In this document: piece after piece, positions 1-64,000 of the stretch
Numbering within the stretch: the stretch's first letter is position 1
How the letters are laid out: each line of letters opens with the position of its first letter
IMG/VR virus record: IMGVR_UViG_3300050821_007696
Location: 20,236-84,235 of that record
DNA length: 64,000 bases
From: a virus
Strand: one strand, 5' to 3'
Made by a program: the position numbers and the translations under genes
Notes under the pieces: generated by a model
What the model was told of the DNA's origin: nothing
The model's input: only the letters and a program-made list of their open reading frames with translations
Database searches by the model: none

Positions 1-1
1 C

Positions 2-100
2 CGCGAGCGCGGGTACAAGGGCCAGTTCATCGTCCCGCTGCCCGAGCCGAGGGTAGTCAGCGCCGCCGACGCGTTCAGGGAAAGGCCCTACCGTGACTGA
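2..100 (+). CDS. C-terminal end of an unidentified protein (cut by window edge)
   Basis: An open frame enters from the left edge and stops at TGA (98-100). The 32 visible residues end in a Pro/Glu-rich stretch and RERPYRD. The next gene starts at GTG 93 inside it, the tight overlap typical of this operon. Too little remains to assign a family. Confidence 0.6.
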   Translation, partial: RERGYKGQFIVPLPEPRVVSAADAFRERPYRD

Positions 101-458
101 CCGCTTCGAGGACGACCGCGGCGTCATCCAGGACCTGCTGAACGACAGCGTCGACAGCATCACCTACATCTTCACCCGGCGCGGTGCCGTCCGCGGCAAC
201 CACACGCACAACGAGACCACCCAGTGGACCTACGTCATCCAGGGCAGGCTGCTGATGGCGTCCCGCGTCCCGGGCGGCGTGGTGCTCACCCGGGAACACG
301 GACCCGGCGAGCTGGTCACCGACAGACCCGGCGTCGCGCACGCCTGGGAGGCGCTGGAGGACACCGAGGTCCTGGTGTTCACCCAAGGGCCGCGGTCGGG
401 AGCGAATTACGAGGACGACGTGCAGCGGCTGCCGCCCGGGGAAAGGCTGATCGGATGA
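93..458 (+). CDS. Cupin-fold protein (RmlC/FdtA-like)
   Basis: This 121-residue protein has the metal/sugar-binding cupin pattern: RGAVRGNHTHNETTQW near residues 31-46 (G-x-H-x-H), a Y-V-I-Q-G-R strand, and a second half with PGVAHAWEAL. Small cupins of this type are nucleotide-sugar epimerases or isomerases, or binding proteins. The next genes are glycosyltransferase-like and an FkbM methyltransferase, so a role in making or modifying a sugar is likely. GTG start overlapping the upstream stop. The specific reaction cannot be told. Confidence 0.7.
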   Translation: MTDRFEDDRGVIQDLLNDSVDSITYIFTRRGAVRGNHTHNETTQWTYVIQGRLLMASRVPGGVVLTREHGPGELVTDRPGVAHAWEALEDTEVLVFTQGPRSGANYEDDVQRLPPGERLIG

Positions 459-1090
459 TGTCCACTTGGCAGGTCCTGATCACCTCGATCCCGCACCGGC
501 ACGAGAAGCTGCTGCGGCTCCTTGCCGAGTTCGACCGGCAGCTGCCCCGGACCGGGGTCGGCGTGCTGCTGTACCGTGACGACCTCGAACTCTGCTACGG
601 CGGCAAGACCCAGGCGCTGATTGAAGCGTCAACCGCTGATTACGTCTGCTGCGCCGACGATGACGACATGATCGCCCCGGACTACGTCGAGAAGATCGCT
701 ACCGCCCTGGAAGACTTGCCGCAGTACGTCGGCTTCCGGGTCAGGTGGACGCAGAACACCGTTCCGCAGAAGCCCGTCATCCACTCCCTCGCCTGCGGCG
801 GCTGGCAGGACACCTCCGGCCGTCTGGAACGGGACATTGCCCAGTTCAACCCGATCCGCCGTGACATCGCCCTGCTCGGCACCTGGGAAGGCGGCTGGGA
901 AGCCGAGCGCCGCTGGGGGAACCAGGTCCGGGCTACCGGGGTGCTGCGGTACGAGACCTTCATCGACGAGGAGCTGTACTACTACCAGGAATCCACCGGC
1001 GACTCCTTCAAGAGCGACCGCCGTCCCCTCGGGCACATGCCGGAACTGCCGGACTACCCGTGGCTCAGGCAGATAGGACCCTACGCGTGA
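455..1090 (+). CDS. GT-A type glycosyltransferase-like protein
   Basis: A 211-residue protein starting at ATGATG, which overlaps the upstream TGA. It opens with a beta-strand ITSIPHRHEKL typical of GT-A nucleotide-sugar enzymes and carries an acidic CCADDDDMI motif (DDDD at residues 68-71) in the place of the metal-binding DxD. It is shorter than a standard GT2, as expected for a minimal phage enzyme. Neighbours are cupin, FkbM methyltransferase and two more GT-like genes, suggesting virion glycosylation or host-surface modification. Donor and acceptor are unknown. Confidence 0.65.
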   Translation: MMSTWQVLITSIPHRHEKLLRLLAEFDRQLPRTGVGVLLYRDDLELCYGGKTQALIEASTADYVCCADDDDMIAPDYVEKIATALEDLPQYVGFRVRWTQNTVPQKPVIHSLACGGWQDTSGRLERDIAQFNPIRRDIALLGTWEGGWEAERRWGNQVRATGVLRYETFIDEELYYYQESTGDSFKSDRRPLGHMPELPDYPWLRQIGPYA

Positions 1091-1710
1091 TCATCCCCGG
1101 CGAACCGGGCCTAGCTGCTGCCTACACCGATGAGCAGCCTGTCCGCGATGCCTACTGGCATCCGGCACCCGGAGACACCGTCATCGACATCGGCGCGGCG
1201 GTCGGCAGCTACACGGTCCCTGCGCTGCTAGCCGGCGCTCGCGTGATCGCCGTCGACCCGGACCGGGGCGCTACGGCCAAGCTAGAGCGCGTGGCTGCTG
1301 CGAATGGCCTGACAGACTTCACGGTCCTCAATGCTGCTGTGTTCGACAGCCCGGGTTACCCGGCGGACATGCGCGCGGCTCTAGAGGCGTCAGAGTACCC
1401 GTACCTGATCCCGCGGCCGGATGTCCTGTGGGCCACACTAGACGAGATCGCTGAGGGCCTGGACAAGGTAGACCTGATCAAGATCGACGTAGAGGGTGCT
1501 GAACTAGGGGTCTTGCGCAGCGGCCCGCGGGTCCTGAACGCATTGCGCCCCCGGCTGTTGATCGAAGACCATACCGAGGTCTACCCGTACGTAGCCCAGA
1601 TAGACAGCCGTCGCCTGTGCACCGAGCTGCTCGTGGAAGCGGGCTACACCGTGACGGAAGTGCCCTGGGGACCGCCCCCGCGCACCTACCTGGTGTGTAG
1701 GCCGAACTGA
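1087..1710 (+). CDS. FkbM-family SAM-dependent methyltransferase
   Basis: A 207-residue class I methyltransferase. The SAM-binding motif I is VIDIGAAVGSYT (residues about 32-43), the following acidic strand is VIAVDPD, and the family hallmark DLIKIDVEGAELGVL lies near residue 130. FkbM enzymes O-methylate sugars or polyketides. The GTG at 1087 overlaps the previous stop (GTGA), preferred over an upstream GTG at 1060. Likely methylates the sugar handled by the neighbouring glycosyltransferases. Confidence 0.8.
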   Translation: MIIPGEPGLAAAYTDEQPVRDAYWHPAPGDTVIDIGAAVGSYTVPALLAGARVIAVDPDRGATAKLERVAAANGLTDFTVLNAAVFDSPGYPADMRAALEASEYPYLIPRPDVLWATLDEIAEGLDKVDLIKIDVEGAELGVLRSGPRVLNALRPRLLIEDHTEVYPYVAQIDSRRLCTELLVEAGYTVTEVPWGPPPRTYLVCRPN

Positions 1711-1719
1711 AGGAGAAGA

Positions 1720-2469
1720 GTGAGAGACCTGATGCTTGCCGTGCCCAGCCGCGGCCGTCCGCAGAACATCGCCCGGCTGATGTCCACGATGAAGGCGACG
1801 TGCGAGATGAAGACAGACCTAGCCGTCGGGCTAGACGAGGACGATCCGGCGCTGCCGGATTACCGCAGCGTAATGGAAACGAGCCAGCGCCCTGACATCG
1901 TCTCCTGGGAAATCCGGAACGACCTGCGTAAAGTCACCGCCTGGACGAACCACCTGGTTAGCTGGAAAACCTACGACTACCGGGCTTTCGGGCAGGTCGG
2001 CGACGACAACGTGTTCAGTACCCCCGGCTGGGATACGCAGATCATGGACGCGCTGGAGAAGACGCCGTTCGCGTTCGGCAACGACCAGTACCCCTCGCGG
2101 GCGCCCGGCACTCTGTCCTGCCACGTCTTCATGCGCGCCGAGGTCGTCAAGGCGCTCGGGTACTTCGGGCCGCCGTCGATCGCGCACATGTACGTGGACG
2201 TCGCCTGGTACGCCTGGGGCACCGCCTGCGGCATCACCTACCTGCACGACGTGCTGATCCCGCACCTGCACTACACCTCCGGCGGCGCCCCGCACGACGC
2301 CACCTACCAGAGTTCCTATTCCGGCACCGGCGAGGACCTGCGCGCCTGGCACGCCTACTGCCGCGACGGCAGCCTCAACGCCGATATCCGCAAGCTCGGC
2401 GGCACCGAGTTCAGCCCGCTCGCGCTCGCGCAGTTCAACAGCGACCTGTTCGTCCCGGAGGTCTGGTGA
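1720..2469 (+). CDS. Glycosyltransferase-like protein, GT-A fold
   Basis: A 249-residue protein with a GT-A start (MLAVPSRGRPQNIARLM), a V-G-L-D-E-D-D segment near residue 37 and FGQVGDDNVF near residue 88 as the probable metal-binding acidic motif. A late His-rich strand (IPHLHYTSGG) resembles the C-terminal metal ligand of such enzymes. GTG start after AGGAGAAG, nine bases after the FkbM gene. Proteins of this kind are common beside phage structural operons; substrate unknown. Confidence 0.6.
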   Translation: MRDLMLAVPSRGRPQNIARLMSTMKATCEMKTDLAVGLDEDDPALPDYRSVMETSQRPDIVSWEIRNDLRKVTAWTNHLVSWKTYDYRAFGQVGDDNVFSTPGWDTQIMDALEKTPFAFGNDQYPSRAPGTLSCHVFMRAEVVKALGYFGPPSIAHMYVDVAWYAWGTACGITYLHDVLIPHLHYTSGGAPHDATYQSSYSGTGEDLRAWHAYCRDGSLNADIRKLGGTEFSPLALAQFNSDLFVPEVW

Positions 2470-2744
2470 GCGGTCACGACCTGGTCCGCGAGATTATCGC
2501 CAAGCACGGCGCGGACCGTTATCCCACGGTAGAGCTTGCTGCGATGAAGGTCGCGGAAGAGCTAGGGGAACTGATGGCGGAGCTGCTGCGCGGGCTGTAC
2601 GTGCCGATGCCCAGCGACGGGACGCGCAAGGAGTACGCCGACGTCGGGCTTGCCCTGTACGGGCTGGGTAACATCCTCGGCCTTGACCTGGAGGCTGAGA
2701 TGCGCCGGGTCGTAGCGAACGAGACACGGAGGTTCGACCGGTGA
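2466..2744 (+). CDS. MazG-like nucleotide pyrophosphohydrolase
   Basis: A 92-residue all-alpha protein with the MazG/dUTPase-superfamily signature: KVAEELGELMAELL (residues 28-41) supplying the metal-binding EExxE, and a second helix KEYADVGLALYGL with E/D ligands. Phage MazG-like proteins hydrolyse (d)NTPs or alarmone-type nucleotides. Overlaps both neighbours by four bases, so it is co-translated with the glycosyltransferases. Confidence 0.7.
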   Translation: MSGHDLVREIIAKHGADRYPTVELAAMKVAEELGELMAELLRGLYVPMPSDGTRKEYADVGLALYGLGNILGLDLEAEMRRVVANETRRFDR

Positions 2745-3376
2745 GCAAGCCCCTGGTTTCGGTGATCACCCCGACCTGGGGCCAGCGGCACGAGAAGCTG
2801 GTCAACCGGTGCATCCCGTCGGTTCAGGCACAGGCGTACCCGAAGGTCGAGCACGTCATCGTGTCTGACGGCCCGGACTACAAGCTGTCGAGCCTGATGC
2901 TTGAGCTGATGTCCGGAAGCGCCTTCACTCACCGGACCGAGTTCTCCTCGCTGAAGGAGCACGACCCGGAGCCTCACTGGGGGCATCACGCCCGGCTGCG
3001 GGGCATCGAGATGTCCGCGGGCGAGTACATCGCCTACTGCGACGACGACGACGCGCTGCGCCCCGACCACGTGCGGCTGCTCGCCGGGGTGCTGAGCGAC
3101 GACCCGTCCGTCGGCTGGGCGTACTCGGTGATGGCCAGCCACAGCCGGTCCGGGGAGTGGTTCCACGTGGGGGCCGGGGCCGGCGCTCCCATGGGCGGGC
3201 AGATCGGCACCCCGATGATCATGCACCGGCGCAGCGTCCTGGAGCACGGCACCTGGGGGCCGGCGTCGGCGACGGAAGACTGGGAGCTGGTGCAGCGGTG
3301 GCTCGCCGCGGGCGTCACTTACGGGCGCGTGCACGAGGTGACAGTTGACGTCTGGCCTTCTTCGTACTGGAGTTAA
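2741..3376 (+). CDS. Family 2 glycosyltransferase
   Basis: A 211-residue GT2-like enzyme: VSVITPTWGQRHEKLVNRCIPSVQAQ at the N-terminus, HVIVSDGPD as the second strand, and YIAYCDDDDALRPDHVRLL (DDDD at residues 101-104) as the DxD. TEDWELVQRW near the C-terminus matches the catalytic-base ED motif of GT2. Starts at GTG overlapping MazG-like. Predicted cytosolic sugar transfer; acceptor may be a capsid or tail protein. Confidence 0.8.
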   Translation: MSKPLVSVITPTWGQRHEKLVNRCIPSVQAQAYPKVEHVIVSDGPDYKLSSLMLELMSGSAFTHRTEFSSLKEHDPEPHWGHHARLRGIEMSAGEYIAYCDDDDALRPDHVRLLAGVLSDDPSVGWAYSVMASHSRSGEWFHVGAGAGAPMGGQIGTPMIMHRRSVLEHGTWGPASATEDWELVQRWLAAGVTYGRVHEVTVDVWPSSYWS

Positions 3377-3395
3377 CGCGTGGTAGCGTGACGCC

Positions 3396-3560
3396 ATGAC
3401 TACTCCAGAGCCCCTTGACGAGCAGCCGGGCGGCGGCGTGGAGATCCGCGGCGGCAACAGCCCGGCCGACTGGAACCAGCCGCTGCCGTTCGTCGAGGAA
3501 GACCTGCGGCGCGAACAGGCACGCTGCGGCCCGGACTGCGACTGCGAAGAGGACGAGTGA
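3396..3560 (+). CDS. Small acidic Cys-containing protein
   Basis: A 54-residue protein ending CGPDCDCEEDE, otherwise Pro/Gly-rich and acidic. TAGCGT stands exactly six bases before the ATG, the leaderless promoter arrangement seen repeatedly in this window. Its stop overlaps the next GTG start. Function unknown. Confidence 0.6.
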   Translation: MTTPEPLDEQPGGGVEIRGGNSPADWNQPLPFVEEDLRREQARCGPDCDCEEDE

Positions 3561-4144
3561 CCGGAGTCCAGGCGCTCACTATCACCCCCGACCCTGACCT
3601 GCCGTTCCTGTCAGCTGCCGCGGTGATCCGCGACGTCCAGAAGACCGAGCACCAGTGGTTCAGCCAGGGTGACCCGGCGTCCCCGACCCTGCCCTGGATG
3701 CCGTTCCAGCCGGCTGACTTCCTGTCGATCCTCTTCGAGTGCATCCCCGAGCTGACGGGCCGGGGCTTCCTTGACGTCGGGTGCGGCCCCGGCACCAAGA
3801 TGCTCCTGGCCCGTCACTTTTACGGGCTGAACGCCTGCGGCATCGAGATCGTGCCGGCGATGGCGAAGGCGGCTGGGCAGTACGGCGACGTCTGGAACGA
3901 CGACGCTCTCCAGATGCCTCCCGGCGCCTACGCCTCGTGGGACCTGGTCTGGCTGTACCGGCCGTTCCGCGACCGGCTGCTGGAAGAGCAGCTCGAAGCT
4001 CGCATCATGGACGAGATGCAGCCCGGCGCGATCCTGGCCGGCGGAGGCTGGGAGCTGTGCCCGGCGGCGGTCGGCTGGCCGCCCGTGATGGATGACTGGG
4101 AACTGCGGCGCGGTGCCTGGATGAAGCCTACGATGCAGTCATGA
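3557..4144 (+). CDS. Class I SAM-dependent methyltransferase
   Basis: A 195-residue protein with motif I GFLDVGCGPGTKMLLA (about residues 70-85), acidic strand CGIEIVP, and a motif IV-like WDLVWLYRPF. The substrate cannot be inferred from these motifs. GTG start overlapping the preceding small gene. Probably the last of the glycan-modifying group. Confidence 0.75.
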   Translation: MTGVQALTITPDPDLPFLSAAAVIRDVQKTEHQWFSQGDPASPTLPWMPFQPADFLSILFECIPELTGRGFLDVGCGPGTKMLLARHFYGLNACGIEIVPAMAKAAGQYGDVWNDDALQMPPGAYASWDLVWLYRPFRDRLLEEQLEARIMDEMQPGAILAGGGWELCPAAVGWPPVMDDWELRRGAWMKPTMQS

Positions 4145-4392
4145 CTCCCCGTCGTTACGTTTCAGTGCCGCACGAGCTGTCCGTGCTGACCTGGCCGGAA
4201 GACTCCCCGGCTGACTTCGAGGCCATGATCGGCGCCGAGAACGTGAACGCCTTCCCCGGTGGTATCCAGGTCCGCAACGACGAAGGCGAGTGGTTCACCC
4301 TGCGGGACGGGTGGGCCGTCAGCCTCGACAGCAACGGTATCCGGTCGGTGGAAAGCCGCGCGGTTATAGGCCAGAAGTACCGTCCTGCCTGA
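4141..4392 (+). CDS. Hypothetical phage protein (PGDYI-like)
   Basis: An 83-residue protein of a type common in phages: an opening strand with a key Trp (VLTWPED), a middle FPGGIQVRNDEGEWFTLRDGWAV, and a closing VIGQKYRPA. Such proteins have no firm function. The start overlaps the previous stop, and TACGAT lies six bases before the ATG. Confidence 0.6.
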   Translation: MTPRRYVSVPHELSVLTWPEDSPADFEAMIGAENVNAFPGGIQVRNDEGEWFTLRDGWAVSLDSNGIRSVESRAVIGQKYRPA

Positions 4393-4412
4393 CCCAGGCT
4401 TATCCTGCCGGT

Positions 4413-4691
4413 ATGAGCCTGCTGGAGTTCGTCAAGCACTTCCGGGTCACCGGGGCCGGCTGGTACTGGATCGTCTGGTTCTTCGGCGGTTTCGGCGTCT
4501 ACGAAGGCTGGGGTCTAGCCTTCAATACCCAGGACACCCTGTCGTGGCAGTTCTGGGGCCTGGAGCAGATCAACTTCGCCGACCCTATGGACTTCGCCGA
4601 GTGGACCCCTGTTCACTGGGTTATAGCAACGATGATCTTCGGCCTGCTCTTCTGGCTGGCGTTTCACCTCGTCTTCGGCATCTGGCGGTAG
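4413..4691 (+). CDS. Small membrane protein, two predicted helices
   Basis: A 92-residue protein with two hydrophobic segments, WYWIVWFFGGFGVYEGWGL (about residues 15-33) and WVIATMIFGLLFWLAFHLVFGIW at the C-terminus, joined by an acidic Trp-rich loop. The ATG at 4413 is preceded by TATCCT exactly six bases upstream, indicating a leaderless transcript. A holin role is possible but the endolysin is 50 kb away; function open. Confidence 0.6.
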   Translation: MSLLEFVKHFRVTGAGWYWIVWFFGGFGVYEGWGLAFNTQDTLSWQFWGLEQINFADPMDFAEWTPVHWVIATMIFGLLFWLAFHLVFGIWR

Positions 4692-4699
4692 GAGCGTTC

Positions 4700-5002
4700 A
4701 TGGCGATGTTCGGGCAGCTGAGTCCCGGCGCGACCGTCCAGCTGATCACGCAGAAGCTCGCTGCGCTGCGGTCCGCGTTCGAGGACTGCGAGGACGTCTA
4801 CCAGTGGCTGTCGGCCTATTCCCTGTCTGATATGGAAGCTGCGCCGCTGAGCCTGTCCGCCGGCGACGGGCAGGATATCCTCAACGCCCTCGGCGACGCC
4901 CACGACCTGTGGATGACCGCCCAGGGCGAGGCCGGGTTCCCCACCGCATCCCTGCCCTACAACTTTTTCGCGTCCATGAGGATGATCACCGGCGCGCGCT
5001 AG
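4700..5002 (+). CDS. Hypothetical protein ahead of the structural operon
   Basis: A 100-residue, mostly helical, acidic protein beginning MAMFGQLSPGATVQLITQKLAALRSAFEDCEDVYQWL. No family recognised. RBS GTAGGAG upstream. Its TAG stop runs into the first copy of the 16-bp palindrome, so it closes a transcription unit. Confidence 0.6.
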   Translation: MAMFGQLSPGATVQLITQKLAALRSAFEDCEDVYQWLSAYSLSDMEAAPLSLSAGDGQDILNALGDAHDLWMTAQGEAGFPTASLPYNFFASMRMITGAR

Positions 5003-5016
5003 TGCCAGCTGGCACT
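5001..5016. repeat. 16-bp palindrome, copy 1
   Basis: Perfect dyad AGTGCCAGCTGGCACT. It begins on the AG of the TAG stop of the preceding gene and lies about 70 bases before the next start. See the finding on all seven copies; a regulator-binding site is the leading idea. Confidence 0.9.
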
Positions 5017-5089
5017 GGGAAGCGCTGGCCAGCTAGTCTGTAGCTGACGCCTGAGGCCGCACGCGGAGCCGGGCACGCCTACGAAAGGT

Positions 5090-5413
5090 GTGCCTGTGTT
5101 CGACCCCCCGCTGTTCAGTCGGCCTGACGAGTGGTACTGCCCCAACTGCGCAGTCACCGACGTCACCGCGCCCCTCCCTCCCGGCACGTCCCGGTACCAC
5201 CCGTGCGCCGGGCTGCACGGCCTCAACGCCCCATTGGTCCGGGTCGGCACCCGCGCCAAGGTCGAGGCTCATACCCGTGAGGACTACCTCAACGGCGACC
5301 AGCAGCAGCTCGGGGACGATGGCAAGGTCTACATGAACGTCGAAGTCACCCGCGACGAGGGCACCGACGTCACCGTGTTCGCGGGCCTCGCCCACGCAGA
5401 GATGAGGAGCTGA
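5090..5413 (+). CDS. Small protein with zinc-ribbon-like N-terminus
   Basis: A 107-residue protein with YCPNCAVTDVT and a later HPC, a likely zinc site, then a soluble beta-rich half (VYMNVEVTRDEGTDVTVFAGL). GTG start after GAAAGGTGT. First gene of the block between palindromes 1 and 2, so probably expressed with the structural genes. Exact role unknown. Confidence 0.6.
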   Translation: MPVFDPPLFSRPDEWYCPNCAVTDVTAPLPPGTSRYHPCAGLHGLNAPLVRVGTRAKVEAHTREDYLNGDQQQLGDDGKVYMNVEVTRDEGTDVTVFAGLAHAEMRS

Positions 5414-5416
5414 TTA

Positions 5417-5746
5417 ATGGGAACCATGGGGACTGCTGCTGTCTTCTGGACGGCGCATGTTACGTCGGGGAACGAGGACCAAGTAAGCCTTTACGACAAC
5501 ACGCGAGAAGTTCAGATAACAGCGCTAGTAGGCGATTGCTATGTTTCGCCGAATGCCCTTACGCACCCGCCGGCGCTAGATGCGATGTCAACCAGCGACC
5601 ACTGGGATGGAGCGATTGTTCTTGAGGGACAGACACGGGTTCTCAAGCTCCGGGACTGTGATGTTCCTGACAACGTCCTTTACGTAGGGCCTGTTACCCC
5701 GTCTTCGGGCGCATGCACCTTGAGCGTTATTGCGACGGTGAACTGA
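5417..5746 (+). CDS. Hypothetical virion-associated protein
   Basis: A 109-residue beta-rich protein; its position directly before structural-type proteins suggests a virion component. Codon use is less GC-biased than its neighbours (many T- and A-ending codons), which may mark recent acquisition. No family recognised. Confidence 0.55.
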   Translation: MGTMGTAAVFWTAHVTSGNEDQVSLYDNTREVQITALVGDCYVSPNALTHPPALDAMSTSDHWDGAIVLEGQTRVLKLRDCDVPDNVLYVGPVTPSSGACTLSVIATVN

Positions 5747-5747
5747 C

Positions 5748-6257
5748 ATGGGTTGGTCCGCGAGTGCGATTTTTCAGCAGGCGATGCTGAACCCGATGCT
5801 CGGCCGCCTCTGGACGACTGCTGCCCCGACCTCGTTCTCCAGCCTGTCGGCCGACACGATTAACTGCGCGCTCTACAACACTACGCCGACGCCGAATAAG
5901 GCTGACACTCTCGCCAATACGCTTTACCTTGCTGGCCAGTGGGTGACAGGCAACGAAATCACGGGTACGGGCTACACCGCTGGCGGCGCAACTCTAGGCA
6001 CCAAGACGTTCGCCATCGACACCGGTTCTAGCTCAATTTGCTTCACCACGGCTAACCCATCCTGGACAGGCGCGACCTTGTCTGGCGTGTTCGGCGACCT
6101 GGTCTACGACGCTACGACTACGAGCACTTATCTCAAGCAGGGGCTTTGTTACAACTACTTCGGCGGTTCCCAGTCGGTCACAGCCGGCACCTTCACCGTC
6201 CAGTGGGCCACGCCGGCCGGCGCCGCCGTCACCGCAGTCTTCAACGTCTCGGTGTAA
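5748..6257 (+). CDS. Structural protein, beta-rich
   Basis: A 169-residue Thr/Ser/Ala/Gly-rich protein with strands such as CALYNTTPTPNKADTLANTLY and LVYDATTTSTYL, the composition of phage head-decoration or tail-fibre proteins. Starts one base after the previous stop. Structural role inferred from composition and position only. Confidence 0.6.
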   Translation: MGWSASAIFQQAMLNPMLGRLWTTAAPTSFSSLSADTINCALYNTTPTPNKADTLANTLYLAGQWVTGNEITGTGYTAGGATLGTKTFAIDTGSSSICFTTANPSWTGATLSGVFGDLVYDATTTSTYLKQGLCYNYFGGSQSVTAGTFTVQWATPAGAAVTAVFNVSV

Positions 6258-6266
6258 GGGGAAGCC

Positions 6267-6848
6267 GTGTCCGGTTACACGCTGACCCAGGGGGAGCTGT
6301 TCTACTGCCTCCCGGCGGCCGTTACCAAGAACACCTACACCTCGCAGGCGCCGATCTCGGCGATCGCGTCCACTTCGGTGCCCCGGTGCATGATCCCGGC
6401 GCTGTACTTCAGCCTCATCGGCAAGTCCGCCCGCTTCACGGCCTGGGGAACCATTGCCAATACCTCAGCGGCTACGTTCATCTTCGCCGCAGGACTGGAC
6501 GCGGCAGCCGGGACGATCGGCGGGACAGGCGGCGGCACGCTGTTCACGTCAGCGTCCCTGACGCCGACCGCGTCGGTGACCGCCCAGTGGATGATGCAGG
6601 GCGACGTCACCTGCCAGGCAGTCGGCAACCTGGGCACTACCCTCCAGGTCAACGCTGAGATCAGGGTCAGCAACGTCGCCTCGGCCGGCGCCTGGAGCAC
6701 GAGCTTCCAGGACGAGATGCTGGCCACCACCCTGACCGGCCTGAACAACGAGATCCCGCTGTTCCTGGAGCTGTTCGGCACGTGGTCGGCCAGCGCGGCG
6801 GGCAACACCACCACGCTCCAGCAGTTCAAGGTCTACCTGGACAACTAA
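6267..6848 (+). CDS. Structural protein, beta-sandwich-like
   Basis: A 193-residue protein, low in charge, high in Ala/Thr/Ser/Gly, with alternating hydrophobic strands (MIPALYFSLIGKSARFTAWGT, LQVNAEIRVSNVASAGAWST, LQQFKVYLDN). GTG start preceded by AGGGGAAG. Resembles decoration or fibre-head domains; no catalytic motif. Confidence 0.6.
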   Translation: MSGYTLTQGELFYCLPAAVTKNTYTSQAPISAIASTSVPRCMIPALYFSLIGKSARFTAWGTIANTSAATFIFAAGLDAAAGTIGGTGGGTLFTSASLTPTASVTAQWMMQGDVTCQAVGNLGTTLQVNAEIRVSNVASAGAWSTSFQDEMLATTLTGLNNEIPLFLELFGTWSASAAGNTTTLQQFKVYLDN

Positions 6849-6892
6849 GCGGGGGGGCGCATCCCGGAGGCCGACGGCGGAGGCGGTGAGCA

Positions 6893-9475
6893 GTGAGCTG
6901 GTCATTCGTCGGCTCCGTCACCACCGGGAACGTAGTCAGTGGCACAACCGGCACCATCTCGCTGCCGGCCGGGACCAACGGCGGCGACCTGATCGTCGTC
7001 GCCTGCTGCTTCTACAACACCACGTTCACCCAGGCGTCGTTCACCACCCAGCAGAACAGCTCCGGCTCGCAAGGCGCCAAAGACGCGTTCTGGCTCGGCA
7101 CGCGAATCGCCGGGGGCACAGCCGGCAGCGGCACGACAGACTCCACGTTCACCATCACCTTCGGTGCCACCACCTGGGGCGAGTGGGTCGTCAGCGTGTA
7201 CCGCGCCACCAACGGCGTCGGCTCGGTTGTCGGGTCGGCGGAGTACCACACCTCGTCCGGGTACGTCACCGCCTGCCCTGACGCGACCTACACCCCGACC
7301 GCGGGGAACCTGAACGTCTGGGGCTATGCCGGCCAGAACTCCACCGTCGGCACCACTGCCACCACGTTCAGCGGCACCGCGCCGACGGCCCTGACGAACT
7401 TCGTCCAGCAGGGCACCACCGGCAACGGCGGCGGCGTCGGATTCGGCTGGAAGACCACCAGCGGCTCACCCGGCGGCGCCACCGCCAACCAGGCCGTCGA
7501 CCCGACTGACTTCGCCCTGGAAGCCCAGGAAGCAGCAGGCGGCAGCGTTACGGGCAGTCCCCAGCCGCAGCCGGGCAGCCCGCTCTTCCGGAGGCGGTTC
7601 CGCCCGGTCCAGCAGTATCCCCTGGTCCCGGTTATCCCGGTAACCGTCGCGAACGCGGGGCTCGCCTCGGGTACCGGCAGCGTCCCGGCCCTCACCGTCG
7701 CGAGCGCCGGACTCGCTACGGGCACCGGCACCGCGACCACGACCAACCCGGCGTTCACCAACGTCACGGCGTTCTTCGACCCGGTCGTCACGTCCAAGCA
7801 GTTCACGCTGGCGCCGACTGCCGTCGGGGACTTCATCCTGGCGGCAATTCTCTGCCCGACAACCAACGCCGACTGGGCGACGGCCCTGTCCAGCGCGGGC
7901 GGGAACGTGCTGTGGTCGTCGATCGGGTCGCCCGCGCACCTGGCTTCCAGCGTCAACACTGCGACGGCGGCGTTGTTCATCGGCCAGGTGATCACCGCCG
8001 CCTCTCATACGGTGACGATCACCACGAATACCGGCTCGCCGACGCTGCGGATGCTCGGGTCGGAATTCAACTGCGCGAACGGGTTCAGCGCGGTCACGGT
8101 CGACGCCTCCGGTACCGAGGACGTCTCCTCTAGCGGACACTTCCCCGCTGTCACGCCGACGCGCACCGGGGACCTCTACTGGTCAGCCTGTTACGACTTC
8201 GGCAGCGGCTCCACCGGCACGACCGCGGGCTACACCTACGAGGTCGATGCCAACGGGAACGTGCTGTGCTTCAACATCAGCTGCCCGAACAGCACGCAGA
8301 CCCCGAACATCGGCAACACCGACGGCATCACCGGCATCGGCATCATGCTGTACAGCGCCGGGACCTTCGCCAGTGCCGGCCTTGCCACGGGCACCGGAAC
8401 CGCCCAGCCCCCCGGACTGGCGCAGGCAGCTCTCGCCGCAGGTACCGGCACTGCGCAGCCGCCGTCCGCCCCCGGCCCGTTCCTCGCCGGGCTCGCCTCC
8501 GGCACGGGTACCGCTCCCCCGTTCGGTCTCGCCCAGGCGGCCCTCGCCCACGGCACCGGCACGGTCACGCAGGCTGCCCTCGCGCAGGCTGCCCTCGCCG
8601 CGGGCACGGGTGCCGCCTCTTCCCTTACTGTTGCCCCGGCGGGCCTCGCCACGGGCACGGGTACTGCCCAGCCGGGACAGTTCTTCGCGGCGGCCCAGCT
8701 GGCGCATGCTACGGGCACCGCCTCCCAGTCCCCGTCTAAGGCCGGGCTGGCGACCGCGGCGGGCACGGCCCAGGCTCCGTCTGCCCCCGGCCCGGTCGCG
8801 GCCGGGCTCGCACACGGTACCGGCACGGCACTGTCGACGTCGTCACCCAACGCCGGGCTCGCGCACGGCACCGGCACGGCAGGACCGCCGCCTTTCCCCG
8901 CTCCCCTGAACCACTTCGCCGTCGCCTTCACCGAGCCGGGCCCGTCTGCGGTCCTGAGCGGGAACAGCTTCGGCGGGACACTTGCCGTGCCGAACTTCGG
9001 TGCTGCCCTGACCCCGGCCGTGAACCTCGGCGCGGCTCTCACCCTGGCAAACCTCAGCGCTGCCTTGGCCGCCCCCGGCCTGGGCGCTACCCTTGTGCTA
9101 CCGGCCTTTGGCGCCGCCGTCACCGGAGGGACCATGCAGCAGGCCAGCCTGACCCTCAGTGAGTTTAACGACATGACGGTCAACATCGCGGTCACGAACA
9201 ACGGCGTCGCGTTCAACCTCACCGGGTACAACCTCAACCTGCTGCTGAAGTCCGCGGCGGGCGTTCCCGACTCCAGCGCGCTGACCTTCTCCTCCACCGG
9301 TGGTTCCCCGGCGATCACCATTACCAGCCCGTCGGGCGGCCTTGCTGTTGCGCAGCTGCCTAACGCCGACCTGGATGCGGAAACTTACAGCTTCTACCGC
9401 CTGGACGTCGTCCAGACCTCCACCAGTTACCAGCAGACGACCGTCTACGGGCCGATCACCTGGATCACGCTGTGA
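6893..9475 (+). CDS. Large structural protein with GTGT repeats
   Basis: An 860-residue protein. Residues 1-220 form a beta-rich domain (SLPAGTNGGDLIVVACCFY), residues about 290-490 a second related domain (DFILAAILCPT), and residues about 490-680 a low-complexity tract of short repeats of the form A-G-L-A-x-GTGTA separated by Pro/Gln linkers. The last ~95 residues (LTLSEFNDMTVNIAVTNNGVAFNLTG...) form a separate beta-domain like the N-terminal domain of baseplate BppU-type proteins. GTG start after GGAGGCGGTGAGCA. Likely a fibre or decoration protein. Confidence 0.65.
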   Translation: MSWSFVGSVTTGNVVSGTTGTISLPAGTNGGDLIVVACCFYNTTFTQASFTTQQNSSGSQGAKDAFWLGTRIAGGTAGSGTTDSTFTITFGATTWGEWVVSVYRATNGVGSVVGSAEYHTSSGYVTACPDATYTPTAGNLNVWGYAGQNSTVGTTATTFSGTAPTALTNFVQQGTTGNGGGVGFGWKTTSGSPGGATANQAVDPTDFALEAQEAAGGSVTGSPQPQPGSPLFRRRFRPVQQYPLVPVIPVTVANAGLASGTGSVPALTVASAGLATGTGTATTTNPAFTNVTAFFDPVVTSKQFTLAPTAVGDFILAAILCPTTNADWATALSSAGGNVLWSSIGSPAHLASSVNTATAALFIGQVITAASHTVTITTNTGSPTLRMLGSEFNCANGFSAVTVDASGTEDVSSSGHFPAVTPTRTGDLYWSACYDFGSGSTGTTAGYTYEVDANGNVLCFNISCPNSTQTPNIGNTDGITGIGIMLYSAGTFASAGLATGTGTAQPPGLAQAALAAGTGTAQPPSAPGPFLAGLASGTGTAPPFGLAQAALAHGTGTVTQAALAQAALAAGTGAASSLTVAPAGLATGTGTAQPGQFFAAAQLAHATGTASQSPSKAGLATAAGTAQAPSAPGPVAAGLAHGTGTALSTSSPNAGLAHGTGTAGPPPFPAPLNHFAVAFTEPGPSAVLSGNSFGGTLAVPNFGAALTPAVNLGAALTLANLSAALAAPGLGATLVLPAFGAAVTGGTMQQASLTLSEFNDMTVNIAVTNNGVAFNLTGYNLNLLLKSAAGVPDSSALTFSSTGGSPAITITSPSGGLAVAQLPNADLDAETYSFYRLDVVQTSTSYQQTTVYGPITWITL

Positions 9476-9537
9476 CCCCGTCTGGCGTTGACCCCATGGG
9501 GCTCCGTTATGTCTATGGCCAGCGGGGTGTGTGACAG

Positions 9538-10566
9538 ATGTCAGCTCAAGTGTATTACGACAACCCAGCGGAAGCATCCGCGGTCGTTCCGGTCACGTTC
9601 ACGACCGCGACGGGCGCTGTCGCCGATCCCACGTCGATCAGCTGCGTAGTCATCGACCCTACGGGCGTGCAGACCACCTACACGTACGGCATCACGCCGC
9701 CGAACAACACGATCGTCCGGGCGTCCCTCGGCAACTACACGCTGAGCCTCACCGGCATCACCCTCGCGGGCCTGTACACGACCATCTGGATCGGCACCGG
9801 CAACAGCGTCCAGCAGACGTCGCCGTATACCGTGCGGATCGTGCCGCTGTCGGCGGTCGGTACCGGGATGCAGTACTGGTACACCGGCCGGGAAGAGCTT
9901 AAGTCACGGCTGAACATCGTGGACAACAACAGCGACTACGAGATCCAGCTGGCAATCCAGGCCGTCACCAACTGGATTAACGCTTACTGCGGCCGAACTT
10001 TTTACCAGCTAACGGAGACCCGGACGTTCTGCCCGGACAACATCTGGGAGCTGCCGATTGACGACCTGGTGTCTACGCCCGCGGTCGCCGCGAACACCCA
10101 GGTGAACCTCGACTACGACGGCGACGGGATCTTCGAGACCGCCTGGGGCAACCCGGCTTCGCCGGTCGGCACCGGCCTGAACTACGTGCTGAAGCTCGGC
10201 ACGCCCGGCGGCTACGAGGACAACTACAACGTCAACGCGGCCGGCGTGCCCCGCCCCTACACCCAGCTCCAGGCACTCATGGCCGGGCAGGGGCAGAACC
10301 CCGCAGGCGGCGGCTGGCTCCCGTTCATCTGGCCCTACACCCACCTCAACCGGGTGCAGGTCACCGGCACCTGGGGCTGGAACACCGTCCCGCCGTCCGT
10401 CCAGCAGGCGTCCCTGCTGCTGTGCACCGACGTTTTCAAAAGCAAAGACGCGCCGTGGGGTGTCGCGGGTACCGCCGAGACCGGGCTGATGCGCGTTTCC
10501 TCCAACCCGTGGGCGGTCGAGTTTTTGCATGACTTCATCAATACGAGGCGCAAGGTCGGCGTGTAG
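9538..10566 (+). CDS. Head-tail connector with N-terminal Ig-like domain
   Basis: A 342-residue protein. Residues 1-105 are an Ig/BppU-like beta domain. From about residue 118 the sequence YTGREELKSRLNIVDNNSDYEIQLAIQAVTNWINAYCGRTF matches the helical start of gp6-type head-tail adaptors, and TWGWNTVPPSVQQASLLLCTDVFKSKDAPWG is their typical C-terminal signature. Predicted to bridge portal and neck. The added N-terminal domain is unusual for an adaptor, which is normally 100-200 residues. Confidence 0.75.
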   Translation: MSAQVYYDNPAEASAVVPVTFTTATGAVADPTSISCVVIDPTGVQTTYTYGITPPNNTIVRASLGNYTLSLTGITLAGLYTTIWIGTGNSVQQTSPYTVRIVPLSAVGTGMQYWYTGREELKSRLNIVDNNSDYEIQLAIQAVTNWINAYCGRTFYQLTETRTFCPDNIWELPIDDLVSTPAVAANTQVNLDYDGDGIFETAWGNPASPVGTGLNYVLKLGTPGGYEDNYNVNAAGVPRPYTQLQALMAGQGQNPAGGGWLPFIWPYTHLNRVQVTGTWGWNTVPPSVQQASLLLCTDVFKSKDAPWGVAGTAETGLMRVSSNPWAVEFLHDFINTRRKVGV

Positions 10567-10575
10567 GTTCCTGTT

Positions 10576-11793
10576 ATGGCACCTAAGCCGAAGGCCCCGG
10601 TCAAGGCTCCCCAGCCGACGAAGCACACGGCGGCGCCGACGGGCCTGCAGCTGTCCGCAGCGCAGTGGAAGGCGTACAACGCGGCCTACAACGCCTACGC
10701 CACCGCCGCCTACCGGACCCTGGCGCTCGCCCAGCGCCGCGCCGCGCTGAGCGCCGCCGTGCTGAACCTGCGCAAGAGCCGGCTGAGCGCCGCCTACTCG
10801 ATGGCGAAGATAACCGCTGCCTCGCACGCCGTCGCCCGGACCGCCGCCATCGCCGCGTTCGCTACCCGCATGTCCTACCGGCAGTCGGTCCTCGCCCACC
10901 AGAACGCCGCGCTCCGCAACCGGGTCTACGCGAACTTCGAGCACCACATGGCCCTGGCAGGCCGCGCGCAGTTCGTCTACAAGGGCGAGCGGGTCTACGC
11001 GCACACCGCCGTCATGCGCACCCTGACCACCCGCCAGGCGACGACGATCGAGCAGGCGCTGTTCGCGAAGGCCGTCAAGACCGCCAAGCGCGCGACAGCC
11101 TCGACTACCACGGCTCCGTCCGCCGCGACCAAGCTGATCCAGGCGGGCGCCCGCGCGGCGGGACTCGCTGCTGCCGAGGCACTGCCGGGACCGCAGCTGA
11201 CCGCCCGCCAGAAGGCGCACAACACCGCTAGCAAGCACGCTAAGGCGACGGCGAGTGCTACCGCTAAGGCGACCGCTGCACGCAACCGCGCGGCGAAGAA
11301 GAAGGGGGTAAAGACCGTCGCGTCCGCACCTCGCACCGCCCCGCGTCCGGACGGCACCGCCGCAGCCGAGAGCTGGCAGGAGTCCCCGTGGTGCGGGGCC
11401 TGGCGCGGTGACCCGGACGGGTACGACTGCGTTGCCGCGGCGGTCGCCAACCAGCTGCTGTTCTCGCAGCGCCTCTACCACTCCGACGTCCAGTACACGG
11501 TCCTGAAAGAGGAACTCGGGTACGCGCCGTCCATCGCGCGGGCACTGGGATACGTCGAGGACCACTGGCAGTTCGTCGGCTGGCCCCGGCTCGACGGGCA
11601 CGAGCCTGTCCTGTTCGACGCGGTGCCGCAGGCAGGCGAGATCATCGGCTTCACTACCAGGAAAGGGCCGCATGCCGCGCTGTACCTGGGGAACGGGCTG
11701 ATCGCCAGCTGGGGCGAAGTCCTGCTCCTAGACGACGTCATGACCGGGGAAGTCGAGGAAGCCTGGACACTGACCTGGGGAGCTGTAGTCTGA
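10576..11793 (+). CDS. Ala-rich helical protein with C-terminal NlpC/P60-like domain
   Basis: A 405-residue protein. Residues 1-260 are extremely Ala/Lys/Arg-rich and helical. The last ~130 residues look like a papain-like amidase/peptidase fold: DGYDCVAAAVANQ (candidate Cys), GEIIGFTT, and GPHAALYLGNGLIASWG (candidate His). TAGGTT six bases before the ATG suggests a leaderless transcript. It sits between adaptor and tail-completion genes, so it may be a virion-borne wall hydrolase or a neck protease. Activity is inferred only. Confidence 0.6.
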   Translation: MAPKPKAPVKAPQPTKHTAAPTGLQLSAAQWKAYNAAYNAYATAAYRTLALAQRRAALSAAVLNLRKSRLSAAYSMAKITAASHAVARTAAIAAFATRMSYRQSVLAHQNAALRNRVYANFEHHMALAGRAQFVYKGERVYAHTAVMRTLTTRQATTIEQALFAKAVKTAKRATASTTTAPSAATKLIQAGARAAGLAAAEALPGPQLTARQKAHNTASKHAKATASATAKATAARNRAAKKKGVKTVASAPRTAPRPDGTAAAESWQESPWCGAWRGDPDGYDCVAAAVANQLLFSQRLYHSDVQYTVLKEELGYAPSIARALGYVEDHWQFVGWPRLDGHEPVLFDAVPQAGEIIGFTTRKGPHAALYLGNGLIASWGEVLLLDDVMTGEVEEAWTLTWGAVV

Positions 11794-11797
11794 CCCC

Positions 11798-12274
11798 GTG
11801 ACGACCAACATGACGCTGGTGCGGACGGCGCTCGCCGCCCAGATCGGCAGGCTCGCCGTGCCCGCGCTGCGGTCACTGCCCCAGCCCGAGGACCAGATCA
11901 ACCCGCCGGTCGGGATCGTCATGCCAGGACGTCCGTACCTGACCTACGGCACCACGCTCCAGGGCGAGACCGGGTTCCTCGGCGAGCCGTCTGCAGCCGG
12001 CAGCCAGCTGGCGTCAGTCGACTTCAACCTGGACTACCTGATCATCGTGTCGCACGCCTCAACGCTTGAGCGCATCGAGGTCAACCTGGACGCGTGGCTC
12101 GGCTTCGAGGACGACGCGTCCATCGTGTCGGTGCCGGCTGCCGTCGCTGCCGACCCGACCCTCGGCGGAGTCGTCGACTGGTGCATCCCGATCACCGCCG
12201 ACCCGCCCGGCCCCCTTTCCTGGAGCGGTCCCGAGGCGTTCGGCACCCGCATCCACTTCAACTTCTCCGCCTGA
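11798..12274 (+). CDS. Probable tail-completion / neck protein
   Basis: A 158-residue protein with no catalytic motif, located where phages encode the neck or tail-terminator protein (after the connector, before the HK97 gp10-like and tail tube genes). Alternating strands VDFNLDYLIIVSH and GTRIHFNFSA fit that fold. TAGTCT precedes the GTG by six bases. Assignment rests mainly on synteny. Confidence 0.5.
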   Translation: MTTNMTLVRTALAAQIGRLAVPALRSLPQPEDQINPPVGIVMPGRPYLTYGTTLQGETGFLGEPSAAGSQLASVDFNLDYLIIVSHASTLERIEVNLDAWLGFEDDASIVSVPAAVAADPTLGGVVDWCIPITADPPGPLSWSGPEAFGTRIHFNFSA

Positions 12275-12372
12275 TGGGCGACACTGGCGACTGCGGCCCG
12301 CACTGCCCGCCCGCCGGGTCCCCGAAGCCGCACTGCTCCTGCAAGCACTGCCACGGAAAGCCGGTGAAGTAA
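12274..12372 (+). CDS. 32-residue Cys/His-rich peptide
   Basis: Short gene in a TGATG overlap with the gene before and an AATG overlap with the gene after, which supports translation. Contains CGPHCPP and HCSCKHCHGK, seven potential metal ligands in 32 residues. One of many such peptides in this genome; likely zinc-binding. Confidence 0.55.
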   Translation: MGDTGDCGPHCPPAGSPKPHCSCKHCHGKPVK

Positions 12373-12530
12373 TGAGCCTTAACGACCGGGAAGAGAAGCT
12401 ACGGCAGGCGCGAGAGTGGCTAGACGCACCGGATGCGTCGCTGGAACAGGCACAGGCCGCCGCGGAGTACCTGCTCTACCGGATGCGGGAACAGCGGGAG
12501 GAGCTGCCGTGGCGGCGCGCTCTCTCGTAA
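12372..12530 (+). CDS. Small helical charged protein
   Basis: A 52-residue, strongly charged helical protein (NDREEKLRQAREWLDAP, EQAQAAAEYLLYRMREQREELPWRR). The start overlaps the previous stop. Function unknown. Confidence 0.55.
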   Translation: MSLNDREEKLRQAREWLDAPDASLEQAQAAAEYLLYRMREQREELPWRRALS

Positions 12531-12700
12531 CTGTCCCGTGGCGAACCGGGCGCAGCCTCGGCCGTACCCTGTACGCGCGCACCGGCGGAGACGACTGGAA
12601 AGCGGACACGTTCATCGGGATCATGGAAACCCCGGAGCTGGCGCTCGCCGTCGCCGAGTGGCACAACCAGAAGCTGGGTGACCTGTGGCGCGCATCCTGA
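12509..12700 (+). CDS. Small hypothetical protein
   Basis: A 63-residue protein beginning VAARSLVTVPWRTGRSLGRTLYA; GTG start overlapped with the preceding gene and preceded by GGGAGGAG. Its last codons overlap the start of the glycosyltransferase gene. The motif WKADTFIGIMETPELALAVAEWHN resembles small phage proteins of unknown role. Confidence 0.55.
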   Translation: MAARSLVTVPWRTGRSLGRTLYARTGGDDWKADTFIGIMETPELALAVAEWHNQKLGDLWRAS

Positions 12701-13800
12701 TCGTTCACCCCGGGCCCGATTTTTCGGTTGCCGACGTGTACCGCGGCTGGCAGAAGGCGCTGTCGAAGCTCGGCCACACGGTGATGACGTACAACACCAA
12801 CGACCGGCTCACCTTCTACGGGCACCTGCGGATGGCCGAGCACGGCAAGCCCGCGTGCGAGGCGTGCGGGGAGGTGCCGACGCGCAAGGCGCTGGACAAC
12901 GACGGCATCCTCCAGCTGGGCATGGACGGCCTGTACGCCGACCTGAACAAGTTCTGGCCCGACGTGGTGCTGTTCGTCTCGGCGTTCTACATGTCCCCGG
13001 CGCTGCTCCAGTTCATCCGGACCCGGCGGCACAAGATCGTGATGCTGCACACCGAGAGCCCGTACGAGGACACCGCGCAGATGGAGCGCGGCCAGTTCGC
13101 CGACCTGAACCTGCTCAACGACCCGGTGAACCTGGAGGCGTGGCGCGACCTGGAAGTGCCCGCCGCCTACATGCCGCACGCTTACGACCCGGACGTGCAC
13201 TACCCCGACTGGCGTCCCGGCCGTTACGAGTCCGACTTCGCGTTCGTCGGGACGATCTTCAAGTCGCGGGCCGAGTTCTTCTCCAAGATGGACTTCACCG
13301 GCATCGACGCTGCGCTCGGCGGGGCCGGCTGGGACCTGGCGATGAAGCAGTACCCCGAGCTGGTCACGGCGGTGGTGGACGCGCAGCGGCGGACCCGGCT
13401 GGTGGACTACGTCGGGCACCCGCTGGGCGCCTGCGTCGGCAACGACGAGACCGCCCGCGTCTACCGCGGCGCCAGGTGCGGGATCAACTTCTACCGCCGC
13501 GAGGCCGAGGACGCGCACACGGGCGAGGGCTGGGCGATGGGGCCGCGCGAGGTGGAGATGGCCGCGTGCGGGCTGTTCTTCCTGCGCGACCCGCGGCCGG
13601 AGAGCGACGAGGTGTTCGGGCACATCCTGCCGTCGTTCAGCTCGCCGGAGGAGGCTTCGCAGCTGCTGCACAACTGGCTCGGCTACGGGACGCGGCGGGA
13701 GTACGCAGCCGAGCGCGCCTACCAGGCGATCGCGGCGCGCACATTCGACAATAACGCCCGTGCGGCACTGAACCTGATGGAAGAGGCAGGGATTCTGTGA
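12685..13800 (+). CDS. CgeB-like glycosyltransferase (GT-B fold)
   Basis: A 371-residue protein: N-terminal Rossmann half (RILIVHPGPDFSVADVYRGWQKALSKLGH), a central VMLHTESPYED and AAYMPHAYDP, and a C-terminal half with SDFAFVGTIFKSR, LVDYVGHPLG, YRGARCGINFYRRE and GPREVEMAACGLFFLRDPRPE. The last motif is the nucleotide-sugar-binding E-x7-E region of CgeB/GT4-like enzymes. Position inside the virion operon suggests glycosylation of a structural protein. Confidence 0.8.
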   Translation: MARILIVHPGPDFSVADVYRGWQKALSKLGHTVMTYNTNDRLTFYGHLRMAEHGKPACEACGEVPTRKALDNDGILQLGMDGLYADLNKFWPDVVLFVSAFYMSPALLQFIRTRRHKIVMLHTESPYEDTAQMERGQFADLNLLNDPVNLEAWRDLEVPAAYMPHAYDPDVHYPDWRPGRYESDFAFVGTIFKSRAEFFSKMDFTGIDAALGGAGWDLAMKQYPELVTAVVDAQRRTRLVDYVGHPLGACVGNDETARVYRGARCGINFYRREAEDAHTGEGWAMGPREVEMAACGLFFLRDPRPESDEVFGHILPSFSSPEEASQLLHNWLGYGTRREYAAERAYQAIAARTFDNNARAALNLMEEAGIL

Positions 13801-13958
13801 TCTGCAAAACGTGCCGTGCGGCTGCTTACGTCGCTGCGGGCAAGGATGCGAACGCGAACGTCACCGGGCCGCCCTTGCTGCGTCAGGCGGACCTGCTGCA
13901 CATGCAGTGCCCGGGAGACACCTGGTGCGACTGCCAGCACTATCCGGTGCGTTCTTAG
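13797..13958 (+). CDS. Small Cys-rich zinc-binding-type protein
   Basis: A 53-residue protein with CKTCRAAA at the N-terminus and MQCPGDTWCDCQHYP at the C-terminus, a plausible CxxC/CxC zinc site. GTG start overlapping the stop of the glycosyltransferase. Its TAG stop merges into palindrome copy 2, ending this transcription block. Confidence 0.6.
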   Translation: MICKTCRAAAYVAAGKDANANVTGPPLLRQADLLHMQCPGDTWCDCQHYPVRS

Positions 13959-13972
13959 TGCCAGCTGGCACT
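13957..13972. repeat. 16-bp palindrome, copy 2
   Basis: Perfect AGTGCCAGCTGGCACT beginning on the AG of the preceding TAG stop, as in copy 1. About 115 bases separate it from the tail tube gene start, with possible promoter sequence between. Confidence 0.9.
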
Positions 13973-14087
13973 GGGCTGCCCTATCCAGGCAGGCAGCGGG
14001 CACCCTACACTTAGGTAGAGTAGCCGAGGCCACGTGTAAGCCACGTCGGAGCCGGACCCGTTCCTTTTTTTGGAAAAGGGGTCTGAC

Positions 14088-14540
14088 GTGGGGCGTATCC
14101 ACGGCCGCAACGGCATGGTCTACATGGCGATCCTGTCTGGCGGTACCGCTCAGCCGCTCGCCTATGTTTCCGACTGGACGATGAACTTCAACGTCGCCAA
14201 GGTCGATGTCACGGCGCTCGGCGACACCAACCTCGTCTGGGTTGCGGGCCTGCCTGACGCCTCCGGTGACTTCACCGGCTTCATGGACACGGCGACCAGC
14301 CAGACCTACCAGTCCGCGGTCGACGGCCAGCCGCGCAACTTCTACCTGTACCCGACGCTGATCGCCGTCAACGGCGGTCCAGGCAACGCGCAGGTCTCGG
14401 TCGGCCAGTACTTCTTCGGAGCCATCCTTCCTGACTTCAGCGCGGCGGGCGGCGTCGCAGCCGCGGTCACCATGAAGAGCACCTGGAATGCTGCGTCGCA
14501 GGTACAGCGGTACCCGGCCCTGGGTGTTCCTGGCACGTAA
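14088..14540 (+). CDS. Major tail tube protein (probable)
   Basis: A 150-residue beta-rich protein, MGRIHGRNGMVYMAIL..., with a tube-protein-like repeat of strands (AYVSDWTMNFNVAKVDVTALGDT, DASGDFTGFMDTA, AAAVTMKSTWNAA). It lies directly before the tail assembly chaperones and tape measure, the canonical place. GTG at 14088 is preceded by AAAAGGGG, which sits within a TTCC/GGAA hairpin (about 14050-14082) that might limit RBS access. A strong terminator follows. Confidence 0.75.
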   Translation: MGRIHGRNGMVYMAILSGGTAQPLAYVSDWTMNFNVAKVDVTALGDTNLVWVAGLPDASGDFTGFMDTATSQTYQSAVDGQPRNFYLYPTLIAVNGGPGNAQVSVGQYFFGAILPDFSAAGGVAAAVTMKSTWNAASQVQRYPALGVPGT

Positions 14541-14553
14541 CCCTGACACGGCG

Positions 14554-14586
14554 ACGGCCGCTTTCCAGTGCGCGGAAAGCGGCCGT
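14554..14586 (+). terminator. Factor-independent-type hairpin after tail tube gene
   Basis: Perfect 13-bp stem ACGGCCGCTTTCC / GGAAAGCGGCCGT with a 7-base loop. No T-tract follows, as is common in high-GC Actinobacteria. It probably sets a high tail-tube to chaperone transcript ratio. Confidence 0.8.
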
Positions 14587-14671
14587 CTGCCAGGGCCGTA
14601 CATGGAAATGGGGTTCCGAGACTTCATTGGGCACTGACATCCCCGACCTTATATCGAAACCGGAGATTTCA

Positions 14672-15163
14672 ATGCCCCCAGCTGCAACGCGGCGTGCCCG
14701 TACTGCCCGTCCCGTCGAAGACGCGCGCCCGGTCGACGAACTCGGCGCTGCCTTCGGCATCGAGGAGCCGCCCCGGGTGAAGGCCCGGCGCCAGGCCCGC
14801 CGCATCCAGTCGGCGACGGCCGACCCGAAGGTACGGCTGCCCGAGAACGAGCGCGCCGTCGAGGTTGCCGACGGGGAACTGTCCGCGCCGCTCGCCGGGC
14901 ACTACTTCCGGCTTCAGGAGTCCATCGGCCTGATGCCGCTGATGGAGTGGGCCGCGGCGACCGCCGAAGTAGACCCCGACAACCAGGTGCAGCTCGCCGG
15001 GCTGTTCAACCTGCTCAAGGACCTGGTTGACCCGGAGGACTGGGCGGAGTTCCGGAAGGTCTCCCGCGAGGCCAAGTGCAACGACGAGGACTTCGTCAAG
15101 TTCGTCAACGCCGCGATGGAGGCAATCGCGGCCCGCCCTACCGCGGCGCCCGCAACCTCCTGA
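14672..15163 (+). CDS. Tail assembly chaperone, first frame
   Basis: A 163-residue protein with a basic disordered N-terminus and a helical C-terminal half (MPLMEWAAATAEVDPDNQVQLAGLFNLLKDLVDPEDWAEFRK, ...VKFVNAAMEAIAARP) characteristic of tail chaperones located between tube and tape measure. ATG at 14672 follows CCGGAG; an in-frame TTG further upstream lacks an RBS. Its 3' end overlaps a second frame, expected for the G/GT arrangement. Confidence 0.75.
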   Translation: MPPAATRRARTARPVEDARPVDELGAAFGIEEPPRVKARRQARRIQSATADPKVRLPENERAVEVADGELSAPLAGHYFRLQESIGLMPLMEWAAATAEVDPDNQVQLAGLFNLLKDLVDPEDWAEFRKVSREAKCNDEDFVKFVNAAMEAIAARPTAAPATS

Positions 15164-15624
15164 CCTGGGTACTCGCGCACTTCGCGAAGGTTAACGGCGA
15201 CTTCCTGCGCACTCACGGGCACGGCATCGAGCAGCTGAGCCCGCGGGAGCTGTGCGACGTCGCCTACTCCTCGATCGTCGCTGACATGGAACGCCACTAC
15301 TATGCCCTGGTCGCGGCCGGGGCAAAGTGGGAGGACGTCAGCGACCCGCTCGGCGACGACATCCAGCGGTTCGAGGAGCGTATCGGGCTGCGCGACGACC
15401 CCGAGGCCATCGCCCTCGCGATGCACCGGCAGTTCCTGAAGGACCAGGGCAAGGAGTGGGACGACACGCCGGTCGGCGCGGGCACCGGGCAGTGGTGGGA
15501 GCAGGACACCGAGTTCACCAGCATGTCCGACCTGGACCAGGCGTCGAAGCGCAGGCAGGCTGTAGAAAAGAACCGCGGGCTGTTCGCGAAGAACAAGGCG
15601 CCAGCGGACAAGGAGGTGCTGTAA
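15076..15624 (+). CDS. Tail assembly chaperone, frameshift extension
   Basis: The open frame downstream of the first chaperone is in the -1 frame relative to it. From about 15150 on it encodes LLTWVLAHFAKVNGDFLRTHG...IALAMHRQFLKDQGKEWDD, the usual second chaperone domain. No convincing RBS or start lies at its beginning, so it is most likely reached by ribosomal frameshifting near 15100-15163. I found no canonical slippery heptamer there. Confidence 0.65.
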   Translation: MQRRGLRQVRQRRDGGNRGPPYRGARNLLTWVLAHFAKVNGDFLRTHGHGIEQLSPRELCDVAYSSIVADMERHYYALVAAGAKWEDVSDPLGDDIQRFEERIGLRDDPEAIALAMHRQFLKDQGKEWDDTPVGAGTGQWWEQDTEFTSMSDLDQASKRRQAVEKNRGLFAKNKAPADKEVL

Positions 15625-16010
15625 TGGCTGTCTCCGTCGAGGTCAACCTTGACCCGGTGGCGATCGACTGGCTGCTGAACAACCCCGACGGGCCGGTCGG
15701 CGCGGTCATCGAGGAGCTGTCGGTCAAGGCAGCGGCAATCGCCAAAGCCGCCGCGCCCGTTATCACCCCCGGCCACTTCTCGCACTGGGGCCGCCAGTTC
15801 GACCCGAGGTACCAGTACGGCAGCCGCCCCGGGTCGACCAGGGCCAGTGTCCGCCCGTCCGGGTTCCGGTTCAACGCGCTCGGCCAGATGTACTCCGGCG
15901 TCAACGTCAACTACGGGTCGACCCTGTTCCTTGAGCAGGGCGGCGGACGGTACGGGCGCGCGGAACTGCACCCGTTCATGTCTGTCGCGCTTGACACCGT
16001 GGAGCTGTAG
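15624..16010 (+). CDS. HK97 gp10-like tail/neck component
   Basis: A 128-residue protein: N-terminal helix GPVGAVIEELSVKAAAIAKAAAPVITPGHFSHWG, then RASVRPSGFRFNALGQMYSGVNVNYGSTLFLEQGGGRYGRAELHPFMSVAL. The last part is the gp10-type 'A/V-x-YGxxLExGTxxxxArPFL' pattern. Starts in a TAATG overlap with the chaperone extension. Its location between chaperones and tape measure is unusual; gp10 genes normally precede the tube gene. Confidence 0.65.
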   Translation: MAVSVEVNLDPVAIDWLLNNPDGPVGAVIEELSVKAAAIAKAAAPVITPGHFSHWGRQFDPRYQYGSRPGSTRASVRPSGFRFNALGQMYSGVNVNYGSTLFLEQGGGRYGRAELHPFMSVALDTVEL

Positions 16011-16012
16011 CA

Positions 16013-16066
16013 GCGCTGCCGGGCGTTCGCCAATTGGCATTCGTGCTTACATTGGCCCGGCGGCGC
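16013..16066 (+). terminator. Long-loop hairpin; solo copy of the array repeat
   Basis: GCGCTGCCGGGC (16013-16024) pairs with GCCCGGCGGCGC (16055-16066) over 12 bp with one G-T pair; the loop is 30 bases. Inside the loop TTGGCATTCGT stands where the ~40-bp arrays near 62-64 kb carry TTGGTTCCCGT. It probably acts as a terminator before the tape measure gene, and it is the clearest dispersed copy of the array unit. The remaining ~100 bases to the next start hold only an RBS. Confidence 0.65.
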
Positions 16067-16164
16067 TGTCTCATGCAGCACCAGTCCCCGTAGTGTTTGT
16101 TCCGAACGCCGCGGCCTGACCTCAGGAGCCGGTCCGATCCAGCTTTTGAGGAGATGGCGGCGGC

Positions 16165-19100
16165 GTGGCGAGGCTAATCGGGGACGCGTACATCGTCATC
16201 TATCCCCAGGGCGACCAGTTCGGTCCCCAAGCTGAGGCGATCGTCAAGAAGGGCCTCGCCGCGATCCGGCCGACGGTGCCGGTCAGGCCGCAGCTGGACA
16301 AGGCCGCCGCCGCCGCGGTCGAGGCGCAGCTGAAGGCCCTGACCGACGACGTTCCCATTTCCGCGCACCTTGACCCGGCTGCCGCCGCCAAGATCGAGGC
16401 GCAGCTGAAGAGCTTCGCCGGCAACGCGCTGAACCTCGACGTCAACCTCAGCAACCTGGCGGCACTGCGGGCGGCCACGGAGACGTACTTCCGCGGCATC
16501 CCGCTAGGTTTCGGCATCGACCCGGCGCAGCTCGCCGCCATCAAGACGAGCATCGACGCCTTCATGAAGAGCGGCATCGGGACCGCCAACGTCCCGGTAG
16601 CGATCAGCCCCGCGCAGCTCGCGGCGATGAAAGCCACGCTCAACGCCTACATGAAGAGCGGCATCGGGACCGTCAGCGTTCCGGTGAGCTTCAACGCGGT
16701 GCAGATCGCCGCGATGGCACAGGCACTGAAGACGTACCTGGCGGCCCCGGTCCCGGTGAACGTGAGCACGGCCGGGGCGATGGCGAAGGTCACCGCCCTG
16801 GCGGCGTACACCAAGGCGGCGCTGGGCAGCGGCCTGTCCGTCGGCCTTAACTTCGGCGCCGCCATCGGGCAGGCGCTGACGCTCCAGGCGGTGCTGTCCA
16901 GTCTCCAGGCGACGTGGGGCAAGCTGGGCAACACCACGGCGGCGACGGCGGCCCTCGCGACGGCGGCCATGCTGAAGACCAGTGCCTCGTTCATCAACAT
17001 GAGCACGGCCGGCGGCGGCGCGTTCGGGTTCCTCAGCGCCCAGATCACCCTGTTCGCCGGGGTGTTCAACAAGATCCTGCCCAAGGTGCTGTCCAGCGTG
17101 TCCGTGTGGCACCTGGCCGCCGACTGGGTCGTCGAGTTCGGGGCCGTCTTCATCCCGGCGACCCTCGCCATAACCGCATTCGGCATTGCGGTTGCCCCGG
17201 TCCTGCTAGACGCCAAGAACCGGCTCCAGGCCATGTCCCAGGCCGCGTCTGCGCTCGGTGTCTCCATCGGCATCTTCAACTACAACGCCAAGGGCGCCGT
17301 CGGCCCGATGCAGCAGCTGCAGAACGCGCTCCAGCCGGCCGTCTGGGAGGTGACCGGCGACGCCATCAAGGTGATGACGGCGAACACCGGAGGCTTCCAG
17401 GCGATCGTCAGGTCGGTCACTACCGTGGTGGAGAACCTGGCCGCCCGGATGACTGCTGCGTTCAGCTCCCCCGGTGCCAGCCAGGTCATGAAGAACGGCG
17501 CCCTTGACTTCCAGCGGTTCGGCACCATCATCGGCAACCTCGGCGGCGCACTGGGGAACTTCATCAAGGACGTCCCCGGCTACGCGGAGATCATCCAGGA
17601 ACTGTTCGTCAAGATCTCCGCCGGGATCGAGGCGTTCACCGCGGTGGCCGGGCCGGTCATCAAGGCCGGGCTCGCCCTGCACGGGTTCTTCCTTTACACC
17701 GGCCTCGCCGTGACCGCCGGCGTCGCGCTGATCGGCATGCTGGCCCGCGGCGCGACCGCGCTGTTCACCTTCGCCGCCGGAGCGGTCGACTTCGAGACCG
17801 TCGCCATGAGCCTCGGGGCCTCGATTGAGGCGCTGCGCCTGTCGATGATCAGCTTCGGCAAGTCGATGGGCGCGCTGCTGATCAACCCGTACGTGCTGGC
17901 GATCGCCGCTCTCGGTCTCGCCATCTACGACACCGTCAGCTACTGGAACGCGGCGTCGGCGTCGGTCAGCAAGTTCACCACCAACCTGGTGACGTCGATC
18001 GACGCGATGAAGGGCGGCGACGCCCTCCAGGCGATCCCCGACGCGATCGGGCAGATTACCGACCAGCTGAAGATCGCCGCCTCGTCGCAGGCGTTCTCGG
18101 ATATCCAGAAGAACTTCTTCAATCTGGGTAACACCGGCAACGCGTTCGCAAAGGAAACCCAGGTCCAGCTCCAGCAGGTCGGCGAGGCGTTCAAGTCGCT
18201 GGGCAGCGGCCCGATCGGCGGCGAGTTGCAAGGGTTCTTCAGCCACATGGGCGCGGCGATCAAGGACATCTTCTCGCCTGCCGCCGCCGAGGAGCAGCAG
18301 CAGGTCTCCAACACCAAGAACCTCCAGTCGGCGTTCCAGCAGCTGACCAGCCAGCAGCAGAACCTGCTGACCGTCACCGGCGACCTGATGACCGGGCAGA
18401 AGCTCGGCAATACGGCAACGTTCACCTGGGCGCAGTCGCTCGGCATCCTCGACGCGGCCGGGGTCCAGGCGAGCGACAGCCTCCAGCTGATGGAGACGAA
18501 GGTCGAGGGCTTCCTGGCCGGCTGGTCGCAGTTCGGGCTGAACGCCTCCCAGATCGGCAACGCGGTCAACGCGCTGTCACTCCAGACGGAGATGGGCCAG
18601 ACGTCGGTTTCCAAGCTGACCAGCGCCTACTCGAATTTCATCTCCACGGTGACCGGCGGTGAGTCTGCGTTCACCACCTTCGGCGAGGGCCTGAGCACTC
18701 TTAACCAGGCGTTCAGCTCGGCGGGCGCGAGCGGCGTGACGTTCAGCGACTCTCTCGGCAAGTTCAGCGTCAAGGGCACGGCTGCGGGCGCGTCGATGAA
18801 CGGCCTGACGCAGGCGTCGCTGAATGCCCGCGGCGCGTTCGCGACCGAGGTGACCAATGCGACCGGGCTGTACAACTCGCTGCTGACCCTGTCGTCGGTG
18901 TCCGCGGCCGGCGCCCAGGGGCAGAACCTGCTCGCGCAGGCAGGCAAGGACATGGTCGCGGTGCTGCTCCCGCTGGCCAAGGGCAGCCAGACGGCGATGG
19001 CCGAGGTGTCCGCGCTGGCGCAGCTGGCGGGCGGCCCTGCGACTACCTCGTTCCAGGCGCTGAGCAAGTGGGTCGGCAATACCAAGAACCCGATGCAGGA

Positions 19101-21180
19101 CCTCAACAAGATCGAGCAGCAGCTGACCGTCGCGTCTTCCAACCTGCTGAAGGACACGCAGAACCTGGCCGGGGCGATGGGGCAGACGCTGACCACCGCG
19201 ATTGCCGGGGCGGTCTTCGCCGCGGAGAAGGGACCGCAGGCACTGCAGACGCTTGCTAACGCGATGGCCGCGCTCGCTAACGGCAAGGGCTCGGTGACCG
19301 GCGTCGAGCAGGCGCTCCAGGCGACCATCCCGGCGCTGGTGCTGATGACGGGCAGCAGCAAGAACGCCGAGGCCGAGTTCCTGGCGATGGCCGGGTCGAT
19401 GCACATCAGCCAGAAGGAGGCGACGGCGCTGTGGAACGCCGTCATGCCCGGGGCGAACTCGCTGGCGCAGATCACCAAGGCGTCGCAGGCGCTGACCAAT
19501 GCGACCAATGCGAACTTCACCGCGTTCTCGCACCTTCCCGGCGCCCTGTCCATCAGCACCGCCGGGTACGCCCAGGTGTGGGCGGCGATCCTCAAGACGG
19601 ACGCCGGCCTGGTCAACAACCAGGGGTACACGAACGGCGCTAAGAACGCGTTCATCAGCTTCGCGGTGAACGGCCTGAAGTTCACCGCGGGCGAGGCGAC
19701 CCGGCTGTGGCAGACGAACCAGGCGCAGAACCTCGTTTCGCTGGCCGGCAAGGCGGGGACCACGGAAAGCGCTTTCGTCGCCCTGGCCAAGAGCGGCCTC
19801 GGGCTGACCACGACGGGCGCGCAGCAGCTGTGGGCGACGCTGCGGCTGCAGTACCTTGACACCCTGGTCGCCAAGGGCAAGGGCGCGGAAAGCCAGTTCA
19901 TCGCACTGGCCAAGTCCGGCCTGGACCTGACTACCAGCGCTGCGCAGTCGCTGTGGAACACGATGCGCAACCAGTACCTGGACACCCTGGGCAGCAAGGC
20001 GAACATCACCACCGGCCAGTTCGTCGCGCTGGCCAAGCAGCTCGGCGTGTCGCAGACCGCAGCCATCAACCTGTGGCTGTCGCTCCAGAAGCTGCCGCCG
20101 GTGGTGAAGGTCGCCGTGGACGAGACGATCGCCGGCGGCGGCAAGATCGTCGTGCAGGGCAACATCGTCGCCAACCAGTCGACGGGCATCGCGACCTCGA
20201 CGATCACCGGCGAGCAGACGTTCAACGGTTACGCCTACGCGGCGGGCGGCGTCGTCCCGGCCGGCGGCGGCCCGGCGGGCAGGGACAGCAGGCTGGCGAT
20301 GGTCGCGCCCGGCGAGCTGATCATCCCGACGGCGCACGCGCCCAAGTTCAGCGACATGGCCAGGCGGTCGGGCATCCCCGGTTTCGCGGCGGGCGGCGTA
20401 GTCGGGCAGAGCGACGCTGTGGCGGCGATGAACGCGGCGATCCTGCCCAGCGCCAGCAAGACCAGCGCCACGATCGTCGGGATGGCGGGCGAGGCGCTGG
20501 TCTCGGCGATGGCGGCGCAGCTCAAGACCATCGCTGCGGCGACGGCCGCGATTTCGCTGGCCGGGGTGTCCAACGCCTCCTCGATGGCGGCGCTTCAGTC
20601 GGCCGCGGCGAAGGCCGGGTGGACGGGTGCGCAGTGGACGGCGCTGTTCAATGTCGAGATGCGCGAGGCCGGGTTCTCGACGACCGCGCAGAACCCGAGC
20701 AGCGGCGCCTACGGCATGGCCCAGTTCATTAACGGCCCGAGCGAGTACGCCCTGTACGGGGGCAACAGCACCACCGCTGCCGGGCAGGCCGTGGCGATGG
20801 TCAACTACATCAAGTCAAGGTACGGGACGCCGTCCGCTGCATGGGCGCACGAGCAGGCGTTCGGCTGGTACAACCAGGGCGGCGTCGTCCCGCATTCAGC
20901 CGGCGGCATGGTCAGCGAGCCGGTGTTCGGCTACGGCAAGTTCTCCGGCATGCCCTACTCGTTCGCCGAGCGCGGTCCCGAGCAGGTCATTCCCGGCGGC
21001 GCGGCCAGCGTGCAGAACCAGCAGCTGCCCGGCATGACTACGTACCAGGCGAACACGCTGATCAGCCTGATGCAGCAGCAGAACAAGCTCCTGGCCCAGA
21101 TGCCGTACTCGCAGGCACAGGCCATCAACCAGGCGAACGCCGCCGGAGTCAGGCGCGGGTACTTCGCGACGAGCGGATGA
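16165..21180 (+). CDS. Tape measure protein with C-terminal lytic-transglycosylase-like domain
   Basis: A 1671-residue protein, the length ruler of the tail. Residues 30-200 contain Ala-rich tandem repeats (AQLAAMKATLNAYMKSGIGT), a hydrophobic region spans about residues 320-620, and three ~37-residue repeats (F-x-A-L-A-K-S-G-L...LW-x-T-x-R-x-Q-Y-L-D-T-L) lie at about 1190-1310. Residues about 1480-1570 (LFNVEMREAGFSTTAQNPSSGAYGMAQFI...YGTPSAAWAHEQAFGWY) form an SLT-type cell-wall-degrading domain. GTG start with GGAG upstream. At roughly 0.15 nm per residue the tail would be near 250 nm. Confidence 0.92.
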   Translation: MARLIGDAYIVIYPQGDQFGPQAEAIVKKGLAAIRPTVPVRPQLDKAAAAAVEAQLKALTDDVPISAHLDPAAAAKIEAQLKSFAGNALNLDVNLSNLAALRAATETYFRGIPLGFGIDPAQLAAIKTSIDAFMKSGIGTANVPVAISPAQLAAMKATLNAYMKSGIGTVSVPVSFNAVQIAAMAQALKTYLAAPVPVNVSTAGAMAKVTALAAYTKAALGSGLSVGLNFGAAIGQALTLQAVLSSLQATWGKLGNTTAATAALATAAMLKTSASFINMSTAGGGAFGFLSAQITLFAGVFNKILPKVLSSVSVWHLAADWVVEFGAVFIPATLAITAFGIAVAPVLLDAKNRLQAMSQAASALGVSIGIFNYNAKGAVGPMQQLQNALQPAVWEVTGDAIKVMTANTGGFQAIVRSVTTVVENLAARMTAAFSSPGASQVMKNGALDFQRFGTIIGNLGGALGNFIKDVPGYAEIIQELFVKISAGIEAFTAVAGPVIKAGLALHGFFLYTGLAVTAGVALIGMLARGATALFTFAAGAVDFETVAMSLGASIEALRLSMISFGKSMGALLINPYVLAIAALGLAIYDTVSYWNAASASVSKFTTNLVTSIDAMKGGDALQAIPDAIGQITDQLKIAASSQAFSDIQKNFFNLGNTGNAFAKETQVQLQQVGEAFKSLGSGPIGGELQGFFSHMGAAIKDIFSPAAAEEQQQVSNTKNLQSAFQQLTSQQQNLLTVTGDLMTGQKLGNTATFTWAQSLGILDAAGVQASDSLQLMETKVEGFLAGWSQFGLNASQIGNAVNALSLQTEMGQTSVSKLTSAYSNFISTVTGGESAFTTFGEGLSTLNQAFSSAGASGVTFSDSLGKFSVKGTAAGASMNGLTQASLNARGAFATEVTNATGLYNSLLTLSSVSAAGAQGQNLLAQAGKDMVAVLLPLAKGSQTAMAEVSALAQLAGGPATTSFQALSKWVGNTKNPMQDLNKIEQQLTVASSNLLKDTQNLAGAMGQTLTTAIAGAVFAAEKGPQALQTLANAMAALANGKGSVTGVEQALQATIPALVLMTGSSKNAEAEFLAMAGSMHISQKEATALWNAVMPGANSLAQITKASQALTNATNANFTAFSHLPGALSISTAGYAQVWAAILKTDAGLVNNQGYTNGAKNAFISFAVNGLKFTAGEATRLWQTNQAQNLVSLAGKAGTTESAFVALAKSGLGLTTTGAQQLWATLRLQYLDTLVAKGKGAESQFIALAKSGLDLTTSAAQSLWNTMRNQYLDTLGSKANITTGQFVALAKQLGVSQTAAINLWLSLQKLPPVVKVAVDETIAGGGKIVVQGNIVANQSTGIATSTITGEQTFNGYAYAAGGVVPAGGGPAGRDSRLAMVAPGELIIPTAHAPKFSDMARRSGIPGFAAGGVVGQSDAVAAMNAAILPSASKTSATIVGMAGEALVSAMAAQLKTIAAATAAISLAGVSNASSMAALQSAAAKAGWTGAQWTALFNVEMREAGFSTTAQNPSSGAYGMAQFINGPSEYALYGGNSTTAAGQAVAMVNYIKSRYGTPSAAWAHEQAFGWYNQGGVVPHSAGGMVSEPVFGYGKFSGMPYSFAERGPEQVIPGGAASVQNQQLPGMTTYQANTLISLMQQQNKLLAQMPYSQAQAINQANAAGVRRGYFATSG

Positions 21181-21258
21181 CCGCTGCGGGCGTATCCGTT
21201 GTAGGTTGCGTGAGTATTGTGGCCCGCGTGACAGCCAGCGTGACTGTAGTATATGTGT

Positions 21259-21330
21259 GCGCCCGTAGCTCAGCGGATAGAGCACCTGCCTACGGAGCAG
21301 ATGGCGAGGGTTCGAGTCCCTCCGGGCGCA
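21259..21330 (+). tRNA. tRNA-Arg (ACG)
   Basis: Full cloverleaf: acceptor GCGCCCG/CGGGCGC, D-stem GCTC/GAGC, anticodon loop CTACGGA (anticodon ACG), T-arm AGGG TTCGAGT CCCT, discriminator A. CCA is not encoded. The only flaw is one mismatch in the anticodon stem. TAGTAT eight bases upstream may be the -10 box. Confidence 0.9.
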
Positions 21331-21331
21331 C

Positions 21332-21404
21332 GTGCCTGTAGCTCAGGCGGGAGAGCGGTCCCCTGAAAAGGGACAGGGCGGCGGTCCGATTCCGTCCGGG
21401 CACA
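21332..21404 (+). tRNA. tRNA-Phe (GAA)
   Basis: Acceptor GTGCCTG/CGGGCAC, D-stem GCTC/GAGC, anticodon stem GTCCC/GGGAC with loop CTGAAAA (anticodon GAA), T-loop TCCGATT, discriminator A. One base separates it from tRNA-Arg, so both come from one precursor. Palindrome copy 3 follows six bases later. Confidence 0.88.
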
Positions 21405-21409
21405 CGGCC

Positions 21410-21425
21410 AGTGCCAGCTGGCACT
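21410..21425. repeat. 16-bp palindrome, copy 3
   Basis: Perfect AGTGCCAGCTGGCACT between the tRNA pair and the convergent minus-strand gene, whose TAG stop it overlaps. Confidence 0.9.
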
Positions 21426-21621
21426 ACGGTTCCGGGCGGCACCCGCAGCCGGGCACCTGGTAGCCGTCATCCGGCGCCGACGGCTCGGCCGATACGTACA
21501 TGACGCTGACGGTGCCGCGCGGGCAGCGGTGCTGCACCAGGGGGGATGCCGTCGCGTTCTCCTGCACTCGTGAACTGCAGGCGGCGGCAGAGTGGGTTCC
21601 GTCTCCAAAGATGGCCCGCAC
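21424..21621 (-). CDS. Small Cys-containing protein, antisense to the operon direction
   Basis: A 65-residue frame starting MRAIFGDGTHSAAACSSRV and ending GYQVPGCGCRPEP. The only support is that its TAG stop coincides with the palindrome exactly as at copies 1 and 2, and that the sequence is otherwise empty. No RBS is obvious. The 113 bases to 21734 hold no other gene, only the GGAGGA RBS of the next plus-strand gene. Confidence 0.4.
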   Translation of the reverse strand: MRAIFGDGTHSAAACSSRVQENATASPLVQHRCPRGTVSVMYVSAEPSAPDDGYQVPGCGCRPEP

Positions 21622-21734
21622 AGCGGTAACCCGTGTAACTCCTGAGTAGCGGCGCGTATTCCGCCGGGATAGAGTCCTGACAAGGAGCGCCCAGTACTCG
21701 CTGAGCTGGCCTGAAGTACCGACACGGAGGACGT

Positions 21735-24700
21735 GTGCCGGCCTACTCAGGCTCTGCTTTCCCGTACTGGATGACGATCGCCGGCAACGGCTCTGTCGCC
21801 AACCCCGGGGCGGTGTCCGAGAATATCCCGGTCACGGTCGGTACCAGCTACACGCTCACCGCGGACGCGTCGTTCTCCGGGTTCTTCGCCGGCGGCATGA
21901 AGCTGACGCTGACCTGGTTCCAGTCGAACGGCACGCAGATCAGCCAGGTCACCGCGACCAGCGGCGCGATGTCACCGAACCAGATCGTCTCCCTGTCGAC
22001 CACCCCGACGGCGGCCCCTGCTACCGCGGCCTACGCGGTCGCCACGGTCGCTGCCGCCGGGCTGCCCGGGGCTTCGAACGTGCTGTCGGTGTACGCGGCC
22101 TCGGTTGCCCCGCAGGGCAGTGTCAGCATCAACGTCAACTACGCCTTCACCTGGACTTTCTGGCCGTGGACGGCGGTCAATAGCGCGTCGCTTGGCTGGC
22201 AGGCGAGCCAGTTCCTGCCGCAGAACTCCGACTCCCTGGTCCTGGCGCAGACGATCGAGCTGATGGGCGGCGCGGGCGGCGTGCCCTGCCAGGCGGTCCC
22301 GTCCCTGCTCGACTCCAACGGCACGGGACCGCGGTTCCGGGTGCTGGCGCCGCCGTCGATGAACAGCGCGGCCTACGGGTACGAGGGCAGCTACGACTTG
22401 AACGCGCCGCAGCCGACCCAGGACGTCGTGGCGTCGATGCTGCTCGACGGCGAGCGGCCTTTCGGGACAAGAGCGGCAAACCGGACGATGACTATCCCGG
22501 TCATTATCTTCGGCACGCTCGCCGGCGGCATGCGCCAGGTGCTGGCCGCCCGCGAGTACCTCATGAGCCTGATCGACCGGCAGACCTGGCAGATCACCTG
22601 GACGCCGGCCGATACCGGCAAGCCGCTGATCTACGACTGCTTCCGCGCGCTGCCGTCCGTCCCGGTGTACGGCTTCAACTACAGCGCAGGCGGCAGCGCG
22701 TCGGGCTCCGCGGTTGGACGGCCTAACTACCCGGTCGCCCTGATCACCTTGTCGATCCAGGCGCTGCCCTACGGCCGGTCCGACATCGACGGCATCCAGT
22801 CACTGCCGTTCTCCAACAGCCTGCTCAGCTCCCCCGTGCCTCCCGGCTCGGTCAGCATCGACACCTTTTCCTCGGTGACCGGCGGCCAGGGCTGGGTGCA
22901 GGACAGCACCAAGTTCGTCCAGGGCGGCACCGCGTCCATCCGCTACGACGCGCCCGTGCCTGTTGCCAGTCCCTACCCGGCGGCCGTCTACTCCCGCACC
23001 CTGGGCGCGGCGGCGAGCATCATCGGGCTGCCCGCCCTGTCGGTGTGGCTCGGGCAGGCGTACGACACGCAGTGGCCCGCGTCCCCGTCGTTCGCCTCCA
23101 ACGTCACCCTCGCCTGGACGCTGACCGACGGGCTCGGCCGCACCCTGTCGTTCTCTAAGACGCAGAACGCCGCCGCCTGGGGCGCCACCCCGTCCACGCC
23201 CAAGTGGACCCTGGTCACCGCCGCGATCCCGCAGGGCACGGCGAACTTCTCCTACGGCGACGTCACCGCCTACAGCGTGCGCGTCACCAACTGGGCCGGC
23301 TCGGGCACCACCGGCCTGGTGCGGATGCACGCCTGGCTCAACGACCTGGTCGCCAACCCGCAGACCGTCGCCAACCAGGCGTCCCCGCGCGGCACGCTGT
23401 ACAACCTGTTCTCACTGCCCGGCAGCGCCCGCGCCCCGGTCAACGTGCAGGCGCAGCTGCCCGCCACCGCCCCGGTCACCCAGGAGATCACCACCCCGTC
23501 CTCGGGTACCTGGATCGTCCCGCCCGCCGTCTACCAGCTGCAGGGCGAGTGCTGGGGCGCAGGCGGCGCGGGCGCAACCGTCAACCAGTCCCGGCCGACC
23601 GCGGGCGGCGGCGGGGGCGGCGGCGAGTACGCAGCCGAGCCTGTCCTGAACGTGCTGCCCGGCATGCAGGTGCCCTACAGCCTCGGCGCCGGCGGCACCC
23701 CGTCGCAGATCCAGCAGACGGTCATCGACCAGACGGTACCCGGCCTGCACAGCTGGCTCTGCCCGGCGAACGTCACCAGCGCCCTGGTGGAGTGTTGGGG
23801 CGGCGGCGCAGCGGGAGCCGCGGGAGCAGGCGGTGGCGGGGCCGGCGGTTACGCCTCGGCGAACATCAGCGTAATCCCCGGCACGTCCTACCTGCTGTCC
23901 GTCGGGGCCGGCGGCCAGGCCAACACCGGCACCACCTCAGCGGACAACGCGGCCCGCAACGGCGGCTCTACCTGGTTCGGCGGTCCCGGCACGACGGGTA
24001 CCGGCAACGCGCTGATCGTCGCGACCGGCGGCATCTCGCCGCAGACCGGCACCGCAGGCGGCGGCACCGGCGGCACCGGCGCGGTATCCGGCCTCGGCAT
24101 CGCCGACGGCACCTTCGAGAGCGGCGTCAGCCAGTGGACCCCGGTGAATGCCGCCGTCGTGCGGTCCTCGGCGCAGGCGCACAGCGGCACCTACAGCGCG
24201 CAGGTCACCGTGTCGGGTTCCCCGGCGTCGGCGTCCCTGCAAGACGGCATTTCCTACATGGTCTCGGTCAGCCCCGGCGTGCAGTACACCACCACCCTGT
24301 GGGTGTACACCGCGACGGCCGGGCAGACGATGCACGCGTCGGTCTTCTGGTACGACAAGAACTTCAACCCCCTGTCCACCTCCGCGGCCAGCGGCACCGG
24401 GATCAGCGCGAGCACCTGGACCCTGCTGAGCGAGACCGCCACGGCGCCGGCCGGGGCCGTGTACGCCGCGTACGGCCCGGTGGTCACGTCGCCTGCTGCG
24501 AACCTGGTGTTCTACACCGACGACGTGTTCCTGAACTACGCCGTCACCACGACCTACCCCGGCGGCAACGGCGGCCACGCTCCCGGCGGGGGCGGCGGCG
24601 GAGGCGGCGGCTGCGGCGACCATACAGGCCGCGGCCATCACGGGCACCCCCCGGCGTCCAACGGGAACGGCGCGGCCTGGTGCGGCTCCGGGCAGGGCGG

Positions 24701-27425
24701 CAGCGCGCAGGGCCAGGGCGGCGGCGGCGGCAGCGGCGCGTCGGCTCCCGGTACGCCGTCAGGCGGAAGTTCCCCCGGCGGCGGCGGAGGCGGCGGTTTC
24801 TGCGGTGCCTACTTCCAGTACGCCGCGCAGGCCGCCCAGGCGACGCCGGGCCAGGCGCAAGTCAACTACATGGGCGCTAACGGCGCCAACGGCCTGGTGC
24901 AGCTCACCTACGCCATCGGCAACGGCAGCCCGGTCAACGGCGGCAGCACCACCTTCGGGTCGTCGAGTACTACCGGGACCGTGGTGACCGCGAACGGCGG
25001 CCAGTCGGTCGCGCTGAATTCCGCGACGGGAGCAGTCGGCGGCAGCGGTTCCTCGAACACCCTGCACACCCCCGGCGGCGCAGGCGGCCTCGACACCGGC
25101 ACGTCGATGGGCTCGTGGATGCTCGGCCCGTCAGTCAGCTCGCTGTTCCAGACGCTGTCCTCGTTCAGCTACAGCGCGGCCAGCCACACCTCCGGCGCCG
25201 CGGCCAGCTCGTGCGCGCAGGGCGGCGCCGTCGTGCTCGTGCAGTCGGCGGCCCCTGTATTCGACCTGACCGTCACCGACTCCGCGGGCAACACCTACCT
25301 GAACCAGGGGCAGCAGGGCGGCGGCGCCGGCGGATCGACTGGCTGCATCTACGTGTTCACCTCGCCGCTGGTCTTCCCGGTCACGACGAGCACCACCCTG
25401 ACCGTAAGCTCGGCGACCAGCCAGCAGTACGGCGCCATCTGGTACGCCAGCCCGTGGATCACCGACTCCACCGGGAGCAACACCGGGCAGGGTAACGGCA
25501 CCGGCACTGCGGTCAGCGGCCAGTTCGGGGTCACCGACAATGTCTCGGCGCAGTACGAGCTGGTGCTGGCGTTCAACGCCACCAACCAGAGCTTCGGCAC
25601 CCCGACGTTCGGCGGCAAGCTCTGGTACGCGCCCGGCTCGACGGCTTCCCTGCTGTCCGGCAGCCTGTCGATGCAGGCGTACGTCGGCCTGAACGAGGGC
25701 GGCGGCACCGGCACGGCGAACGGCGACCAGTTCGCGCTGACCCTCGGCGGCAGCTCGTCGTGGGCGGTGCTGTGCATCCCGCTGATGGCCGCCAGCCAGC
25801 AGGCGTACACGCCCAAGCTCGACTGGCGGGCCGGCACCACGCCGGGAGCATCGACCACGTGGGGCATCGACGCCTCCGTCTCCGCCGAGGGCATGATCGC
25901 CGTCGTCGGCATGGCAGGCAGTGGCTCGTCAATCACCGCCGGGCCGAGCGCGTTCAGCGACCAGGGAGGCAACGCCTACACCGTCCGGAGCACAGTCGTC
26001 CTGCCGTCTAACGGCGGCGTGGTGTTCCTGGCGACCGCCCCGGTCACCGCGGCGATGGTGCAGGGCGCGTCGGGCACGGTCAGCTGGGGCCACGCCTCGG
26101 CCGCGCCGAACTACTGGACCGCCGCGTACTGGATTCCTAACGCCACCGGCTTCGACGGCGTGTCGGCGGTAACCGGCAGCAGCTCGGCTCCGGCCGCGGT
26201 GTACGCCCCGTCGGCCAGCAACACCATGGCTTTCGCTGTGTTCGGTAACGCCGTGACAGGCACTGCTGCGGTGAGCGGGGCTGCCGCGCCGTGGAACTAC
26301 ATCGACACCAATACCCAGTCGTACCTGGACGCTCAGACATGGGCTTGCCAGGTGACCGACGTCAACCCGGTAACCGCGTCGGGTTCGCTCGGTATCTCCG
26401 CCCCGTGGGCCGTGCTCGTATTCGGGCTCCAGATGAGCGTGCGGGCAGCGGGCGGCGGCGCGGCGGGCGGTCCCGGCAATGCGGGCTACCCGTCTACTTT
26501 CTACGGGGGCGGTCCAGGCTACTCCGGCGGCGGCAAGGGCGGTCTCGGTGCGCAGTCCCTGAATACCAACGGCGGGGGCGCCAGCCTGCCTGGCGGAGGC
26601 GGGGGCGGCTCGTTCGGCTCGACGACGACCTCGATTCCCGGCGGCCAGGGCGGGCAGGGCGCGGTACGGGTAACTTACAGCCCGCCGCTGACTCCGTTCA
26701 ACACGCTGATCGTGCACCGGCCGGGGCAGGGGGCTAACCAGAATCTCAGCCCGCTGCTGTCCATTCCGTTCTCTGACGTGCCCAATAACACTGAGTACAC
26801 CGTCGTGAACGCTTCCCAGCCGTCGGTGAACGCGGTGTTCAACAGCACCTACACGGTCATCCTGGTCAACCACGCCTGGGACTCGGCGAACCTCGGCAGC
26901 GCCCGGACGATCACCGTGACCGTCTCGCAGTACGAGTACCCCGGCGGCCCGGCCAGCTCCGTCCAGGTCAGCCGGTCGGTGACGCCGTCGACGGACGTGG
27001 TGAACGGCATCCTCAACATGGGCGAGGTCACCCTGCCCATCAAGGACTACGCCAAGTTCAACGACCAGTCGCACTTCACCGTGTCGGTCAACGATACCGA
27101 CCAGAACGACCGGTTCATGGACGTGCTGTTCCTCGACACGACCGGGCAGACCGTGATGATCAACATCGACCCCAGCCAGCCGGGCTACAACACCTACGTC
27201 AACTACTACATCGACGAGCCGACCGCCGACCGCGACCTGGGCTTCGTCGGTGGCACCTGCCAGGACCGGCAGCACAACGTGAGCCTGATGGAGTACACGT
27301 TCATCTCCGGCGGCCCGCTGTACATCGGCGCGGGTGACAACCTGCTGCTGACCTACTCCCCGTCAGGTGCGCCGAGCCTCGGGCTGTCCTATAGCCCTCG
27401 CTGGTACCTAGATAGAATTGTGTGA
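21735..27425 (+). CDS. Giant Gly-rich minor tail protein (Dit-like start, carbohydrate-binding domain)
   Basis: An 1896-residue protein. Residues 1-130 are a beta domain; about 150-340 resemble a distal tail protein core (TIPVIIFGTLAGGMRQVLAAREYLMSLIDRQTWQITWTP). Blocks of Gly-rich loop sequence recur (about 620-720, 920-1010, 1580-1650), each starting with a W-x-C/E-C-W-G-x-G pattern. Residues about 790-940 (DGTFESGVSQWTPVNAAVV...FYTDDVFL) form a CBM4/9-type jelly roll likely to bind glycans. The C-terminal ~230 residues form another folded domain. Probably a baseplate/receptor-binding protein. Confidence 0.75.
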   Translation: MPAYSGSAFPYWMTIAGNGSVANPGAVSENIPVTVGTSYTLTADASFSGFFAGGMKLTLTWFQSNGTQISQVTATSGAMSPNQIVSLSTTPTAAPATAAYAVATVAAAGLPGASNVLSVYAASVAPQGSVSINVNYAFTWTFWPWTAVNSASLGWQASQFLPQNSDSLVLAQTIELMGGAGGVPCQAVPSLLDSNGTGPRFRVLAPPSMNSAAYGYEGSYDLNAPQPTQDVVASMLLDGERPFGTRAANRTMTIPVIIFGTLAGGMRQVLAAREYLMSLIDRQTWQITWTPADTGKPLIYDCFRALPSVPVYGFNYSAGGSASGSAVGRPNYPVALITLSIQALPYGRSDIDGIQSLPFSNSLLSSPVPPGSVSIDTFSSVTGGQGWVQDSTKFVQGGTASIRYDAPVPVASPYPAAVYSRTLGAAASIIGLPALSVWLGQAYDTQWPASPSFASNVTLAWTLTDGLGRTLSFSKTQNAAAWGATPSTPKWTLVTAAIPQGTANFSYGDVTAYSVRVTNWAGSGTTGLVRMHAWLNDLVANPQTVANQASPRGTLYNLFSLPGSARAPVNVQAQLPATAPVTQEITTPSSGTWIVPPAVYQLQGECWGAGGAGATVNQSRPTAGGGGGGGEYAAEPVLNVLPGMQVPYSLGAGGTPSQIQQTVIDQTVPGLHSWLCPANVTSALVECWGGGAAGAAGAGGGGAGGYASANISVIPGTSYLLSVGAGGQANTGTTSADNAARNGGSTWFGGPGTTGTGNALIVATGGISPQTGTAGGGTGGTGAVSGLGIADGTFESGVSQWTPVNAAVVRSSAQAHSGTYSAQVTVSGSPASASLQDGISYMVSVSPGVQYTTTLWVYTATAGQTMHASVFWYDKNFNPLSTSAASGTGISASTWTLLSETATAPAGAVYAAYGPVVTSPAANLVFYTDDVFLNYAVTTTYPGGNGGHAPGGGGGGGGGCGDHTGRGHHGHPPASNGNGAAWCGSGQGGSAQGQGGGGGSGASAPGTPSGGSSPGGGGGGGFCGAYFQYAAQAAQATPGQAQVNYMGANGANGLVQLTYAIGNGSPVNGGSTTFGSSSTTGTVVTANGGQSVALNSATGAVGGSGSSNTLHTPGGAGGLDTGTSMGSWMLGPSVSSLFQTLSSFSYSAASHTSGAAASSCAQGGAVVLVQSAAPVFDLTVTDSAGNTYLNQGQQGGGAGGSTGCIYVFTSPLVFPVTTSTTLTVSSATSQQYGAIWYASPWITDSTGSNTGQGNGTGTAVSGQFGVTDNVSAQYELVLAFNATNQSFGTPTFGGKLWYAPGSTASLLSGSLSMQAYVGLNEGGGTGTANGDQFALTLGGSSSWAVLCIPLMAASQQAYTPKLDWRAGTTPGASTTWGIDASVSAEGMIAVVGMAGSGSSITAGPSAFSDQGGNAYTVRSTVVLPSNGGVVFLATAPVTAAMVQGASGTVSWGHASAAPNYWTAAYWIPNATGFDGVSAVTGSSSAPAAVYAPSASNTMAFAVFGNAVTGTAAVSGAAAPWNYIDTNTQSYLDAQTWACQVTDVNPVTASGSLGISAPWAVLVFGLQMSVRAAGGGAAGGPGNAGYPSTFYGGGPGYSGGGKGGLGAQSLNTNGGGASLPGGGGGGSFGSTTTSIPGGQGGQGAVRVTYSPPLTPFNTLIVHRPGQGANQNLSPLLSIPFSDVPNNTEYTVVNASQPSVNAVFNSTYTVILVNHAWDSANLGSARTITVTVSQYEYPGGPASSVQVSRSVTPSTDVVNGILNMGEVTLPIKDYAKFNDQSHFTVSVNDTDQNDRFMDVLFLDTTGQTVMINIDPSQPGYNTYVNYYIDEPTADRDLGFVGGTCQDRQHNVSLMEYTFISGGPLYIGAGDNLLLTYSPSGAPSLGLSYSPRWYLDRIV

Positions 27426-27439
27426 CGGGTGGTGACTGA

Positions 27440-30400
27440 GTGACCGCGACCCCCCCGAAGCCGTCCCTGGTCAAGTCTTCCGCGCTGTCGATGACGCAGG
27501 CGGTGACCAACCGGCTCAACAACCTGCTGCCGACGGTGCTGTCCCCCGAGTCCCCTGTTACCGTCTACCAGGCGGGCACGATCGGCGTCGGCGGGCAGCT
27601 GAACGCTCCCACGTCGGTGTTCCCGGCGGGCGCCGGCTACTACGGCGTGTGGACCGCGCCCGACCTGAACAACGGCAAGGACTACACGGTCCAGGTTGAG
27701 TGCTTCGGCGGCGGCGGCGGCGGCGGAGGCGGCTCGGCGACCACAGGCGGGGGCGGCGGGGGCGGCGGCGAGTACGCCGCGGAGACCTATTACCCGGTCA
27801 AGCCGGGCACCGACTACGTCTGGGTGGTCGGCGTCCCCGGCAGCGCCGGCACCGCCAACAGCAACAACAACCAGGGCGCGACCGCGGGCGGCACCGGCGG
27901 CCTAACCGTATTCGACATCGCCGGGACCGGCGTCGCAGGCGGTGTTTCCGCGCACGGCGGGCAGGGCGGCGACACCGGGAATACCGGCATCGGCGGCACT
28001 GGCGGCACCGGCAGCTTCAATACCACCGAGTACTCCGGTGGCGCGGGCGGTACCGACCTGCCGGGCGGCGGGGGCGGGTCAGGCGGCCAGGGCGGTACCG
28101 ACAATCCCATCGCCCTGTACATCGCCGGGCTGCTGAGCGCGCCGGTGCAGGCGTGGTACGTCCTCAACGACGCGTCGTCAACCGGCCTGGTCAACGACAA
28201 CTCGGGGAACGATAACCCGGCTTCCCTGGCGGGGGTCAACGGCAACAACCTCGCGTTCGGGCTGCCGGGGGCGCCGTCCCAGGTTCCCGCTTACCAGCTG
28301 GCGGCTAATCCGCCGAGTTCGCCGAACCCGGCAGACGCCGGAGCGCAGGTGCAGTTCCCGCTGAGTTCGCTCAACCAGGCGGCCGGATGCCTCCTCACGC
28401 CGGGAATCTTCTTCCAGGGGCACCACGCCACTATTTCCGGGTGGATCACTCCCGACCCGAGCGGCACCTGGGGCAATACGGCGACCAGCTCGTACGCGGT
28501 TGTCGCCGCGAACACGACCGGTTACCGCCAGTTCTACCCGAACTACGCCGGCGCCGCCGTGTTCCTGCTGAACACCGGCACGCCTTCGCGCCCCGCCTGG
28601 ACGCTCAACTTCTACTGTGGCAACGGCACTCTGTTCCAGCAGGTCAGCACACCGCTCGCACCCGTGGCGGGCACTGCGGTCTACGTTGCCGCCACGTTCA
28701 GCAGCGGCACCATGACCCTGTACGTCAACGGCACCAGTGCAGGCACTGCCACCGCCGCGTTTTCGTCGCTGCCCGGCGGCGCGTACAGCATGACCATCGG
28801 CATGAGCCCGGTGACGAACGGCGACTGGTTTTTCGGGAACATGTCGAATCTCTGGTTCGCTGACGGTGTTCTCAGTTCTCCGGGTGTCACCCAGGCGTAC
28901 TCTGGCTCCGGCGGGGGCTCCACTGAGGGCGGGGCAGGGGGCGGGGCCTCCGGGGGACCTGCTGCCGTTGGCGGGGCTGGCGCGGCAGGCAGCGGGTCCT
29001 CCGGGGGGGCGGGCGGCGTTCCGGCGACCCAGCCGGCCGCGGACATCGGGCTGAACACCCCCGCGTCGGCGGGCATCGCGGGCGCGGCCGGCAACGCGGG
29101 CAACAGCGGCATCACCGGCGCGGCGGGCGCGGGCGGCGGCGGGGCGGGCAGCTCCACGTCCCCGCCGAACATCATCACCATCCAGGTGCCGTTCACCACT
29201 GCCGCGTCCTACTGCGGGACCGACGCGACGGGCGGCGCCGCGGGCGCGGTCTACAACCCGGTCATCCAGGGCACCACCGGTCGGCTGTTCACCGGCGGCC
29301 AGTCGCAGGACAGTGCCAGCGGCTCAAAGAACTCGCTGCTGATCCTGCCGCCGAATCTCGCCGCCGGGCTGCAGAGCGGCAGTTACACGGTCCTGCGGGT
29401 GACCCTCACCGTCACCAACGCCAACCCGCAGGCCGCCCAGAACGCCCTGATGCAGGTCAGCTGGAGCACGGACACGTTCCTGCCAATCACCTACGCCGCA
29501 GGCGACCTGGCCGGCTCGGCCGGCGTGGTAGAGATCCCCGTCGGGGCCTACCAGGTCACCGCCGACCTGACCGAGTCCCAGCTAGGCAGCTACCTGCAGA
29601 GCGGCGGCGCGACTGCCCTGGTCCTCGGCCCCGGGCCTGCGCCCACCTTCGCCGCCTACAGCGCAGCTACCGCGGCGGACTTCTACACCGCCGTCTACGG
29701 GCCGGGCGCTGCCGACAACGCGGGCAACAGCCTCGCGCCGTACCTGACGATTACCTACGCGCAGTCCACCACCGTGCAGCAGGGCTCCCCCGGCGGGGCC
29801 GGCGCGGTCCTGCTCACCTACCTCAACCAGGCGCAGACCCTGGTCGGGAACTGGACCTCTACCGCGGGCCTCAACGCCCAGGGCGGCCAGCTCACCGAGA
29901 CGTCGGTAGTGCTCGGCTCGGCCAACGTCACCGACGGGCTCCCGTTCCGCCTGTCCCCGGACCTGACCGACGCCCAGCGGGACGCTATCAGTACTGCGAT
30001 CCGGGAACAGTTCACGGCTGCCCTTGGCGCGGAGTTCGGCAGGCGGCTGGGCGGCGGCATCGCCGGGGCGCCGGGCATCATCGCCGGCTACACCGCGGGC
30101 ACTACCACGACCACGCAGTCAACGCCGGGCACCTACACCTTCACCGTGCCCGCCGGGGTCACCTCCCTCAACGTCCAGTGCTGGGGCGCAGGCGCCGGCG
30201 GCACCGGCGGTAACAGCAGCAACGGCCAGGGGGCCGGCGGCGGCGGTGCGTACGCGGGCGAGCCGAATTACGCGGTCACCCCGGGCCAGGTCATCAGCTA
30301 CACCGTCGGCGCGGGCGGGACCGGCGACGCGGTCGGGTCCAGCAGCGGCCCGTCCGGCGGCCCCACTACGTTCGACACCACGCACGTCGCGGGCAGCGGC

Positions 30401-31342
30401 GTCAACGCCAACGGCGGGCAGTACTACCAGAGCAGCTTCAACTACGGTCCCGGCGGCTCGACGTCCGGCAACACGGTCGCCTTCTCCGGCGGCAACGGCG
30501 GCCCTCTCAACCACGGCCAGCCGAACGGGTCGGGCGGCGGCGGATCGGCCGGGTCGGCGGGCAACGGCGGCGGCGGTTCCCAGGGCGGTACGGCGGGCGC
30601 GGCGGGCAACGGGGGCGGCGCGGCCGGCGGCCAGGGCTCCAACACGAGTTCGGGAAGCAACGGCGTGGCTCCCGGCGGAGGCGGCGGCGGCGCAGTGCAC
30701 GGGTCGTCGGGCAACCACGGCGGCAACGGCGGCAACGGCAAGATCAACATCGTCTACGCCTCGTCCACGGCCCTGGCCACCTCGGTAGCCACCGCTCCCG
30801 GCACCGACGGCGCGGGCAACCCCTACCCGACCGGCGTGATGACCCCGGCGCTCCAGGTCAACGGCACCACCACCACCACGACGGCCACCGTGTCCGGTAC
30901 GACCACGACAGGCGTGCTGAGCGTATCGGGTACCGGCACAGTCGGCGGGGCACTGACCGCCAACACCCAGGTGCTGATCAACGCCACCGGCTCCGCTGCC
31001 CTGGAAGTCGGCGGCAACGCGCACGTGACCAGCAGTCTCCAGGCGGACGGCGGCTTCACCACCGCGGCTTCCCTGAATGCCGGCTCCCAGGTGCTGGTCA
31101 ACGCTACCGGCGCCGCGGCCCTTGAGGTCGGCGGCAACGGCCACATCACCGGCGGCCTGCAAGTCGACGGCAGCATCGTCACCTCGTCCGGCGGTTCCAT
31201 TCCGCAGGCGGTGCCGAGTACCGCGGGCTCGCCGGCCGCGCAGGGCACCTGGAGCAGCGGGCAGCAAGCCTGGGCGGCCTCGGTCACCACGATCGTCAAC
31301 GACATCCGTGCCCAGCTGCTCCTGGCCGGCGTACTTCAGTAG
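27440..31342 (+). CDS. Gly-rich minor tail protein with LamG-like domain
   Basis: A 1300-residue protein. After a Gly-rich domain (residues 70-220) comes a concanavalin/LamG-like module, about residues 230-490 (VQAWYVLNDASSTGLVNDNSGN, HHATISGWITPDPSG, MTLYVNGTSAGTATAAFSSLPGG). More Gly-rich tracts lie near 500-570 and 910-1110. The C-terminus carries two near-identical repeats, QVL(I/V)NATG(S/A)AALEVGGNxHxT, like trimeric fibre shafts, and ends in a helical coil. GTG start. Likely a receptor-binding fibre. Confidence 0.75.
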   Translation: MTATPPKPSLVKSSALSMTQAVTNRLNNLLPTVLSPESPVTVYQAGTIGVGGQLNAPTSVFPAGAGYYGVWTAPDLNNGKDYTVQVECFGGGGGGGGGSATTGGGGGGGGEYAAETYYPVKPGTDYVWVVGVPGSAGTANSNNNQGATAGGTGGLTVFDIAGTGVAGGVSAHGGQGGDTGNTGIGGTGGTGSFNTTEYSGGAGGTDLPGGGGGSGGQGGTDNPIALYIAGLLSAPVQAWYVLNDASSTGLVNDNSGNDNPASLAGVNGNNLAFGLPGAPSQVPAYQLAANPPSSPNPADAGAQVQFPLSSLNQAAGCLLTPGIFFQGHHATISGWITPDPSGTWGNTATSSYAVVAANTTGYRQFYPNYAGAAVFLLNTGTPSRPAWTLNFYCGNGTLFQQVSTPLAPVAGTAVYVAATFSSGTMTLYVNGTSAGTATAAFSSLPGGAYSMTIGMSPVTNGDWFFGNMSNLWFADGVLSSPGVTQAYSGSGGGSTEGGAGGGASGGPAAVGGAGAAGSGSSGGAGGVPATQPAADIGLNTPASAGIAGAAGNAGNSGITGAAGAGGGGAGSSTSPPNIITIQVPFTTAASYCGTDATGGAAGAVYNPVIQGTTGRLFTGGQSQDSASGSKNSLLILPPNLAAGLQSGSYTVLRVTLTVTNANPQAAQNALMQVSWSTDTFLPITYAAGDLAGSAGVVEIPVGAYQVTADLTESQLGSYLQSGGATALVLGPGPAPTFAAYSAATAADFYTAVYGPGAADNAGNSLAPYLTITYAQSTTVQQGSPGGAGAVLLTYLNQAQTLVGNWTSTAGLNAQGGQLTETSVVLGSANVTDGLPFRLSPDLTDAQRDAISTAIREQFTAALGAEFGRRLGGGIAGAPGIIAGYTAGTTTTTQSTPGTYTFTVPAGVTSLNVQCWGAGAGGTGGNSSNGQGAGGGGAYAGEPNYAVTPGQVISYTVGAGGTGDAVGSSSGPSGGPTTFDTTHVAGSGVNANGGQYYQSSFNYGPGGSTSGNTVAFSGGNGGPLNHGQPNGSGGGGSAGSAGNGGGGSQGGTAGAAGNGGGAAGGQGSNTSSGSNGVAPGGGGGGAVHGSSGNHGGNGGNGKINIVYASSTALATSVATAPGTDGAGNPYPTGVMTPALQVNGTTTTTTATVSGTTTTGVLSVSGTGTVGGALTANTQVLINATGSAALEVGGNAHVTSSLQADGGFTTAASLNAGSQVLVNATGAAALEVGGNGHITGGLQVDGSIVTSSGGSIPQAVPSTAGSPAAQGTWSSGQQAWAASVTTIVNDIRAQLLLAGVLQ

Positions 31343-31358
31343 GCAGAGGAGGTGAGGC

Positions 31359-33083
31359 ATGGCACTGGAGAAGCTGGACGCCACCCAGCTGTGCACCTGG
31401 GCGCCGCCGCTGCCGGCCCGCGCGTTCCCCATCCAGGCGGCCGGAGTGACCAGCGACGGGGTGAGCCTCGGCGGCACCGCGGTCAACGGCGTGCGCTACG
31501 GGTACTTCCTGCTCAACACCAGCCAGTGGGGGGTCAGCGCCAGCCTTAACCTGCCGCCGGTCAACGCGGGCGAGCGGTTCCAGCTGTGGACGGCGGCGAG
31601 CGGCAGCACTTTCCTCATGCCGAGCGCTTTCGCCACCGCGCAGGCACTGCCGCCTTCGCTGTCCCCGGTGGGCAGCACGAACGGCGCGTCGGCGCCGGAC
31701 CTGTTCAACGTCTTCATGATGTCGCCCACCGAGTGGACACTGAAGGACGCTACCTTGTGCTCGGTGGTGTCGACCCGGCAGAGCAGCGCGAACTCCTGGT
31801 ACGTTTACTACTCGCCGTACAACCCGGCTGTTACCGTCACGCCGGGCAGGGACGGCCTGCGCACAGTCCCGGAACTGTCGGACCCGCGGTGGCTCGGCCA
31901 GGTCGGGCACGTAGCCGGCGTCGACTACACCTATTCGATTCCCGGCGGCCCCGACCAGCTGACCTGCGTGCTGCAGACCGAGCCGGACTACCGGACCAGC
32001 GCGATCAACCCCGGCCGGGTCGTCACCGCGCACCGCGGCGGGTCGTGCATCTGGGAGGGCACGCTGACGGAGCCGGTTCCGGCGCCGACCGGCTGGACGC
32101 TGACGGCCAACGGGTGCGGTACCTACGGGACCAACTTCGGCGCCTGGTGGCAGCCGGACGCTCCCGGCACCTGGAACGTCGACGCGCCGCTCGACTTCGC
32201 GATCGGCCGCGGGCTGCGCTGGACGAACCTCGGGCTGAACGCGCCCGGCGGTGCCTACCTGGGACCGGTGCAGAACCCGGGTTCCCTGACTATCACGGAT
32301 TTCATGAACCTGCTGTGCACCGGCGGCGCCCTGTCCTGGCAGCTGGTGCAGCCGCCGTCGGCCAGCTCGTTCCCGCCCGGCCCGTGGGTGCTCGACCTGT
32401 TCCCGCTGCCGACCGACACCTCCGGCAACCCGATCGAGTCAGCGCCCAGCAACGTCCTGTCGTCCCAGCTGTTCACCTTCAACCGGTGGTCCCGGTCAGA
32501 CTTGTCGTCCACCTTGTCCAGACGGCCGCCGGACCTGTACATCGTCAACACCAACCCGGTAGGCCGGACTATCACCGCCGACATCAACACGATCATCATC
32601 TACTACCAGGTCACCGCCGACACGGTGGCGACGGCGACGGTCCCGGCGGTCGCGGCGACCTACAGCACCACGTTCGCCGACATCCCGGCCTCGGTCGCGC
32701 TGCACGGGCGGCTGGAGTACTACCTGGACGTGTCGAGTGCGGGAGTGATGACTCAGCCGCAGGCGGCGGCGATCGCAGCGAACGTACTGGCCAAGTACGT
32801 TCGTGCCAACTTCAGCGGCACCTTCACCGTGCAGCCGGGCCAGCTGCTCAACGTCGGCGGCCACCCTGTCGACCTGGGCTGCAACTGGGGCGGGTACATG
32901 GCGTCGGTGCAGGTGGAGAACTTCGCGGCCGGCGGCGAGGTGGGCTTCGGCCCGATCACGTTCCAGATCGGCGAGTACGAGTTCAGCGACGACACGCAGA
33001 CCGCGACGATCACGCCGTACCAGAATGCCCGCACCGATCTGGCGTCGGTGATCGCCCAGCTGTATCCGGGGAAGTTTTCATGA
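31359..33083 (+). CDS. Minor tail protein, Tal/baseplate-like
   Basis: A 574-residue protein beginning MALEKLDATQLCTWAPPLPAR. The middle section (GVDYTYSIPGGPDQLTCVLQTEPDYRTSAINPGRVVTAHRGGSCIWEGTL) matches the hub-domain beginning of tail-associated proteins in actinophages, and the C-terminus (GGYMASVQVENFAAGGEVGFGPITFQIGEYEFSDDTQTATITPYQNARTDLASVIAQL) is typical of the hub end. RBS GGAGGTGAGGC. Third of the large tail genes. Confidence 0.7.
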   Translation: MALEKLDATQLCTWAPPLPARAFPIQAAGVTSDGVSLGGTAVNGVRYGYFLLNTSQWGVSASLNLPPVNAGERFQLWTAASGSTFLMPSAFATAQALPPSLSPVGSTNGASAPDLFNVFMMSPTEWTLKDATLCSVVSTRQSSANSWYVYYSPYNPAVTVTPGRDGLRTVPELSDPRWLGQVGHVAGVDYTYSIPGGPDQLTCVLQTEPDYRTSAINPGRVVTAHRGGSCIWEGTLTEPVPAPTGWTLTANGCGTYGTNFGAWWQPDAPGTWNVDAPLDFAIGRGLRWTNLGLNAPGGAYLGPVQNPGSLTITDFMNLLCTGGALSWQLVQPPSASSFPPGPWVLDLFPLPTDTSGNPIESAPSNVLSSQLFTFNRWSRSDLSSTLSRRPPDLYIVNTNPVGRTITADINTIIIYYQVTADTVATATVPAVAATYSTTFADIPASVALHGRLEYYLDVSSAGVMTQPQAAAIAANVLAKYVRANFSGTFTVQPGQLLNVGGHPVDLGCNWGGYMASVQVENFAAGGEVGFGPITFQIGEYEFSDDTQTATITPYQNARTDLASVIAQLYPGKFS

Positions 33084-33093
33084 TACTTCCCCG

Positions 33094-33666
33094 GTGGGAG
33101 ACACAGCCTCCCGGCTGGACACCGTGGAAAGCACACCGGGGGAACCGGGAGTAGCTAGCGCAGTGCACGAGTCAGAGTCGCAGCCGGTCCCTCCGTGGTG
33201 GACCGACCCCACGGTCAACGTGCAGGCGCTGGTCGAAGCGGCGATGAAGCGGCAGGACGACCTGCGCGACGCCGAGAGGTACCACATCAGGGAGATTATG
33301 ACTCTGCGCGCGCAGCACTATTCGGAGCTGCGGCAGGCCGAGGCGGACAGGATCAACGCCATCCAGACGCGCAGCGACCTGACCGTGCAGCGTGCGGCCG
33401 AAGTGCAGGCAGCCCAGGCGCAGACCCTGGCGAACCAGGTAGCCACGACGGCGGATGCCTTCCGCGCATCGCTTGCAGCAGCTCTCGCGCCCATCATGGC
33501 GTCAATTGAAGACCTGCGGCGAGCGCAGTACGAGGCACAGGGGCAGAAAACGCAGGTAGTCGAGTCGCGCGGGAGCAGCCAGTTCACTGCTACCACTGTT
33601 ATCGCTGCTACCGTAGCCGTTGCCACGATCCTCACCCTGATCCTGCTGTACGTAACGAAGAAGTAG
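33094..33666 (+). CDS. C-tail-anchored coiled-coil membrane protein
   Basis: A 190-residue protein: disordered Pro/Ser-rich N-terminus, coiled coil from about residue 50 to 150 (MKRQDDLRDAERYHIREIMTLRAQHYSELRQAEADRIN...), and one C-terminal membrane helix (TTVIAATVAVATILTLILLYVTKK). Such proteins follow tail genes in many actinophages; a lysis or DNA-entry role is possible. Confidence 0.7.
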   Translation: MGDTASRLDTVESTPGEPGVASAVHESESQPVPPWWTDPTVNVQALVEAAMKRQDDLRDAERYHIREIMTLRAQHYSELRQAEADRINAIQTRSDLTVQRAAEVQAAQAQTLANQVATTADAFRASLAAALAPIMASIEDLRRAQYEAQGQKTQVVESRGSSQFTATTVIAATVAVATILTLILLYVTKK

Positions 33667-33671
33667 CCGCA

Positions 33672-33992
33672 GTGGACAGCTCCCTTATCGACTACCTCCT
33701 CGGCAGCGGCGGGGCAGCCGGCCTCGCGCTGCTGCTGATCCTCACGGGTGTCCTGGTTCCCAAGCCGTACCATAAGAGGCTAGAGGAGGAAATCGAGCAG
33801 CTGAAGCAGGCCAACGACACGCTTGCCAAGGCGAACGAGCAGCTGCGCGAGTCCAACAACCAGCTCGCGTCCAGCGGGCAGCTCACCAACCAGGTGATGA
33901 CGGCCCTGGTGAGCCTGGCTGCCGGGCAGCGAACCGCAGTCCCTCTGCCCGCTGCCCCGGATACCACGGGGCAGCCGGGGAAGGTCCCGTGA
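33672..33992 (+). CDS. N-anchored coiled-coil membrane protein
   Basis: A 106-residue protein: membrane helix at residues 11-29 (GSGGAAGLALLLILTGVLVP), then a heptad-rich coiled coil (KRLEEEIEQLKQANDTLAKANEQLRESNNQL), then a Pro-rich tail. GTG start. Overlaps the next gene. Candidate holin-associated or spanin-like component. Confidence 0.65.
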   Translation: MDSSLIDYLLGSGGAAGLALLLILTGVLVPKPYHKRLEEEIEQLKQANDTLAKANEQLRESNNQLASSGQLTNQVMTALVSLAAGQRTAVPLPAAPDTTGQPGKVP

Positions 33993-34225
33993 TGTGGGTG
34001 CCCAAGATCATCAGGGAACGCCGTAAGCGCCTCGCCGACATGGCGTCAGACACCGCTGCGCGGACCCGCCACGCGGACAAGGCCGTCGCCCAGGCGAAAA
34101 CGCAATCTGCCAGGTCAGCGGTAATCGCGCAGCGTTCAGCGGAACTTGCCGAGGCGAATAACATTGCAGCGATACTCGCAGGCTCCCTGCGTATCGAGGG
34201 CACCCCCAACGGGCGTGAAAGGTAA
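33989..34225 (+). CDS. Small basic helical protein
   Basis: A 78-residue Ala/Arg-rich helical protein (RRKRLADMASDTAARTRHADKAVAQAKTQSARSAVIAQRSAELAEANNIAAILAGSLRIEG). GTG overlaps the previous stop; ATG at 33992 is an alternative start. No family recognised. Confidence 0.55.
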   Translation: MMWVPKIIRERRKRLADMASDTAARTRHADKAVAQAKTQSARSAVIAQRSAELAEANNIAAILAGSLRIEGTPNGRER

Positions 34226-34228
34226 ATT

Positions 34229-34639
34229 ATGCTCCGGTCCGTTACCTGGCGCCTGTACACGGGAATCGCCCTGTTCCTGGGGGCCGACATCGGGGCCGGC
34301 TTCTGGTTTGCGAACAACGGCAACGTCGAAGAGTGGATCTACCGCGTCGGGCTGGTCATGCTGGTGTTCTCGCCGCTGGTCCTGGTCGCGGTCTACACGA
34401 TGCTGCGCCAGCAGTGGTGGAAGAACGACCTGGGGACCGCCCTGGTCTGGTGCTGCGTCACTTACATCCCGATCGCGATCCCGCTCGCCTGGGTGTTCGT
34501 ATTCGACGGCGGGATACTGACCAACACCTGGCTCGCCTGGTTCGAGGTGTCCGGCCCGGTGCTGTCGTCGCTGTCGCTACTGCGCCTGGCCTACGTGTTC
34601 GCACGGATCGGCCGGGACAAGAAGAACGGAACGCACTGA
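34229..34639 (+). CDS. Four-helix membrane protein
   Basis: A 136-residue protein with four hydrophobic segments (about residues 8-27, 38-60, 71-94, 102-125) and a basic C-terminus. Last gene of the rightward structural unit, just before a hairpin terminator. Could be a holin by position; also resembles small phage membrane proteins of unknown role. Confidence 0.65.
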   Translation: MLRSVTWRLYTGIALFLGADIGAGFWFANNGNVEEWIYRVGLVMLVFSPLVLVAVYTMLRQQWWKNDLGTALVWCCVTYIPIAIPLAWVFVFDGGILTNTWLAWFEVSGPVLSSLSLLRLAYVFARIGRDKKNGTH

Positions 34640-34681
34640 AGGCCCGCCCGTAACGTGTGGAAAGTCGCTGCGGACGGGCCT
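34640..34681 (+). terminator. Hairpin terminator closing the virion operon
   Basis: AGGCCCGCCCG pairs with CGGACGGGCCT (11 bp, one mismatch) around a 20-base loop immediately after the stop of the membrane protein. It also faces the convergent minus-strand cassette. Confidence 0.7.
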
Positions 34682-34725
34682 CCGCTTCCGGTCGCGATAC
34701 TCCGGTGGACGCGCCGGAAGTTTTC

Positions 34726-34741
34726 AGTGCCAGCTGGCACT
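34726..34741. repeat. 16-bp palindrome, copy 4
   Basis: Perfect AGTGCCAGCTGGCACT between the converging transcription units, six bases past the stop of the minus-strand gene at 34748. The one perfect copy that does not touch a stop codon. Confidence 0.9.
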
Positions 34742-34747
34742 AACCGG

Positions 34748-34888
34748 TTACGGCTGCACGTCCCAGCTGGTCGTGATGACTGCACGGGCGTCGAGGTACG
34801 CGGCGCCCATTACCTTCATCAGTCCTGTCGGGCCGGCGCCGGGACTGCCGCTGGCGTGGCCTTCGATGTGCACGCACCGTTCTGTCAT
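34748..34888 (-). CDS. Small hypothetical protein
   Basis: A 46-residue protein (MTERCVHIEGHASGSPGAGPTGLMKVMGAAYLDARAVITTSWDVQP) with a good RBS, AGGAGA, seven bases before its ATG. Last gene of the leftward cassette. Function unknown. Confidence 0.6.
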   Translation of the reverse strand: MTERCVHIEGHASGSPGAGPTGLMKVMGAAYLDARAVITTSWDVQP

Positions 34889-34905
34889 GGTTTTTCTCCT
34901 GACGG

Positions 34906-35073
34906 TCAGAGGCTGGCGACGAGCTTCTGGATCTCGGCCTTGATCGCGGCGAACGTGCCGGCGAACACCTTCAGCAGGGCGGCGGCCTCTGTCTTGCCCG
35001 CGGCCTCCAGTTCGATGACCGTGTCCTTGATCTCCGTGATCAGTTCGTCGAGGGTAGTGACGATCTCGTTCAC
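34906..35073 (-). CDS. Small helical protein
   Basis: A 55-residue helical, amphipathic protein (MNEIVTTLDELITEIKDTVIELEAAGKTEAAALLKVFAGTFAAIKAEIQKLVASL). GTG start preceded by AAGGAGGAACC. Possibly oligomerising; unknown role. Confidence 0.65.
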   Translation of the reverse strand: MNEIVTTLDELITEIKDTVIELEAAGKTEAAALLKVFAGTFAAIKAEIQKLVASL

Positions 35074-35085
35074 GTGGGTTCCTCC

Positions 35086-35235
35086 TTAGTTAGACGAGCA
35101 CGTGCCGCAGACGTGGGTGTGGGCCTGGCCGGGGTAGATCCACTCGCCGCAGACATGGGAGACGGTCCTTCCCCGGCGGCCGGGACTGCACTGTCCCCAG
35201 GTGTGCCCGCATATGACCTTGCCCGGTTCCGCCAC
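35086..35235 (-). CDS. Small Cys/His-rich protein
   Basis: A 49-residue protein with ICGHTWGQC, HVCGEW and HTHVCGTCSSN, giving two probable zinc sites. GTG start overlapping the end of the DUF397-type gene. Confidence 0.6.
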   Translation of the reverse strand: MAEPGKVICGHTWGQCSPGRRGRTVSHVCGEWIYPGQAHTHVCGTCSSN

Positions 35236-35469
35236 TTAGCTGCGGGCCTTCAGGTCCCGGACGAACCTGCCCCAGGACACCCCGGAGAACCGCAGTTCGG
35301 TCCGGTCCGGCTGGCCCGCCTGCTTAGTGTCCCGGACACCGATCTCACTGCCGGCGCCGACCTCGACGCACGCGCCGTTGTTGACGCTGTAACTCGCCTT
35401 GCGGTAATTGCCGACTTCGACGCACTCGCCGTTGGCGCCGCTGTAACTTGACGTGCGCGGGCTGTTCAT
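35236..35469 (-). CDS. DUF397-type protein
   Basis: A 77-residue protein with the DUF397 signature SSYSGANGECVEVG and, in tandem, KASYSVNNGACVEVGAGSEIGVRDTKQ...FSGVSWGRFVRDLK. DUF397 proteins are an actinobacterial family usually paired with Xre-type regulators in hosts such as Streptomyces. No Xre partner is next to it here, and the first motif is a duplicated partial unit. Best single clue to the host phylum. Confidence 0.85.
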   Translation of the reverse strand: MNSPRTSSYSGANGECVEVGNYRKASYSVNNGACVEVGAGSEIGVRDTKQAGQPDRTELRFSGVSWGRFVRDLKARS

Positions 35470-36434
35470 TACTTGCCTCCTGCCGCCGCCGGCACGGTGC
35501 CGGGGTTGCCGATGACGATCGAGCAGTGCGGGCAGTCGGCGGCCTCGTCCTGGAGCATCAGGGCGTAGTTGGCGTACGGCCCGTACAGGAGCTTAGCCTG
35601 GGTCAGCCGCGCGGCATTGGCGGCAGCGGACTGCTCGGCTGCGACCTCCTGGTTGTACGAGGTGATGACGGCCGGGTCCTGCGGGGTGACGCCGGTGACG
35701 ACCACGGTCATGCCGGGGCAGGTGAACGTCGTAGGCCCGGAGCCGCCCGCCGCCCCGGTCGCCGTCTCGCCGTCACCGCAGAAGTACGGCACGCTCGACC
35801 CGGTCTCGGTGGCCAGCGGCGCGTTCAGGTCCGCGGCGATGTCCTTGCCGAGCTGAGTCCAGTCCTGCTGGGTGCGCCACAAGTCCGGGCCAAAGTTGGC
35901 TACTGCCGTTTCCGACGCCAGGTCGACGGCCGGCCCCATGTTCTCCAGCAGCATGTTCTCCCAGCCGACTGTCGAGGAATGTGCCGTACCGGAGATGGAC
36001 GCGTCGGTCTGCGCGTCGTTGGTGGCACAGCCGTACTTGAGGCAGAACGGGAGGAACTTCGCCATCACCGTGTTGTTCTGGTTGGCGGTGAAGTACACGC
36101 GTGTCCAGACGTAGACCGGCATGCCCGGCGTCGCCCCGCTGGCCGCGGTACGCACGGCGAGGGGGTCGTTCCGGTCGCCACCTGACTTCGCGGTCACGAA
36201 GTTCCGGGCGTTGCACGGGTAGTACCAGGGGGTGTCGCCGCTGCCGTAATTCACCTGGTAACCGGGGTGCACGGTATCGGTGATGCCCTGGTTGCCGCTG
36301 CCGAAGCCGCCGTTGGTGACCATGGCGCACTCCGACAGCGCCGGGGTGCTGGTGCCGCAGCCGGCTAGCGCGGCCCCGCCCAGGACGACCGCTGCGGTCG
36401 CTGTTCCCAGGGTCCTGCTGATCTTGTGCTTCAC
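35469..36434 (-). CDS. Lipoprotein with SPFH/band-7-like region
   Basis: A 321-residue protein with an N-terminal signal peptide and lipobox (VVLGGAALAGC, lipidated Cys at about residue 26). The body resembles SPFH/prohibitin-type phage lipoproteins: YVWTRVYFTANQNN, then an Ala-rich helix ITSYNQEVAAEQSAAANAARLTQAKLLYG, and a Cys pair near the end. Predicted to sit on the outer face of the cytoplasmic membrane of the infected cell; superinfection exclusion is a reasonable guess, not shown. Confidence 0.7.
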   Translation of the reverse strand: MKHKISRTLGTATAAVVLGGAALAGCGTSTPALSECAMVTNGGFGSGNQGITDTVHPGYQVNYGSGDTPWYYPCNARNFVTAKSGGDRNDPLAVRTAASGATPGMPVYVWTRVYFTANQNNTVMAKFLPFCLKYGCATNDAQTDASISGTAHSSTVGWENMLLENMGPAVDLASETAVANFGPDLWRTQQDWTQLGKDIAADLNAPLATETGSSVPYFCGDGETATGAAGGSGPTTFTCPGMTVVVTGVTPQDPAVITSYNQEVAAEQSAAANAARLTQAKLLYGPYANYALMLQDEAADCPHCSIVIGNPGTVPAAAGGK

Positions 36435-36709
36435 GTAGGGTTTTTCTCCTTGGTCAGTGCCCGGGTTACCGCGTCGTACGCGGTCATGACCTGGTTCCGG
36501 TTAGCGTCTCCGAGCCCCGGGTCCGAAATGGCTGCGGCGAGCCCGTCCCGGGCCTGGGACAATGCTGTCCGTGCCCCGTCGATCCTGCGCCGTTTCGCTG
36601 CGTACAGCCGCAGTTTGCCTGCTGCCCACCAGACCGCGGCAGCAGACAGGACCGCGGCGAGGCCGAGCAGCAGGAGCGGGGGCAGGACGACGTCGAGGAA
36701 GTTGTTCAC
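36431..36709 (-). CDS. Single-pass membrane protein
   Basis: A 92-residue protein with one long N-terminal membrane helix (LDVVLPPLLLLGLAAVLSAAAVWWAAG) and a basic helical cytosolic tail. Overlaps the lipoprotein gene by four bases, so the two are likely made together and may interact at the membrane. Confidence 0.65.
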   Translation of the reverse strand: MNNFLDVVLPPLLLLGLAAVLSAAAVWWAAGKLRLYAAKRRRIDGARTALSQARDGLAAAISDPGLGDANRNQVMTAYDAVTRALTKEKNPT

Positions 36710-36957
36710 GGCCCTGCGGCGTCCTCAAGCTTGCCCTGCCCGGCGAGGTACGTCTCGATGGCGCCGCCTCTTGGCAGGTCAACGGGTGCGCCCCGGTGCC
36801 GCCCGGCAGGCGGGTCGCGGAGGATCTCGGCGGCCAGCTGCCGGAGAACCCCGGCCATGTGGTCGTCGTGGCTGCGGCAGACCAGCTGCGTACTGCCGTC
36901 TTCGCTCAGTACCAGGAGGAACTCCTCCCCCTGGCACTCGGCACAGCGAATGTGCAC
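36706..36957 (-). CDS. Zinc-ribbon-like small protein
   Basis: An 83-residue protein opening MHIRCAECQGEEFLLVLSEDGSTQLVCRSHDDH: CxxC and C-x2-H ligands of a zinc ribbon. GTG start, overlapping the membrane protein gene. Function unknown. Confidence 0.6.
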   Translation of the reverse strand: MHIRCAECQGEEFLLVLSEDGSTQLVCRSHDDHMAGVLRQLAAEILRDPPAGRHRGAPVDLPRGGAIETYLAGQGKLEDAAGP

Positions 36958-36971
36958 GCGTTCTCCTTCGC

Positions 36972-37121
36972 CTAGTTCTGCTCGTCGCCCTCGGGGAACA
37001 GGAGCTGGTGCGTGCGCGTGCCCAGGACGGACTGCTGGAACTGCCAGTCTTTCCGCCAGATAACCGGGACTGACGCCCCCTGGCTGTTGCTCGCGCCGCC
37101 GTTGGCGAAACTGTTCTTCAT
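36972..37121 (-). CDS. Small hypothetical protein, first gene of leftward cassette
   Basis: A 49-residue polar protein (MKNSFANGGASNSQGASVPVIWRKDWQFQQSVLGTRTHQLLFPEGDEQN). ATG preceded by GGAAGGAACC. An upstream in-frame GTG would add 42 residues from the control region and is less likely. Confidence 0.55.
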   Translation of the reverse strand: MKNSFANGGASNSQGASVPVIWRKDWQFQQSVLGTRTHQLLFPEGDEQN

Positions 37122-37279
37122 GACGGTTCCTTCCGGTAGGTGTACGTGACCTAACTTACGCCACATACGAAGTATTCCGCCACCGGAAGGGGATACCGCG
37201 CCCTGGCGTGCTGACTTTAGGTCCCGCTGGGACAGTTGGCCGGGCACGGAATGTCAGGCCCCCAAGTTAGGCTGCCTGC
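37122..37279. promoter_or_regulatory. Divergent control region with an array-type repeat unit
   Basis: This 158-base gap separates divergent operons. On the plus strand TAGGCT ends exactly six bases before the ATG at 37280, so that gene is probably leaderless. CCTAACTT (about 37150) and AAGTTAGG (about 37264) form an inverted repeat marking both promoters. In the middle, GCGCCCTGGCGT (about 37198), GGTCCCGC and TTGGCCGGGC copy one unit of the 40-bp arrays. Confidence 0.6.
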
Positions 37280-37702
37280 ATGACTACTGTTGACCGGGCG
37301 ATCGCCAACGCGCTCACCGCGCAGGTCCAGGCACAGCCGTCCCCGACTGACCGTCCCGAGACCGTGATCGTCGAGGTGCCGAAGGACAGCCGGCTAGAGG
37401 CGCTGCTGTGCCTGGAGGAAACGCGCCGGGCCGAGATGGAGGCCGCCAAAGCCGCGTGGGACGAGCTGAAAGGCGGCGTCACCGCGGAACTTGAGCGCAT
37501 GTACCCCGGCAATGCCGCGCCTACCAAGGGCTTCGAGATCCCGGCCGGCCCGATGTGGAAGGCGATCTCGGTCAGCTGGCGCGACGGTAAGGAGTACCTG
37601 CCGACCGACTTGATCAAGCAGCACATCCCGCAGGTGTGGGACGCGTTCAAGAAGCGGGGCAGCGGCTACTGGGACTTCCGCCGGATGGGCAAGCGGTCGT
37701 GA
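37280..37702 (+). CDS. Hypothetical early protein
   Basis: A 140-residue protein with a helical middle (LEETRRAEMEAAKAAWDELKGGVTAELERMYPG) and an aromatic end (MWKAISVSWRDGKEYLPTDLIKQHIPQVWDAFKKRGSGYWDFRRMG). Leads the nuclease operon; may be a partner of it. No family recognised. Confidence 0.65.
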   Translation: MTTVDRAIANALTAQVQAQPSPTDRPETVIVEVPKDSRLEALLCLEETRRAEMEAAKAAWDELKGGVTAELERMYPGNAAPTKGFEIPAGPMWKAISVSWRDGKEYLPTDLIKQHIPQVWDAFKKRGSGYWDFRRMGKRS

Positions 37703-37818
37703 GCAAGGAGCAGCGACCGCCGAAGCCTGCTGTCACCTGCGGGAACGGGTGCGCGTACGACTGGGTGAACGGGATCGGCTGGGTGCTGCGCCCTGATGTG
37801 AACTGCCCGGTCCACTGA
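37699..37818 (+). CDS. 39-residue Cys/His peptide
   Basis: MSKEQRPPKPAVTCGNGCAYDWV...DVNCPVH: CxxxC and C-x2-H ligands. GTG overlaps the previous stop and its own stop abuts the nuclease start, so translational coupling is likely. Confidence 0.6.
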   Translation: MSKEQRPPKPAVTCGNGCAYDWVNGIGWVLRPDVNCPVH

Positions 37819-38630
37819 TGGACAAGCTGGCGGAGTTCATGCGGAACGTGCCGCACACCACCGGGGCCAGCGACCCGTGGGCGGAGCGGTACGGGATGGA
37901 GCTGCGCGGCATCGTCACCCGGTACGCGAACCAGCAGCCGCGGTCGGTGCAGAAGCACCTCGGCCCGTCGGAGCTGGGGCACGAGTGCGACCGGCAGGTG
38001 GTCGCGAAGATGTCCGGGGCGAAGATGACCAACCACGTCGCGGACCCGTGGGCGTCGATCATGGGCACGGCCGGGCACGCGTACGTGGCGGGCGCGTTCG
38101 AGTGGGACAACGTGCACAACGACTACCTGCGGTGGCTGACCGAGGCGCGGGTCACCCCGGACCCCGGACCCGACCCGCACCCCGGCACCGCTGACCTGTA
38201 CGACGCGCACAGCCGCTGCGTGGTGGACCATAAGTTCCAGGGCGACTCGACCCGGGCGAAGCTGAAGTCGAAGGGGCCGCCGCGGCACTACTACGTGCAG
38301 CTGCTGCTGTACCGGCAGGGGTACCTGAACCTGGGGCTGCCCGTCGAGCGGGTGGTGATCGCGAGCTGGCCGCGGACCAAGTCGTCGCTGGACGACATGT
38401 ACGTGTGGGCGCACGTGCCGACCCCGGCCGACGACCAGCTGGTCCGCGACGTCCTGGTGCAGACCTCCTACCGGCAGCTGGTCGCCGACGCGGTGCGCGC
38501 GGGCCGGTTCGACCTGATGGACGTGCCCGCCGTGCCGGAGGACAGCGAGTGCTACTTCTGCGGGCTGTACCGGCCGCAGGCCGCCTACGACAGCCTCTAC
38601 GGCTGCCCCGGCACGCTGATGCGCAAGTGA
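37818..38630 (+). CDS. Cas4/RecB-family exonuclease-like protein
   Basis: A 270-residue PD-(D/E)XK nuclease candidate. GTADLYDAHSRCVVDHKFQG (about residues 122-141) supplies the D and D-x-K residues, followed by a Q-containing helix HYYVQLLLYRQGYL (motif QxxxY). One Cys at about residue 57 (GHECDRQV) plus three near the C-terminus (ECYFCGLYR...YGCPG) fit the 4Fe-4S cluster of Cas4. Phage Cas4-like enzymes act in replication and recombination; no CRISPR is present here. Confidence 0.82.
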   Translation: MDKLAEFMRNVPHTTGASDPWAERYGMELRGIVTRYANQQPRSVQKHLGPSELGHECDRQVVAKMSGAKMTNHVADPWASIMGTAGHAYVAGAFEWDNVHNDYLRWLTEARVTPDPGPDPHPGTADLYDAHSRCVVDHKFQGDSTRAKLKSKGPPRHYYVQLLLYRQGYLNLGLPVERVVIASWPRTKSSLDDMYVWAHVPTPADDQLVRDVLVQTSYRQLVADAVRAGRFDLMDVPAVPEDSECYFCGLYRPQAAYDSLYGCPGTLMRK

Positions 38631-38646
38631 TGTGTATATTGCAGGC

Positions 38647-38865
38647 ATGAGACGCATCAATGTCGTATTCACCGACAGGACCGTTAAGTGCCTCGAACTG
38701 CTGATGGAAGGCGGCGACTCCCAGACCGATATCGTCAACCAGTCGGTGCAGAAGAACGCTTACCTGGAGTGGAGGGTCAGGCAGGGCAGCAGGATCTTGG
38801 TAGCGCACCCGGACGGCACGCAGCAGGAAGTGGTCTTCAGCTACCGGATACCGGAGGAAGCGTGA
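38647..38865 (+). CDS. Ribbon-helix-helix DNA-binding protein
   Basis: A 72-residue protein: strand RINVVFTDRTVKCLELLMEGGDSQTDIVNQSVQKNAYLEW is an RHH (CopG/Arc-like) domain in which the T-D-R-T loop and GDSQTDIVN turn are typical. TATATT ends exactly six bases before the ATG: a leaderless promoter of its own. A candidate for binding one of the intergenic repeats in this genome. Confidence 0.78.
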   Translation: MRRINVVFTDRTVKCLELLMEGGDSQTDIVNQSVQKNAYLEWRVRQGSRILVAHPDGTQQEVVFSYRIPEEA

Positions 38866-39011
38866 GCAAGGGGAACTCGGGGAACCGGGCTCCGAATCCC
38901 GGCCGCATGATCGAGGTGGACTGCCCGACGTGCGGGGGCAGCGGGCGGCGGGGCAATAGCGCCTGCGGGCTGTGCAAGGGAAAGGGGAAGATCAAGGTGC
39001 CGGCAACGTGA
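38862..39011 (+). CDS. DnaJ-type zinc-finger mini-protein
   Basis: A 49-residue protein with CPTCGGSGRRGNSACGLCKGKGK, two CxxCxGxG units as in the DnaJ central domain, giving one zinc site. GTG overlaps the RHH stop. Confidence 0.65.
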   Translation: MSKGNSGNRAPNPGRMIEVDCPTCGGSGRRGNSACGLCKGKGKIKVPAT

Positions 39012-39295
39012 CCGAGGTAGCCGGGGTGCCGATCATGCCGGCGCTGCGGGCGCGCGTCCGCCTGTCCGTGCTCGGCAGCACCGCCGACGGCGACGTTTTC
39101 TACCTGGTGAGCGACACGGCTACGGTATGGACTATCCGGCCCAGCCGTTACGGGGACAAGTACATGTTCCTCGCGATGGAAGCTGACGTCTGGCGGACGA
39201 TCGAGCACGTCGGCACCGGCGAGCGCGGCCAGCGGGTGGTCATCTTGCACAACACGAGGAAATTCAGCGCGGTGCCTGCCGAGCCGGAGGACTGA
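39008..39295 (+). CDS. Hypothetical beta-rich protein
   Basis: A 95-residue protein with strands RVRLSVLGSTADGDVFYLVSDTATVWTIRP and RVVILHNTRKFSAVP. GTG overlaps the preceding stop. No family recognised. Confidence 0.6.
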   Translation: MTEVAGVPIMPALRARVRLSVLGSTADGDVFYLVSDTATVWTIRPSRYGDKYMFLAMEADVWRTIEHVGTGERGQRVVILHNTRKFSAVPAEPED

Positions 39296-39541
39296 GTGCT
39301 AAGGTTTTCAACACGGGGCACCCTGAGCCCACTTGCCGAAAAGCGCAACGTACGCATACATGCGGCATAAGAGCCAGGCAAAGCCCCCAGGCGAGGCAGC
39401 ATCCCCAGTGCGATGACAGCGCACCAGGGCTCGGAAGTCCTCAGGAAGCCGTGACAAGGACAGTTAGGGGGCACCGGCAGCTGGCTGGTGCCCCCGCCAT
39501 GACCATGACCTCTCTCATGACAATGACCATGACAAGGACCC
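39296..39541. other. Intergenic region with hairpin and ATGAC repeats
   Basis: No convincing gene in these 246 bases. A strong hairpin, GGGGGCACC / GGTGCCCCC (39467-39495), has CAGCTGG in its loop, echoing the 16-bp palindrome. From 39499 to the next start lie six ATGAC units and one GTGAC, partly tandem, up to the ATG of the next gene. A small RNA ending at the hairpin is possible. Confidence 0.5.
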
Positions 39542-40756
39542 ATGACCGTGACCTCTCCCTATCCTTCTCAGCCTTACCAGCCTCAGCAGGGATACCCCGC
39601 GCAGCAGCCGAGTTACGCATCGCAGCCGGGGTACCCTGCCCAGCCGCAGTACCAGCAGCCCGTGCAGCAAGGCGGCTTCCCGCCCGGTACCTTCCAGCAG
39701 CCCCCGCCTGCTCAGCCAGTTCAGCCCGGTCCGGCGGTCGCGCCGCCGTCGCTGCGGGAGTTCATGAACCAGCCCGCCGGCGGCGGCAACTCCCTGTCTT
39801 TCATGCAGGTCGGCACCCGGTACTCGGGCACCGTCATCCGCACCGTGACAGGCGCGGACGTCGACTTCGCCTACGACATGCAGGACCGCACCAAGATCTC
39901 GAAGTTCAACGACGGCCGCGAGAAGCTGATCCTGAAGGTGCCGATTCTCCTCGACCAGCCGAACGCGCAGTACCCGGACGGTACCGCCATCTGGGTGCTG
40001 AAGAGCAACGACCGCAACGAGCTGATGCGCGCGATGGAAGCGGCCGGCGCCCAGTCTGACCCGGAGCTGGGCTTCTTCCGTCCCCAGGCGGGCGACTGGC
40101 TGTCAGTCACCTACACGCACGACCAGCCGAGCCGCAACGGGATGAACCCGCGGAAGGTCAAGGCCGTCGAGTACCGCGTCGGGAACGGCGTGCCCCCGCA
40201 GATGCCGCAGGCTCAGGTACCGCAGCCGGTGCAGTACGCCCAGCCCCAGCAGCAGGTGTGGAACCCGCAGGTTCCCGGTAACACCGCCTGGCAGCAGCCT
40301 CAGTACCAGCAGAATCCAGTCGCCACGCCCCAGCCGCAGCCGCCTCAGTGGGCACACGAGCAGCTGTACCAGCAGGCAAACGGGTGGGCGCCGTCTAACG
40401 CCCCGATGGCCGCCGCGGGCCTCGCGGCACCGCAGTACCGGGTAGGAGACGGACCGCATCTTGACGCGCCTGCGCCGCAGCCCCCGCAGTTCGACCCGGC
40501 GCAGGCGCAGCAGTTCCAGCAGCAGTACCAGCAGCCGTCGTTCCCGCAGCCGCAGGGCGGCGGCTTCCCCCCTACCCAGGGTGCGCCCGCTGCTCAGCCC
40601 GGCTCTACCCCTGGTGCGCCGCCAACGGGACCTGCATCCCCTTCTAATGTCCCGCCGCCCGACTGGCCCGCGGACGTGCCTTTCGTCCAGGGGCTGACCC
40701 CGGCGATGGCGCGTACGGCGCAGGCGCTGCGCGTTATGAACCAGCAGCCTCAGTAG
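39542..40756 (+). CDS. Pro/Gln-rich protein with central OB-like domain (probable SSB analogue)
   Basis: A 404-residue protein. Residues 1-75 and 205-400 are Pro/Gln/Tyr-rich and disordered. The folded middle (SFMQVGTRYSGTVIRTVTGADVDFAYDMQDRTKISKFNDGREKLILKVPILLDQPN...GDWLSVTYTHDQPSRNGMNPRKVKAVEYRV) has the strand pattern of an OB fold. Placement beside a Cas4-like nuclease and a helicase, plus a long disordered tail, fits an ssDNA-binding protein. ATG preceded by AAGGA. Confidence 0.6.
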   Translation: MTVTSPYPSQPYQPQQGYPAQQPSYASQPGYPAQPQYQQPVQQGGFPPGTFQQPPPAQPVQPGPAVAPPSLREFMNQPAGGGNSLSFMQVGTRYSGTVIRTVTGADVDFAYDMQDRTKISKFNDGREKLILKVPILLDQPNAQYPDGTAIWVLKSNDRNELMRAMEAAGAQSDPELGFFRPQAGDWLSVTYTHDQPSRNGMNPRKVKAVEYRVGNGVPPQMPQAQVPQPVQYAQPQQQVWNPQVPGNTAWQQPQYQQNPVATPQPQPPQWAHEQLYQQANGWAPSNAPMAAAGLAAPQYRVGDGPHLDAPAPQPPQFDPAQAQQFQQQYQQPSFPQPQGGGFPPTQGAPAAQPGSTPGAPPTGPASPSNVPPPDWPADVPFVQGLTPAMARTAQALRVMNQQPQ

Positions 40757-40771
40757 GCTTAGGACCAGTAG

Positions 40772-40830
40772 CACCGGAATACCCTGGACGCGGTTGAAGT
40801 TACACCTGTCGCGACCGGGGTATTCCGGTG
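40772..40830 (+). terminator. Long-loop hairpin terminator
   Basis: CACCGGAATACCC pairs with GGGTATTCCGGTG (13 bp, perfect) across a 33-base loop, just after the SSB-like gene and before the polysaccharide module. The large loop matches the other long-loop hairpins here. Confidence 0.7.
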
Positions 40831-40854
40831 TCTTGCGTAATAAGGAGTTAACGC

Positions 40855-42198
40855 ATGAATAATGATGATTACTCGTGGATGGCGCGCTCCGGTCATCCCG
40901 CCGCGGGGCAGCGCCCGCCGTGGGACATCGAGACGGTGCCCCACGCCTGGGCCGACACCGACACGATGACCGCCCCGCCCCCCGTGCCCGCCCGCTACAC
41001 GCCGACCGCCGTCAGCCCGGCAGTAAAGGAAGACCGAGATGATGATCATGATTCCCGTCGGGGTGACGATCCTGGCCTACGCCGGGCTCGGGCTCGGGCT
41101 TCTCGTCCGCGGCGCAGTCCGGTGGTCACGCCGGATGTGGCAGCCCTCACCCTGACCGCTGTCGTCCCGGTGTACAACGGGGCACTCGGCCTGGCAGAGA
41201 CCCTGCACGCGCTGCGCTCCCAGACCACGGCCCCGGACCGGGTCATCGTCATCGACGACGGCAGCACGGACAACACGTCCGAGATCGCGCGCTCGTTCGG
41301 GGTCGAGGTCTTCCGCCGCGAGCAGCGGTCGGGCAGCAAGTCCCGCGCGCTCAACCACGTGCTGATGGAAATCGGCACCGACCTGGTCCTGAACGTCGAC
41401 GACGACACCGTGCTCTGCGAGGACTACGTCAAGCGGATCAAGTGCGCGTTCGCCGACCCGCAGGTAGCAGTCGCCGCGGGCATCGTCCAGGTGTGGAACC
41501 CTAAAGGCGTCCTCCAGCGCGGGCGCCAGGTCGAGTACCTGCTCGGCCAGCACCTGTACCGGCCCATCCAGAACTTCTGGTCCTCGCCCACCGTGTGCCC
41601 CGGTGCCGCCTGCGCCTACCGCCGCGCCCCGCTCGCCGCCGCCGGCGGTTTCCCTGACGACACCGTCGCCGAGGACATGGCCTACACCTGGCAGATGATG
41701 CTCACCGGGTACAAGGCGGTGTACGTGGCCGGCGCCGAGTGCTACGTCATCGACCCGCGCACGCCGCAGGAGCTGGGCACCCAGCTGTGGCGGTGGATGT
41801 CCGGCTACTTCCAGTGCGTGCGGCTGAACTGGCGCGAGGTAACCCGGCGCAAGAAGGTGCTGGCGCTGCTGATCCTGGCGAGCATGTGGGACATCGTGTC
41901 GCTGCCGCTGTGGCTGGTTTCCCCGCTAGTGCTGGCCGGGTCGCACGGCCGGTCGTTCCTTGAGGTGATGCTGATCGCCCTGTTCGGCACCGACCTGGCC
42001 GTCACCGTGCCCGTCGTGGCGGTCGCCGCGGTCCGGCGCGGCATCAACCCGCTGCGGGCGCTGGCGAACGTCCCGCTTATCTGGGTGATGCGGGCGTTCA
42101 ACTTCTGGTACTCCGGCAAGGCAATGCTGTACGAGCTGGTCCTGGTCCCGTGCCAGTGGAAGGCCAGCCTGTCCGTCTTCAAGAAGGGGCACGCGTGA
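40855..42198 (+). CDS. Processive family 2 glycosyltransferase (NodC/PgaC-like), membrane
   Basis: The GT2 domain begins near residue 98: LTAVVPVYNGALGLAETL, VIVIDDGSTDNTSEIA, LVLNVDDDTVLCEDYV (DxD), TVAEDMAYTWQMM (catalytic base) and QLWRWMSGYFQ, a Q-x-x-R-W motif of processive synthases. Several C-terminal membrane helices follow. ATG at 40855 has AAGGAG, but codons 41039-41121 look unnatural in this frame because a small gene overlaps there; GTG 41122 may be the true GT2 start. Expected product: a beta-linked polysaccharide such as a GlcNAc polymer. Confidence 0.8.
   Translation: MNNDDYSWMARSGHPAAGQRPPWDIETVPHAWADTDTMTAPPPVPARYTPTAVSPAVKEDRDDDHDSRRGDDPGLRRARARASRPRRSPVVTPDVAALTLTAVVPVYNGALGLAETLHALRSQTTAPDRVIVIDDGSTDNTSEIARSFGVEVFRREQRSGSKSRALNHVLMEIGTDLVLNVDDDTVLCEDYVKRIKCAFADPQVAVAAGIVQVWNPKGVLQRGRQVEYLLGQHLYRPIQNFWSSPTVCPGAACAYRRAPLAAAGGFPDDTVAEDMAYTWQMMLTGYKAVYVAGAECYVIDPRTPQELGTQLWRWMSGYFQCVRLNWREVTRRKKVLALLILASMWDIVSLPLWLVSPLVLAGSHGRSFLEVMLIALFGTDLAVTVPVVAVAAVRRGINPLRALANVPLIWVMRAFNFWYSGKAMLYELVLVPCQWKASLSVFKKGHA
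41039..41155 (+). CDS. Small membrane peptide overlapping the GT2 gene
   Basis: A 38-residue frame, MMIMIPVGVTILAYAGLGLGLLVRGAVRWSRRMWQPSP: one membrane helix and a basic end. It has AAAGGAAG six bases upstream of its ATG, and GC-rich third positions, whereas the GT2 frame over the same bases is T-rich at third positions. Real translation is therefore likely in this frame. Confidence 0.55.
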   Translation: MMIMIPVGVTILAYAGLGLGLLVRGAVRWSRRMWQPSP

Positions 42199-43100
42199 AC
42201 GCGAAACTGTTCTTCCGGCGCCTGGCCGTCATCGCCGTCGCCGTGCTCCTGCTGGCCGGCATCGGCTCTGCTGCCGCATGGCGGGCCGGGGCGTTCAGCA
42301 CAGCGGGCAGCACTGCCGCCGGGCTTGCCGTGACCGGAAGGTCGCAGGCGGTCCGGGTTACCCTGCCCCCGGCGCCGAAGGGCCTGCCCGTCCTGGCGAA
42401 CAGCTGCTCGGCCGGGTACGTCACCTTTACCTTCGACGACGGGCCGGACAAGGACACCCTCGCGCTGGCCAGCGAGCTGCTCGCCGAGCACGTGCCCGCG
42501 GTGTTCTTCGAGATCGGCGACAAGGTCGCGGCGACTCCGGGCATCACGAGGCTGCTCGCGCAGCGCCACTTCGTGATCGGGGACCACACCTGGGACCACG
42601 CGTCGCTGACCGGCGCGAGCACCAAGACGAAGCCGCTGACCGACGCCCAGGTGAAGACCGAGCTGACCCGGGCGATGGCGGCGGTCAGCGCAGCCGGGGC
42701 ACCCAGGCCGAAGCTGTGGCGGGCACCGTACGACGACGTCAGCCAGCACGACGTCTCCATTGCCGCCTCACTCGGGCTGCGGCTGGTCATGAGCTACGGC
42801 CTGGCCCAGGGCGGCAACATCGACGACAGCCAGGACTGGTCCGGCAACTCGGCCGCGTCCGTCGCCGCGCACGTCGACACCGGCTACACCCTGGACGGCT
42901 CGTCGTTCCCCGGCATGCGCAACCAGACGATCCTGTCCTTCCACGACGGGATCAACGCGACCGCGCCGAACACGATCAAGGCCATTCCCGTGATCGTCGC
43001 CTTCATGAACCGGCACCACCTGTGCGCGACCAGCACGGTACGCCCGGACGCGACCGGCGGCGTGGTCAGCCAGACTTCGGTCGCGGCAGGCGGCGAGTAA
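42195..43100 (+). CDS. NodB-type polysaccharide deacetylase, membrane-anchored
   Basis: A 301-residue protein with an N-terminal signal anchor (LAVIAVAVLLLAGIGSAAAW), then the NodB domain: motif 1 VTFTFDDGPDKD (Asp base), motif 2 GDHTWDHASL (two metal His), motif 3 LWRAPYDD, and a late TILSFHDG. Removes acetyl groups from GlcNAc-type polymers outside the membrane. GTG overlaps the GT2 stop, so synthase and deacetylase are coupled, as in PNAG or Nod-factor loci. Confidence 0.85.
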   Translation: MNAKLFFRRLAVIAVAVLLLAGIGSAAAWRAGAFSTAGSTAAGLAVTGRSQAVRVTLPPAPKGLPVLANSCSAGYVTFTFDDGPDKDTLALASELLAEHVPAVFFEIGDKVAATPGITRLLAQRHFVIGDHTWDHASLTGASTKTKPLTDAQVKTELTRAMAAVSAAGAPRPKLWRAPYDDVSQHDVSIAASLGLRLVMSYGLAQGGNIDDSQDWSGNSAASVAAHVDTGYTLDGSSFPGMRNQTILSFHDGINATAPNTIKAIPVIVAFMNRHHLCATSTVRPDATGGVVSQTSVAAGGE

Positions 43101-43158
43101 GGCAGCAGCCCGTCAGCGGGGCCTCACCCGGCGCAGCTTCATCGTCGCCGCGGCGGCC

Positions 43159-44142
43159 TTGCTGGCGGGCTGCACGACAGGTAACCATGAGACCAGGCCC
43201 AGCAGCCCGCCTCCGGAAGGACAGTCCGTGACAGGTCACCACCACCCGCACCCGAAGCCGCCGAAGCCCCCCGTCCCCCCGTCCCCGCCCGTGACCGGCA
43301 AGTACCTGTTCGAGGACGAGTTCACCGGGCCGGCCGGCGCGTCCCCGGACGAGGGCACCTCGCCGTCGTCGAAGCTGTGGACGCTGCGCAGCGGCTTCAC
43401 CAACAACGGCGCCTACGTGACCGGCAGCCCGGCGGTCGCCTACCTGGACGGCAGCGCGCAGGGCAACCTGGTGCTGGCCGTCGGGAAGGCGGGCTCCCTC
43501 GGGGCGAAGGCGGGCTTCTTCCCGGCCCCGATCCTCGACACCGGCGGCGGCCCTGCTTCGCAGCAGTACCCGAGCGACGGCAGCCCGGTGAACTTCGCGC
43601 TCCAGCCGGGCATGTCCTGCGAGATGCGGGTCGCGGTCAACACGGTTGCCGGCACCTGGCCCGCGGCGTGGTTCGTGCCGGTTCTCGCCGGGGCGAACTA
43701 CCCGGAGGGCTGGTCCGAGATCGACATGGAGGAGAGCTACGGGACCGGTTTCGCGGACTCCTCGATCTGGAGCACGTCGTCCGGCGGCGACCTGGTGAAC
43801 ACGGCGAACCCGAAGGTGCTGCCGAAGCTGGACAGCGGCTTCCACGTGTTCCGCCTCGACTACGAGGGCTCGGGCAGCACCGTGTCGCAGGTCTCGATGT
43901 ACCTGGACAACGCGGCTGTCCCGTACAGCACGATGACCCCGGCCGCAGCCAAGGCCAAGGGCGCCGTCTGGAACTACGACAGCAACCAGGGCATGTTCAT
44001 CGAGCTGAACGTAGCGGTATTCAGCACCACCACCTGGCAGCCGACGCCGCCGAAGGCCGGCAGCACCCCCGGCGTGATCATGCAGGTCGACTACGCCCGG
44101 GCGTGGGCTCCTGCCGGGCCTGACCCGGTCGCCGGGAAATAA
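43159..44142 (+). CDS. Tat/lipoprotein with GH16-like glycosidase domain
   Basis: Mature part: LLAGCTTG lipobox, His/Pro-rich linker, then a GH16-like beta-sandwich with EGWSEIDMEESYG carrying the E-x-D-x-x-E catalytic pattern (around residue 195). Reading upstream in the same frame to about 43099 gives RQRGLTRRSFIVAAAALLAGC, a twin-arginine signal, yet this stretch has no ATG, GTG or TTG; TTG 43159 is the only standard start and leaves no signal peptide. See findings. Likely cuts or remodels the polymer made by the two genes before it. Confidence 0.7.
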   Translation: MLAGCTTGNHETRPSSPPPEGQSVTGHHHPHPKPPKPPVPPSPPVTGKYLFEDEFTGPAGASPDEGTSPSSKLWTLRSGFTNNGAYVTGSPAVAYLDGSAQGNLVLAVGKAGSLGAKAGFFPAPILDTGGGPASQQYPSDGSPVNFALQPGMSCEMRVAVNTVAGTWPAAWFVPVLAGANYPEGWSEIDMEESYGTGFADSSIWSTSSGGDLVNTANPKVLPKLDSGFHVFRLDYEGSGSTVSQVSMYLDNAAVPYSTMTPAAAKAKGAVWNYDSNQGMFIELNVAVFSTTTWQPTPPKAGSTPGVIMQVDYARAWAPAGPDPVAGK

Positions 44143-44198
44143 CCGCCAGCCGGGCCATGTTAGGGACGTAACCCAGTGAGGCCGCGCCCGGCTGGCGG
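44143..44198 (+). terminator. Long-loop hairpin after the polysaccharide module
   Basis: CCGCCAGCCGGGC pairs perfectly with GCCCGGCTGGCGG (13 bp) across a 30-base loop, starting at the stop codon. Same architecture as the hairpins at 16013 and 40772. Confidence 0.75.
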
Positions 44199-44211
44199 GG
44201 ACACGATCAGG

Positions 44212-44318
44212 ACGCCGCCCAATAAGGCAACGCCCCGCCCCGGACCCGGTTGCAAACGGGTGCGAATCCCGTGCTGCAGGCAGCGGTGACAGTCCGTGCC
44301 AGCCGGATGCGACGGCCG
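44212..44318 (+). ncRNA. Cobalamin-riboswitch-like RNA
   Basis: The sequence holds, in order, AATAAGGCAA, CGGGTGCGAATCCCG (P4 with the conserved GGTGCGAATCC), GCTGCAGGCAGCGGTGA (counterpart of the GCTGnCCCGCAaCgGTGA segment) and AGCCGGATGCGACGGCC (like the B12 box AGYCMGGAkACC...GCC). This order and spacing match class I cobalamin aptamers. A terminator-type hairpin overlaps its 3' end. The first gene downstream on the plus strand starts at 44637. Assignment needs a covariance-model check. Confidence 0.6.
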
Positions 44319-44353
44319 CTCTCCAAGCCTCCGGGGAGCGGCCGTTGCCGTCA
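44311..44353 (+). terminator. Hairpin downstream of the riboswitch-like RNA
   Basis: CGGCCGCTC (44313-44321) pairs with GAGCGGCCG (44336-44344); the flanking GACGG/CCGTC can extend it. It overlaps the predicted B12-box end, so aptamer and terminator could be alternatives, the usual expression platform. Confidence 0.7.
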
Positions 44354-44368
44354 GTGCCAGCTGGCACT
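44353..44368. repeat. 16-bp palindrome, copy 5
   Basis: Perfect AGTGCCAGCTGGCACT. On the minus strand it overlaps a second in-frame TAG located seven codons after the stop of the small gene at 44388, which suggests that gene once ended at the palindrome. Confidence 0.9.
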
Positions 44369-44387
44369 ACGCGCGGACGCTGGGGAG

Positions 44388-44546
44388 CTAAGGGTGCACC
44401 CACGGGCGCCAGGCGAACACCACCTCAAGGGCGAGGCAGGCACCGCCGGCGTAGGCAATCGCATCGGCGTGATGGGCTGCGGAGCCGCCGGTCCAGGCGA
44501 GGATCGCCGCGATGACGAACAGGATGAAAGACAGGATGCCGAACAC
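44388..44546 (-). CDS. Small two-helix membrane protein
   Basis: A 52-residue protein, GTG start with AAGGAAAGG upstream: VFGILSFILFVIAAILAWTGG, then AIAYAGGACLALEVVFAW. Isolated on the minus strand inside a plus-strand region, between the riboswitch-like RNA and the helicase operon. Confidence 0.6.
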   Translation of the reverse strand: MFGILSFILFVIAAILAWTGGSAAHHADAIAYAGGACLALEVVFAWRPWVHP

Positions 44547-44636
44547 CGGGCGCCTTTCCTTGCGGGAACGGGTCCGGCTCCCGGTAAAACGGGCCGCGGC
44601 TCAGGTACCTTCCAGTTACCCACGAAAGGGGGACGC

Positions 44637-44897
44637 GTGCAACTGAAGCTCGTTACCGCGGAGACAGCTAAGTGCCGGGCCTGCCCGCCGCAGGAGGCGC
44701 TGCCCGTCGTGGAGGTGCTGTGCCCGCACGGTTTCGGCTACCCGGTCGGGGATGTGCCGGGGCTGACCGCGAAAGAGTTGCAGCTGATGCTGCTTGCCGC
44801 TGAAGTCGGGTTCGGGGAGTGGGCCGGAGGGCGCGTTACCAAGGAAGACGAGGCAGCACTGGCAAAATTCCGGGCTTTCGTAGAGGGAACCTCGTGA
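44637..44897 (+). CDS. Small CxxC protein
   Basis: An 86-residue protein: QLKLVTAETAKCRACPPQEALPVVEVLCPHGFGYPVG, then a helical half. GTG preceded by GAAAGGGGG. First gene of the helicase operon and the first possible target of the upstream riboswitch-like RNA. Confidence 0.6.
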   Translation: MQLKLVTAETAKCRACPPQEALPVVEVLCPHGFGYPVGDVPGLTAKELQLMLLAAEVGFGEWAGGRVTKEDEAALAKFRAFVEGTS

Positions 44898-45145
44898 CGT
44901 TCGCTAACAACCTCTACCTGGTCGTCGGCGGCTTCACCCTGCTGATGCCTGTCTGCTGGCTGCTGTGGCCGCGCGTACTGGCGTCGTGGGGCAAGGTGTC
45001 CGGGGCAGAGGTCTCCTACCTGCTGGCAATGACCGGATTCTCGTTCGTGCCGGGCTTCGCCTGGGCGACGCGGGGCCTCATGCTCATGGACCTCGCAGTT
45101 TACGTACTGCTGTACCTGAGGCAGCGGCGGAAGGAGAAGGCGTGA
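44894..45145 (+). CDS. Small membrane protein
   Basis: An 83-residue protein with three hydrophobic segments (YLVVGGFTLLMPVCWLLWP, VSYLLAMTGFSFVPGFAW, GLMLMDLAVYVLLYL) and a basic tail. GTG overlaps the previous stop. Confidence 0.6.
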   Translation: MTFANNLYLVVGGFTLLMPVCWLLWPRVLASWGKVSGAEVSYLLAMTGFSFVPGFAWATRGLMLMDLAVYVLLYLRQRRKEKA

Positions 45146-45213
45146 GCGGTGACGAGGTGATCCCGGGAGAACGCGACACGGACCTGCCGGCCTTCATCAC
45201 CGGGCTCGCGTGA
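45142..45213 (+). CDS. 23-residue peptide
   Basis: VSGDEVIPGERDTDLPAFITGLA, with AAGGAGAAGG just before its GTG and overlaps on both sides. Could be a leader coupling translation into the helicase gene. Confidence 0.45.
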   Translation: MSGDEVIPGERDTDLPAFITGLA

Positions 45214-47048
45214 GCACCGTCTTCGGCGAGCTTGACCAGTCGGGGCAGTTCATCCTCGTCACCTGCACCGGGGACGCCCGGGACACGGACCAGTGCGCGG
45301 GCGTGCTGCGCAGCCTGACCGCCGCCGTCAACCCGACGCAGAACGAGCACGTGTACGCGGTGCCGCTGTCGTGGTCGGCGTGCACCCAGCTCGCGCATTC
45401 GTTCACCGGGGAGCCCGCGTGGGACGGGCAGCCGGGCCTGAGCTGGGCGCCGGGGGCGGCGCTGTCCGCGTGGCTGTTCGCGGAGATCCTGCGCCGCTCG
45501 TGCGAGGGCGACTTCACCGGGCAGCCGCCGGCCCGCGTCCCGATGGCCCACCAGCGGGCCGGGGCGGTCGCCGTCGGGATGAACGGCCGGTTCATCTTCT
45601 GCGACGACATGGGCACCGGGAAGTCCCAGACGTACCTTATGAGCCTGGCCGAGCTGGAGGCCCGCAACCGCAGCCCGTGGCCGGCGCTGCTGGTGACCCC
45701 GGCCGGGGTGGTCGACACGGTGCTGGAAGAGGTGCCGCAGATCTACCCCGGCTGGACGGCGGTCGCCTACCGGGGCGGCTCGCGGCAGCGGTACCTGAAG
45801 TCGAACGCGCAGCTGCTGGTGATGGGATACGAGACGATGCGCAACGACACCGGGGACAGTAAGAAACCGGGGCCGCTGATGAAGTTCCGCGCGGGCACGC
45901 TGATCCTAGATGAGTGTCATTTTCTTTGTAACTTTGCTTCACTTCAGTCACGCGAGGCCCGCAAGCTGGCGAAGTCCGTCCGGAACGTGTTCGCCGGGTC
46001 CGGCACCCCGATCACCCTGAACGCGGCCGGCTTCTGGCCGGTGCTCAACTCGCTGTACCCGGACAGTTACCCGAGCCGCGACCGGTTCAAGAGGCTGTAC
46101 TTCCTGTCCCGGGGCAAGGCGCAGTACGGCAGCGGGGACTCCGACATCCTCGGCCTCGACCCGCTGCGGGAAAAGCAGTTCCGGGTGGAGATGCAGGGGG
46201 TGTTCCGACGGGTCGCCAAGGCCGACGTGCTCGACCTGCCGCCCAAGACCTACTCCCGGCGCTACGTGGAGATCCCGGCCGCCTGGCGGGCCGCCTACGA
46301 CCAGATGGAAGCCGACATGCTAGCCGAGCTGCCCGACCAGCTGACCCCGCTGGAGGCCCGCGCGGCGATCGTCAAGATGATGCGGCTGCGGCAGCTGGCC
46401 TGCTCGGCGTGCGACGTCACGGTCACCCGCGAGGTAGAGCAGAAGCCCCGGTCGCCGAACTTCGGCCAGGAGGTGGAGCACACCTCGGTCACCTTGAAAG
46501 AGCCGTGCTGGAAGGGCGCAGAGCTGGTCAGCATCCTGCGCGAGCTGCACGAGGCCGAAGGGGAGTTCGACGAGCGCGGCGGCCAGCACGGGCACGTCGT
46601 AGGGTCGCGGCCGGCGATCACCTTCGCCGAGTCAGCCCAGCTGGTACGGCTGTGCGGGCAGGCGGCGGAGAAGAAGGGGTACGCCGTCGGGTACTTCGAC
46701 GGGGACGTGAAACCCGCGGAGCGCAGTGAGGTACGGCACGCATTCCAGGCGAACAAACTCGACCTGCTCTGCGTTACTACTGGAGCGGGCGGCGCCGGGC
46801 TGAACCTCACCGCGGCAGACACGGTAGTGTTCGTGGCGCCGCCGTGGGGGTACGTCCCCAGGACGCAGTCCGAGGACCGGGCCTACCGGCTGGGGCAGAC
46901 TAAGCCGGTGCAGGTGATCGACATCATCGCCAAGGACTCGGTGGAGAGCCGGGTGCTGGCGCGGCTGCGGGAGAAGGCCGGGAACCTGGCCGAGCTGGTC
47001 GCCGACCGGCGCATTGTTGAGTCCTTCCTCGGCGGAGGGGGGCGCTAG
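45210..47048 (+). CDS. SNF2-like DEAD-box helicase/ATPase
   Basis: A 612-residue superfamily 2 ATPase. Walker A FCDDMGTGKSQ (residues 130-140), motif Ia ALLVTPAGVV, motif II LILDECHFL, motif III AGSGTPITLN, and a C-terminal RecA-like half with VTTGAGGAGLNL and SEDRAYRLGQTKPVQVIDI (motif VI). This is the usual phage replicative or recombination-associated SNF2 helicase. GTG start overlapping the 23-residue peptide. A TA-rich patch at 45905-45940 interrupts the otherwise GC-rich codon use without breaking the frame. Confidence 0.9.
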   Translation: MSTVFGELDQSGQFILVTCTGDARDTDQCAGVLRSLTAAVNPTQNEHVYAVPLSWSACTQLAHSFTGEPAWDGQPGLSWAPGAALSAWLFAEILRRSCEGDFTGQPPARVPMAHQRAGAVAVGMNGRFIFCDDMGTGKSQTYLMSLAELEARNRSPWPALLVTPAGVVDTVLEEVPQIYPGWTAVAYRGGSRQRYLKSNAQLLVMGYETMRNDTGDSKKPGPLMKFRAGTLILDECHFLCNFASLQSREARKLAKSVRNVFAGSGTPITLNAAGFWPVLNSLYPDSYPSRDRFKRLYFLSRGKAQYGSGDSDILGLDPLREKQFRVEMQGVFRRVAKADVLDLPPKTYSRRYVEIPAAWRAAYDQMEADMLAELPDQLTPLEARAAIVKMMRLRQLACSACDVTVTREVEQKPRSPNFGQEVEHTSVTLKEPCWKGAELVSILRELHEAEGEFDERGGQHGHVVGSRPAITFAESAQLVRLCGQAAEKKGYAVGYFDGDVKPAERSEVRHAFQANKLDLLCVTTGAGGAGLNLTAADTVVFVAPPWGYVPRTQSEDRAYRLGQTKPVQVIDIIAKDSVESRVLARLREKAGNLAELVADRRIVESFLGGGGR

Positions 47049-47065
47049 AAGGAGAAGGAGAGCGG

Positions 47066-47224
47066 ATGACAGGCAGGAAGCAGAACGCCGTCCGCGTGCC
47101 CGCGGGAGCTTTGCGCCTGCTGGCGCTGGACGCCCTGCAGCGGTACGTACACGACATGGGACTGCTCCAGCCTGGCGACATGCTGTTCAGCAAGATCCTC
47201 GACCGCGTGTGCGATGCCGAGTAA
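47066..47224 (+). CDS. Small helical protein
   Basis: A 52-residue protein (VRVPAGALRLLALDALQRYVHDMGLLQPGDMLFSKILDRVCDAE); ATG follows AAGGAGAAGGAGAGCGG. Helical with RHH-like length but no clear motif. Confidence 0.6.
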   Translation: MTGRKQNAVRVPAGALRLLALDALQRYVHDMGLLQPGDMLFSKILDRVCDAE

Positions 47225-47522
47225 GCGGGGCAAGGGGAAGAAGCGCCAGCATGTCTACCGCAGGCCGAAAGCACGGCCGGGCGCGAAGTTCCCCGGCAGC
47301 CACCACTGCCCCGAGTGCGGCAAGTGGTGCTACCGGACGCGGGATGACGCGCAGGACGCCGTGCGGCAGATGCACCCGGGTGCGACGGTGCACTATTACG
47401 AGTGCACGACCGAGGCCGGCGCCTGGTGGCATTTCACGTCGATGACCGCGGCGCAAGTGGAGGACATCCGCGCCCGCGAGTCAGTCCTGCCTCCGGACGA
47501 GCCGGAAGAATTCGCCTGCTAA
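47214..47522 (+). CDS. Zinc-ribbon protein
   Basis: A 102-residue protein: basic N-terminus, HHCPECGKWCYRTRDDAQDAVRQMHPGATVHYYEC, then AWWHFTSM, a common phage zinc-ribbon layout in which C-x2-C, a later Cys and His complete the site. Overlaps the preceding gene by 11 bases. Possibly nucleic-acid-binding. Confidence 0.65.
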   Translation: MPSKRGKGKKRQHVYRRPKARPGAKFPGSHHCPECGKWCYRTRDDAQDAVRQMHPGATVHYYECTTEAGAWWHFTSMTAAQVEDIRARESVLPPDEPEEFAC

Positions 47523-47538
47523 AGGTGTTGCACGTGCT

Positions 47539-47685
47539 ATGACTAGTAAAGGACAGCCTGCCTGCCCGTACCGGCTTTCCTGCGTGTGCGACTGCCGCAA
47601 CGAGGACGGGACGCGAGGCGGCTGCCTCGACAACCGGCACTGCGGCAAGCACGCCCGGGGCTGCCACTACTACTGCGGAACCTGA
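47539..47685 (+). CDS. 48-residue Cys-rich protein
   Basis: MTSKGQPACPYRLSCVCDCRNEDG...CLDNRHCGKHARGCHYYCGT: nine Cys and three His. No strong RBS. One of a run of four tiny Cys-rich genes to 48067. Confidence 0.55.
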   Translation: MTSKGQPACPYRLSCVCDCRNEDGTRGGCLDNRHCGKHARGCHYYCGT

Positions 47686-47695
47686 AGGAGCCAGC

Positions 47696-47830
47696 ATGCC
47701 GGTCTGCGGTGTTACCTGGGGGATGTGCGCGATGCGCAGCGGAAATGGCCGGAACAACCCGCACCTGTGCACCGACACCAGCGGGAAGGCGCACCACCAC
47801 GTGTGCACCGCCTGCGAGACGCCGAAGTGA
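47696..47830 (+). CDS. 44-residue Cys/His-rich protein
   Basis: MPVCGVTWGMCAMRSGNGRNNPHLCTDTSGKAHHHVCTACETPK, with AAGGAG before its ATG and its stop overlapping the next start. Two C-x6-C/C-x2-C zinc sites are possible. Confidence 0.6.
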   Translation: MPVCGVTWGMCAMRSGNGRNNPHLCTDTSGKAHHHVCTACETPK

Positions 47831-47940
47831 CCCGGCCGCCGAAGCCGGCGGACCCGGACTGCGGGTACTGCCAGTACATCTGGCACCAGAGCCGGTGGCT
47901 CCTGTCGGTGCACCCCAACTGCCGGCGGCACAGGAAGTAA
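47827..47940 (+). CDS. 37-residue Cys/His peptide
   Basis: VTRPPKPADPDCGYCQYIWHQSRWLLSVHPNCRRHRK: C-x2-C plus C-x3-H, a mini zinc finger. GTG overlaps the previous stop. Confidence 0.55.
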   Translation: MTRPPKPADPDCGYCQYIWHQSRWLLSVHPNCRRHRK

Positions 47941-47950
47941 AGGAGAACAG

Positions 47951-48067
47951 GTGGCGAGGAAAGAGCAGTGCCCCGAACAGTGCTACCAGTGCAGCAACCA
48001 GTGCAAGCTCGAAGCGGGCCACCCCTGGACGCAGATGCACGACTGCGGCCGGGACCACAGCAAGTAA
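47951..48067 (+). CDS. 38-residue Cys-rich peptide
   Basis: VARKEQCPEQCYQCSNQCKLEAGHPWTQMHDCGRDHSK, with AAAGGAGAACAG before the GTG. Six Cys/His ligand pairs in regular spacing. Followed by 83 non-coding bases holding the RBS of the methyltransferase gene. Confidence 0.6.
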   Translation: MARKEQCPEQCYQCSNQCKLEAGHPWTQMHDCGRDHSK

Positions 48068-48150
48068 AGGACAGGCCGGGGCCGGCCCAGCTTCTCACGT
48101 GACCCGAAGTGGAAACGCCAGGCCCGGTTACAACTGGAGAGGAAGCACGC

Positions 48151-49191
48151 ATGACGCTGCGGTACGTCAGCCTGTTCAGCGGCGCAGGCGGGCTCGACCT
48201 GGGACTGACCCGGGCCGGCTTCACCCCGGTGATGGCCACCGACGAGAACCGGAACGCGTGCGCGACGCTGCGCTCGGCGATGCCGCCGGTCCCGGTAGTG
48301 CAGGCCGACATCCACGACCTGCTCAACGCCGGGGACACCGGGGTACTCGCCCGCCAGGCGCCGGACGGCCTCGTCGCGGGGCACCCGCCCCTGGTGAGCA
48401 GCGGCAGGTTCGACAAGCTGGCCGACCCGGACGGCGACGAGCCGCAGCTGCTCTACCGGTTCCTCGACGCCGTCGCCCTGGTCCGCCCGGCCGCGTTCGC
48501 CCTGGCTACCATCCCCGCGCTCGCCAGTCTCCGGTGGTCCGCGGTGATGACCCGGCTGCGGCGGCTGGCCCGTGACCACGGCTACGACACCTTCGCCCCC
48601 GTGCTCGACGCCGCCGACTACGGCGTGCCGCAGCACCGGGAGCTGCTGTTCCTGATCGGGATGCCGAAAGGCTGCAAGCCGGACGCGTCCGCCGCGGAAA
48701 CCACGGCCGGGCGGGCTAGTGCGGGCGCTGCGCTGGCAAATCTGCCGGCCGGGGCCAGGGACGTGCCGTGCCCGGCCGGGGTGACCCTCGCCGCTCACCC
48801 GGTGCTGCGCAACTCGCCGTACTCCGGGCAGCTGCTGTCGGGAACCGGGCGGATGCTCGACCTGCGCCGCACCGCGCCGTTCATCGCCGCGGCACTCGGC
48901 GGCAACCGCACCCCGGTACTCGACCTGGACCAGCTGGAGTACGGCGCGGCACCGTGGATTGAGCGTTACCACGAGTACCTGTCGAAATGGGGCGGTACCC
49001 CGGGTACGTTCGACGGGACGCCCGGCCGGATGCGCAGGCTATCGCTGCGGGAGTGCGCCGCGCTCCAGGGGTTCCCGCCCGGTCACCCGTTCAGCGGCAG
49101 CCCCGTCGCCCAGTTCAAGCTAGCGGGCGCGGCTGCTCCCCCGGCTCTCGGCGAGGCCGTCGGCCGCAGCATCCTGGCGGGACTGGCATGA
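48151..49191 (+). CDS. C5-cytosine methyltransferase homologue lacking catalytic residues
   Basis: A 346-residue Dcm-type fold. Motif I LFSGAGGLDLGLTRAGF, motif VIII GVPQHRELLFLIG, motif IX RRLSLRECAALQGFP and motif X GEAVGRSIL are all intact. Motif IV, normally GGPPCQ, reads AGHPPLVSS (catalytic Cys replaced by Leu), and motif VI, normally ENV, reads ATI. It should still bind DNA and perhaps SAM but cannot methylate cytosine by the known mechanism. ATG after GGAGAGGAAG. A second homologue with both motifs lies at 51719. Confidence 0.8.
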   Translation: MTLRYVSLFSGAGGLDLGLTRAGFTPVMATDENRNACATLRSAMPPVPVVQADIHDLLNAGDTGVLARQAPDGLVAGHPPLVSSGRFDKLADPDGDEPQLLYRFLDAVALVRPAAFALATIPALASLRWSAVMTRLRRLARDHGYDTFAPVLDAADYGVPQHRELLFLIGMPKGCKPDASAAETTAGRASAGAALANLPAGARDVPCPAGVTLAAHPVLRNSPYSGQLLSGTGRMLDLRRTAPFIAAALGGNRTPVLDLDQLEYGAAPWIERYHEYLSKWGGTPGTFDGTPGRMRRLSLRECAALQGFPPGHPFSGSPVAQFKLAGAAAPPALGEAVGRSILAGLA

Positions 49192-50030
49192 GACTGGAAT
49201 GGGTGGTCAAGTTCATCCTCTCCGTCATCTCCGGGGTGATCATCGCCCTGCTGGCGGTCTACCCGTCGCTCAACTACAACGACTGGGGCTACCTCGCGGC
49301 GGTTCCCTGCGGCTTCGCCCTGTTCCTCGTCCTCGAAGACGGCGAGCGGAAACGGAGAGCGCAGCGCCTCGCCTGGAAGCAAGCCGCCGCAAAGCGGGAG
49401 AAGATCAGGGCGCAGCGGGACCTTGAGCGGAAGGAACGGGAGCTGGGCCTGGTACCGCCGGCGGCGACCGGGGTACCGCTCACGGCGGTGCCGTTCGAGC
49501 GGGGCGACCCCCGGTACTGGGGCTGCGAGCACGCAGAGTGCGACCCGGCTTATCCCTGCCAGCGCAAGGCACCGAGGGTCACCCCGGTCAAGAGCGGGGA
49601 CGTGCCGCCGCTGGTTCAGCTTGCACAGGTAGCCGAGCAGCACCGGCTGCCCGTGCCGCCGGCCGTCGCGCACTCGATGGAGCAGTGGAACGCGCACGTG
49701 CAGGAACTGCAGGAGGCGCTGGCGGCGGAGGTGCAGGAAGCCCCGGAGGAGCCGGAGTACATCCCGGAAGGGCAGGCGGCCCTGGACGCGATGCTGCTCG
49801 CGCACATGCGGCAGCAGGTCAGGGACGCCGCTCCCTCACGGGCCGGGCACAGCGTGCCGTACCCCGGCACCTGGACAATGAACGCCGAGTGGGCCGCCGA
49901 GGTGCGCAAGCTGAAAAAGGCCGACGGCAGCCTGCTCTGGCACCCGGACTTGTACACGGTGCTCGGCTACACGGTTGAGCTAGGCGACGAGTACGGCGCT
50001 CCCAGCCTGGAGACAGGAGGCACACTGTGA
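49188..50030 (+). CDS. Membrane-anchored protein with Cys motif
   Basis: A 280-residue protein: two N-terminal membrane helices (VVKFILSVISGVIIALLAVYP, WGYLAAVPCGFALFLVLE), a basic coiled coil (AWKQAAAKREKIRAQRDLERKERELG), a CEHAECDPAYPCQRK motif, and an Ala/Glu-rich helical end. ATG overlaps the methyltransferase stop. Unknown function. Confidence 0.6.
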   Translation: MRLEWVVKFILSVISGVIIALLAVYPSLNYNDWGYLAAVPCGFALFLVLEDGERKRRAQRLAWKQAAAKREKIRAQRDLERKERELGLVPPAATGVPLTAVPFERGDPRYWGCEHAECDPAYPCQRKAPRVTPVKSGDVPPLVQLAQVAEQHRLPVPPAVAHSMEQWNAHVQELQEALAAEVQEAPEEPEYIPEGQAALDAMLLAHMRQQVRDAAPSRAGHSVPYPGTWTMNAEWAAEVRKLKKADGSLLWHPDLYTVLGYTVELGDEYGAPSLETGGTL

Positions 50031-50422
50031 CCGCGTTCAACGGGCCGTGCCCGGCGGACTGCCGGTGCGGGCGCCACCGGGGCAGCAGGCGGCCCGGCCC
50101 CGCGGAGGACGTCGCGCTGTTCCGCCGCCGGTTCTTCGAGCAGGTGCCGCCGCCGTACTACTGCACGCACTGCGGGGAGCCGGTCACCGCGGACGGCTAC
50201 TGGCGGGACGCCGGCTACCTGGTGCTGCAGCGCAGGGACGGCAACCCGCGGAACACCGCCGCCGGGAACCTCGCCCCGGCGCACCGCGCCTGCGTGCTGA
50301 CCGCCGCGCAGCAGCTGAAACGGGAGTGCGAGTGCGGCAAGGTCATGCGCCCGCTGAACATGGAACAGCACCGGCGCCGCACCGGGCACCAGCTGAAGGA
50401 ACCAGAGAGGGCTCTACCATGA
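50027..50422 (+). CDS. HNH-like zinc protein
   Basis: A 131-residue protein: CPADCRCGRHRGSRR, then YYCTHCGEPVTADGYW...LQRRDGNPRNTAAGNLAPAHRACVLTAA, which resembles an HNH core (a later N-x2-N and A-H-R-x-C) with zinc Cys pairs, and CECGKVMRPLNMEQHRRRTGHQ, a C2H2-like finger. Could be a small nicking nuclease or only a DNA-binding protein; the first His of HNH is not evident. Confidence 0.5.
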   Translation: MTAFNGPCPADCRCGRHRGSRRPGPAEDVALFRRRFFEQVPPPYYCTHCGEPVTADGYWRDAGYLVLQRRDGNPRNTAAGNLAPAHRACVLTAAQQLKRECECGKVMRPLNMEQHRRRTGHQLKEPERALP

Positions 50423-50425
50423 GTT

Positions 50426-50740
50426 ATGCCCCTGACGCACCACCCGGTGCGCTTGTTCCGCCTGTCGTGCGGCTGCCTGCGCGAGTACCCGGTGATGCCG
50501 GCGGGCCTCCAGCACACGGTGCTGTGCATTACCTGCCGCCGGGAAGCGGTCACCGTCTTCGCCTACCCGGAGAAGGCATGCGGTGCCCGCGGGAGCTACG
50601 CCGGCTTCCCGCTGTCGTGCACCCGCGGAACAGGACAGTGCGCTGCCGGGCTGCACTGGGACGAGATCGCAGGGACTGAGTTCGCCGCCGGGTCGCCGAG
50701 GCTCGCACGGAGCCGCGAGGGAAGGACAGGGAGAGCATGA
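50426..50740 (+). CDS. Small Cys-containing protein
   Basis: A 104-residue protein with LSCGCLREYP and LCITCRREA, then a basic tail. ATG at 50426 is chosen over ATG 50419, which opens a different frame with poor codon use. Function unknown. Confidence 0.55.
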   Translation: MPLTHHPVRLFRLSCGCLREYPVMPAGLQHTVLCITCRREAVTVFAYPEKACGARGSYAGFPLSCTRGTGQCAAGLHWDEIAGTEFAAGSPRLARSREGRTGRA

Positions 50741-51021
50741 GGCTGCACGATCTGGCCACCGCCGTCCACAACCGGACGCACCGGCACTACACGGCGACCA
50801 GGGACGGCGTCGGGACATTCGCGTTCTGCGAGTCACGGCGGCCCGCCTGGCTGCTCGGCGGGGTCAAGGTCGCGTTCGCGCCGGACGGCAGCGAGGACCG
50901 CGCCTACGGCGTCCCGGTGGTCCGTTACGCCGGCGGGGACACGCTGTTCGAGCGGATGCTGTACGCCGACAGCAGCAAGCACGCGATGGCCCTGCTGCGC
51001 CAGGGATTCGGGGAAAGCTGA
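50737..51021 (+). CDS. Hypothetical protein
   Basis: A 94-residue soluble protein (MRLHDLATAVHNRTHRHYTATRDGVGTFAFCESRR...). Overlaps both neighbours in the ATGA style. No family recognised. Confidence 0.6.
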   Translation: MRLHDLATAVHNRTHRHYTATRDGVGTFAFCESRRPAWLLGGVKVAFAPDGSEDRAYGVPVVRYAGGDTLFERMLYADSSKHAMALLRQGFGES

Positions 51022-51254
51022 TGGGGCCTAGCTGGTGGACTCCGGGGCTGGACCAGGCGGCTACCGCGCAGAGGGGAGTCGCCGGGACGCAGCCCGGCTG
51101 GTGCCAGGACTACGCGCGGGACCTGTGGGAGCTGCACGACAAGCGCGGGCAGGTTGCTGTCTGCGTCACCGCTGAACTGCTGGCACTGGGACCGCACGTG
51201 GAAGAGCTGTTTGAAATCAGGTTCGGCGTGCCGTTCCCGAAGGAGGACGAGTGA
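51021..51254 (+). CDS. Hypothetical protein
   Basis: A 77-residue protein, MGPSWWTPGLDQAATAQRGVAG..., acidic C-terminus with a helix VAVCVTAELLALGPHVEELFEIRFG. TGATG overlap with the gene before. Confidence 0.6.
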   Translation: MGPSWWTPGLDQAATAQRGVAGTQPGWCQDYARDLWELHDKRGQVAVCVTAELLALGPHVEELFEIRFGVPFPKEDE

Positions 51255-51571
51255 CAGTCGCAAGTGAGGCAGGCATCGACGCGGCGGTCGAGGAGCTGAC
51301 CGACGCTGACCTGAGGCACAGCCCCCCGTGCGAGTCCCGGTACCTGCGGGTCTGGGAGTTCCGGAAGATCCGGGCGTTCACCCGGGGCGGTTACGACGGG
51401 CACCTGTGCGGGAAGCCGTCGGCCGCGCGGCTGCGCGTGCACTGCCGTAACTGCGGCGCGCGGTACCGCCTGTTCCTGTGCCGCTGGTGCGCGTGGCGGT
51501 TCAGGAACGGCGTGCTCATCGCGTGCCGTGCCTGCGGCAGGGAGGGCAAGTGCCGGGGAACGGAAAGCTGA
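51251..51571 (+). CDS. Zinc-ribbon protein
   Basis: A 106-residue protein whose second half is VHCRNCGARYRLFLCRWCAWRFRNGVLIACRACGREGKCRG: four CxxC-type pairs, enough for two zinc ribbons. Basic, so nucleic-acid binding is plausible. Confidence 0.6.
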   Translation: MTVASEAGIDAAVEELTDADLRHSPPCESRYLRVWEFRKIRAFTRGGYDGHLCGKPSAARLRVHCRNCGARYRLFLCRWCAWRFRNGVLIACRACGREGKCRGTES

Positions 51572-51726
51572 TGCCACTGCCCGACGAGCCGCTGCAGGGC
51601 GTCGGCGAGATCGCCGTCGCGCTCAACGAGCTGTTCACCAGCCTGAAGGCGGCTACCTTCACCGACTCGCAGGCGCTGTACCTGACCGGCAAGTTGGTCG
51701 AGGGGCTGGCGGCCCGCAGTGCGTAA
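51571..51726 (+). CDS. Small helical protein
   Basis: A 51-residue protein (MPLPDEPLQGVGEIAVALNELFTSLKAATFTDSQALYLTGKLVEGLAARSA). Overlaps the methyltransferase start. Unknown function. Confidence 0.55.
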   Translation: MPLPDEPLQGVGEIAVALNELFTSLKAATFTDSQALYLTGKLVEGLAARSA

Positions 51727-52555
51727 GTTCCGCATGCTCGCCGGGTGCGAGTGCTCCGGTGAAGTTCGCAACGCGTTCGCGGCGAGGGGCTGGGAGGCGT
51801 GGTCGGCGGACATCGAGCCGAGCGAGACTCCGGTGATGACGTTCGTTGCGGCGGAGAACCGCTGGGTGAACGTCCCGGACCAGCCCGAGGCGGGCACGCG
51901 CGTCCGGCACTACCAGGGCGACGTGCGGGACCTGTTCAAGATCACTCATCCGGTCAACCGGGTGCGCGGGTACGAGATCCTGCACCGGCACGCGGGTACC
52001 ATCGGCGGCCCCGAGCAGAACTTGTGGGACCTGTTCATCGGCTTCCCGCCGTGCACGCACCTGTCGCTGGCCGGGGCGGTGTGGTGGAAGCAGAAGCGCG
52101 TTACCCGGGTAGGACCGGGCGGGGAGTACCCGTTGCCGTCGGTGCAGGACGAGGCGGCGGACTTCTTCATGGAGATGACCCGCGCCCCGGCACCGCACGT
52201 GGCGGTGGAGAACCCGCGCGGCGACATGACCCGCCGTTACCGGCCGCCGGACCAGTACGTGCAGCCGTGGTGGTTCGGTGACCCGCTGGTGAAGGCAACC
52301 GGGCTGTGGCTGGGGAACCTGCCGCTGCTCGTCGCGGACAACCCGGTCACGCCATCGGGCCGGGTGGCAACCGGCGGGGGCAGCTGGCGCACTGACCGGG
52401 ACAACCCGAAGGAAGGGTGGGAGCCGAGTAACACGCACGAGGACGGCAAGGGCCGCAGGTTCCGGCAGCGGGAGCGCAACCGCACCCTGCCCGGCCTCGC
52501 CCGCGCGATGGCGGACCAGTGGGGTGCCTACGTCGAGGAGCAGCATGCCGAGTGA
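51719..52555 (+). CDS. Phage C5-cytosine methyltransferase-like protein
   Basis: A 278-residue protein of a phage family related to Dcm: an opening strand MLAGCECSGEVRNAFAARGWEAWSADIEPS (SAM-binding), the catalytic FIGFPPCTHLSLAG (Pro-Pro-Cys retained), and VAVENPRGDM (ENP, equivalent to ENV). Both catalytic motifs missing from the 48151 protein are present here. Likely modifies phage DNA to resist restriction. GTG start. Confidence 0.78.
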   Translation: MRKFRMLAGCECSGEVRNAFAARGWEAWSADIEPSETPVMTFVAAENRWVNVPDQPEAGTRVRHYQGDVRDLFKITHPVNRVRGYEILHRHAGTIGGPEQNLWDLFIGFPPCTHLSLAGAVWWKQKRVTRVGPGGEYPLPSVQDEAADFFMEMTRAPAPHVAVENPRGDMTRRYRPPDQYVQPWWFGDPLVKATGLWLGNLPLLVADNPVTPSGRVATGGGSWRTDRDNPKEGWEPSNTHEDGKGRRFRQRERNRTLPGLARAMADQWGAYVEEQHAE

Positions 52556-52694
52556 GATCACGGTGCACACCGGGTTCGGCGACTACACGTTCACTGAGTG
52601 CCAGGTGAGCAAGGACGGTGAGAGCCTGATCGTCAAGCGCAACGGGGTGCCGCTGCTGTGGGCTAGCTGGCCGTGGACGGTGACCTTCACGTGA
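52545..52694 (+). CDS. Small beta-rich protein
   Basis: A 49-residue protein, MPSEITVHTGFGDYTFTECQVSKDGESLIVKRNGVPLLWASWPWTVTFT. Overlaps its neighbours by 11 and 4 bases. Unknown function. Confidence 0.55.
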   Translation: MPSEITVHTGFGDYTFTECQVSKDGESLIVKRNGVPLLWASWPWTVTFT

Positions 52695-52792
52695 GCCGGA
52701 GGTTCTACCGGGGAATCCGCTGCCGGACCTGCTGGCGGCTGTTCCTGGACTGGGCGGACCACGCCCGGCACGTTAAGAGGAGGAAGCATTGA
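52691..52792 (+). CDS. 33-residue basic peptide
   Basis: VSRRFYRGIRCRTCWRLFLDWADHARHVKRRKH: C-x2-C with late His residues and many Arg/Lys. It carries the AGGAGG RBS for the resolvase at its 3' end. Confidence 0.5.
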   Translation: MSRRFYRGIRCRTCWRLFLDWADHARHVKRRKH

Positions 52793-53319
52793 TCGACAGC
52801 TGCGTCGGGCTCGACCCGGGACCGGCTACGGGCATGTGCTTCCTGGACTACAACGCCGGGAGGCTCGTCGGGCGCAGCCTGATCCAGGCGGTGGGCGCGG
52901 ACGCTGCTGTCGTGCTGCAGGGCATGCTGAATACGTACTACTCCGGCAAGCCGTACCCCGTGGGCAAGCGTGTCGCGTCGGTGGAGAAGTTCGTCACCGG
53001 GCGCAGCGCGGGCAGCCGCGGCAAGCCGGCCGACGTCACCCGGCAGCTGGTATACGAGCTGGCCGAGGTGCTGGAGATGTTCGGCTACACGGTGAAGATC
53101 CGCCCGGCCGCGGACGTCAAGCCGTGGGCGAGCGACAAGCGGCTGGTGGCCGCCGGGGTCGTGCCGTCGCTGAAAGGCATGCACGGCGACATGAACCATG
53201 CCTACGACGGTGCCCGGCACTGCCTGTTCGGGGCAAGGGACGCGGGAATCATCCAGGACCCGCTGCTCAAGACAGGTATACTGGTGAGTCCTGATGACAG
53301 CAAGGGAGCTACTGCGTGA
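52789..53319 (+). CDS. RuvC-like Holliday-junction resolvase
   Basis: A 176-residue RNase H-fold protein: GLDPGPATGMCFLD (first catalytic Asp), SVEKFVTGR (Glu), and HAYDGARHCLFGARD (closing Asp residues). Resolves or trims branched DNA before packaging. Starts at TTG overlapping the previous TGA, with AAGAGGAGG in place; no better start exists. Confidence 0.78.
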   Translation: MIDSCVGLDPGPATGMCFLDYNAGRLVGRSLIQAVGADAAVVLQGMLNTYYSGKPYPVGKRVASVEKFVTGRSAGSRGKPADVTRQLVYELAEVLEMFGYTVKIRPAADVKPWASDKRLVAAGVVPSLKGMHGDMNHAYDGARHCLFGARDAGIIQDPLLKTGILVSPDDSKGATA

Positions 53320-53549
53320 GTACTGTTGAACACGAGCACGACTGGGGCGACTGGACCCGGTGGATCTTCTACGGCTCCGGCCTGGACATCCGCGAGAAGT
53401 TCTGCCGCGACGACCCCTGTACCGGCAACGACTACGAGACGCGCAAGCACCAGCACGACTACCAGGCGGGCGTACCCGACCCGTTCGCGCCGGTCGGCAG
53501 CGGCCTCACCCTGAAGATCTGCTCCGCCTGCCACGACGTTAAGAGCTGA
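53316..53549 (+). CDS. Small His/Cys-containing acidic protein
   Basis: A 77-residue protein: EHEHDWGDWTRWIFYGSGLDIREKFCRDDPCTGNDYETRKHQHDYQ...ICSACHDV. The H/C pairs suggest a zinc site. TATACT 30-odd bases upstream could be its own promoter. Confidence 0.55.
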   Translation: MSTVEHEHDWGDWTRWIFYGSGLDIREKFCRDDPCTGNDYETRKHQHDYQAGVPDPFAPVGSGLTLKICSACHDVKS

Positions 53550-53551
53550 GG

Positions 53552-53692
53552 ATGGGTCCGTCCAGTGGGCACGTCTGGTCCGTGTGGAGTGCCTGGCAGG
53601 ACATGGGCAACGGCGAGGAGATGCGCGAGCGGCACTGCATGGTGCCCGAGTGCGGCGAAACCGAAATCCAGACCCGGAGAAAGAAGAAGTAG
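53552..53692 (+). CDS. Small His/Cys protein
   Basis: A 46-residue protein: SSGHVWSVWSAWQDMGNGEEMRERHCMVPECGETEIQTRRKKK. The W-x2-W pattern and C-x4-C recall the previous gene's core, so the two may be diverged paralogues. Confidence 0.5.
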   Translation: MGPSSGHVWSVWSAWQDMGNGEEMRERHCMVPECGETEIQTRRKKK

Positions 53693-53695
53693 CGC

Positions 53696-53815
53696 ATGAG
53701 CAACTGCAAGTGGAAGACCGGGTGGGCGTCCCTCACCCCGCCCGGCAAGGTCATCTACACCGCGATCTGGGTGTTCGCCCTCGGGTGCTTCCTGTGGGGC
53801 TTCGGCGTCATCTGA
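53696..53815 (+). CDS. 39-residue membrane peptide
   Basis: MSNCKWKTGWASLTPPGKVIYTAIWVFALGCFLWGFGVI: one C-terminal membrane helix. Placed among zinc-peptide genes with standard spacing. Confidence 0.5.
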   Translation: MSNCKWKTGWASLTPPGKVIYTAIWVFALGCFLWGFGVI

Positions 53816-53830
53816 ACGAAAGGAAAGGCA

Positions 53831-53932
53831 ATGGGAGACGAAACCCGCTGCCCGTACTGCCAGTGCTTCTTCCCGACCAGCGAGATCGAGGCGCACAAGC
53901 GGGACTGCTCCGACCGGCCGCGCGGGAGGTAA
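53831..53932 (+). CDS. 33-residue zinc-finger peptide
   Basis: MGDETRCPYCQCFFPTSEIEAHKRDCSDRPRGR: C-x2-C-x12-H-x3-C, a single C2HC finger; preceded by AAAGGAAAGG. Well supported as a small DNA- or RNA-binding peptide. Confidence 0.65.
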   Translation: MGDETRCPYCQCFFPTSEIEAHKRDCSDRPRGR

Positions 53933-53936
53933 AGGC

Positions 53937-54074
53937 ATGAGCAAGGGAGAGTGCGCCCAGTGCGGCGGCGCCGGCAAGCGAGAGTGCCCCTTCTGCCAGG
54001 CGAAAGGCTGTCGTCAGTGCGGCGGCACCGGCAAAGTCCAGTGCCCTGACTGCCACGGCACCGGCTCAAGGTAA
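53937..54074 (+). CDS. DnaJ-type zinc-finger mini-protein
   Basis: A 45-residue protein made almost wholly of four CxxCxGxG-type units (CAQCGGAG, CPFCQAKG, CRQCGGTG, CPDCHGTG), i.e. a free-standing DnaJ cysteine-rich domain binding two zincs. No J domain is present. It could mimic or sequester a host DnaJ partner. Confidence 0.7.
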   Translation: MSKGECAQCGGAGKRECPFCQAKGCRQCGGTGKVQCPDCHGTGSR

Positions 54075-54087
54075 AGAAAGGACCCGT

Positions 54088-54336
54088 GTGAGAATCGTGG
54101 GCAGGAAGGCGGGCGAGCCCCGCAGGCTGCCTCCCGTCACCGCGGCGCCGCTGCCGGAGGCGATCCCCGACGAGCCGTGCGACCGCTGCGGTGCTCCCGC
54201 CCGGCACCTGGTCCGGGTCTCCTACCGGCAGCCCCCGCACGGCACCTGGAAGCGCGGAAGGCTGATGTTCTGCGAGCACCACTACCGCGAGCACGAGACT
54301 GACCTGCTGGTCTGCGGCTTCGTCTGGAACATCTGA
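54088..54336 (+). CDS. Zinc-binding small protein of an actinobacterial type
   Basis: An 82-residue protein: PCDRCGAPARHLVRVSY...LMFCEHHYREHETDLL, C-x2-C plus C-x2-H-H, a layout common in small actinobacterial proteins. GTG start after AAAGGACC. Role unknown. Confidence 0.65.
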   Translation: MRIVGRKAGEPRRLPPVTAAPLPEAIPDEPCDRCGAPARHLVRVSYRQPPHGTWKRGRLMFCEHHYREHETDLLVCGFVWNI

Positions 54337-54521
54337 TGATCCCCGGGCGCGCGGAGACCGACGAGCAGAAGCAGGAGATCCTGCGGCGGCTGCTGGAAGC
54401 CTGGCGGAAAAAGCCGTCGATGCGGCTCGGCCAGCTGGTCTACGTCGCTACCGCCGGGCGGGACATCTTCAGCGACGAGGACGAGCAGCTGGCCACCGAC
54501 ATCGAAACCTGGACAGGCTGA
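54336..54521 (+). CDS. Hypothetical phage protein
   Basis: A 61-residue protein: ILRRLLEAWRKKPSMRLGQLVYVATAGRDIFSDEDEQLATDIETW. This R-x-G-Q-L-V...D-I-F-x-x-x-D-E pattern is frequent in phage and bacterial genomes without known function. Single-base overlaps with both neighbours. Confidence 0.65.
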   Translation: MIPGRAETDEQKQEILRRLLEAWRKKPSMRLGQLVYVATAGRDIFSDEDEQLATDIETWTG

Positions 54522-55015
54522 TGACCCCCGGACTGCGGCCGATAGCACGGCAGTCAGCGCGGGCGCTCCCGGTCAGTGACGACGGGCGCCTGCTCCTGAT
54601 CCGGCGGGTCAGGCCGGGGCTGCCCCCGTACTGGACGACAGCCGGCGGCGGCATAGAACCCGGTGACCCCTCGGCTGAGGCCGCGATGCACCGCGAGCTG
54701 TTCGAGGAACTCGGGGCGACCGCCGCCGGCGCGTCACAGGTGCTCCTGGTCAGCTCGGTGTTCAGGACGGGGCTGACCGTCCAGCGTTTCTTCGTTACGC
54801 GCCTGGTCAGCCTCGACCTCTCCGCGCGCACCGGCACTGAGGTCAGCGACAAGGCCCGCGGCACGTACGACCCCGGGTACTTCGACCTGCACAGCAGGTT
54901 CCTCTCCAGGAGCCTGCTGTGCGCCGACATCCGCCCTCCCGAGCTGGGGCCGTTCATCCTGGCCAACCGCGAGGCCATCCTCGCCGAAGCCGCCCGCTTC
55001 TCACCGGGCGCCTGA
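54521..55015 (+). CDS. Nudix hydrolase
   Basis: A 164-residue protein with a full Nudix box, GGGIEPGDPSAEAAMHRELFEELGA (about residues 42-66), giving G-x5-E-x7-R-E-x2-E-E-x-G. Hydrolyses a nucleoside diphosphate linked to another group; candidates include mutagenic nucleotides, nucleotide sugars (fitting the glycan genes) or NAD-type compounds. Overlaps its neighbours by one base. Confidence 0.85.
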   Translation: MTPGLRPIARQSARALPVSDDGRLLLIRRVRPGLPPYWTTAGGGIEPGDPSAEAAMHRELFEELGATAAGASQVLLVSSVFRTGLTVQRFFVTRLVSLDLSARTGTEVSDKARGTYDPGYFDLHSRFLSRSLLCADIRPPELGPFILANREAILAEAARFSPGA

Positions 55016-55338
55016 TGTTCCAGGTCCTGGTGAAGACGACCCCGCACATGCAGGGCAGCTACCCGTACACGTTCGAGCACCGGGAAGACCGTGACGCGTT
55101 CGTCATGCGCGGCGACATCTGGTGGTACCACTTGGGCGAGGACGACGACTGGGACTGGCGCAAGGGCGGCGCGTGGGAGATCGCGGCAATGCAGAGCGGG
55201 ATACCCGGTGACTTGTCGCCGATGCGCGCGGGCACGCCAGCGGTCCCTGATATCCCGAAGGTACCAACCATCGAGACAAGCCGGACCGTACAGGCAAATC
55301 CTGCTGAGGGGAACGAGGAGGACGATGCCCGGTGGTGA
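55015..55338 (+). CDS. Hypothetical protein
   Basis: A 107-residue protein with FQVLVKTTPHMQGSYPYTFEHREDRDAFVMRGDIWWYHLGEDDDWDW, aromatic and acidic, then a Pro-rich tail. Overlaps the Nudix stop. No family recognised. Confidence 0.6.
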   Translation: MFQVLVKTTPHMQGSYPYTFEHREDRDAFVMRGDIWWYHLGEDDDWDWRKGGAWEIAAMQSGIPGDLSPMRAGTPAVPDIPKVPTIETSRTVQANPAEGNEEDDARW

Positions 55339-55582
55339 CCGCCGGAAGGTAATCAGCTGGTGCGTACTCTGCCACCATGCGATCGTGCCCGCGGAAGACG
55401 GCGGCTGGGGGCACTGCAGCAACGACGACTGGGCCGGCCCGGACAGCGAGTGCACGTGCGCCTGGAGCCTGGTCCCGTGCCGCCCGCCGCGCAGGACCCT
55501 GCGCCGGGGCCGCATCCAGGGGTACAGCCCGCCGCTGATCGTCTACGACGAGGTTAAAGACTTCGGCAAGGGCGCTCCGTAG
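55325..55582 (+). CDS. Cys-rich hypothetical protein
   Basis: An 85-residue protein: WCVLCHHAIVPAEDGGWGHCSNDDW...CTCAWSLVPC: several C-x2-C/C-x-C pairs. ATG inside the end of the previous gene, with GGGGAACGAGGAGG just upstream. Confidence 0.6.
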   Translation: MPGGDRRKVISWCVLCHHAIVPAEDGGWGHCSNDDWAGPDSECTCAWSLVPCRPPRRTLRRGRIQGYSPPLIVYDEVKDFGKGAP

Positions 55583-55591
55583 ACTGGCCGC

Positions 55592-56446
55592 ATGAGCTTC
55601 ACCCTCGCGTTCGACGTCACCGCCGCGAACTACGCCAGCGCCCCGAAGAACTACCAGCTGGCCGGCTACGACACCGGGCCGGGTGTCGCCTGGACCCCGG
55701 CGATGTGGGCCGCGCACCCCGGCGCCGTGCACATCGCCCAGTCCCCGGACCTCGCCCTCGACGAGGGGCACACCTCCGACGTCCTCGACTGCGAGGACGG
55801 CGCCATGGCCGTCGGGTCGCCGGACATCGCACGGTGGGCGAGGTACGCGCTGGCGTCGTACGCGTCGGCGAAGCGCCCCGGGCAGCGCAGGCCCGCCCTG
55901 TACCAGTCGGCGTCCAGCGTCACCGCGAACGTCAATGCGCTCGTAGCGGGCGGCGTCACTTCTGGCGTCGGGCTGTGGATCGCCAACTGGAGTCTCTCGA
56001 CGGCCGCCGCGATCGCCGAGCTAGCTGCCGCGTCCGGCCCGTTCGCGATCATCGGCATTCAGTTCAACGACAACGGGCCGACCGACAGCGACGTGTTCTC
56101 GACGGGCTGGCTCGACGCCGTCTCCGGCAACGGGTGGGTGTTCGGCCCGGTCCGCAACGTCGCCTGGACGGGCGGAATAACCTCGTTCAGCGTGGTGTTC
56201 ACCTCCCCTGGGACGCCGGAAAGCCAGGGCGTCAGCGAGTACGAGATCGCCGTGTGCGAGGGGAACCAGTTCACCACGGAGACCGCCAGCTACCCGCGGT
56301 ACACCCCGGAGGGCACCGACCCGCAGCACTTCCAGGGCGGCAGCCTCAAGTCCGGAACGTCCTACACCGCCGGCGTCCGCGCGCTCGCCAGCGGCGGCGC
56401 CCACGCAGGCCCCTGGGTCGCCGGGCACTTCACTACAGGAGGGTAA
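55592..56446 (+). CDS. Glycosidase-type endolysin with FnIII-like domain
   Basis: A 284-residue protein. Residues 1-190 look like a GH25/DUF1906-type barrel: FDVTAANYASAPKNYQLAGYDTGP, DVLDCEDGAMAV (acidic catalytic region), QRRPALYQSASS, GLWIANW, FAIIGIQFNDN. Residues 195-284 form a fibronectin-III-like domain. No signal peptide, so export needs a holin. TAGACT six bases before the ATG marks a leaderless transcript. The two small membrane genes behind it complete a lysis cassette. Confidence 0.75.
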   Translation: MSFTLAFDVTAANYASAPKNYQLAGYDTGPGVAWTPAMWAAHPGAVHIAQSPDLALDEGHTSDVLDCEDGAMAVGSPDIARWARYALASYASAKRPGQRRPALYQSASSVTANVNALVAGGVTSGVGLWIANWSLSTAAAIAELAAASGPFAIIGIQFNDNGPTDSDVFSTGWLDAVSGNGWVFGPVRNVAWTGGITSFSVVFTSPGTPESQGVSEYEIAVCEGNQFTTETASYPRYTPEGTDPQHFQGGSLKSGTSYTAGVRALASGGAHAGPWVAGHFTTGG

Positions 56447-56451
56447 TCGTC

Positions 56452-56562
56452 ATGACGTCGCCGAAGCAGGCACTGCAGGACGCCGACGCCGGCCTCGTCT
56501 ACCTGGTAGCCAGCTCTGCCGCGCTCGTGCTGGCTGCGCTCGTGCTCGCGGTACTGACGTGA
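56452..56562 (+). CDS. Holin candidate, single membrane helix
   Basis: A 36-residue protein, MTSPKQALQDADAGLVYLVASSAALVLAALVLAVLT, with GGAGGGTAATCGTC before the ATG. One helix, located directly after the endolysin; holin or antiholin role by context. Confidence 0.6.
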   Translation: MTSPKQALQDADAGLVYLVASSAALVLAALVLAVLT

Positions 56563-56642
56563 GCGACGGCGTGCTCCTGCTCTGGATCGTCATCGGCGTC
56601 ATCGTGCTGGCCTGGCTGAACCGCAGGCGGCCCCGCCCGTAA
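56559..56642 (+). CDS. Second small membrane peptide of the lysis cassette
   Basis: VSDGVLLLWIVIGVIVLAWLNRRRPRP, 27 residues, one helix and a basic end; GTG overlaps the previous stop. Its TAA stop runs into palindrome copy 6, which ends the rightward gene set. Confidence 0.55.
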   Translation: MSDGVLLLWIVIGVIVLAWLNRRRPRP

Positions 56643-56656
56643 TGCCAGCTGGCACT
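56641..56656. repeat. 16-bp palindrome, copy 6 (one mismatch)
   Basis: AATGCCAGCTGGCACT: the second base is A rather than G, exactly where the preceding gene uses TAA instead of TAG. Core TGCCAGCTGGCA is intact. It lies between converging gene sets. Confidence 0.85.
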
Positions 56657-56665
56657 CAGCCATGC

Positions 56666-56770
56666 TCACCCGCACCCCGGGCAGCGCACCAGGCTGCGGC
56701 CGTTCCAGACCGTGCCGGAGTCATGGCACCGGGAGCAGCGGCACTTGCACGGCGATCCGTAAGGGCACAC
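56666..56770 (-). CDS. 34-residue Cys-rich peptide
   Basis: VCPYGSPCKCRCSRCHDSGTVWNGRSLVRCPGCG: eight Cys in a ribbon-like order ending C-x2-C. The GTG start lies two bases past the stop of the gene before; RBS weak. Supported mainly by the Cys pattern. Confidence 0.45.
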   Translation of the reverse strand: MCPYGSPCKCRCSRCHDSGTVWNGRSLVRCPGCG

Positions 56771-56772
56771 AC

Positions 56773-56871
56773 CTAAGCATTGCACCCGAGCCAGCTGACC
56801 CGGCAGTGGTCGGTGACGCCGTGCACGCCCCGGCAGCCGGCGCACTGGCAGTTGCAGCCGCGTCCCTTCAC
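56773..56871 (-). CDS. 32-residue Cys-rich peptide
   Basis: VKGRGCNCQCAGCRGVHGVTDHCRVSWLGCNA, with a strong RBS GGGAGGAACA before its GTG. Four N-terminal Cys plus C/H later; likely metal-binding. Confidence 0.6.
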   Translation of the reverse strand: MKGRGCNCQCAGCRGVHGVTDHCRVSWLGCNA

Positions 56872-56894
56872 TGTTCCTCCCGGGAAACTATGGT

Positions 56895-56927
56895 GCCCCC
56901 CCTACCCATGCCCAGGGTAGGGGGGGC
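56895..56927 (-). terminator. Hairpin at the end of the tRNA cluster
   Basis: GCCCCCCCTACCC pairs perfectly with GGGTAGGGGGGGC (13 bp, 7-base loop). It stands two bases past tRNA-Arg(TCG) on the minus strand and ends or separates the tRNA transcript from the small Cys genes. Confidence 0.8.
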
Positions 56928-56928
56928 G

Positions 56929-57002
56929 ATGACATCGGGGGACTTGAACCCCCAATACCCGGTTCCGAATACCGGTGCGTTTTCCGATTACGCTAGGTGT
57001 CG
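56929..57002 (-). tRNA. tRNA-Arg (TCG), imperfect acceptor
   Basis: Minus-strand cloverleaf: acceptor CGACACC / GATGTCA with two mismatched pairs (1-72 and 6-67), D-stem GCGT/ACGC, anticodon stem CCGGT/ACCGG with loop ATTCGGA (anticodon TCG), T-arm GGGGG TTCAAGT CCCCC. Core is good, acceptor weak; it may be decaying or use a non-standard pairing. CCA not encoded. Confidence 0.7.
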
Positions 57003-57040
57003 GTTGGCGTCTTCGTGATCGTTGAGGTGCAGCCGCTCTT

Positions 57041-57121
57041 CCGAGGGGTGATGCTCTGCCAGCTGAGCTACGCCCCGATGCTGGACGGGGCGCGGGGGGT
57101 CGAACCCCGGACCTTCACCTT
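57041..57121 (-). tRNA. Circularly permuted tRNA-like gene
   Basis: On the minus strand the 3' half comes first: AAGGTGA, variable loop AGGTC, T-arm CGGGG TTCGACC CCCCG, acceptor CGCCCCG, T, then CCA (57121 to 57082). After four bases, GCAT, the 5' half follows: acceptor CGGGGCG, TA, D-arm GCTC AGCTGGCA GAGC, A, TCACC CCTCGG (57077 to 57041). Acceptor (7 bp), D (4), anticodon (TCACC/GGTGA, 5) and T (5) stems are all perfect once joined. No conventional partner half exists on either side. Anticodon reading is uncertain (TCG or CGG); the simple 7-base loop would lack T33. Confidence 0.75.
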
Positions 57122-57266
57122 GACGTAACTGCCCTCGCGGGAAGACCTGAAGGCTAACGGCTCGAAGGACAAGGAGCGAACGGCTGAGCAGCACGGCTCC
57201 CGGCTAACGGCTGATGCTAGGTCCTTACAGGAGTAACACTACCGCACGCCGGGCGCACGCGCAAAC
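57122..57266 (-). other. Leader region upstream of the permuted tRNA
   Basis: No gene is visible in these 145 bases. They hold two copies of GGCTAACGGCT (about 57152 and 57201, plus-strand view) and a related GCGAACGGCTGAGC. CGAGGG here can pair with CCCTCG of the tRNA 5' half, and GTCTTC with GAAGAC beyond it, so the region could help fold or process the permuted tRNA precursor. Confidence 0.4.
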
Positions 57267-58031
57267 TTACGGCCGCCGCAGCCACTCGAAGATCGCCGCG
57301 CCCTCGTTCAGCTGGGTGACCTGCGCCGAGTTCGCCTCTTCCCTCGCCATCTTCACCGCGGTCCGCAGCTGCGACAGCCGGTCGGTCAGCTGCGCCTTCC
57401 GTTCGGCGGGCAGCGCACCCGAGTAGTTCACCGTGGTGGTGTACTCGACGACCTCGTCGCGGGTCATCACGTCCACGATCTCCTGGAACTTGTCGGTGCC
57501 GTTGCCGCGGTGCCAGTTGAACGGCACCTTCTCCTTGCGGTCGCCTTCCTTCTCGGCCGACTTCCACTGGCCCGGCTCGACGTTCTCCGTCGTCCAGGTC
57601 TGCGCCCCGTCGAGCACCGGGATGCCCGCGACCAGCGTCAGCAGCTTGCCGATCTCGCCCTCCAGGTACACCAGGTGACGTACCGGGACGTCGTGCAGCA
57701 GCACCTCGCCGTCTACGGTGACGTCCGCCTTCGCGGCGCCCTGCGCGGTGTCCAGCGTCAGCGCCAGGTCCCAGCCCTGGGTCAGCACCTTCTCCGCGTC
57801 GGCCAGTGCCTGTCCGGCGGTGTACCGGACCTTGGTCACCTGGGGAGGCGTAGCACGCCGCCGCTGCCGGTTCTTCTCCTCGCCGTCCGGGTCGGTCAGC
57901 CGGGACGTCTTGACCAGGCCCGTCATCAGGGTCTCACTGTGCGCGGCCTGGGTCAGCCGGGTTACAGCCGCGTCGGTCTCGGCCTTGACGCCGCCGATAA
58001 CCGCGAGCAGCTGGTGAATGCGAACAGCCAT
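57267..58031 (-). CDS. Conserved actinobacterial/phage protein of unknown function
   Basis: A 254-residue protein: IHQLLAVIGGVKAETDAAVTRLTQAAHS at the N-terminus, AAKADVTVDGEVLLHDVPVRHLVYLEGEIGKLLTLVAGIPVLD in the middle, VVEYTTTVNYSGALPAERKAQLTDRLSQLRTAVKMAREEANSAQV near the end. I recognise this as a family widespread in actinobacterial genomes and phages, possibly the one labelled DUF7873; no function known. Preceded by GAAGGAGAAAGGC. Confidence 0.7.
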   Translation of the reverse strand: MAVRIHQLLAVIGGVKAETDAAVTRLTQAAHSETLMTGLVKTSRLTDPDGEEKNRQRRRATPPQVTKVRYTAGQALADAEKVLTQGWDLALTLDTAQGAAKADVTVDGEVLLHDVPVRHLVYLEGEIGKLLTLVAGIPVLDGAQTWTTENVEPGQWKSAEKEGDRKEKVPFNWHRGNGTDKFQEIVDVMTRDEVVEYTTTVNYSGALPAERKAQLTDRLSQLRTAVKMAREEANSAQVTQLNEGAAIFEWLRRP

Positions 58032-58047
58032 GCCTTTCTCCTTCTTC

Positions 58048-58173
58048 CTAGTTCCCGCCCTTGCAGACGCACATAACGCACGTGCACTTGCACTTAGCGG
58101 GGCACGAGCACTGGATCGTGCTTACCGTCGCCCCGCAGCAGCTGTCCTTCGTCGTACTTTCCTTCCGGTTCAG
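58048..58173 (-). CDS. Metallothionein-like Cys-rich peptide (non-ATG start)
   Basis: A 41-residue frame ending ...DSCCGATVSTIQCSCPAKCKCTCVMCVCKGGN: ten Cys, several as C-x-C, dense enough for a metal-thiolate cluster. No ATG, GTG or TTG precedes the Cys stretch; CTG 58173 is the best start. Stop lies 16 bases before the next minus-strand gene. Confidence 0.45.
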   Translation of the reverse strand: MNRKESTTKDSCCGATVSTIQCSCPAKCKCTCVMCVCKGGN

Positions 58174-58194
58174 CGGCGCAGACAGACTGGGTAC

Positions 58195-58300
58195 CGCGTG
58201 TCAAGTAGCCGCCGGCGGCGTTGTCAAGTCGGGCCTCGTGGGTTAAGTGACCGCCGGCGGTGTAGCCAAGTTAGGTTTCGCGCGGTGAATGTCCGCCGTG
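58195..58300. repeat. Short cluster of array-type repeat units
   Basis: GCCGCCGGCGGCGT (about 58209), GGGCCTCGT, CCGCCGGCGGTGT (about 58250), TTAGGTTTCGC and CCGCCGTGCG (about 58292) follow each other at ~40-base spacing like the arrays at 62-64 kb. Read on the minus strand, TTGACA occurs twice, so the cluster may also carry promoters. The rest, to 58360, holds nothing visible. Confidence 0.6.
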
Positions 58301-58360
58301 CGTGGAACCGCCGCCCCGCGACGGCTCTGGGGAAGACGGCCGGGCCGCGGGACGGCGGAG

Positions 58361-58432
58361 AGCCTCGTCGCGGGATTGAACCGCGGACCTTCGCCTTACC
58401 ATGGCGGCGCTCTGCCACTGAGCTAACGAGGC
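58361..58432 (-). tRNA. tRNA-Thr (GGT)
   Basis: Acceptor GCCTCGT/ACGAGGC (perfect), D-stem GCTC/GAGC, anticodon stem CCGCC/GGCGA with one mismatch at 27-43, loop ATGGTAA (anticodon GGT), T-arm CGCGG TTCAATC CCGCG, discriminator T. CCA not encoded. Confidence 0.9.
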
Positions 58433-58498
58433 GCAACCGGGCGGGGGTGCTGCCACTGTGGGGGACGCTGCGGATAATGTCCCCGCCCGGGTCGCGGG

Positions 58499-58717
58499 TT
58501 ACAGAACGGGGGCGGTGTCCTGGGCGTACGGACCGGTGCCGAGGTCGAAACCGGGGTAAGCCCACCCGCTGATGACGCCCTGGTCCAGTGCCCGGTCGAA
58601 GGTCATCAGCGCCTGGCGGTGCGCGCCGCAGCCGGAGCACTGCTCCTGGTCCGCCCGGACGATGTGGGAACAGTTGCGGCAGTAGCCGTGGCCCTGCCCG
58701 GTGTGCTCGTAGCACAT
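58499..58717 (-). CDS. Zinc-ribbon-like small protein
   Basis: A 72-residue protein: MCYEHTGQGHGYCRNCSHIVRADQEQCSGCGAHRQAL, a C-x2-C...C-x2-C ribbon, then a Gly/Tyr-rich tail. ATG preceded by GAAGGAGAAAACTGAC. Confidence 0.65.
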   Translation of the reverse strand: MCYEHTGQGHGYCRNCSHIVRADQEQCSGCGAHRQALMTFDRALDQGVISGWAYPGFDLGTGPYAQDTAPVL

Positions 58718-58718
58718 G

Positions 58719-59402
58719 TCAGTTTTCTCCTTCGGTTGCCGGTGCTTCTTCTCCCGACTCGCCGAGAGAACGTTCCTCCAGCGAGAGGTCGTAGCTGCCC
58801 GCCGCTGCCGCGGCCGAGGCGACCGGGGCACGGGACAGGTAGTCCGAAGACATCTTCCAGGCGTTGCGCTGCCCGGTGTTCGACGAGACCGTGTTCACCG
58901 ACAGGCCGCTGCGGGTGCCGATCCTGGCGCCCTCGTCGAAGGCCGCCTGCCCGCAGCCCATGTACAGCACCCGCCAGCCGTAAGCGTCCTGCTGGTGCTC
59001 AAGCGCCTCTTTCGCCTCGGGGCCGTCGTGCTCCACCCAGGTGTTGTGCTCGCCGTCGCTGTCGATCACCACGGTGACGTCCTCGGGCCGCTGGTCCCCG
59101 GGCAGCTCCGCGAGCTTGCGGCCCTCGGCGGCGACCGCCAGCACGACCGCGTCGTACAGGTTGGTGCCGCCGCGCGGCCGGATCTGGTAGCCGCGGACCG
59201 CTTCCGGGGTCTCGAAGGAGTGCACGCAGCGGATCTCGGTGTCGAAGTCCCACAGGCTGACCGTCACCTTGCCAGTACGGTGCGAGTCGCCTTCCGCAGC
59301 CAGGAACTCGTCGAGGCCGGCCTGCGCGCCCTCCAGGATCTTCTCCATGCTGCCCGACCGGTCCTGGATGACGACCCGGTGCCGGTAGCCCTTGCGCGTC
59401 AT
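58719..59402 (-). CDS. VWA-domain protein
   Basis: A 227-residue von Willebrand A fold: VVIQDRSGSMEKILEGAQAGLDEFLA gives the MIDAS D-x-S-x-S (residues 14-18), RPRGGTNLYDAVVLAV the conserved Thr, and VTVVIDSDGEHNTW the third metal motif. A disordered acidic tail follows. Common in large phages as an isolated gene; may act with an unseen AAA+ partner or bind a host protein. ATG preceded by AAGGAGAAG. Confidence 0.85.
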   Translation of the reverse strand: MTRKGYRHRVVIQDRSGSMEKILEGAQAGLDEFLAAEGDSHRTGKVTVSLWDFDTEIRCVHSFETPEAVRGYQIRPRGGTNLYDAVVLAVAAEGRKLAELPGDQRPEDVTVVIDSDGEHNTWVEHDGPEAKEALEHQQDAYGWRVLYMGCGQAAFDEGARIGTRSGLSVNTVSSNTGQRNAWKMSSDYLSRAPVASAAAAAGSYDLSLEERSLGESGEEAPATEGEN

Positions 59403-59575
59403 TTCTTCTCCTTCGCCTTCTTTACCTTGCGCCCGCAGTAGGAGTAGTGCTCCTGGTTGCGCTTCCTCTTGGCGAGGCGGCGACGCGCGTCGTGCCCCAG
59501 CCCGTTACGGGAGGAGTGCATCGGCCTGTGGTGGCGCCGCTTGCGCTCCGGGTTACTGCCGTCCATTCGTGGCAT
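59399..59575 (-). CDS. Small, very basic protein
   Basis: A 58-residue Arg/Lys/His-rich protein (MPRMDGSNPERKRRHHRPMHSSRNGLGHDARRRLAKRKRNQEHYSYCGRKVKKAKEKK), likely nucleic-acid-binding. Overlaps the VWA start by four bases; GGAAGC precedes the ATG. Confidence 0.6.
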   Translation of the reverse strand: MPRMDGSNPERKRRHHRPMHSSRNGLGHDARRRLAKRKRNQEHYSYCGRKVKKAKEKK

Positions 59576-59826
59576 TGCTTCCGGCTGACGCGCCGGCGGG
59601 CGGTGAGTGGTGAAGAAGGGTGCAGGCCCCCGCGCCAACGAGAGCCTGCCGTTCCTCTAATCCCCTAGAGAGGCGACGGGCCGGGTGCAATTGCCTCTTG
59701 GGGAGTTCTGCTCCGGCCCGTCGTGCTCAGCTTACCTGTGTCCTGCTGTGCGTCAAACGGTAATCCGTGATCATCAGTGCGGGGCGTGACTAAATTGGTG
59801 CGCGTTACGCTGTTGGCCCCCTTGCG
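59576..59826. other. Intergenic region with long-loop hairpin and an array-type unit
   Basis: No gene seen. GACGGGCCGG (59675) pairs with CCGGCCCGTC (59713) across 28 bases. At 59781-59821 GGGGCGT, TTGGTGCGCGT and GGCCCCC reproduce one array unit with the usual spacing, immediately 3' of tRNA-Asp. The hairpin may end the tRNA transcript. Confidence 0.6.
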
Positions 59827-59899
59827 CGGTGGCGACGGGACTCGGACCCGCGATCGCTTCCTCGACAGGGAAGTGCCCTGGCCGCTGGGCTACGCCACC
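59827..59899 (-). tRNA. tRNA-Asp (GTC)
   Basis: Acceptor GGTGGCG/CGCCACC (perfect), D-stem GCCC/GGGC, anticodon stem CTTCC/GGAAG with loop CTGTCGA (anticodon GTC), T-arm GCGGG TCCGAGT CCCGT (one G-T pair), discriminator G as expected for Asp. CCA not encoded. Confidence 0.92.
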
Positions 59900-59909
59900 A
59901 TGACCACCT

Positions 59910-60038
59910 TCAGACCGACGACTGGAACCGTCCCGGCTGCGTCTCCGGCACGGGCAGGTCCAGGGCGAGCATCCGCGCTAGTTCTTCCAGGGGCACCGCC
60001 GCCAGCTCGCCGAGGGGGATGTCCGCTGTCTCGTCCAT
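59910..60038 (-). CDS. Small acidic helical protein
   Basis: A 42-residue protein (MDETADIPLGELAAVPLEELARMLALDLPVPETQPGRFQSSV). Its ATG is preceded by GAGAGGAC, directly downstream of palindrome copy 7, so the palindrome sits just before its RBS. Confidence 0.55.
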   Translation of the reverse strand: MDETADIPLGELAAVPLEELARMLALDLPVPETQPGRFQSSV

Positions 60039-60052
60039 GCCTGTCCTCTCTC

Positions 60053-60068
60053 AGTGCCAGCTGGCACT
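60053..60068. repeat. 16-bp palindrome, copy 7
   Basis: Perfect AGTGCCAGCTGGCACT between two minus-strand genes. Its first base on that strand is the A of the upstream gene's TGA; the next start is 15 bases beyond its other end. Confidence 0.9.
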
Positions 60069-60202
60069 CAGTACCGCGGCGTGCAGTTGTAATGGCACCG
60101 GTTGCCGTGCTGGTAGCAGTGCCGGTTCTTCTGCCTGTCGCAGCAGTTGCAGGTGCAGATACCCGCGCTGTCGCAGTTCACCTTCGCCGTTACCTCGTTC
60201 AC
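60068..60202 (-). CDS. 44-residue Cys/His-rich protein
   Basis: VNEVTAKVNCDSAGICTCNCCDRQKNRHCYQHGNRCHYNCTPRY: eight Cys and three His. GTG preceded by GGGAGAGCAG. The stop overlaps palindrome copy 7. Confidence 0.6.
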   Translation of the reverse strand: MNEVTAKVNCDSAGICTCNCCDRQKNRHCYQHGNRCHYNCTPRY

Positions 60203-60220
60203 GCCTGCTCTCCCTTGCCG

Positions 60221-60294
60221 TTGCGGAGCCTGGATTTGAACCAGGGGCCTCCGGGTTATGAGCCCGGCGCGCTGCCGAACTGCGCCACCCCGCA
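60221..60294 (-). tRNA. tRNA-Met (CAT), initiator-like anticodon stem
   Basis: Acceptor TGCGGGG/CTCCGCA, D-stem GCGC/GCGC, anticodon stem CCGGG/CCCGG with loop CTCATAA (anticodon CAT), T-arm CCTGG TTCAAAT CCAGG, discriminator A. Three consecutive G-C pairs next to the anticodon loop are the initiator hallmark, but pair 1-72 is T-A rather than C/A mismatch and 11-24 is C-G as in elongators. A hybrid of both types. Confidence 0.9.
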
Positions 60295-60370
60295 CCGTAT
60301 CCCTGCGGCGTCCGGGAACGCCCGCCGCAGGGCACAACATCACCTTACTCCTGTCCCGCACGAGCCGCAG

Positions 60371-60571
60371 TCAGTCTTCCACCGTGTAGGTGTCCGTTGC
60401 CTGCGGCCCGTTCGCCACGGTCACTTTCTTCGCCCCGGCCCGCAGCTGGGACAGCACCTGCTCCGCGTACTCCTCCGTCGCGCTGACTTCCAGTTCGGCC
60501 GCCAGCTCGTCCAGGGAGTACCAGGTCTCCGGGTCGTCCTCGAACCCGTTGGACGTCACCAGGATTCTCAC
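60371..60571 (-). CDS. Small hypothetical protein
   Basis: A 66-residue protein (VRILVTSNGFEDDPETWYSLDELAAELEVSATEEYAEQVLSQLRAGAKKVTVANG...). The SLDELAAELEVS segment looks like a helix-turn-helix half. GTG overlaps the stop of the ParB-like gene, so they are co-expressed. Confidence 0.6.
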   Translation of the reverse strand: MRILVTSNGFEDDPETWYSLDELAAELEVSATEEYAEQVLSQLRAGAKKVTVANGPQATDTYTVED

Positions 60572-61587
60572 TCGCCGTCCTCCTTCCGGGTACCCGCGCC
60601 CGCGGCGATCTTCTCGCGCAGGGCCAGCAGCTGGGACATGTCGCCGCGTTCCATCGCCTCGCGGGCGGTGCGCAGCTGGTGGCGGGTCATCGTGCCCGCG
60701 TCCGGCGGCAGGAAGTCCGGCACGTTCGCGGCCGGGAAGTACAGCGACCCGTCGCGGCGCCGCTCGAATCCCGGGTTCACCCGCGTGTAGCCGGCCCCGG
60801 TGACATTCTTGTTCCAGGACGTGGCGTAGGCGTAGAACTCCATCAGCCGCCGGTCGGCCGGGCGCCGGTCGCGCTTGACGCCGTTCATCAGCCAGTTGCG
60901 CAGCGCCATCGCGGGATCGCCCTTGACCAGGTTCTCGCCGTGGCGGACCTTCTCCCAGAACGGGTCCACGGTGAACGTGCCGTCCTCCGCGACCGACCCG
61001 GTGCGCCACACGGCGAAGGCCGCCCAGCTCGGGTTGGCGTGCACCGCCCGGTACAGTGCCTCCCCGGCGTGAATCGACTTCATCACCGCGTCGCTGTTCA
61101 GGTGCGCGTTCTTGGCCTGCTGGGTGACCGGGTACCGGCTCGGGTTGCGGATGCCCTCGACCCCGTAGCCCTCGTACAGGGCCATGTACCGGGTCAGCAC
61201 CGACTGGCGCTTGTAGTCGGGCACCTCGCCCATGCGGAGCATGTCCGCGTAGGTGCGCTTGCGGCCGGTGTCGATGTACTCCGCCGCCTCGTCGCGCACG
61301 CCGTAGATGAACAGCATCCACGCGCTGATCCCGGTGTTGACCACCGCCTGGAACCGGTGCTGGGCGTCGTAGGACGCCGGGCTGTCCGGGTCGGCGTCCA
61401 TGAACACCGGGCTGATCTCCGGCCACCACGAGTCAGACTTCAGGTTCTCCTCCTGGAGCCCCACCTCCATCCGCGACCTGCTGCGGTTGGGGTGCATCGT
61501 CTCCAGCAGCTCTTTCGCTATCTCCGGTGTCACCAGGACTTCCTCCGTGCGGAAGCCCGGCGGGAATCCCCTGCTCTGTCGGGACAT
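60568..61587 (-). CDS. ParB/sulfiredoxin-fold-like phage protein
   Basis: A 339-residue protein: VTPEIAKELLETMHPNRSRSRMEVGLQEENLKSDSWWPEISPVFMDADPDSPASYDAQHRFQAVVNTGISAWMLFIYGVRDEAAEYIDTGRKRTYADMLRMGEV. The Y-D-A-Q-H-R motif replaces the usual D-G-Q-H-R of the ParB-like (Srx) superfamily. The second half is helical. Phage members are thought to bind or cut DNA; here it may act on the nearby arrays. ATG after AGAGGAGAAAGC. Confidence 0.7.
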   Translation of the reverse strand: MSRQSRGFPPGFRTEEVLVTPEIAKELLETMHPNRSRSRMEVGLQEENLKSDSWWPEISPVFMDADPDSPASYDAQHRFQAVVNTGISAWMLFIYGVRDEAAEYIDTGRKRTYADMLRMGEVPDYKRQSVLTRYMALYEGYGVEGIRNPSRYPVTQQAKNAHLNSDAVMKSIHAGEALYRAVHANPSWAAFAVWRTGSVAEDGTFTVDPFWEKVRHGENLVKGDPAMALRNWLMNGVKRDRRPADRRLMEFYAYATSWNKNVTGAGYTRVNPGFERRRDGSLYFPAANVPDFLPPDAGTMTRHQLRTAREAMERGDMSQLLALREKIAAGAGTRKEDGE

Positions 61588-61678
61588 GCTTTCTCCTCTT
61601 TCACTGAGAGTCACTGACAGGCATAACATGCCATGCGTAACATCTATTCCTCGTCCGGGCAGCTGCCCTCAGCAGGGC

Positions 61679-61975
61679 TCACCCGTGCTCTTTCCCGTAA
61701 TTCACGCCGTACAGGAACGCGTCGCGCGCCTCGGTTTTCTCCGGTGCGGTGTCGTCATAGCCCTCGCAGTGCGTCTCCCGCCAGTACTCCTCGAACGCTG
61801 CCTCCAGGCCGAACGGCTGCCCGTCGGCGCGCTCCAGGTTCGTGACCTTCAGGGTGTACCCGCCGGAACTCAGCCGCACGGGATTGGCGCCGGCGCGAGT
61901 CATCGCGGCTAGGGTGCCGTCCGGGTCCTCGCCGGACACCGTCACCTTCAGGTCCAGCGTCTTCGTCCTGCTCAT
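61679..61975 (-). CDS. Hypothetical protein downstream of array 1
   Basis: A 98-residue protein: strands TKTLDLKVTVSGEDPDGTLAAMTRAGANPVRLSSGGYTLKVTNL, then an acidic helical end (FGLEAAFEEYWRETHCEGYDDTAPEKTEARDAFLYGVNYG). ATG preceded by AGGAGGAAGAGC. Array 1 lies directly upstream, so it may form or control this gene's 5' region. The gap 61588-61678 between it and the ParB-like gene holds only the latter's RBS. Confidence 0.6.
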   Translation of the reverse strand: MSRTKTLDLKVTVSGEDPDGTLAAMTRAGANPVRLSSGGYTLKVTNLERADGQPFGLEAAFEEYWRETHCEGYDDTAPEKTEARDAFLYGVNYGKEHG

Positions 61976-62003
61976 GCTCTTCCTCCTTTTCTCTCGTTCC
62001 TGT

Positions 62004-62540
62004 GCCCGGCGTATTCCACGTGGCTGCCGCAGGGGTGACGGCCGGGCGTTATTACCGATGGCTGCCGTAGCAGGTACGGCCCGGCGCCTGCAAGCTGGTG
62101 CTCGTTTTCGAAGTGGCCGGGCGGCGTTACACACTGGGGTCGCGCGCCATGTTTGGCCGCCCGGCGTTATTCGCTTGGTGCCCGCAGATCTTGTGGCCGG
62201 GCGTTTCCAGCTTGGCTCCCGCTGATTCAGTGGCCCGGCGTACTTACGATGGAGCTGCCGTGCTTCGATTGGCCGGGCCGGGGCGTCTGTCGCGTGGTTC
62301 CCGTTATGAGGATGTCCCCTCTGCCCTGGCGTTCCTTCCATTGAGCCCTGTCCTGAGATTGGCCGGGCCGGGGCGTCTATCGCGTGGTTCCCGCTGCTCG
62401 TATGTCCCCTCTGCCCTGGCGTCTCGCCTTCGGTTCCCGTTTCCGTTACAGCCGGGCGGGGCGTACCCGCGATGGCTCCCGTGACCTACTCGGCCCCCTG
62501 CCCCGGCGTTACCCACACTGGGCCGCGTCTCCACATTGGC
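62004..62540. repeat. Array 1: about 14 units of ~40 bp with complementary cores
   Basis: Units start near 62004, 62040, 62078, 62115, 62155, 62195, 62232, 62271, 62314, 62361, 62403, 62451, 62491 and 62537. Each has a GC core ending in GCGT, 7-9 variable bases, a TTGGTTCCCGT-like motif and 8-9 variable bases. Cores alternate G-rich and C-rich, and each G-rich core is complementary to the next: GCCGGGC/GCCCGGC, GCCGGGCGGC/GCCGCCCGGC, GCCGGGC/GCCCGGC, then longer G-rich/C-rich pairs. No protein-coding signal. Confidence 0.85.
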
Positions 62541-62557
62541 CAGGGCAGGGAAACCCC

Positions 62558-63463
62558 TCAGCTGTGCAGCCCGCCCCCGGTCCGGTGCCTGCCCCGGCGC
62601 CTGCCCTCCTCGCCCGCCCGGCTCGCGCCGAACACCGGCTCCTGCCCCCCGGCCGTCAGCCACAGGTCCCGCAGGATCTCCTTCGCCGTGTGCCGCAGCG
62701 CGATCGCGTGCACGTGCGAGGGCTGAAACGGGTCGCCCGCCTCGGCGTAGCCCATCTTCGCCTTCTCCCGCTCGGCCAGCTCGCCGTAGAACTGCCCCGA
62801 GGTGTCCTGCGGGCGGGTCTTGCACTTGACGTACAGCGCCCCGGAGAACCCGCCCTCGCACTTCACCGAGTGCACCTTCAGCGCGTACTTCTCCTTCACC
62901 CGGTCGTACACGTGCCGGTACCCGGTGCCGCCCTTCGCGTTCGACTTCACCTGCGCCGACGCCAGCAGGTAGCCCAGCTTCTTCGCGTCGGGGCGGCCGT
63001 TCGCCATCAGTGCCTCCGCGTCCCCCTTCACGTCCCGGTTCTTCGGGGCGCCGCGGCCGGTGTACTGCCACAGCTGGCTCAGCATCCGCGGGTGCGGCTC
63101 GTCGTCCACCAGGTGCCGGTCGCTGCCGGTCCCCTCCCAGTGCCTCGGGTACGCCATCCGCGGGTCGCCGGTGATGCCCAGCAGCCGCGCCAGGGTGTGC
63201 TCCCCGATCCCCGGGGTCTCCCGCGCCCAGCTCTGCACCGTCTCCGGCACCGTCACCCGGTAGCAGGCCAGCAGCTCCTTCTCCGTCCGCTTCTCCGCCT
63301 CGGCGTACAGGTCCGCGACCGGCCCCAGGGCCTCGGTCGCGACCGTCCCCGACCGCTCCTTGTTGTCGAACGCGATCCGCGCGGCCTGCGCGTCCGCGAA
63401 CGCCTCCGCCCACATCCGCAGCTCCGCGTACGAGCCCGGGTTGGTGCGCTTCGGTGTCCTCAT
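62558..63463 (-). CDS. Helix-hairpin-helix protein resembling the IS110 C-terminal domain
   Basis: A 301-residue protein. WARETPGIGEHTLARLLGITGDPR (about residues 88-111) is a helix-hairpin-helix of the kind that opens the IS110/IS116/IS902 transposase C-terminal domain. LWQYTGRGAP (about residues 139-148) and HAIALRHTAKEILRDLW (about residues 261-277) match later blocks of that domain. The N-terminal ~85 residues are helical; the DEDD RuvC-like domain of a full IS110 enzyme is absent, and no clear SG nucleophile is seen. ATG 63463 follows AGGAGGAAC. Arrays flank the gene on both sides, which makes a functional link plausible. Confidence 0.65.
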   Translation of the reverse strand: MRTPKRTNPGSYAELRMWAEAFADAQAARIAFDNKERSGTVATEALGPVADLYAEAEKRTEKELLACYRVTVPETVQSWARETPGIGEHTLARLLGITGDPRMAYPRHWEGTGSDRHLVDDEPHPRMLSQLWQYTGRGAPKNRDVKGDAEALMANGRPDAKKLGYLLASAQVKSNAKGGTGYRHVYDRVKEKYALKVHSVKCEGGFSGALYVKCKTRPQDTSGQFYGELAEREKAKMGYAEAGDPFQPSHVHAIALRHTAKEILRDLWLTAGGQEPVFGASRAGEEGRRRGRHRTGGGLHS

Positions 63464-63479
63464 GCTGTTCCTCCTGTTT

Positions 63480-64000
63480 GCCCGGCGGCGTAAAGCCCTT
63501 GGTTTCCGTACCTGGTACGGCCGCCTGGCGTGTTCGGTGCTGAGCCTTGTTATCCTGCTGGCCGGCGGCGCTGGCATCTTGGGTACCGCCTAGCGTGTAG
63601 CCGCCTGGCGTGCCTGTTCTGGTCCTCGTGCAACATGTGGCCGGCGGCGTTTAGTGATTGGCTTCCGTCAGTTCGCTAGCCGCCCGGCGTGTCTCATTTA
63701 GTTTCCGCTGAACCGATAGCCGGCGGCGCCTGATCCACGGTTCTCGCCCTTCCACTGGCCGCCCGGCGTTCGATGTTCGGCTGTCGCGTAAACGGTGGCC
63801 TGGCGGCGCTGATCCTCTGGCTCCCGCGTTTTCGGTTTAGCCGCCCGGCGTATTTTCTCTGGTCCGCGTCGGGACTGTGGCCGGCGGCGTCCGGATGGTG
63901 GTTTCCGTCACTATATTGGCCGCCTGGCGCTTCCCCAGCGGGGCTCGTCTCCGTTCATAGCCGGCGGCGTCGCGATAGTGGTTCCCGTCATTAGACTGGC
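63480..64000. repeat. Array 2: 13 alternating ~40-bp units, running off the window
   Basis: Cores start at 63480, 63519, 63560, 63600, 63639, 63679, 63719, 63757, 63797, 63840, 63879, 63918 and 63960, spacing 38-43. They alternate strictly between form A (GCCGGCGGCGT) and form B (GCCGCCTGGCGT or GCCGCCCGGCGT), which can pair with one bulge. Between cores lies a TTGGTTTCCGT-like motif flanked by variable bases. The final bases, TGGC, begin another unit, so the array continues. It is immediately upstream of the HhH gene. Confidence 0.88.

What the first reader, a model, noticed from the sequence alone, without database searches (positions are those of the whole stretch)
62004..62540. Array 1 shows pairwise covariation of core length and sequence
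In array 1 the cores change from unit to unit, but each G-rich core is matched by the following C-rich core: GCCGGGC with GCCCGGC, the 10-base GCCGGGCGGC with GCCGCCCGGC, back to the 7-base pair, then two GCCGGGCCGGGGC units each followed by a CCCC...GCCCTGGC unit. The match is to the next C-rich core, not the previous one (short-short, long-long, short-short in order). Such compensatory change inside one molecule is strong evidence that A pairs with the following B, giving hairpins with ~30-base loops holding the TTGGTTCCCGT motif.
Basis: seen in the sequence. Interest (0 to 1): 0.85.

Follow-up and report, generated by a model that had tools for sequence, protein, structure and literature searches.

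The report
Phage TIGR guide-RNA array with TasA
The repeats are an array of small two-part guide RNAs (a TIGR array) on either side of the gene for their partner protein TasA in an environmental bacteriophage, a recently described RNA-guided DNA-binding system, here in an unusual layout where neighbouring guides share inverted stems.

Summary
The repeats are real, but they are read on the minus strand and form part of a known system, TIGR-Tas (Faure et al., Science 2025, PMC12045711). Each unit is stem-C|CA, a 9-nt spacer, CG-N4-CCA, a second 9-nt spacer, C|G-stem: 30 nt between arms, with box C/D-like ends on both edge and loop repeats. Arrays 1 and 2 flank a 301-aa protein. Its family profile matches solved TasR (9MTY, E 5e-20) and TasH (E 3.5e-14), and so does its predicted fold. 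No nuclease domain was found, so it is a TasA. Relatives support stem pairing strongly: in 28 further loci 100 of 181 motif-selected loops on the tas strand have Watson-Crick stems of at least 6 bp, against 1 of 29 on the other strand and 2 of 1086 in shifted registers. The claim that each core matches only the following one fails: most cores can pair with either neighbour. Three features seem new against the main text read: shared, alternately inverted edges; solo units scattered in intergenic gaps; hypervariable spacers on conserved stems in cultivated M. smegmatis phages. No spacer target was found; function remains inferred.

The parts
62004..62552 (-). TIGR array 1: 14 edge cores, 13 loops of 30-32 nt; begins 5 nt after the tasA stop codon in RNA sense
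   Evidence: sequence
62494..62552 (-). First unit of array 1 in RNA sense: hairpin with 14-bp stem, 5' arm not shared
62116..62165 (-). Unit with the 10-base cores GCCGGGCGGC / GCCGCCCGGC, 10 bp in register, 30-nt loop
62260..62422 (-). Segmental duplication (73 nt at 62260-62332 and 62350-62422, 86% identical); most differences fall in spacers
   Evidence: sequence
62558..63463 (-). tasA, 301 aa, Nop/IS110-C-terminal-like Tas protein without a recognised nuclease domain
63480..64000 (-). TIGR array 2, upstream of tasA, cut by the contig end; alternating GCC(A/G)GGCGGC and GCCGCCGGC-type edges
61679..61975 (-). 98-aa ORF downstream of array 1, no family match; array 1 sits between tasA and this gene
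58171..58260 (-). Two dispersed TIGR-like units sharing an edge, intergenic
44143..44198 (+). Dispersed solo TIGR-like unit, 13-bp stem, intergenic, plus strand
21576..21620 (-). Dispersed solo TIGR-like unit, 7-bp stem, intergenic
16018..16061 (-). Dispersed solo TIGR-like unit, 7-bp stem, intergenic

Best explanation
Arrays 1 and 2 are a TIGR array of the stem-loop type serving the TasA encoded between them. The minus strand is transcribed as part of the tasA transcription unit and processed into short tigRNAs. Each holds two 9-nt spacers bounded by box C (CCA) and box D (CG) in both the edge and the loop repeat. The palindromic edges close each unit. A TasA dimer would bind one tigRNA and place spacer A on one DNA strand and spacer B on the other, so binding a chosen site without cutting it, because no nuclease domain is present. 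Shown here: anatomy, stem pairing across relatives, linkage to Tas, kinship of the protein to solved TasR/TasH. Inferred from the published homologues: transcription, processing, DNA binding. The biological role (blocking or bending DNA of competitors, or regulation) is speculative.
For: Unit anatomy with 30-nt loops and two 9-nt spacers. Tas profile versus PDB: TasR 9MTY E 5.4e-20, TasH 21KL E 3.5e-14 (9MTY is the published TasR). AlphaFold model pLDDT 82, best Foldseek matches TasH and TasR, E 1e-6 to 1e-5, then IS621/ISCro4. Motif-only loops: stems of at least 6 bp in 100/181 on the tas strand, 1/29 on the other, 2/1086 shifted; in the window phage and its three nearest relatives 69/129 on the tas strand, 0-1 in shifted registers and 0 in shuffles. 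Hairpins found on the tas strand in nearly all loci reached by Tas protein homology alone, down to 26-30% identity. In 15 Fromanvirus phages spacers differ at 52-69% of sites while stems differ at 0-13% and the tasA start at 3%. Published rules for stem-loop TIGR arrays with TasA.
Against: No RNA or binding data for this phage. No spacer target found in own genome, relatives or two exact scans of IMG/VR. Units are not separated by linkers as in the published stem-loop array. Some edges in the middle of array 1 pair poorly in register (0-3 bp), and a few box motifs deviate (CA, TCA, CCG). No promoter or terminator was recognised.
Confidence: 0.94

Rival explanations
1. The repeats are structural or regulatory RNA hairpins (for example processing or stability elements in an operon) that bind a phage protein, with the 9-nt stretches being unconstrained loop sequence rather than guides.
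For: Hairpins lie between genes and in the direction of local transcription; targets are unknown.
Against: Spacer length is fixed at 9+9 with few exceptions although sequence is free; the partner protein is a relative of enzymes proven to use exactly this RNA as a guide. In Fromanvirus whole spacers are replaced while the flanks stay nearly identical, which neutral drift next to conserved DNA would not give.
Confidence: 0.05
2. The protein is an IS110-type transposase and the hairpins are parts of a bridge RNA or remains of a transposon.
For: PHROG 4285 is called transposase; Omega gp21 was described as an IS110-like insertion with a 5-bp duplication; weaker fold matches to IS621 and ISCro4.
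Against: 301 aa with no DEDD domain found; nearest solved relatives by sequence and fold are TasR and TasH; many tandem single-loop units rather than one two-loop bridge RNA.
Confidence: 0.02
3. Chance symmetry of very GC-rich tandem repeats (a minisatellite), or double-stranded DNA binding sites such as iterons.
For: Whole-array folding energy equals shuffled controls.
Against: Boxes are direct repeats while cores alternate in inverted form, which a dsDNA site would not need; register and strand specificity in relatives.
Confidence: 0.01

Closest known systems
TIGR-TasA with stem-loop arrays (Faure et al. 2025, PMC12045711, Fig. 7; Peromyscus gut contig)
   Same: Solo Nop-domain protein; tandem hairpins with variable palindromic arms; two spacers of 8-12 nt between box C and box D; sub-arrays on either side of the gene; phage origin.
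   Different: Here neighbouring units share one core without linkers, and cores alternate X / reverse complement of X; solo units also lie far from tas.
Dual-repeat TIGR arrays with TasR/TasH (same paper; PDB 9MTY, 21KL)
   [quoted passage not shown] about 37-nt period; 9-nt spacers; edge and loop repeats carry the same box motifs.
   Different: Published edges are one constant repeat; here they alternate in inverted form. No HNH or RuvC domain here. Box D is CG rather than UG.
IS110 recombinases with bridge RNA (IS621, ISCro4)
   Same: Nop-like RNA-binding fold; split guides in a loop.
   Different: No DEDD domain, no two-loop bridge RNA, no donor/target pair.
Omega gp21 'IS110-like transposon' and Fromanvirus 'transposase' genes of mycobacteriophages
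   Different: They have separate stem-loop units with short linkers; the window has mostly shared edges.

Membership tests
TIGR-Tas | Nop-domain Tas protein encoded next to the array | tested here: met
TIGR-Tas | Array units with two spacers of 8-12 nt, usually 9 | tested here: met
   9+9 in most units, 10 in a few
[quoted passage not shown]
   C|CA and C|G at edges, CG-N4-CCA in loops; box C CCA as published, box D CG instead of UG
TIGR-Tas | Several units, often 5-15, upstream and/or downstream of tas | tested here: met
   13 loops downstream; 12 complete loops upstream plus a cut one at the contig end
TIGR-Tas | Transcribed and processed into guide RNAs bound by Tas | not testable with these tools
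   needs RNA sequencing
TIGR-Tas | Tandem-spacer DNA targeting | not testable with these tools
   sequence search for targets gave none above chance
TIGR stem-loop array subtype | Variable palindromic sequences at the edge positions | tested here: met
TIGR stem-loop array subtype | Separate hairpins divided by linkers | tested here: not met
   neighbouring units share edges in arrays 1 and 2; linkers are present in relatives
TIGR dual-repeat subtype | Edge repeat of constant sequence within a locus | tested here: not met
   edges alternate in inverted form and vary in length
TasA class | No HNH or RuvC nuclease domain | tested here: met
   (no Pfam match), (model starts with the coiled-coil helices)
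IS110 transposase | N-terminal DEDD catalytic domain | tested here: not met
   no such domain found
CRISPR array | Identical repeats of 25-36 nt with spacers of similar size | tested here: not met

The most novel reading that the evidence does not exclude
A third TIGR layout, in which most edges serve two neighbouring guides by alternating in inverted form, combined with solo guides spread through intergenic gaps of the genome in snoRNA-like fashion, in phages whose spacers are exchanged rapidly as part of phage-phage or phage-host conflict.
Probability: 0.4. Interest if true: 0.8.

Novelty: new variant of a known kind. Interest (0 to 1): 0.62.

Why it matters
What TIGR systems target in nature and how their arrays change are stated as open in the original paper, partly because most loci are on metagenome contigs. 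About 74 cultivated Mycobacterium smegmatis phages carry the same kind of locus. In the 15 compared, tasA and stems are nearly fixed and spacers are replaced. That makes targets and turnover testable in a laboratory system. The shared inverted edges give a natural intermediate between dual-repeat and stem-loop arrays and a clear question about processing. Scattered solo units suggest that searches restricted to arrays near tas miss part of the guide set.

Tried and rejected
Whole-array folding against shuffles: no signal on either strand, judged insensitive. Rfam: only tRNAs. Near DNA relatives in GenBank phages: only tRNA matches. Pfam on the protein and on 17 relatives: nothing relevant; single-sequence PDB search: nothing; the profile was needed. 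Self-targets, in the orientation derived from the paper and the opposite one: no excess over shuffled spacer pairs. Cross-targets in 0.8 Mb of held phage DNA: none. Two Fromanvirus spacer pairs scanned exactly in IMG/VR: one gene-start site in six related contigs and one single site, both about what chance gives by my estimate. A genus-wide host scan was not possible. Selection bias of the stem alignment A2 (chosen for pairing) was recognised, so pairing statistics rest on motif-only selections. Hammerhead, twister and other ribozyme ideas were dropped once the Tas link appeared.

Full report
What was checked. The window is the right end of an 84,235-base virus record; no near DNA relative exists among GenBank phages beyond tRNA genes. 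Genes at this end run on the minus strand. The repeats of the finding occupy 62004-62552, and a second set occupies 63480-64000, where the contig ends.

Anatomy. Read on the minus strand, each unit is: stem arm ending in C, then CA, 9 nt, CG, 4 nt, CCA, 9 nt, C, then a stem arm starting with G. The stretch between arms is 30 nt in most units and 31-32 in a few. Within 155 such units selected for a stem and pooled from many phages, the conserved positions are the CA, CG and CCA letters and the inner part of the stem, whereas the two 9-nt stretches are free in sequence.

Pairing. In array 1 the 14 cores give 13 neighbour pairs with 14,5,3,0,3,0,7,7,7,10,7,7,7 in-register base pairs. Free reordering of cores never reached the observed sum (0 of 5000); reordering that keeps the alternation reached it in 92 of 5000, so the information in order is modest in array 1, and there is none in array 2 (4273 of 5000). 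Folding the entire array is no better than shuffles.

Relatives decide the question. Loci were fetched by similarity of the 301-aa protein alone, without using the repeats. Nearly all of them show the same hairpins on the same strand as the gene. To avoid circularity, loops were then chosen by the loop motif only. In 28 loci, 100 of 181 motif matches on the tas strand have perfect Watson-Crick stems of at least 6 bp, against 1 of 29 on the other strand and 2 of 1086 when the partner is slid by 1-3 bases. In the window phage and its three nearest relatives the tas-strand count is 69 of 129, with at most one in any shifted register and none in shuffled sequence. The stems differ between units and phages, so this is compensatory change on a large scale.

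The partner protein. The ORF between the arrays (62558-63463, minus) is PHROG 4285 'transposase'. A profile of 18 relatives matches TasR 9MTY at E 5.4e-20 and TasH 21KL at E 3.5e-14 in the PDB; the TIGR-Tas paper names 9MTY as its TasR structure. The AlphaFold model (mean pLDDT 82) has TasH and TasR as its best Foldseek matches, followed by the IS110-family recombinases. No nuclease domain was recognised, which makes it a TasA in that nomenclature.

Known system. The paper describes stem-loop TIGR arrays beside TasA proteins: two 8-12 nt spacers flanked by boxes C and D, with variable but palindromic sequences where edge repeats would be. Everything testable by sequence is met. TasR and TasH tigRNAs guide DNA binding with spacer A on one strand and spacer B on the other; for TasA the function is not established in the paper.

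What differs. First, the published stem-loop units are separate and joined by linkers; here neighbouring units share a core and the cores alternate between a sequence and its reverse complement, with a period of about 37 nt, as also in L004 and L023. Most cores carry GCC at the 5' end and GGC at the 3' end, so they can close the unit on either side. This looks like an intermediate between the two published layouts. The main text does not describe it; the supplements could not be read. Second, single units or pairs lie far from tas in this phage and in two relatives. By a crude gene of 42 such units fall between genes although about 70% of the DNA is coding. Third, about 74 cultivated mycobacteriophages carry a matching region before a tas gene. 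Among 15 aligned, spacer sites differ pairwise at 0.52-0.69 per base, stems at 0-0.13, the tasA start at 0.027 and the gene before it at 0.008. Several spacer pairs recur as sets in different phages. Within array 1 a 73-nt duplicated segment (86% identical) also differs mainly in spacers.

Mechanism, with status. Shown: unit anatomy, strand, pairing, linkage, protein kinship, spacer turnover in relatives. Inferred from homologues: transcription and processing into guide RNAs, a TasA dimer holding one RNA, DNA binding without cleavage. Unknown: targets. Own genome, relatives and two scans of IMG/VR gave nothing beyond what is expected by chance. Because cores are shared, complete 7-bp stems cannot form on all units of one transcript at once; either alternate units are used or each edge is cut, leaving half-stems. 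RNA sequencing would tell.

Verdict. An ordinary-looking repeat turns out to be a TIGR-TasA locus: a new variant of a known kind.

Noticed in passing
L058, L078-L091 (Fromanvirus mycobacteriophages, gap before the 'transposase' / 'DNA binding' gene): Up to five stem-loop units with near-invariant stems and hypervariable spacers in cultivated M. smegmatis phages; some spacer pairs recur together in different phages.
   Followed up: partly
L020:5002-7354 (110,865-base contig, probably mycobacteriophage Omega by length, not verified): The 'IS110-like transposon' described in Omega (gp21, 5-bp target duplication, absent from LittleE and Courthouse) appears to be a TIGR-TasA locus, suggesting that such a locus can be gained as a unit.
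   Followed up: partly
window 16018-16061, 21576-21620, 44143-44198, 58171-58260; record position 3803-3872: Solo or paired TIGR-like hairpins in intergenic gaps far from tasA.
   Followed up: partly
L027:6807-8072 minus strand (69-kb contig): About twelve hairpins of the same type beside a 421-aa ORF with a KTKGLGD...SALW pattern that the Tas profile does not detect; possibly a divergent Tas.
   Followed up: no
L061:3012-3083 and 4117-4186 (Gordonia phage Morrissey): Two units with 20-21 bp stems of the same sequence on either side of the tas gene, with different spacers.
   Followed up: no
L086:168-428 (phage Chanagan): An annotated 'hypothetical protein' lies across TIGR units, probably a false gene call; annotated gp50 of phage Rich (L059:3126-4109) also appears to start inside units.
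   Followed up: no
L102-L107: One Fromanvirus spacer pair (AGACCCACG / TCAGTCATG) exactly matches a gene-start site conserved in six IMG/VR contigs with a 1-nt gap; one independent match, about chance level by estimate.
   Followed up: partly
window 58719-59402 minus strand: VWA-like protein (weak DUF2201 and PHROG 7371 matches) in the same gene cluster.
   Followed up: no

What the first reader, a model, noticed from the sequence alone, without database searches (positions are those of the whole stretch)
62558..63463. IS110-like helix-hairpin-helix protein sandwiched between the two arrays
The protein keeps the PGIG...GDP hairpin and later blocks of the IS110 C-terminal domain but lacks the N-terminal RuvC-like domain. 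IS110 enzymes are guided by a structured non-coding (bridge) RNA encoded next to the transposase. Here an IS110-like fragment lies between two arrays of structured non-coding repeats. A domesticated protein that binds the array RNA or DNA is an attractive hypothesis.
Basis: inference. Interest (0 to 1): 0.72.

Follow-up and report, generated by a model that had tools for sequence, protein, structure and literature searches.

The report
TIGR-TasA guide-RNA system in an actinophage
The protein and its two flanking repeat arrays are a phage-borne TIGR-TasA system, a recently discovered kind of RNA-guided DNA-binding machine without a nuclease, here with extra guide units scattered through the phage genome and, in cultured relatives, guides that are swapped rapidly between sister phages.

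Summary
The gene is real and is not simply an IS110 remnant. It is TasA, the nuclease-less Nop-domain effector of a TIGR-Tas system (Faure et al. 2025), and the two arrays are its TIGR guide arrays. Profile search, predicted fold and array anatomy agree. The best solved matches are TasR (Z 17.3) and TasH (Z 16.6), ahead of IS110 recombinases (Z 14). The array units read edge repeat, 9-nt spacer, loop repeat, 9-nt spacer, with boxes CG and CCA.

Gene and array co-occur: 17 of 18 related viral loci carry such units beside the gene. Arms of box-defined units pair at 90% of positions, against 50% when re-dealt.

Beyond the published description I read: (1) edge repeats alternate between two mutually complementary forms, so tandem and stem-loop layouts merge; (2) solitary stem-loop units lie between genes across the phage and its relative; (3) in 17 cultured mycobacteriophages with 99.7% identical TasA the same array has near-random spacers (pi about 0.6) in invariant frames (pi 0-0.04). 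No natural target was found in the DNA I could scan. Transcription, processing and DNA binding are inferred.

The parts
62558..63463 (-). tasA: 301-aa solo Nop-domain protein (TIGR-associated protein A), no nuclease domain
63475..64000 (-). TIGR array upstream of tasA: 13 units (cut by the contig end); edge repeats strictly alternate CGCCGCC[GA]GGC / CGCC[AG]GGCGGC, which are mutually complementary; ends in the ribosome-binding site of tasA
62004..62547 (-). TIGR array downstream of tasA: 13 units; ends just before the ribosome-binding site of the next gene (61975)
58171..58299 (-). mini-array of about 3 TIGR-like units beside tRNA-Thr
   Evidence: weak in the covariance-model search (E 0.67 for one unit)
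44147..44194 (+). solitary stem-loop guide unit (stem of at least 12 bp) between plus-strand genes, 18 kb from tasA
   Evidence: best hit in the window of a model trained on other phages, E 1.2e-5; stem 12; intergenic; sequence
16016..16063 (-). solitary stem-loop guide unit just upstream of a 1671-aa plus-strand ORF, antisense to it
   Evidence: E 0.0044; intergenic
21582..21614 (-). possible solitary unit in the tRNA gap between two large ORFs (weak)
   Evidence: box pattern with 6-bp stem, sequence; not listed at these coordinates
59785..59816 (-). possible solitary unit beside tRNA-Asp (weak)
   Evidence: box pattern only
61679..61975 (-). 98-aa conserved small gene following array 1; similar ORF upstream of the tasA array in L002
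   Evidence: compared by eye; no family match
60568..61587 (-). conserved neighbour (phrog_5931, unknown function) with a DAQHRF motif; ParB/Srx-like? undecided
   Evidence: profile and fold tests uninformative

Best explanation
This is a TIGR-TasA system of an actinobacterial phage. The arrays are read as RNA on the same strand as tasA. Each unit (box C CCA, spacer A 9 nt, loop repeat CG....CCA, spacer B 9 nt, box D CG, with edge halves that can pair) becomes one short guide RNA. A TasA dimer holds the guide by its C and D boxes. Spacers A and B pair with opposite strands of one site of about 18 bp, so that TasA opens and bends the DNA but, having no RuvC or HNH domain, does not cut it. The likely effect is RNA-guided blocking of transcription or replication at the target. 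Shown here: membership by sequence, fold and array anatomy; stem pairing with compensatory change; spacers as the fast-changing part. Inferred from the solved TasR and TasH systems: transcription, processing, DNA binding and the bend. Unknown: the targets; I favour rival phages or other mobile elements over the phage itself.
For: Profile of 18 homologues hits PDB TasR 9mty E 5.4e-20 and TasH 21kl E 3.5e-14. NCBIfam NF052498 TIGR_Tas_endo E 7.7e-26. AlphaFold2 model pLDDT 81; Foldseek ranks seven TasH/TasR chains first; VIA-align Z 17.3 TasR, 16.6 TasH, 14.0 ISCro4, 13.8 IS621, 8.2 Nop5. Array unit layout matches the published one (edge repeat, 9-nt spacer, loop repeat, 9-nt spacer) in 26 window units, 20 of 26 with exactly 9 and 9 nt as I read. 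17 of 18 related loci have units beside the gene, 82 on the gene strand against 5 on the other, shuffles 0.0-0.2 per locus. Units chosen by boxes alone: 84 against 4 by strand; 8-bp arms pair at 90%, re-dealt arms 50.1 +/- 1.8%. In 17 mycobacteriophages spacer diversity is 0.59-0.63, stems and boxes 0.00-0.04 (units 1 and 4), tasA 0.022.
Against: NF052498 is under its curated cut-off (91.4 of 100 bits), though that model is for the endonuclease. No Pfam hit at all. Some window boxes are degenerate (CTA, CCG). Box D is CG, not the UG seen in TasR. No transcript data. No target found: window units against own and sister genome at chance; 49 mycobacteriophage spacer pairs against five phage stretches at chance; the two commonest pairs absent from 396 genomes of one genus, probably Mycobacterium. 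One of 18 relatives (L012) has no unit beside its gene.
Confidence: 0.88

Rival explanations
1. A domesticated IS110 transposase fragment: the RuvC part was lost and the remaining Nop/HhH part binds bridge-RNA-like loops left from the element.
For: Same fold as IS621 and ISCro4 (Z 13.8-14.0); conserved GIG/GDP block.
Against: TasR and TasH are closer by profile and fold; arrays of many single two-spacer units rather than one two-loop RNA.
Confidence: 0.06
2. The arrays act as DNA: iteron-like or operator-like binding sites for a DNA-binding HhH protein, not as RNA.
For: Many regular repeats in intergenic gaps; alternating palindrome-like edges.
Against: Strong strand bias to the gene strand (84 to 4) and arms that change while keeping pairing (90% against 50%); near-random 9-nt spacers at fixed places between invariant boxes; layout equal to a solved RNA-guided family.
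Confidence: 0.04
3. A TIGR-TasA system whose guides act on RNA (antisense or snoRNA-like) rather than on DNA.
For: Box C/D guides and Nop proteins act on RNA in archaea and eukaryotes (established knowledge); solitary units antisense to neighbouring genes exist.
Against: TasR did not act on RNA substrates in the published work (PMC12045711, read); no methyltransferase partner noticed here (not searched for).
Confidence: 0.12
4. A TIGR-TasA system that regulates or organises the phage's own genome (gene control, replication, segregation with a ParB-like partner).
For: TasA loci with ParB-like genes are reported (PMC12045711, section read); a conserved neighbour with a QHR motif is present in both this phage and its closest relative.
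Against: No tandem site better than chance for 33 window units in their own or the sister genome (11 at 15 of 18 or better, control 7-17); spacers turn over fast between sister phages, unlike fixed own sites; the neighbour's ParB nature is undecided.
Confidence: 0.15

Closest known systems
TIGR-TasA systems, stem-loop arrays (Faure et al. 2025, PMC12045711)
   Different: In this phage and its closest relative the tasA-proximal units are tandem with shared, alternating complementary edge repeats and near-constant loop repeats, and single hairpin units also lie far from tasA between other genes.
TIGR dual-repeat arrays of TasA/TasR/TasH (same paper)
   Same: Edge repeat, 9-nt spacer, loop repeat, 9-nt spacer; unit of 36-46 nt; CCA ends both repeats.
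   Different: Both repeats start with CG instead of UG; edge repeats are palindrome-like and alternate; repeats vary more within one array.
TIGR-TasR (PDB 9MTY) and TasH (PDB 21KL, 9VZX and others)
   Same: Nop domain, coiled coil and C-terminal part align over 189-215 residues.
   Different: No N-terminal RuvC or HNH nuclease.
IS110-family recombinases IS621 and ISCro4
   Same: Shared Nop-like RNA-binding core (Z about 14).
   Different: No DEDD RuvC domain; guides are many single units, not one bridge RNA; element ends were not sought.
PHROG 4285 'transposase' of mycobacteriophages (BPBiebs31 gp74 and kin)
   Same: Homologous protein with its own 5-unit stem-loop array upstream.
   Different: About 30-32% identical to the window protein; annotated as transposase, HTH protein or hypothetical protein.

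Membership tests
TIGR-Tas (TasA branch) | Protein with a Nop domain related to TasR/TasH | tested here: met
TIGR-Tas (TasA branch) | No RuvC or HNH domain N-terminal to the Nop domain | tested here: met
   model residue 13 aligns to TasR 112 and model residue 8 to TasH 64
TIGR-Tas (TasA branch) | Adjacent array of units with two spacers of about 9 nt between two alternating repeats or inside hairpins | tested here: met
TIGR-Tas (TasA branch) | Edge and loop repeats share box D at the start and box C (CCA) at the end | tested here: met
   CG....CCA in both; box D is CG here, UG in TasR; some window copies degenerate
TIGR-Tas (TasA branch) | Array is transcribed and processed to tigRNA bound by the Tas protein | not testable with these tools
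   needs RNA sequencing and pull-down
TIGR-Tas (TasA branch) | Spacers A and B direct binding to opposite strands of one DNA site | not testable with these tools
   no target found; a biochemical test is needed
NCBIfam NF052498 TIGR_Tas_endo (endonuclease equivalog) | Score over the curated cut-off of 100 bits | tested here: not met
   91.4 bits, E 7.7e-26: not filed as a Tas endonuclease
IS110 transposase | N-terminal DEDD RuvC-like domain | tested here: not met
   absent by length and alignment
IS110 transposase | Match to Pfam Transposase_20 or DEDD_Tnp_IS110 | tested here: not met
   no Pfam family at E up to 10
IS110 transposase | Element ends and a single bridge RNA | not tested
   no search for element ends was made
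TasParB association | Neighbour is a ParB-domain protein | tested here: inconclusive
   PDB profile search gave no ParB, model pLDDT 38; only a QHR motif suggests it

The most novel reading that the evidence does not exclude
The phage runs a genome-wide, snoRNA-like set of guide RNAs: tandem arrays beside tasA plus solitary stem-loop guides seeded in intergenic gaps over tens of kilobases, and the guide spacers are exchanged as cassettes between sister phages while their hairpin frames stay fixed. That would make TIGR-TasA a fast-evolving, cut-free targeting system in contests among phages of one host, in cultured mycobacteriophages where it can be tested.
Probability: 0.4. Interest if true: 0.85.

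Novelty: new variant of a known kind. Interest (0 to 1): 0.66.

Why it matters
TIGR-Tas was described in 2025, and the paper says that the natural targets, the source of new spacers and the role of nuclease-free TasA are open, because most loci come from metagenomes. Here the system is found in many cultured phages of Mycobacterium smegmatis mc2 155. At least 17 carry the same array frame with varying spacers and an almost identical TasA. That is a ready-made allelic series for finding targets and spacer exchange. The solitary units show that a search limited to the neighbourhood of tas genes misses guides. Some 80 phage records carry this protein under names such as 'transposase', 'HTH DNA binding' or 'hypothetical protein'.

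Tried and rejected
Targets. (1) All units then parsed, against all held phage DNA, target = A then reverse complement of B with a gap of 0-2: 18 hits at 16 of 18 or better against 12-14 in re-dealt controls, none over 16. (2) 49 spacer pairs from 17 mycobacteriophages against BPBiebs31 (in two pieces), 50 kb each of Bxb1 and Rajelicia and 40 kb of Rich, four pairing geometries: real counts near controls (45 against 33-48 for the expected geometry; A.B 58 against 23-47 is the one excess, and I do not read it as signal). (3) Joined targets by BLAST against the phage collection: no match, but an 18-nt hit would have had E of about 17 by my estimate, over the limit of 10, so these two calls say nothing. 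(4) Exact patterns in IMG/VR: none for two pairs; six hits for one pair, all one sequence family with gap 1, which I count as one event that chance could give in so large a collection. (5) The two commonest pairs in 396 genomes of the genus of G094, taken to be Mycobacterium only because of its PE proteins: none. (6) 33 window units against own and sister genome: 11 hits at 15 of 18 or better, controls 7-17, none at 16.

Neighbour as ParB: profile and structure gave nothing usable. Looking for its relatives in IMG/VR gave only the known sister contig. Phage DNA similar to the window's array region: none. Rfam at gathering thresholds: only tRNAs. Accessions recalled for Omega and L5 (NC_004688, AY129338, NC_001335) are not in the collection. 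The pair counts on alignment A3 are partly circular, since its 61 rows were chosen for 7 or more of 8 pairs; the unbiased test is.

Full report
WHAT IS THERE. The window is bases 20236-84235 of an 84,235-base IMG/VR virus record; its last base is the end of the contig. The 301-aa frame at 62558-63463 (minus strand) is as described. Two arrays flank it on the same strand: 63475-64000 upstream, running off the contig, and 62004-62547 downstream. Both end directly before a ribosome-binding site, of tasA and of the next gene. A short third array lies at about 58171-58299.

WHAT THE PROTEIN IS. Pfam has no match at E up to 10. PHROG 4285 'transposase' matches with E 1.8e-27. NCBIfam's TIGR_Tas_endo matches with E 7.7e-26, but at 91.4 bits it is under its cut-off of 100. 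An alignment of 18 proteins, the window's and 17 relatives from IMG/VR, used as a profile against the PDB, finds TasR 9mty at 5.4e-20 (its depositors' molecule name is 'Transposase IS116/IS110/IS902 C-terminal domain-containing protein') and TasH 21kl at 3.5e-14; no IS110 recombinase structure is among the 14 listed. Lower rows of that list (GDAP1, E 0.0025 and more; topoisomerase V, 0.65 and more) I take as chance. AlphaFold2 gives pLDDT 81, pTM 0.77. Foldseek's first seven rows are TasH and TasR, the next four IS621. VIA-align gives TasR Z 17.3 (189 residues, 2.7 A), TasH 16.6, ISCro4 14.0, IS621 13.8, Nop5 8.2, then a background at about 7. The alignment starts at TasR residue 112 and TasH residue about 64, so the nuclease domains are absent. 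This is the TasA type of Faure et al. 2025. Of that paper (PMC12045711) I read the first two of twelve parts, sections 8, 9, 10, 24, 44 and 49, and passages; the supplements were not available, so I cannot say whether these phages are in its Table S1. It cites a mycobacteriophage review in its reference list as number 41, the number given for tailed phages with TIGR loci.

WHAT THE ARRAYS ARE. On the gene strand each unit reads CG-edge-CCA, spacer A, CG....CCA, spacer B. In the 26 units of the two main arrays, 20 have exactly 9 and 9 nt as I read them; the rest have 8-10 in one spacer. This is the published TIGR layout. In array 2 the 13 complete edge repeats alternate strictly between CGCCGCC[GA]GGC and CGCC[AG]GGCGGC (the last copy, next to tasA, is CGCCGCCGGGC), which are complementary, so any two neighbours can close a stem over the unit between them. 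The closest relative, L002 on contig G001 (69% identical protein), shows the same with cleaner repeats, ACGCC[CG]GGCCA-N8-ACGRRACCCA. [quoted passage not shown] this phage is such a hybrid.

CO-OCCURRENCE. Around the related genes I sought units within 2 kb. 17 of 18 loci have at least one unit on the gene strand (16 have two or more; L020 one, L012 none): 82 units against 5 on the other strand, shuffles 0.0-0.2 per locus. Of the 19 loci, L011 (a near copy of L010) was left out, and L015 is a near copy of L014. The unit in those phages is a private hairpin: arm, CCA, 9 nt, CG....CCA, 9 nt, CG, arm. To avoid choosing by stem, I took units in 16 loci (L002, L011 and L015 left out) by their box letters alone: 84 on the gene strand and 4 on the other, in 15 of 16 loci. 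The 8-bp arms pair at 90% of positions, against 50.1 +/- 1.8% (maximum 55%) when the 3' arms are re-dealt; 59 different 5' arms occur among the 68 best units. The pairing with compensatory change says that the unit works as RNA.

SOLITARY UNITS. Over whole contigs the box pattern is found in 20 of 20 records. For the sister contig G001 it gives 49 matches against 4 for the reversed control pattern, spread from 43 to 115 kb; 37 of 49 lie between genes by a rough gene call of my own. In that call some array units are counted as genic because spurious ORFs were called across arrays. A covariance model trained on 61 hairpins of twelve other loci, none from this phage or G001, finds as its best hit in the window a solitary unit at 44147-44194 (+), E 1.2e-5, and a second at 16016-16063 (-), E 0.0044, besides array units at E 0.01-0.3. 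Two more lie at L021:3623 and 3814 (E 0.033 and 0.014) outside the window. In G001 it gives 41 hits at E up to 1, from base 4,725 to 114,618. In the control stretches, Bxb1 and the left half of BPBiebs31, it finds none. The E-values come from a short calibration and are rough. The main text that I read places arrays beside the tas gene and contrasts clustered tigRNAs with scattered snoRNAs; solitary units far from the gene are not described there.

CULTURED RELATIVES. tblastn finds the protein in 82 phage records with the window protein as query and in 84 with the L018 protein, mostly M. smegmatis mc2 155 phages, at under 60% identity. BPBiebs31 gp74 has hairpin units directly upstream, and Rich has them around its gp50. 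The BPBiebs31 array region is found in 74 Mycobacterium records, 70 of them at only 60-90% identity. I fetched 16 of these along the ranking, plus BPBiebs31: 17 of 74 records. TasA is 99.7% identical on average (minimum 98.7%, first 225 aa), and the array keeps five hairpins, but of 17 phages 9, 12, 9, 11 and 8 distinct cores occur at units 1-5. Nucleotide diversity for units 1 and 4 is 0.59-0.63 in the spacers, 0.00-0.04 in stems and boxes, and 0.022 in tasA. Alleles of different units combine freely as far as I can see by eye, and a few half-spacers recur with different partners. Only units 1 and 4 were measured for diversity. This is what guide sequences under strong diversifying pressure, exchanged as cassettes, would look like; mutation alone within the hairpin would not spare the frames. 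The mechanism of exchange is inferred.

TARGETS. From the cleavage geometry in the paper I derive the target as spacer A followed by the reverse complement of spacer B, gap 0-2. No scan with that geometry beat its control, and the two commonest pairs are absent from 396 genomes of a genus that is probably Mycobacterium. The BLAST attempts were underpowered. So the natural targets stay unknown, and the role of TasA is inferred: cut-free RNA-guided binding.

NEIGHBOURS. L002 shares with the window a run of tasA, arrays, the phrog_5931 gene, a gene like the window's DUF7873 gene and a lysin-like gene, and a relative of the 98-aa gene, though that one lies on the other side of tasA (compared by eye). 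The phrog_5931 neighbour is 50% identical between the two. It carries a DAQHRF motif that recalls ParB/Srx (recalled), and the paper reports TasA-ParB operons, but my tests could not decide.

LITERATURE. [quoted passage not shown] neither, in what I saw, describes solitary units or spacer alleles among sister phages.

Noticed in passing
L007:6642-6689, L016:1750-1797, L019:6232-6339, L020:6563-6594, L055:2971-3018: Guide hairpin units lie inside the tas reading frame itself; in L007, L016, L019 and L020 at the variable insertions of the protein alignment, so the guide is also coding sequence.
   Followed up: partly
Phage records listed: TasA homologues of mycobacteriophages are annotated as transposase, HTH DNA binding protein or hypothetical protein.
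   Followed up: yes
17 mycobacteriophage loci (L037, L039-L054), units 2 and 4: Half-spacers recur with different partners (for example one spacer A with two spacers B), as if recombination also occurs in the loop repeat.
   Followed up: no
L018 (IMGVR_UViG_638276483_000001, 110,865 bases): By length this is probably mycobacteriophage Omega (recalled, not verified); it has eight guide units around its tas gene.
   Followed up: no
G016 (contig of L017, 118,920 bases): Twenty pattern matches against three in the control, many far from tas (5.6-13.4 kb and elsewhere), so scattered units may be common.
   Followed up: no
L012: The one relative of 18 without any unit within 2 kb of its tas gene.
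   Followed up: no
window 58719-59402 (-): Weak match to a VWA-like family (DUF2201, E 0.0028, under cut-off) and a match to phrog_7371.
   Followed up: no
window 21259-21405, 56928-57002, 58360-58432, 59826-59899, 60220-60294: Six tRNA genes (Arg-acg, Phe, Arg-tcg, Thr, Asp, Met); those at 21259-21405, 58360 and 59826 stand near guide units or possible guide units.
   Followed up: no
L005:4143-4418: Many-fold 12-nt tandem repeat (GGACGCCGCTCG-like) about 0.7 kb before the first guide unit.
   Followed up: no
L055 (Actinomycetota MAG contig, 4,022 bases): The only relative found in the bacterial genome collection with the BPBiebs31 protein as query; it has five hairpin units upstream of tas, probably prophage or phage DNA in a bin.
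   Followed up: partly
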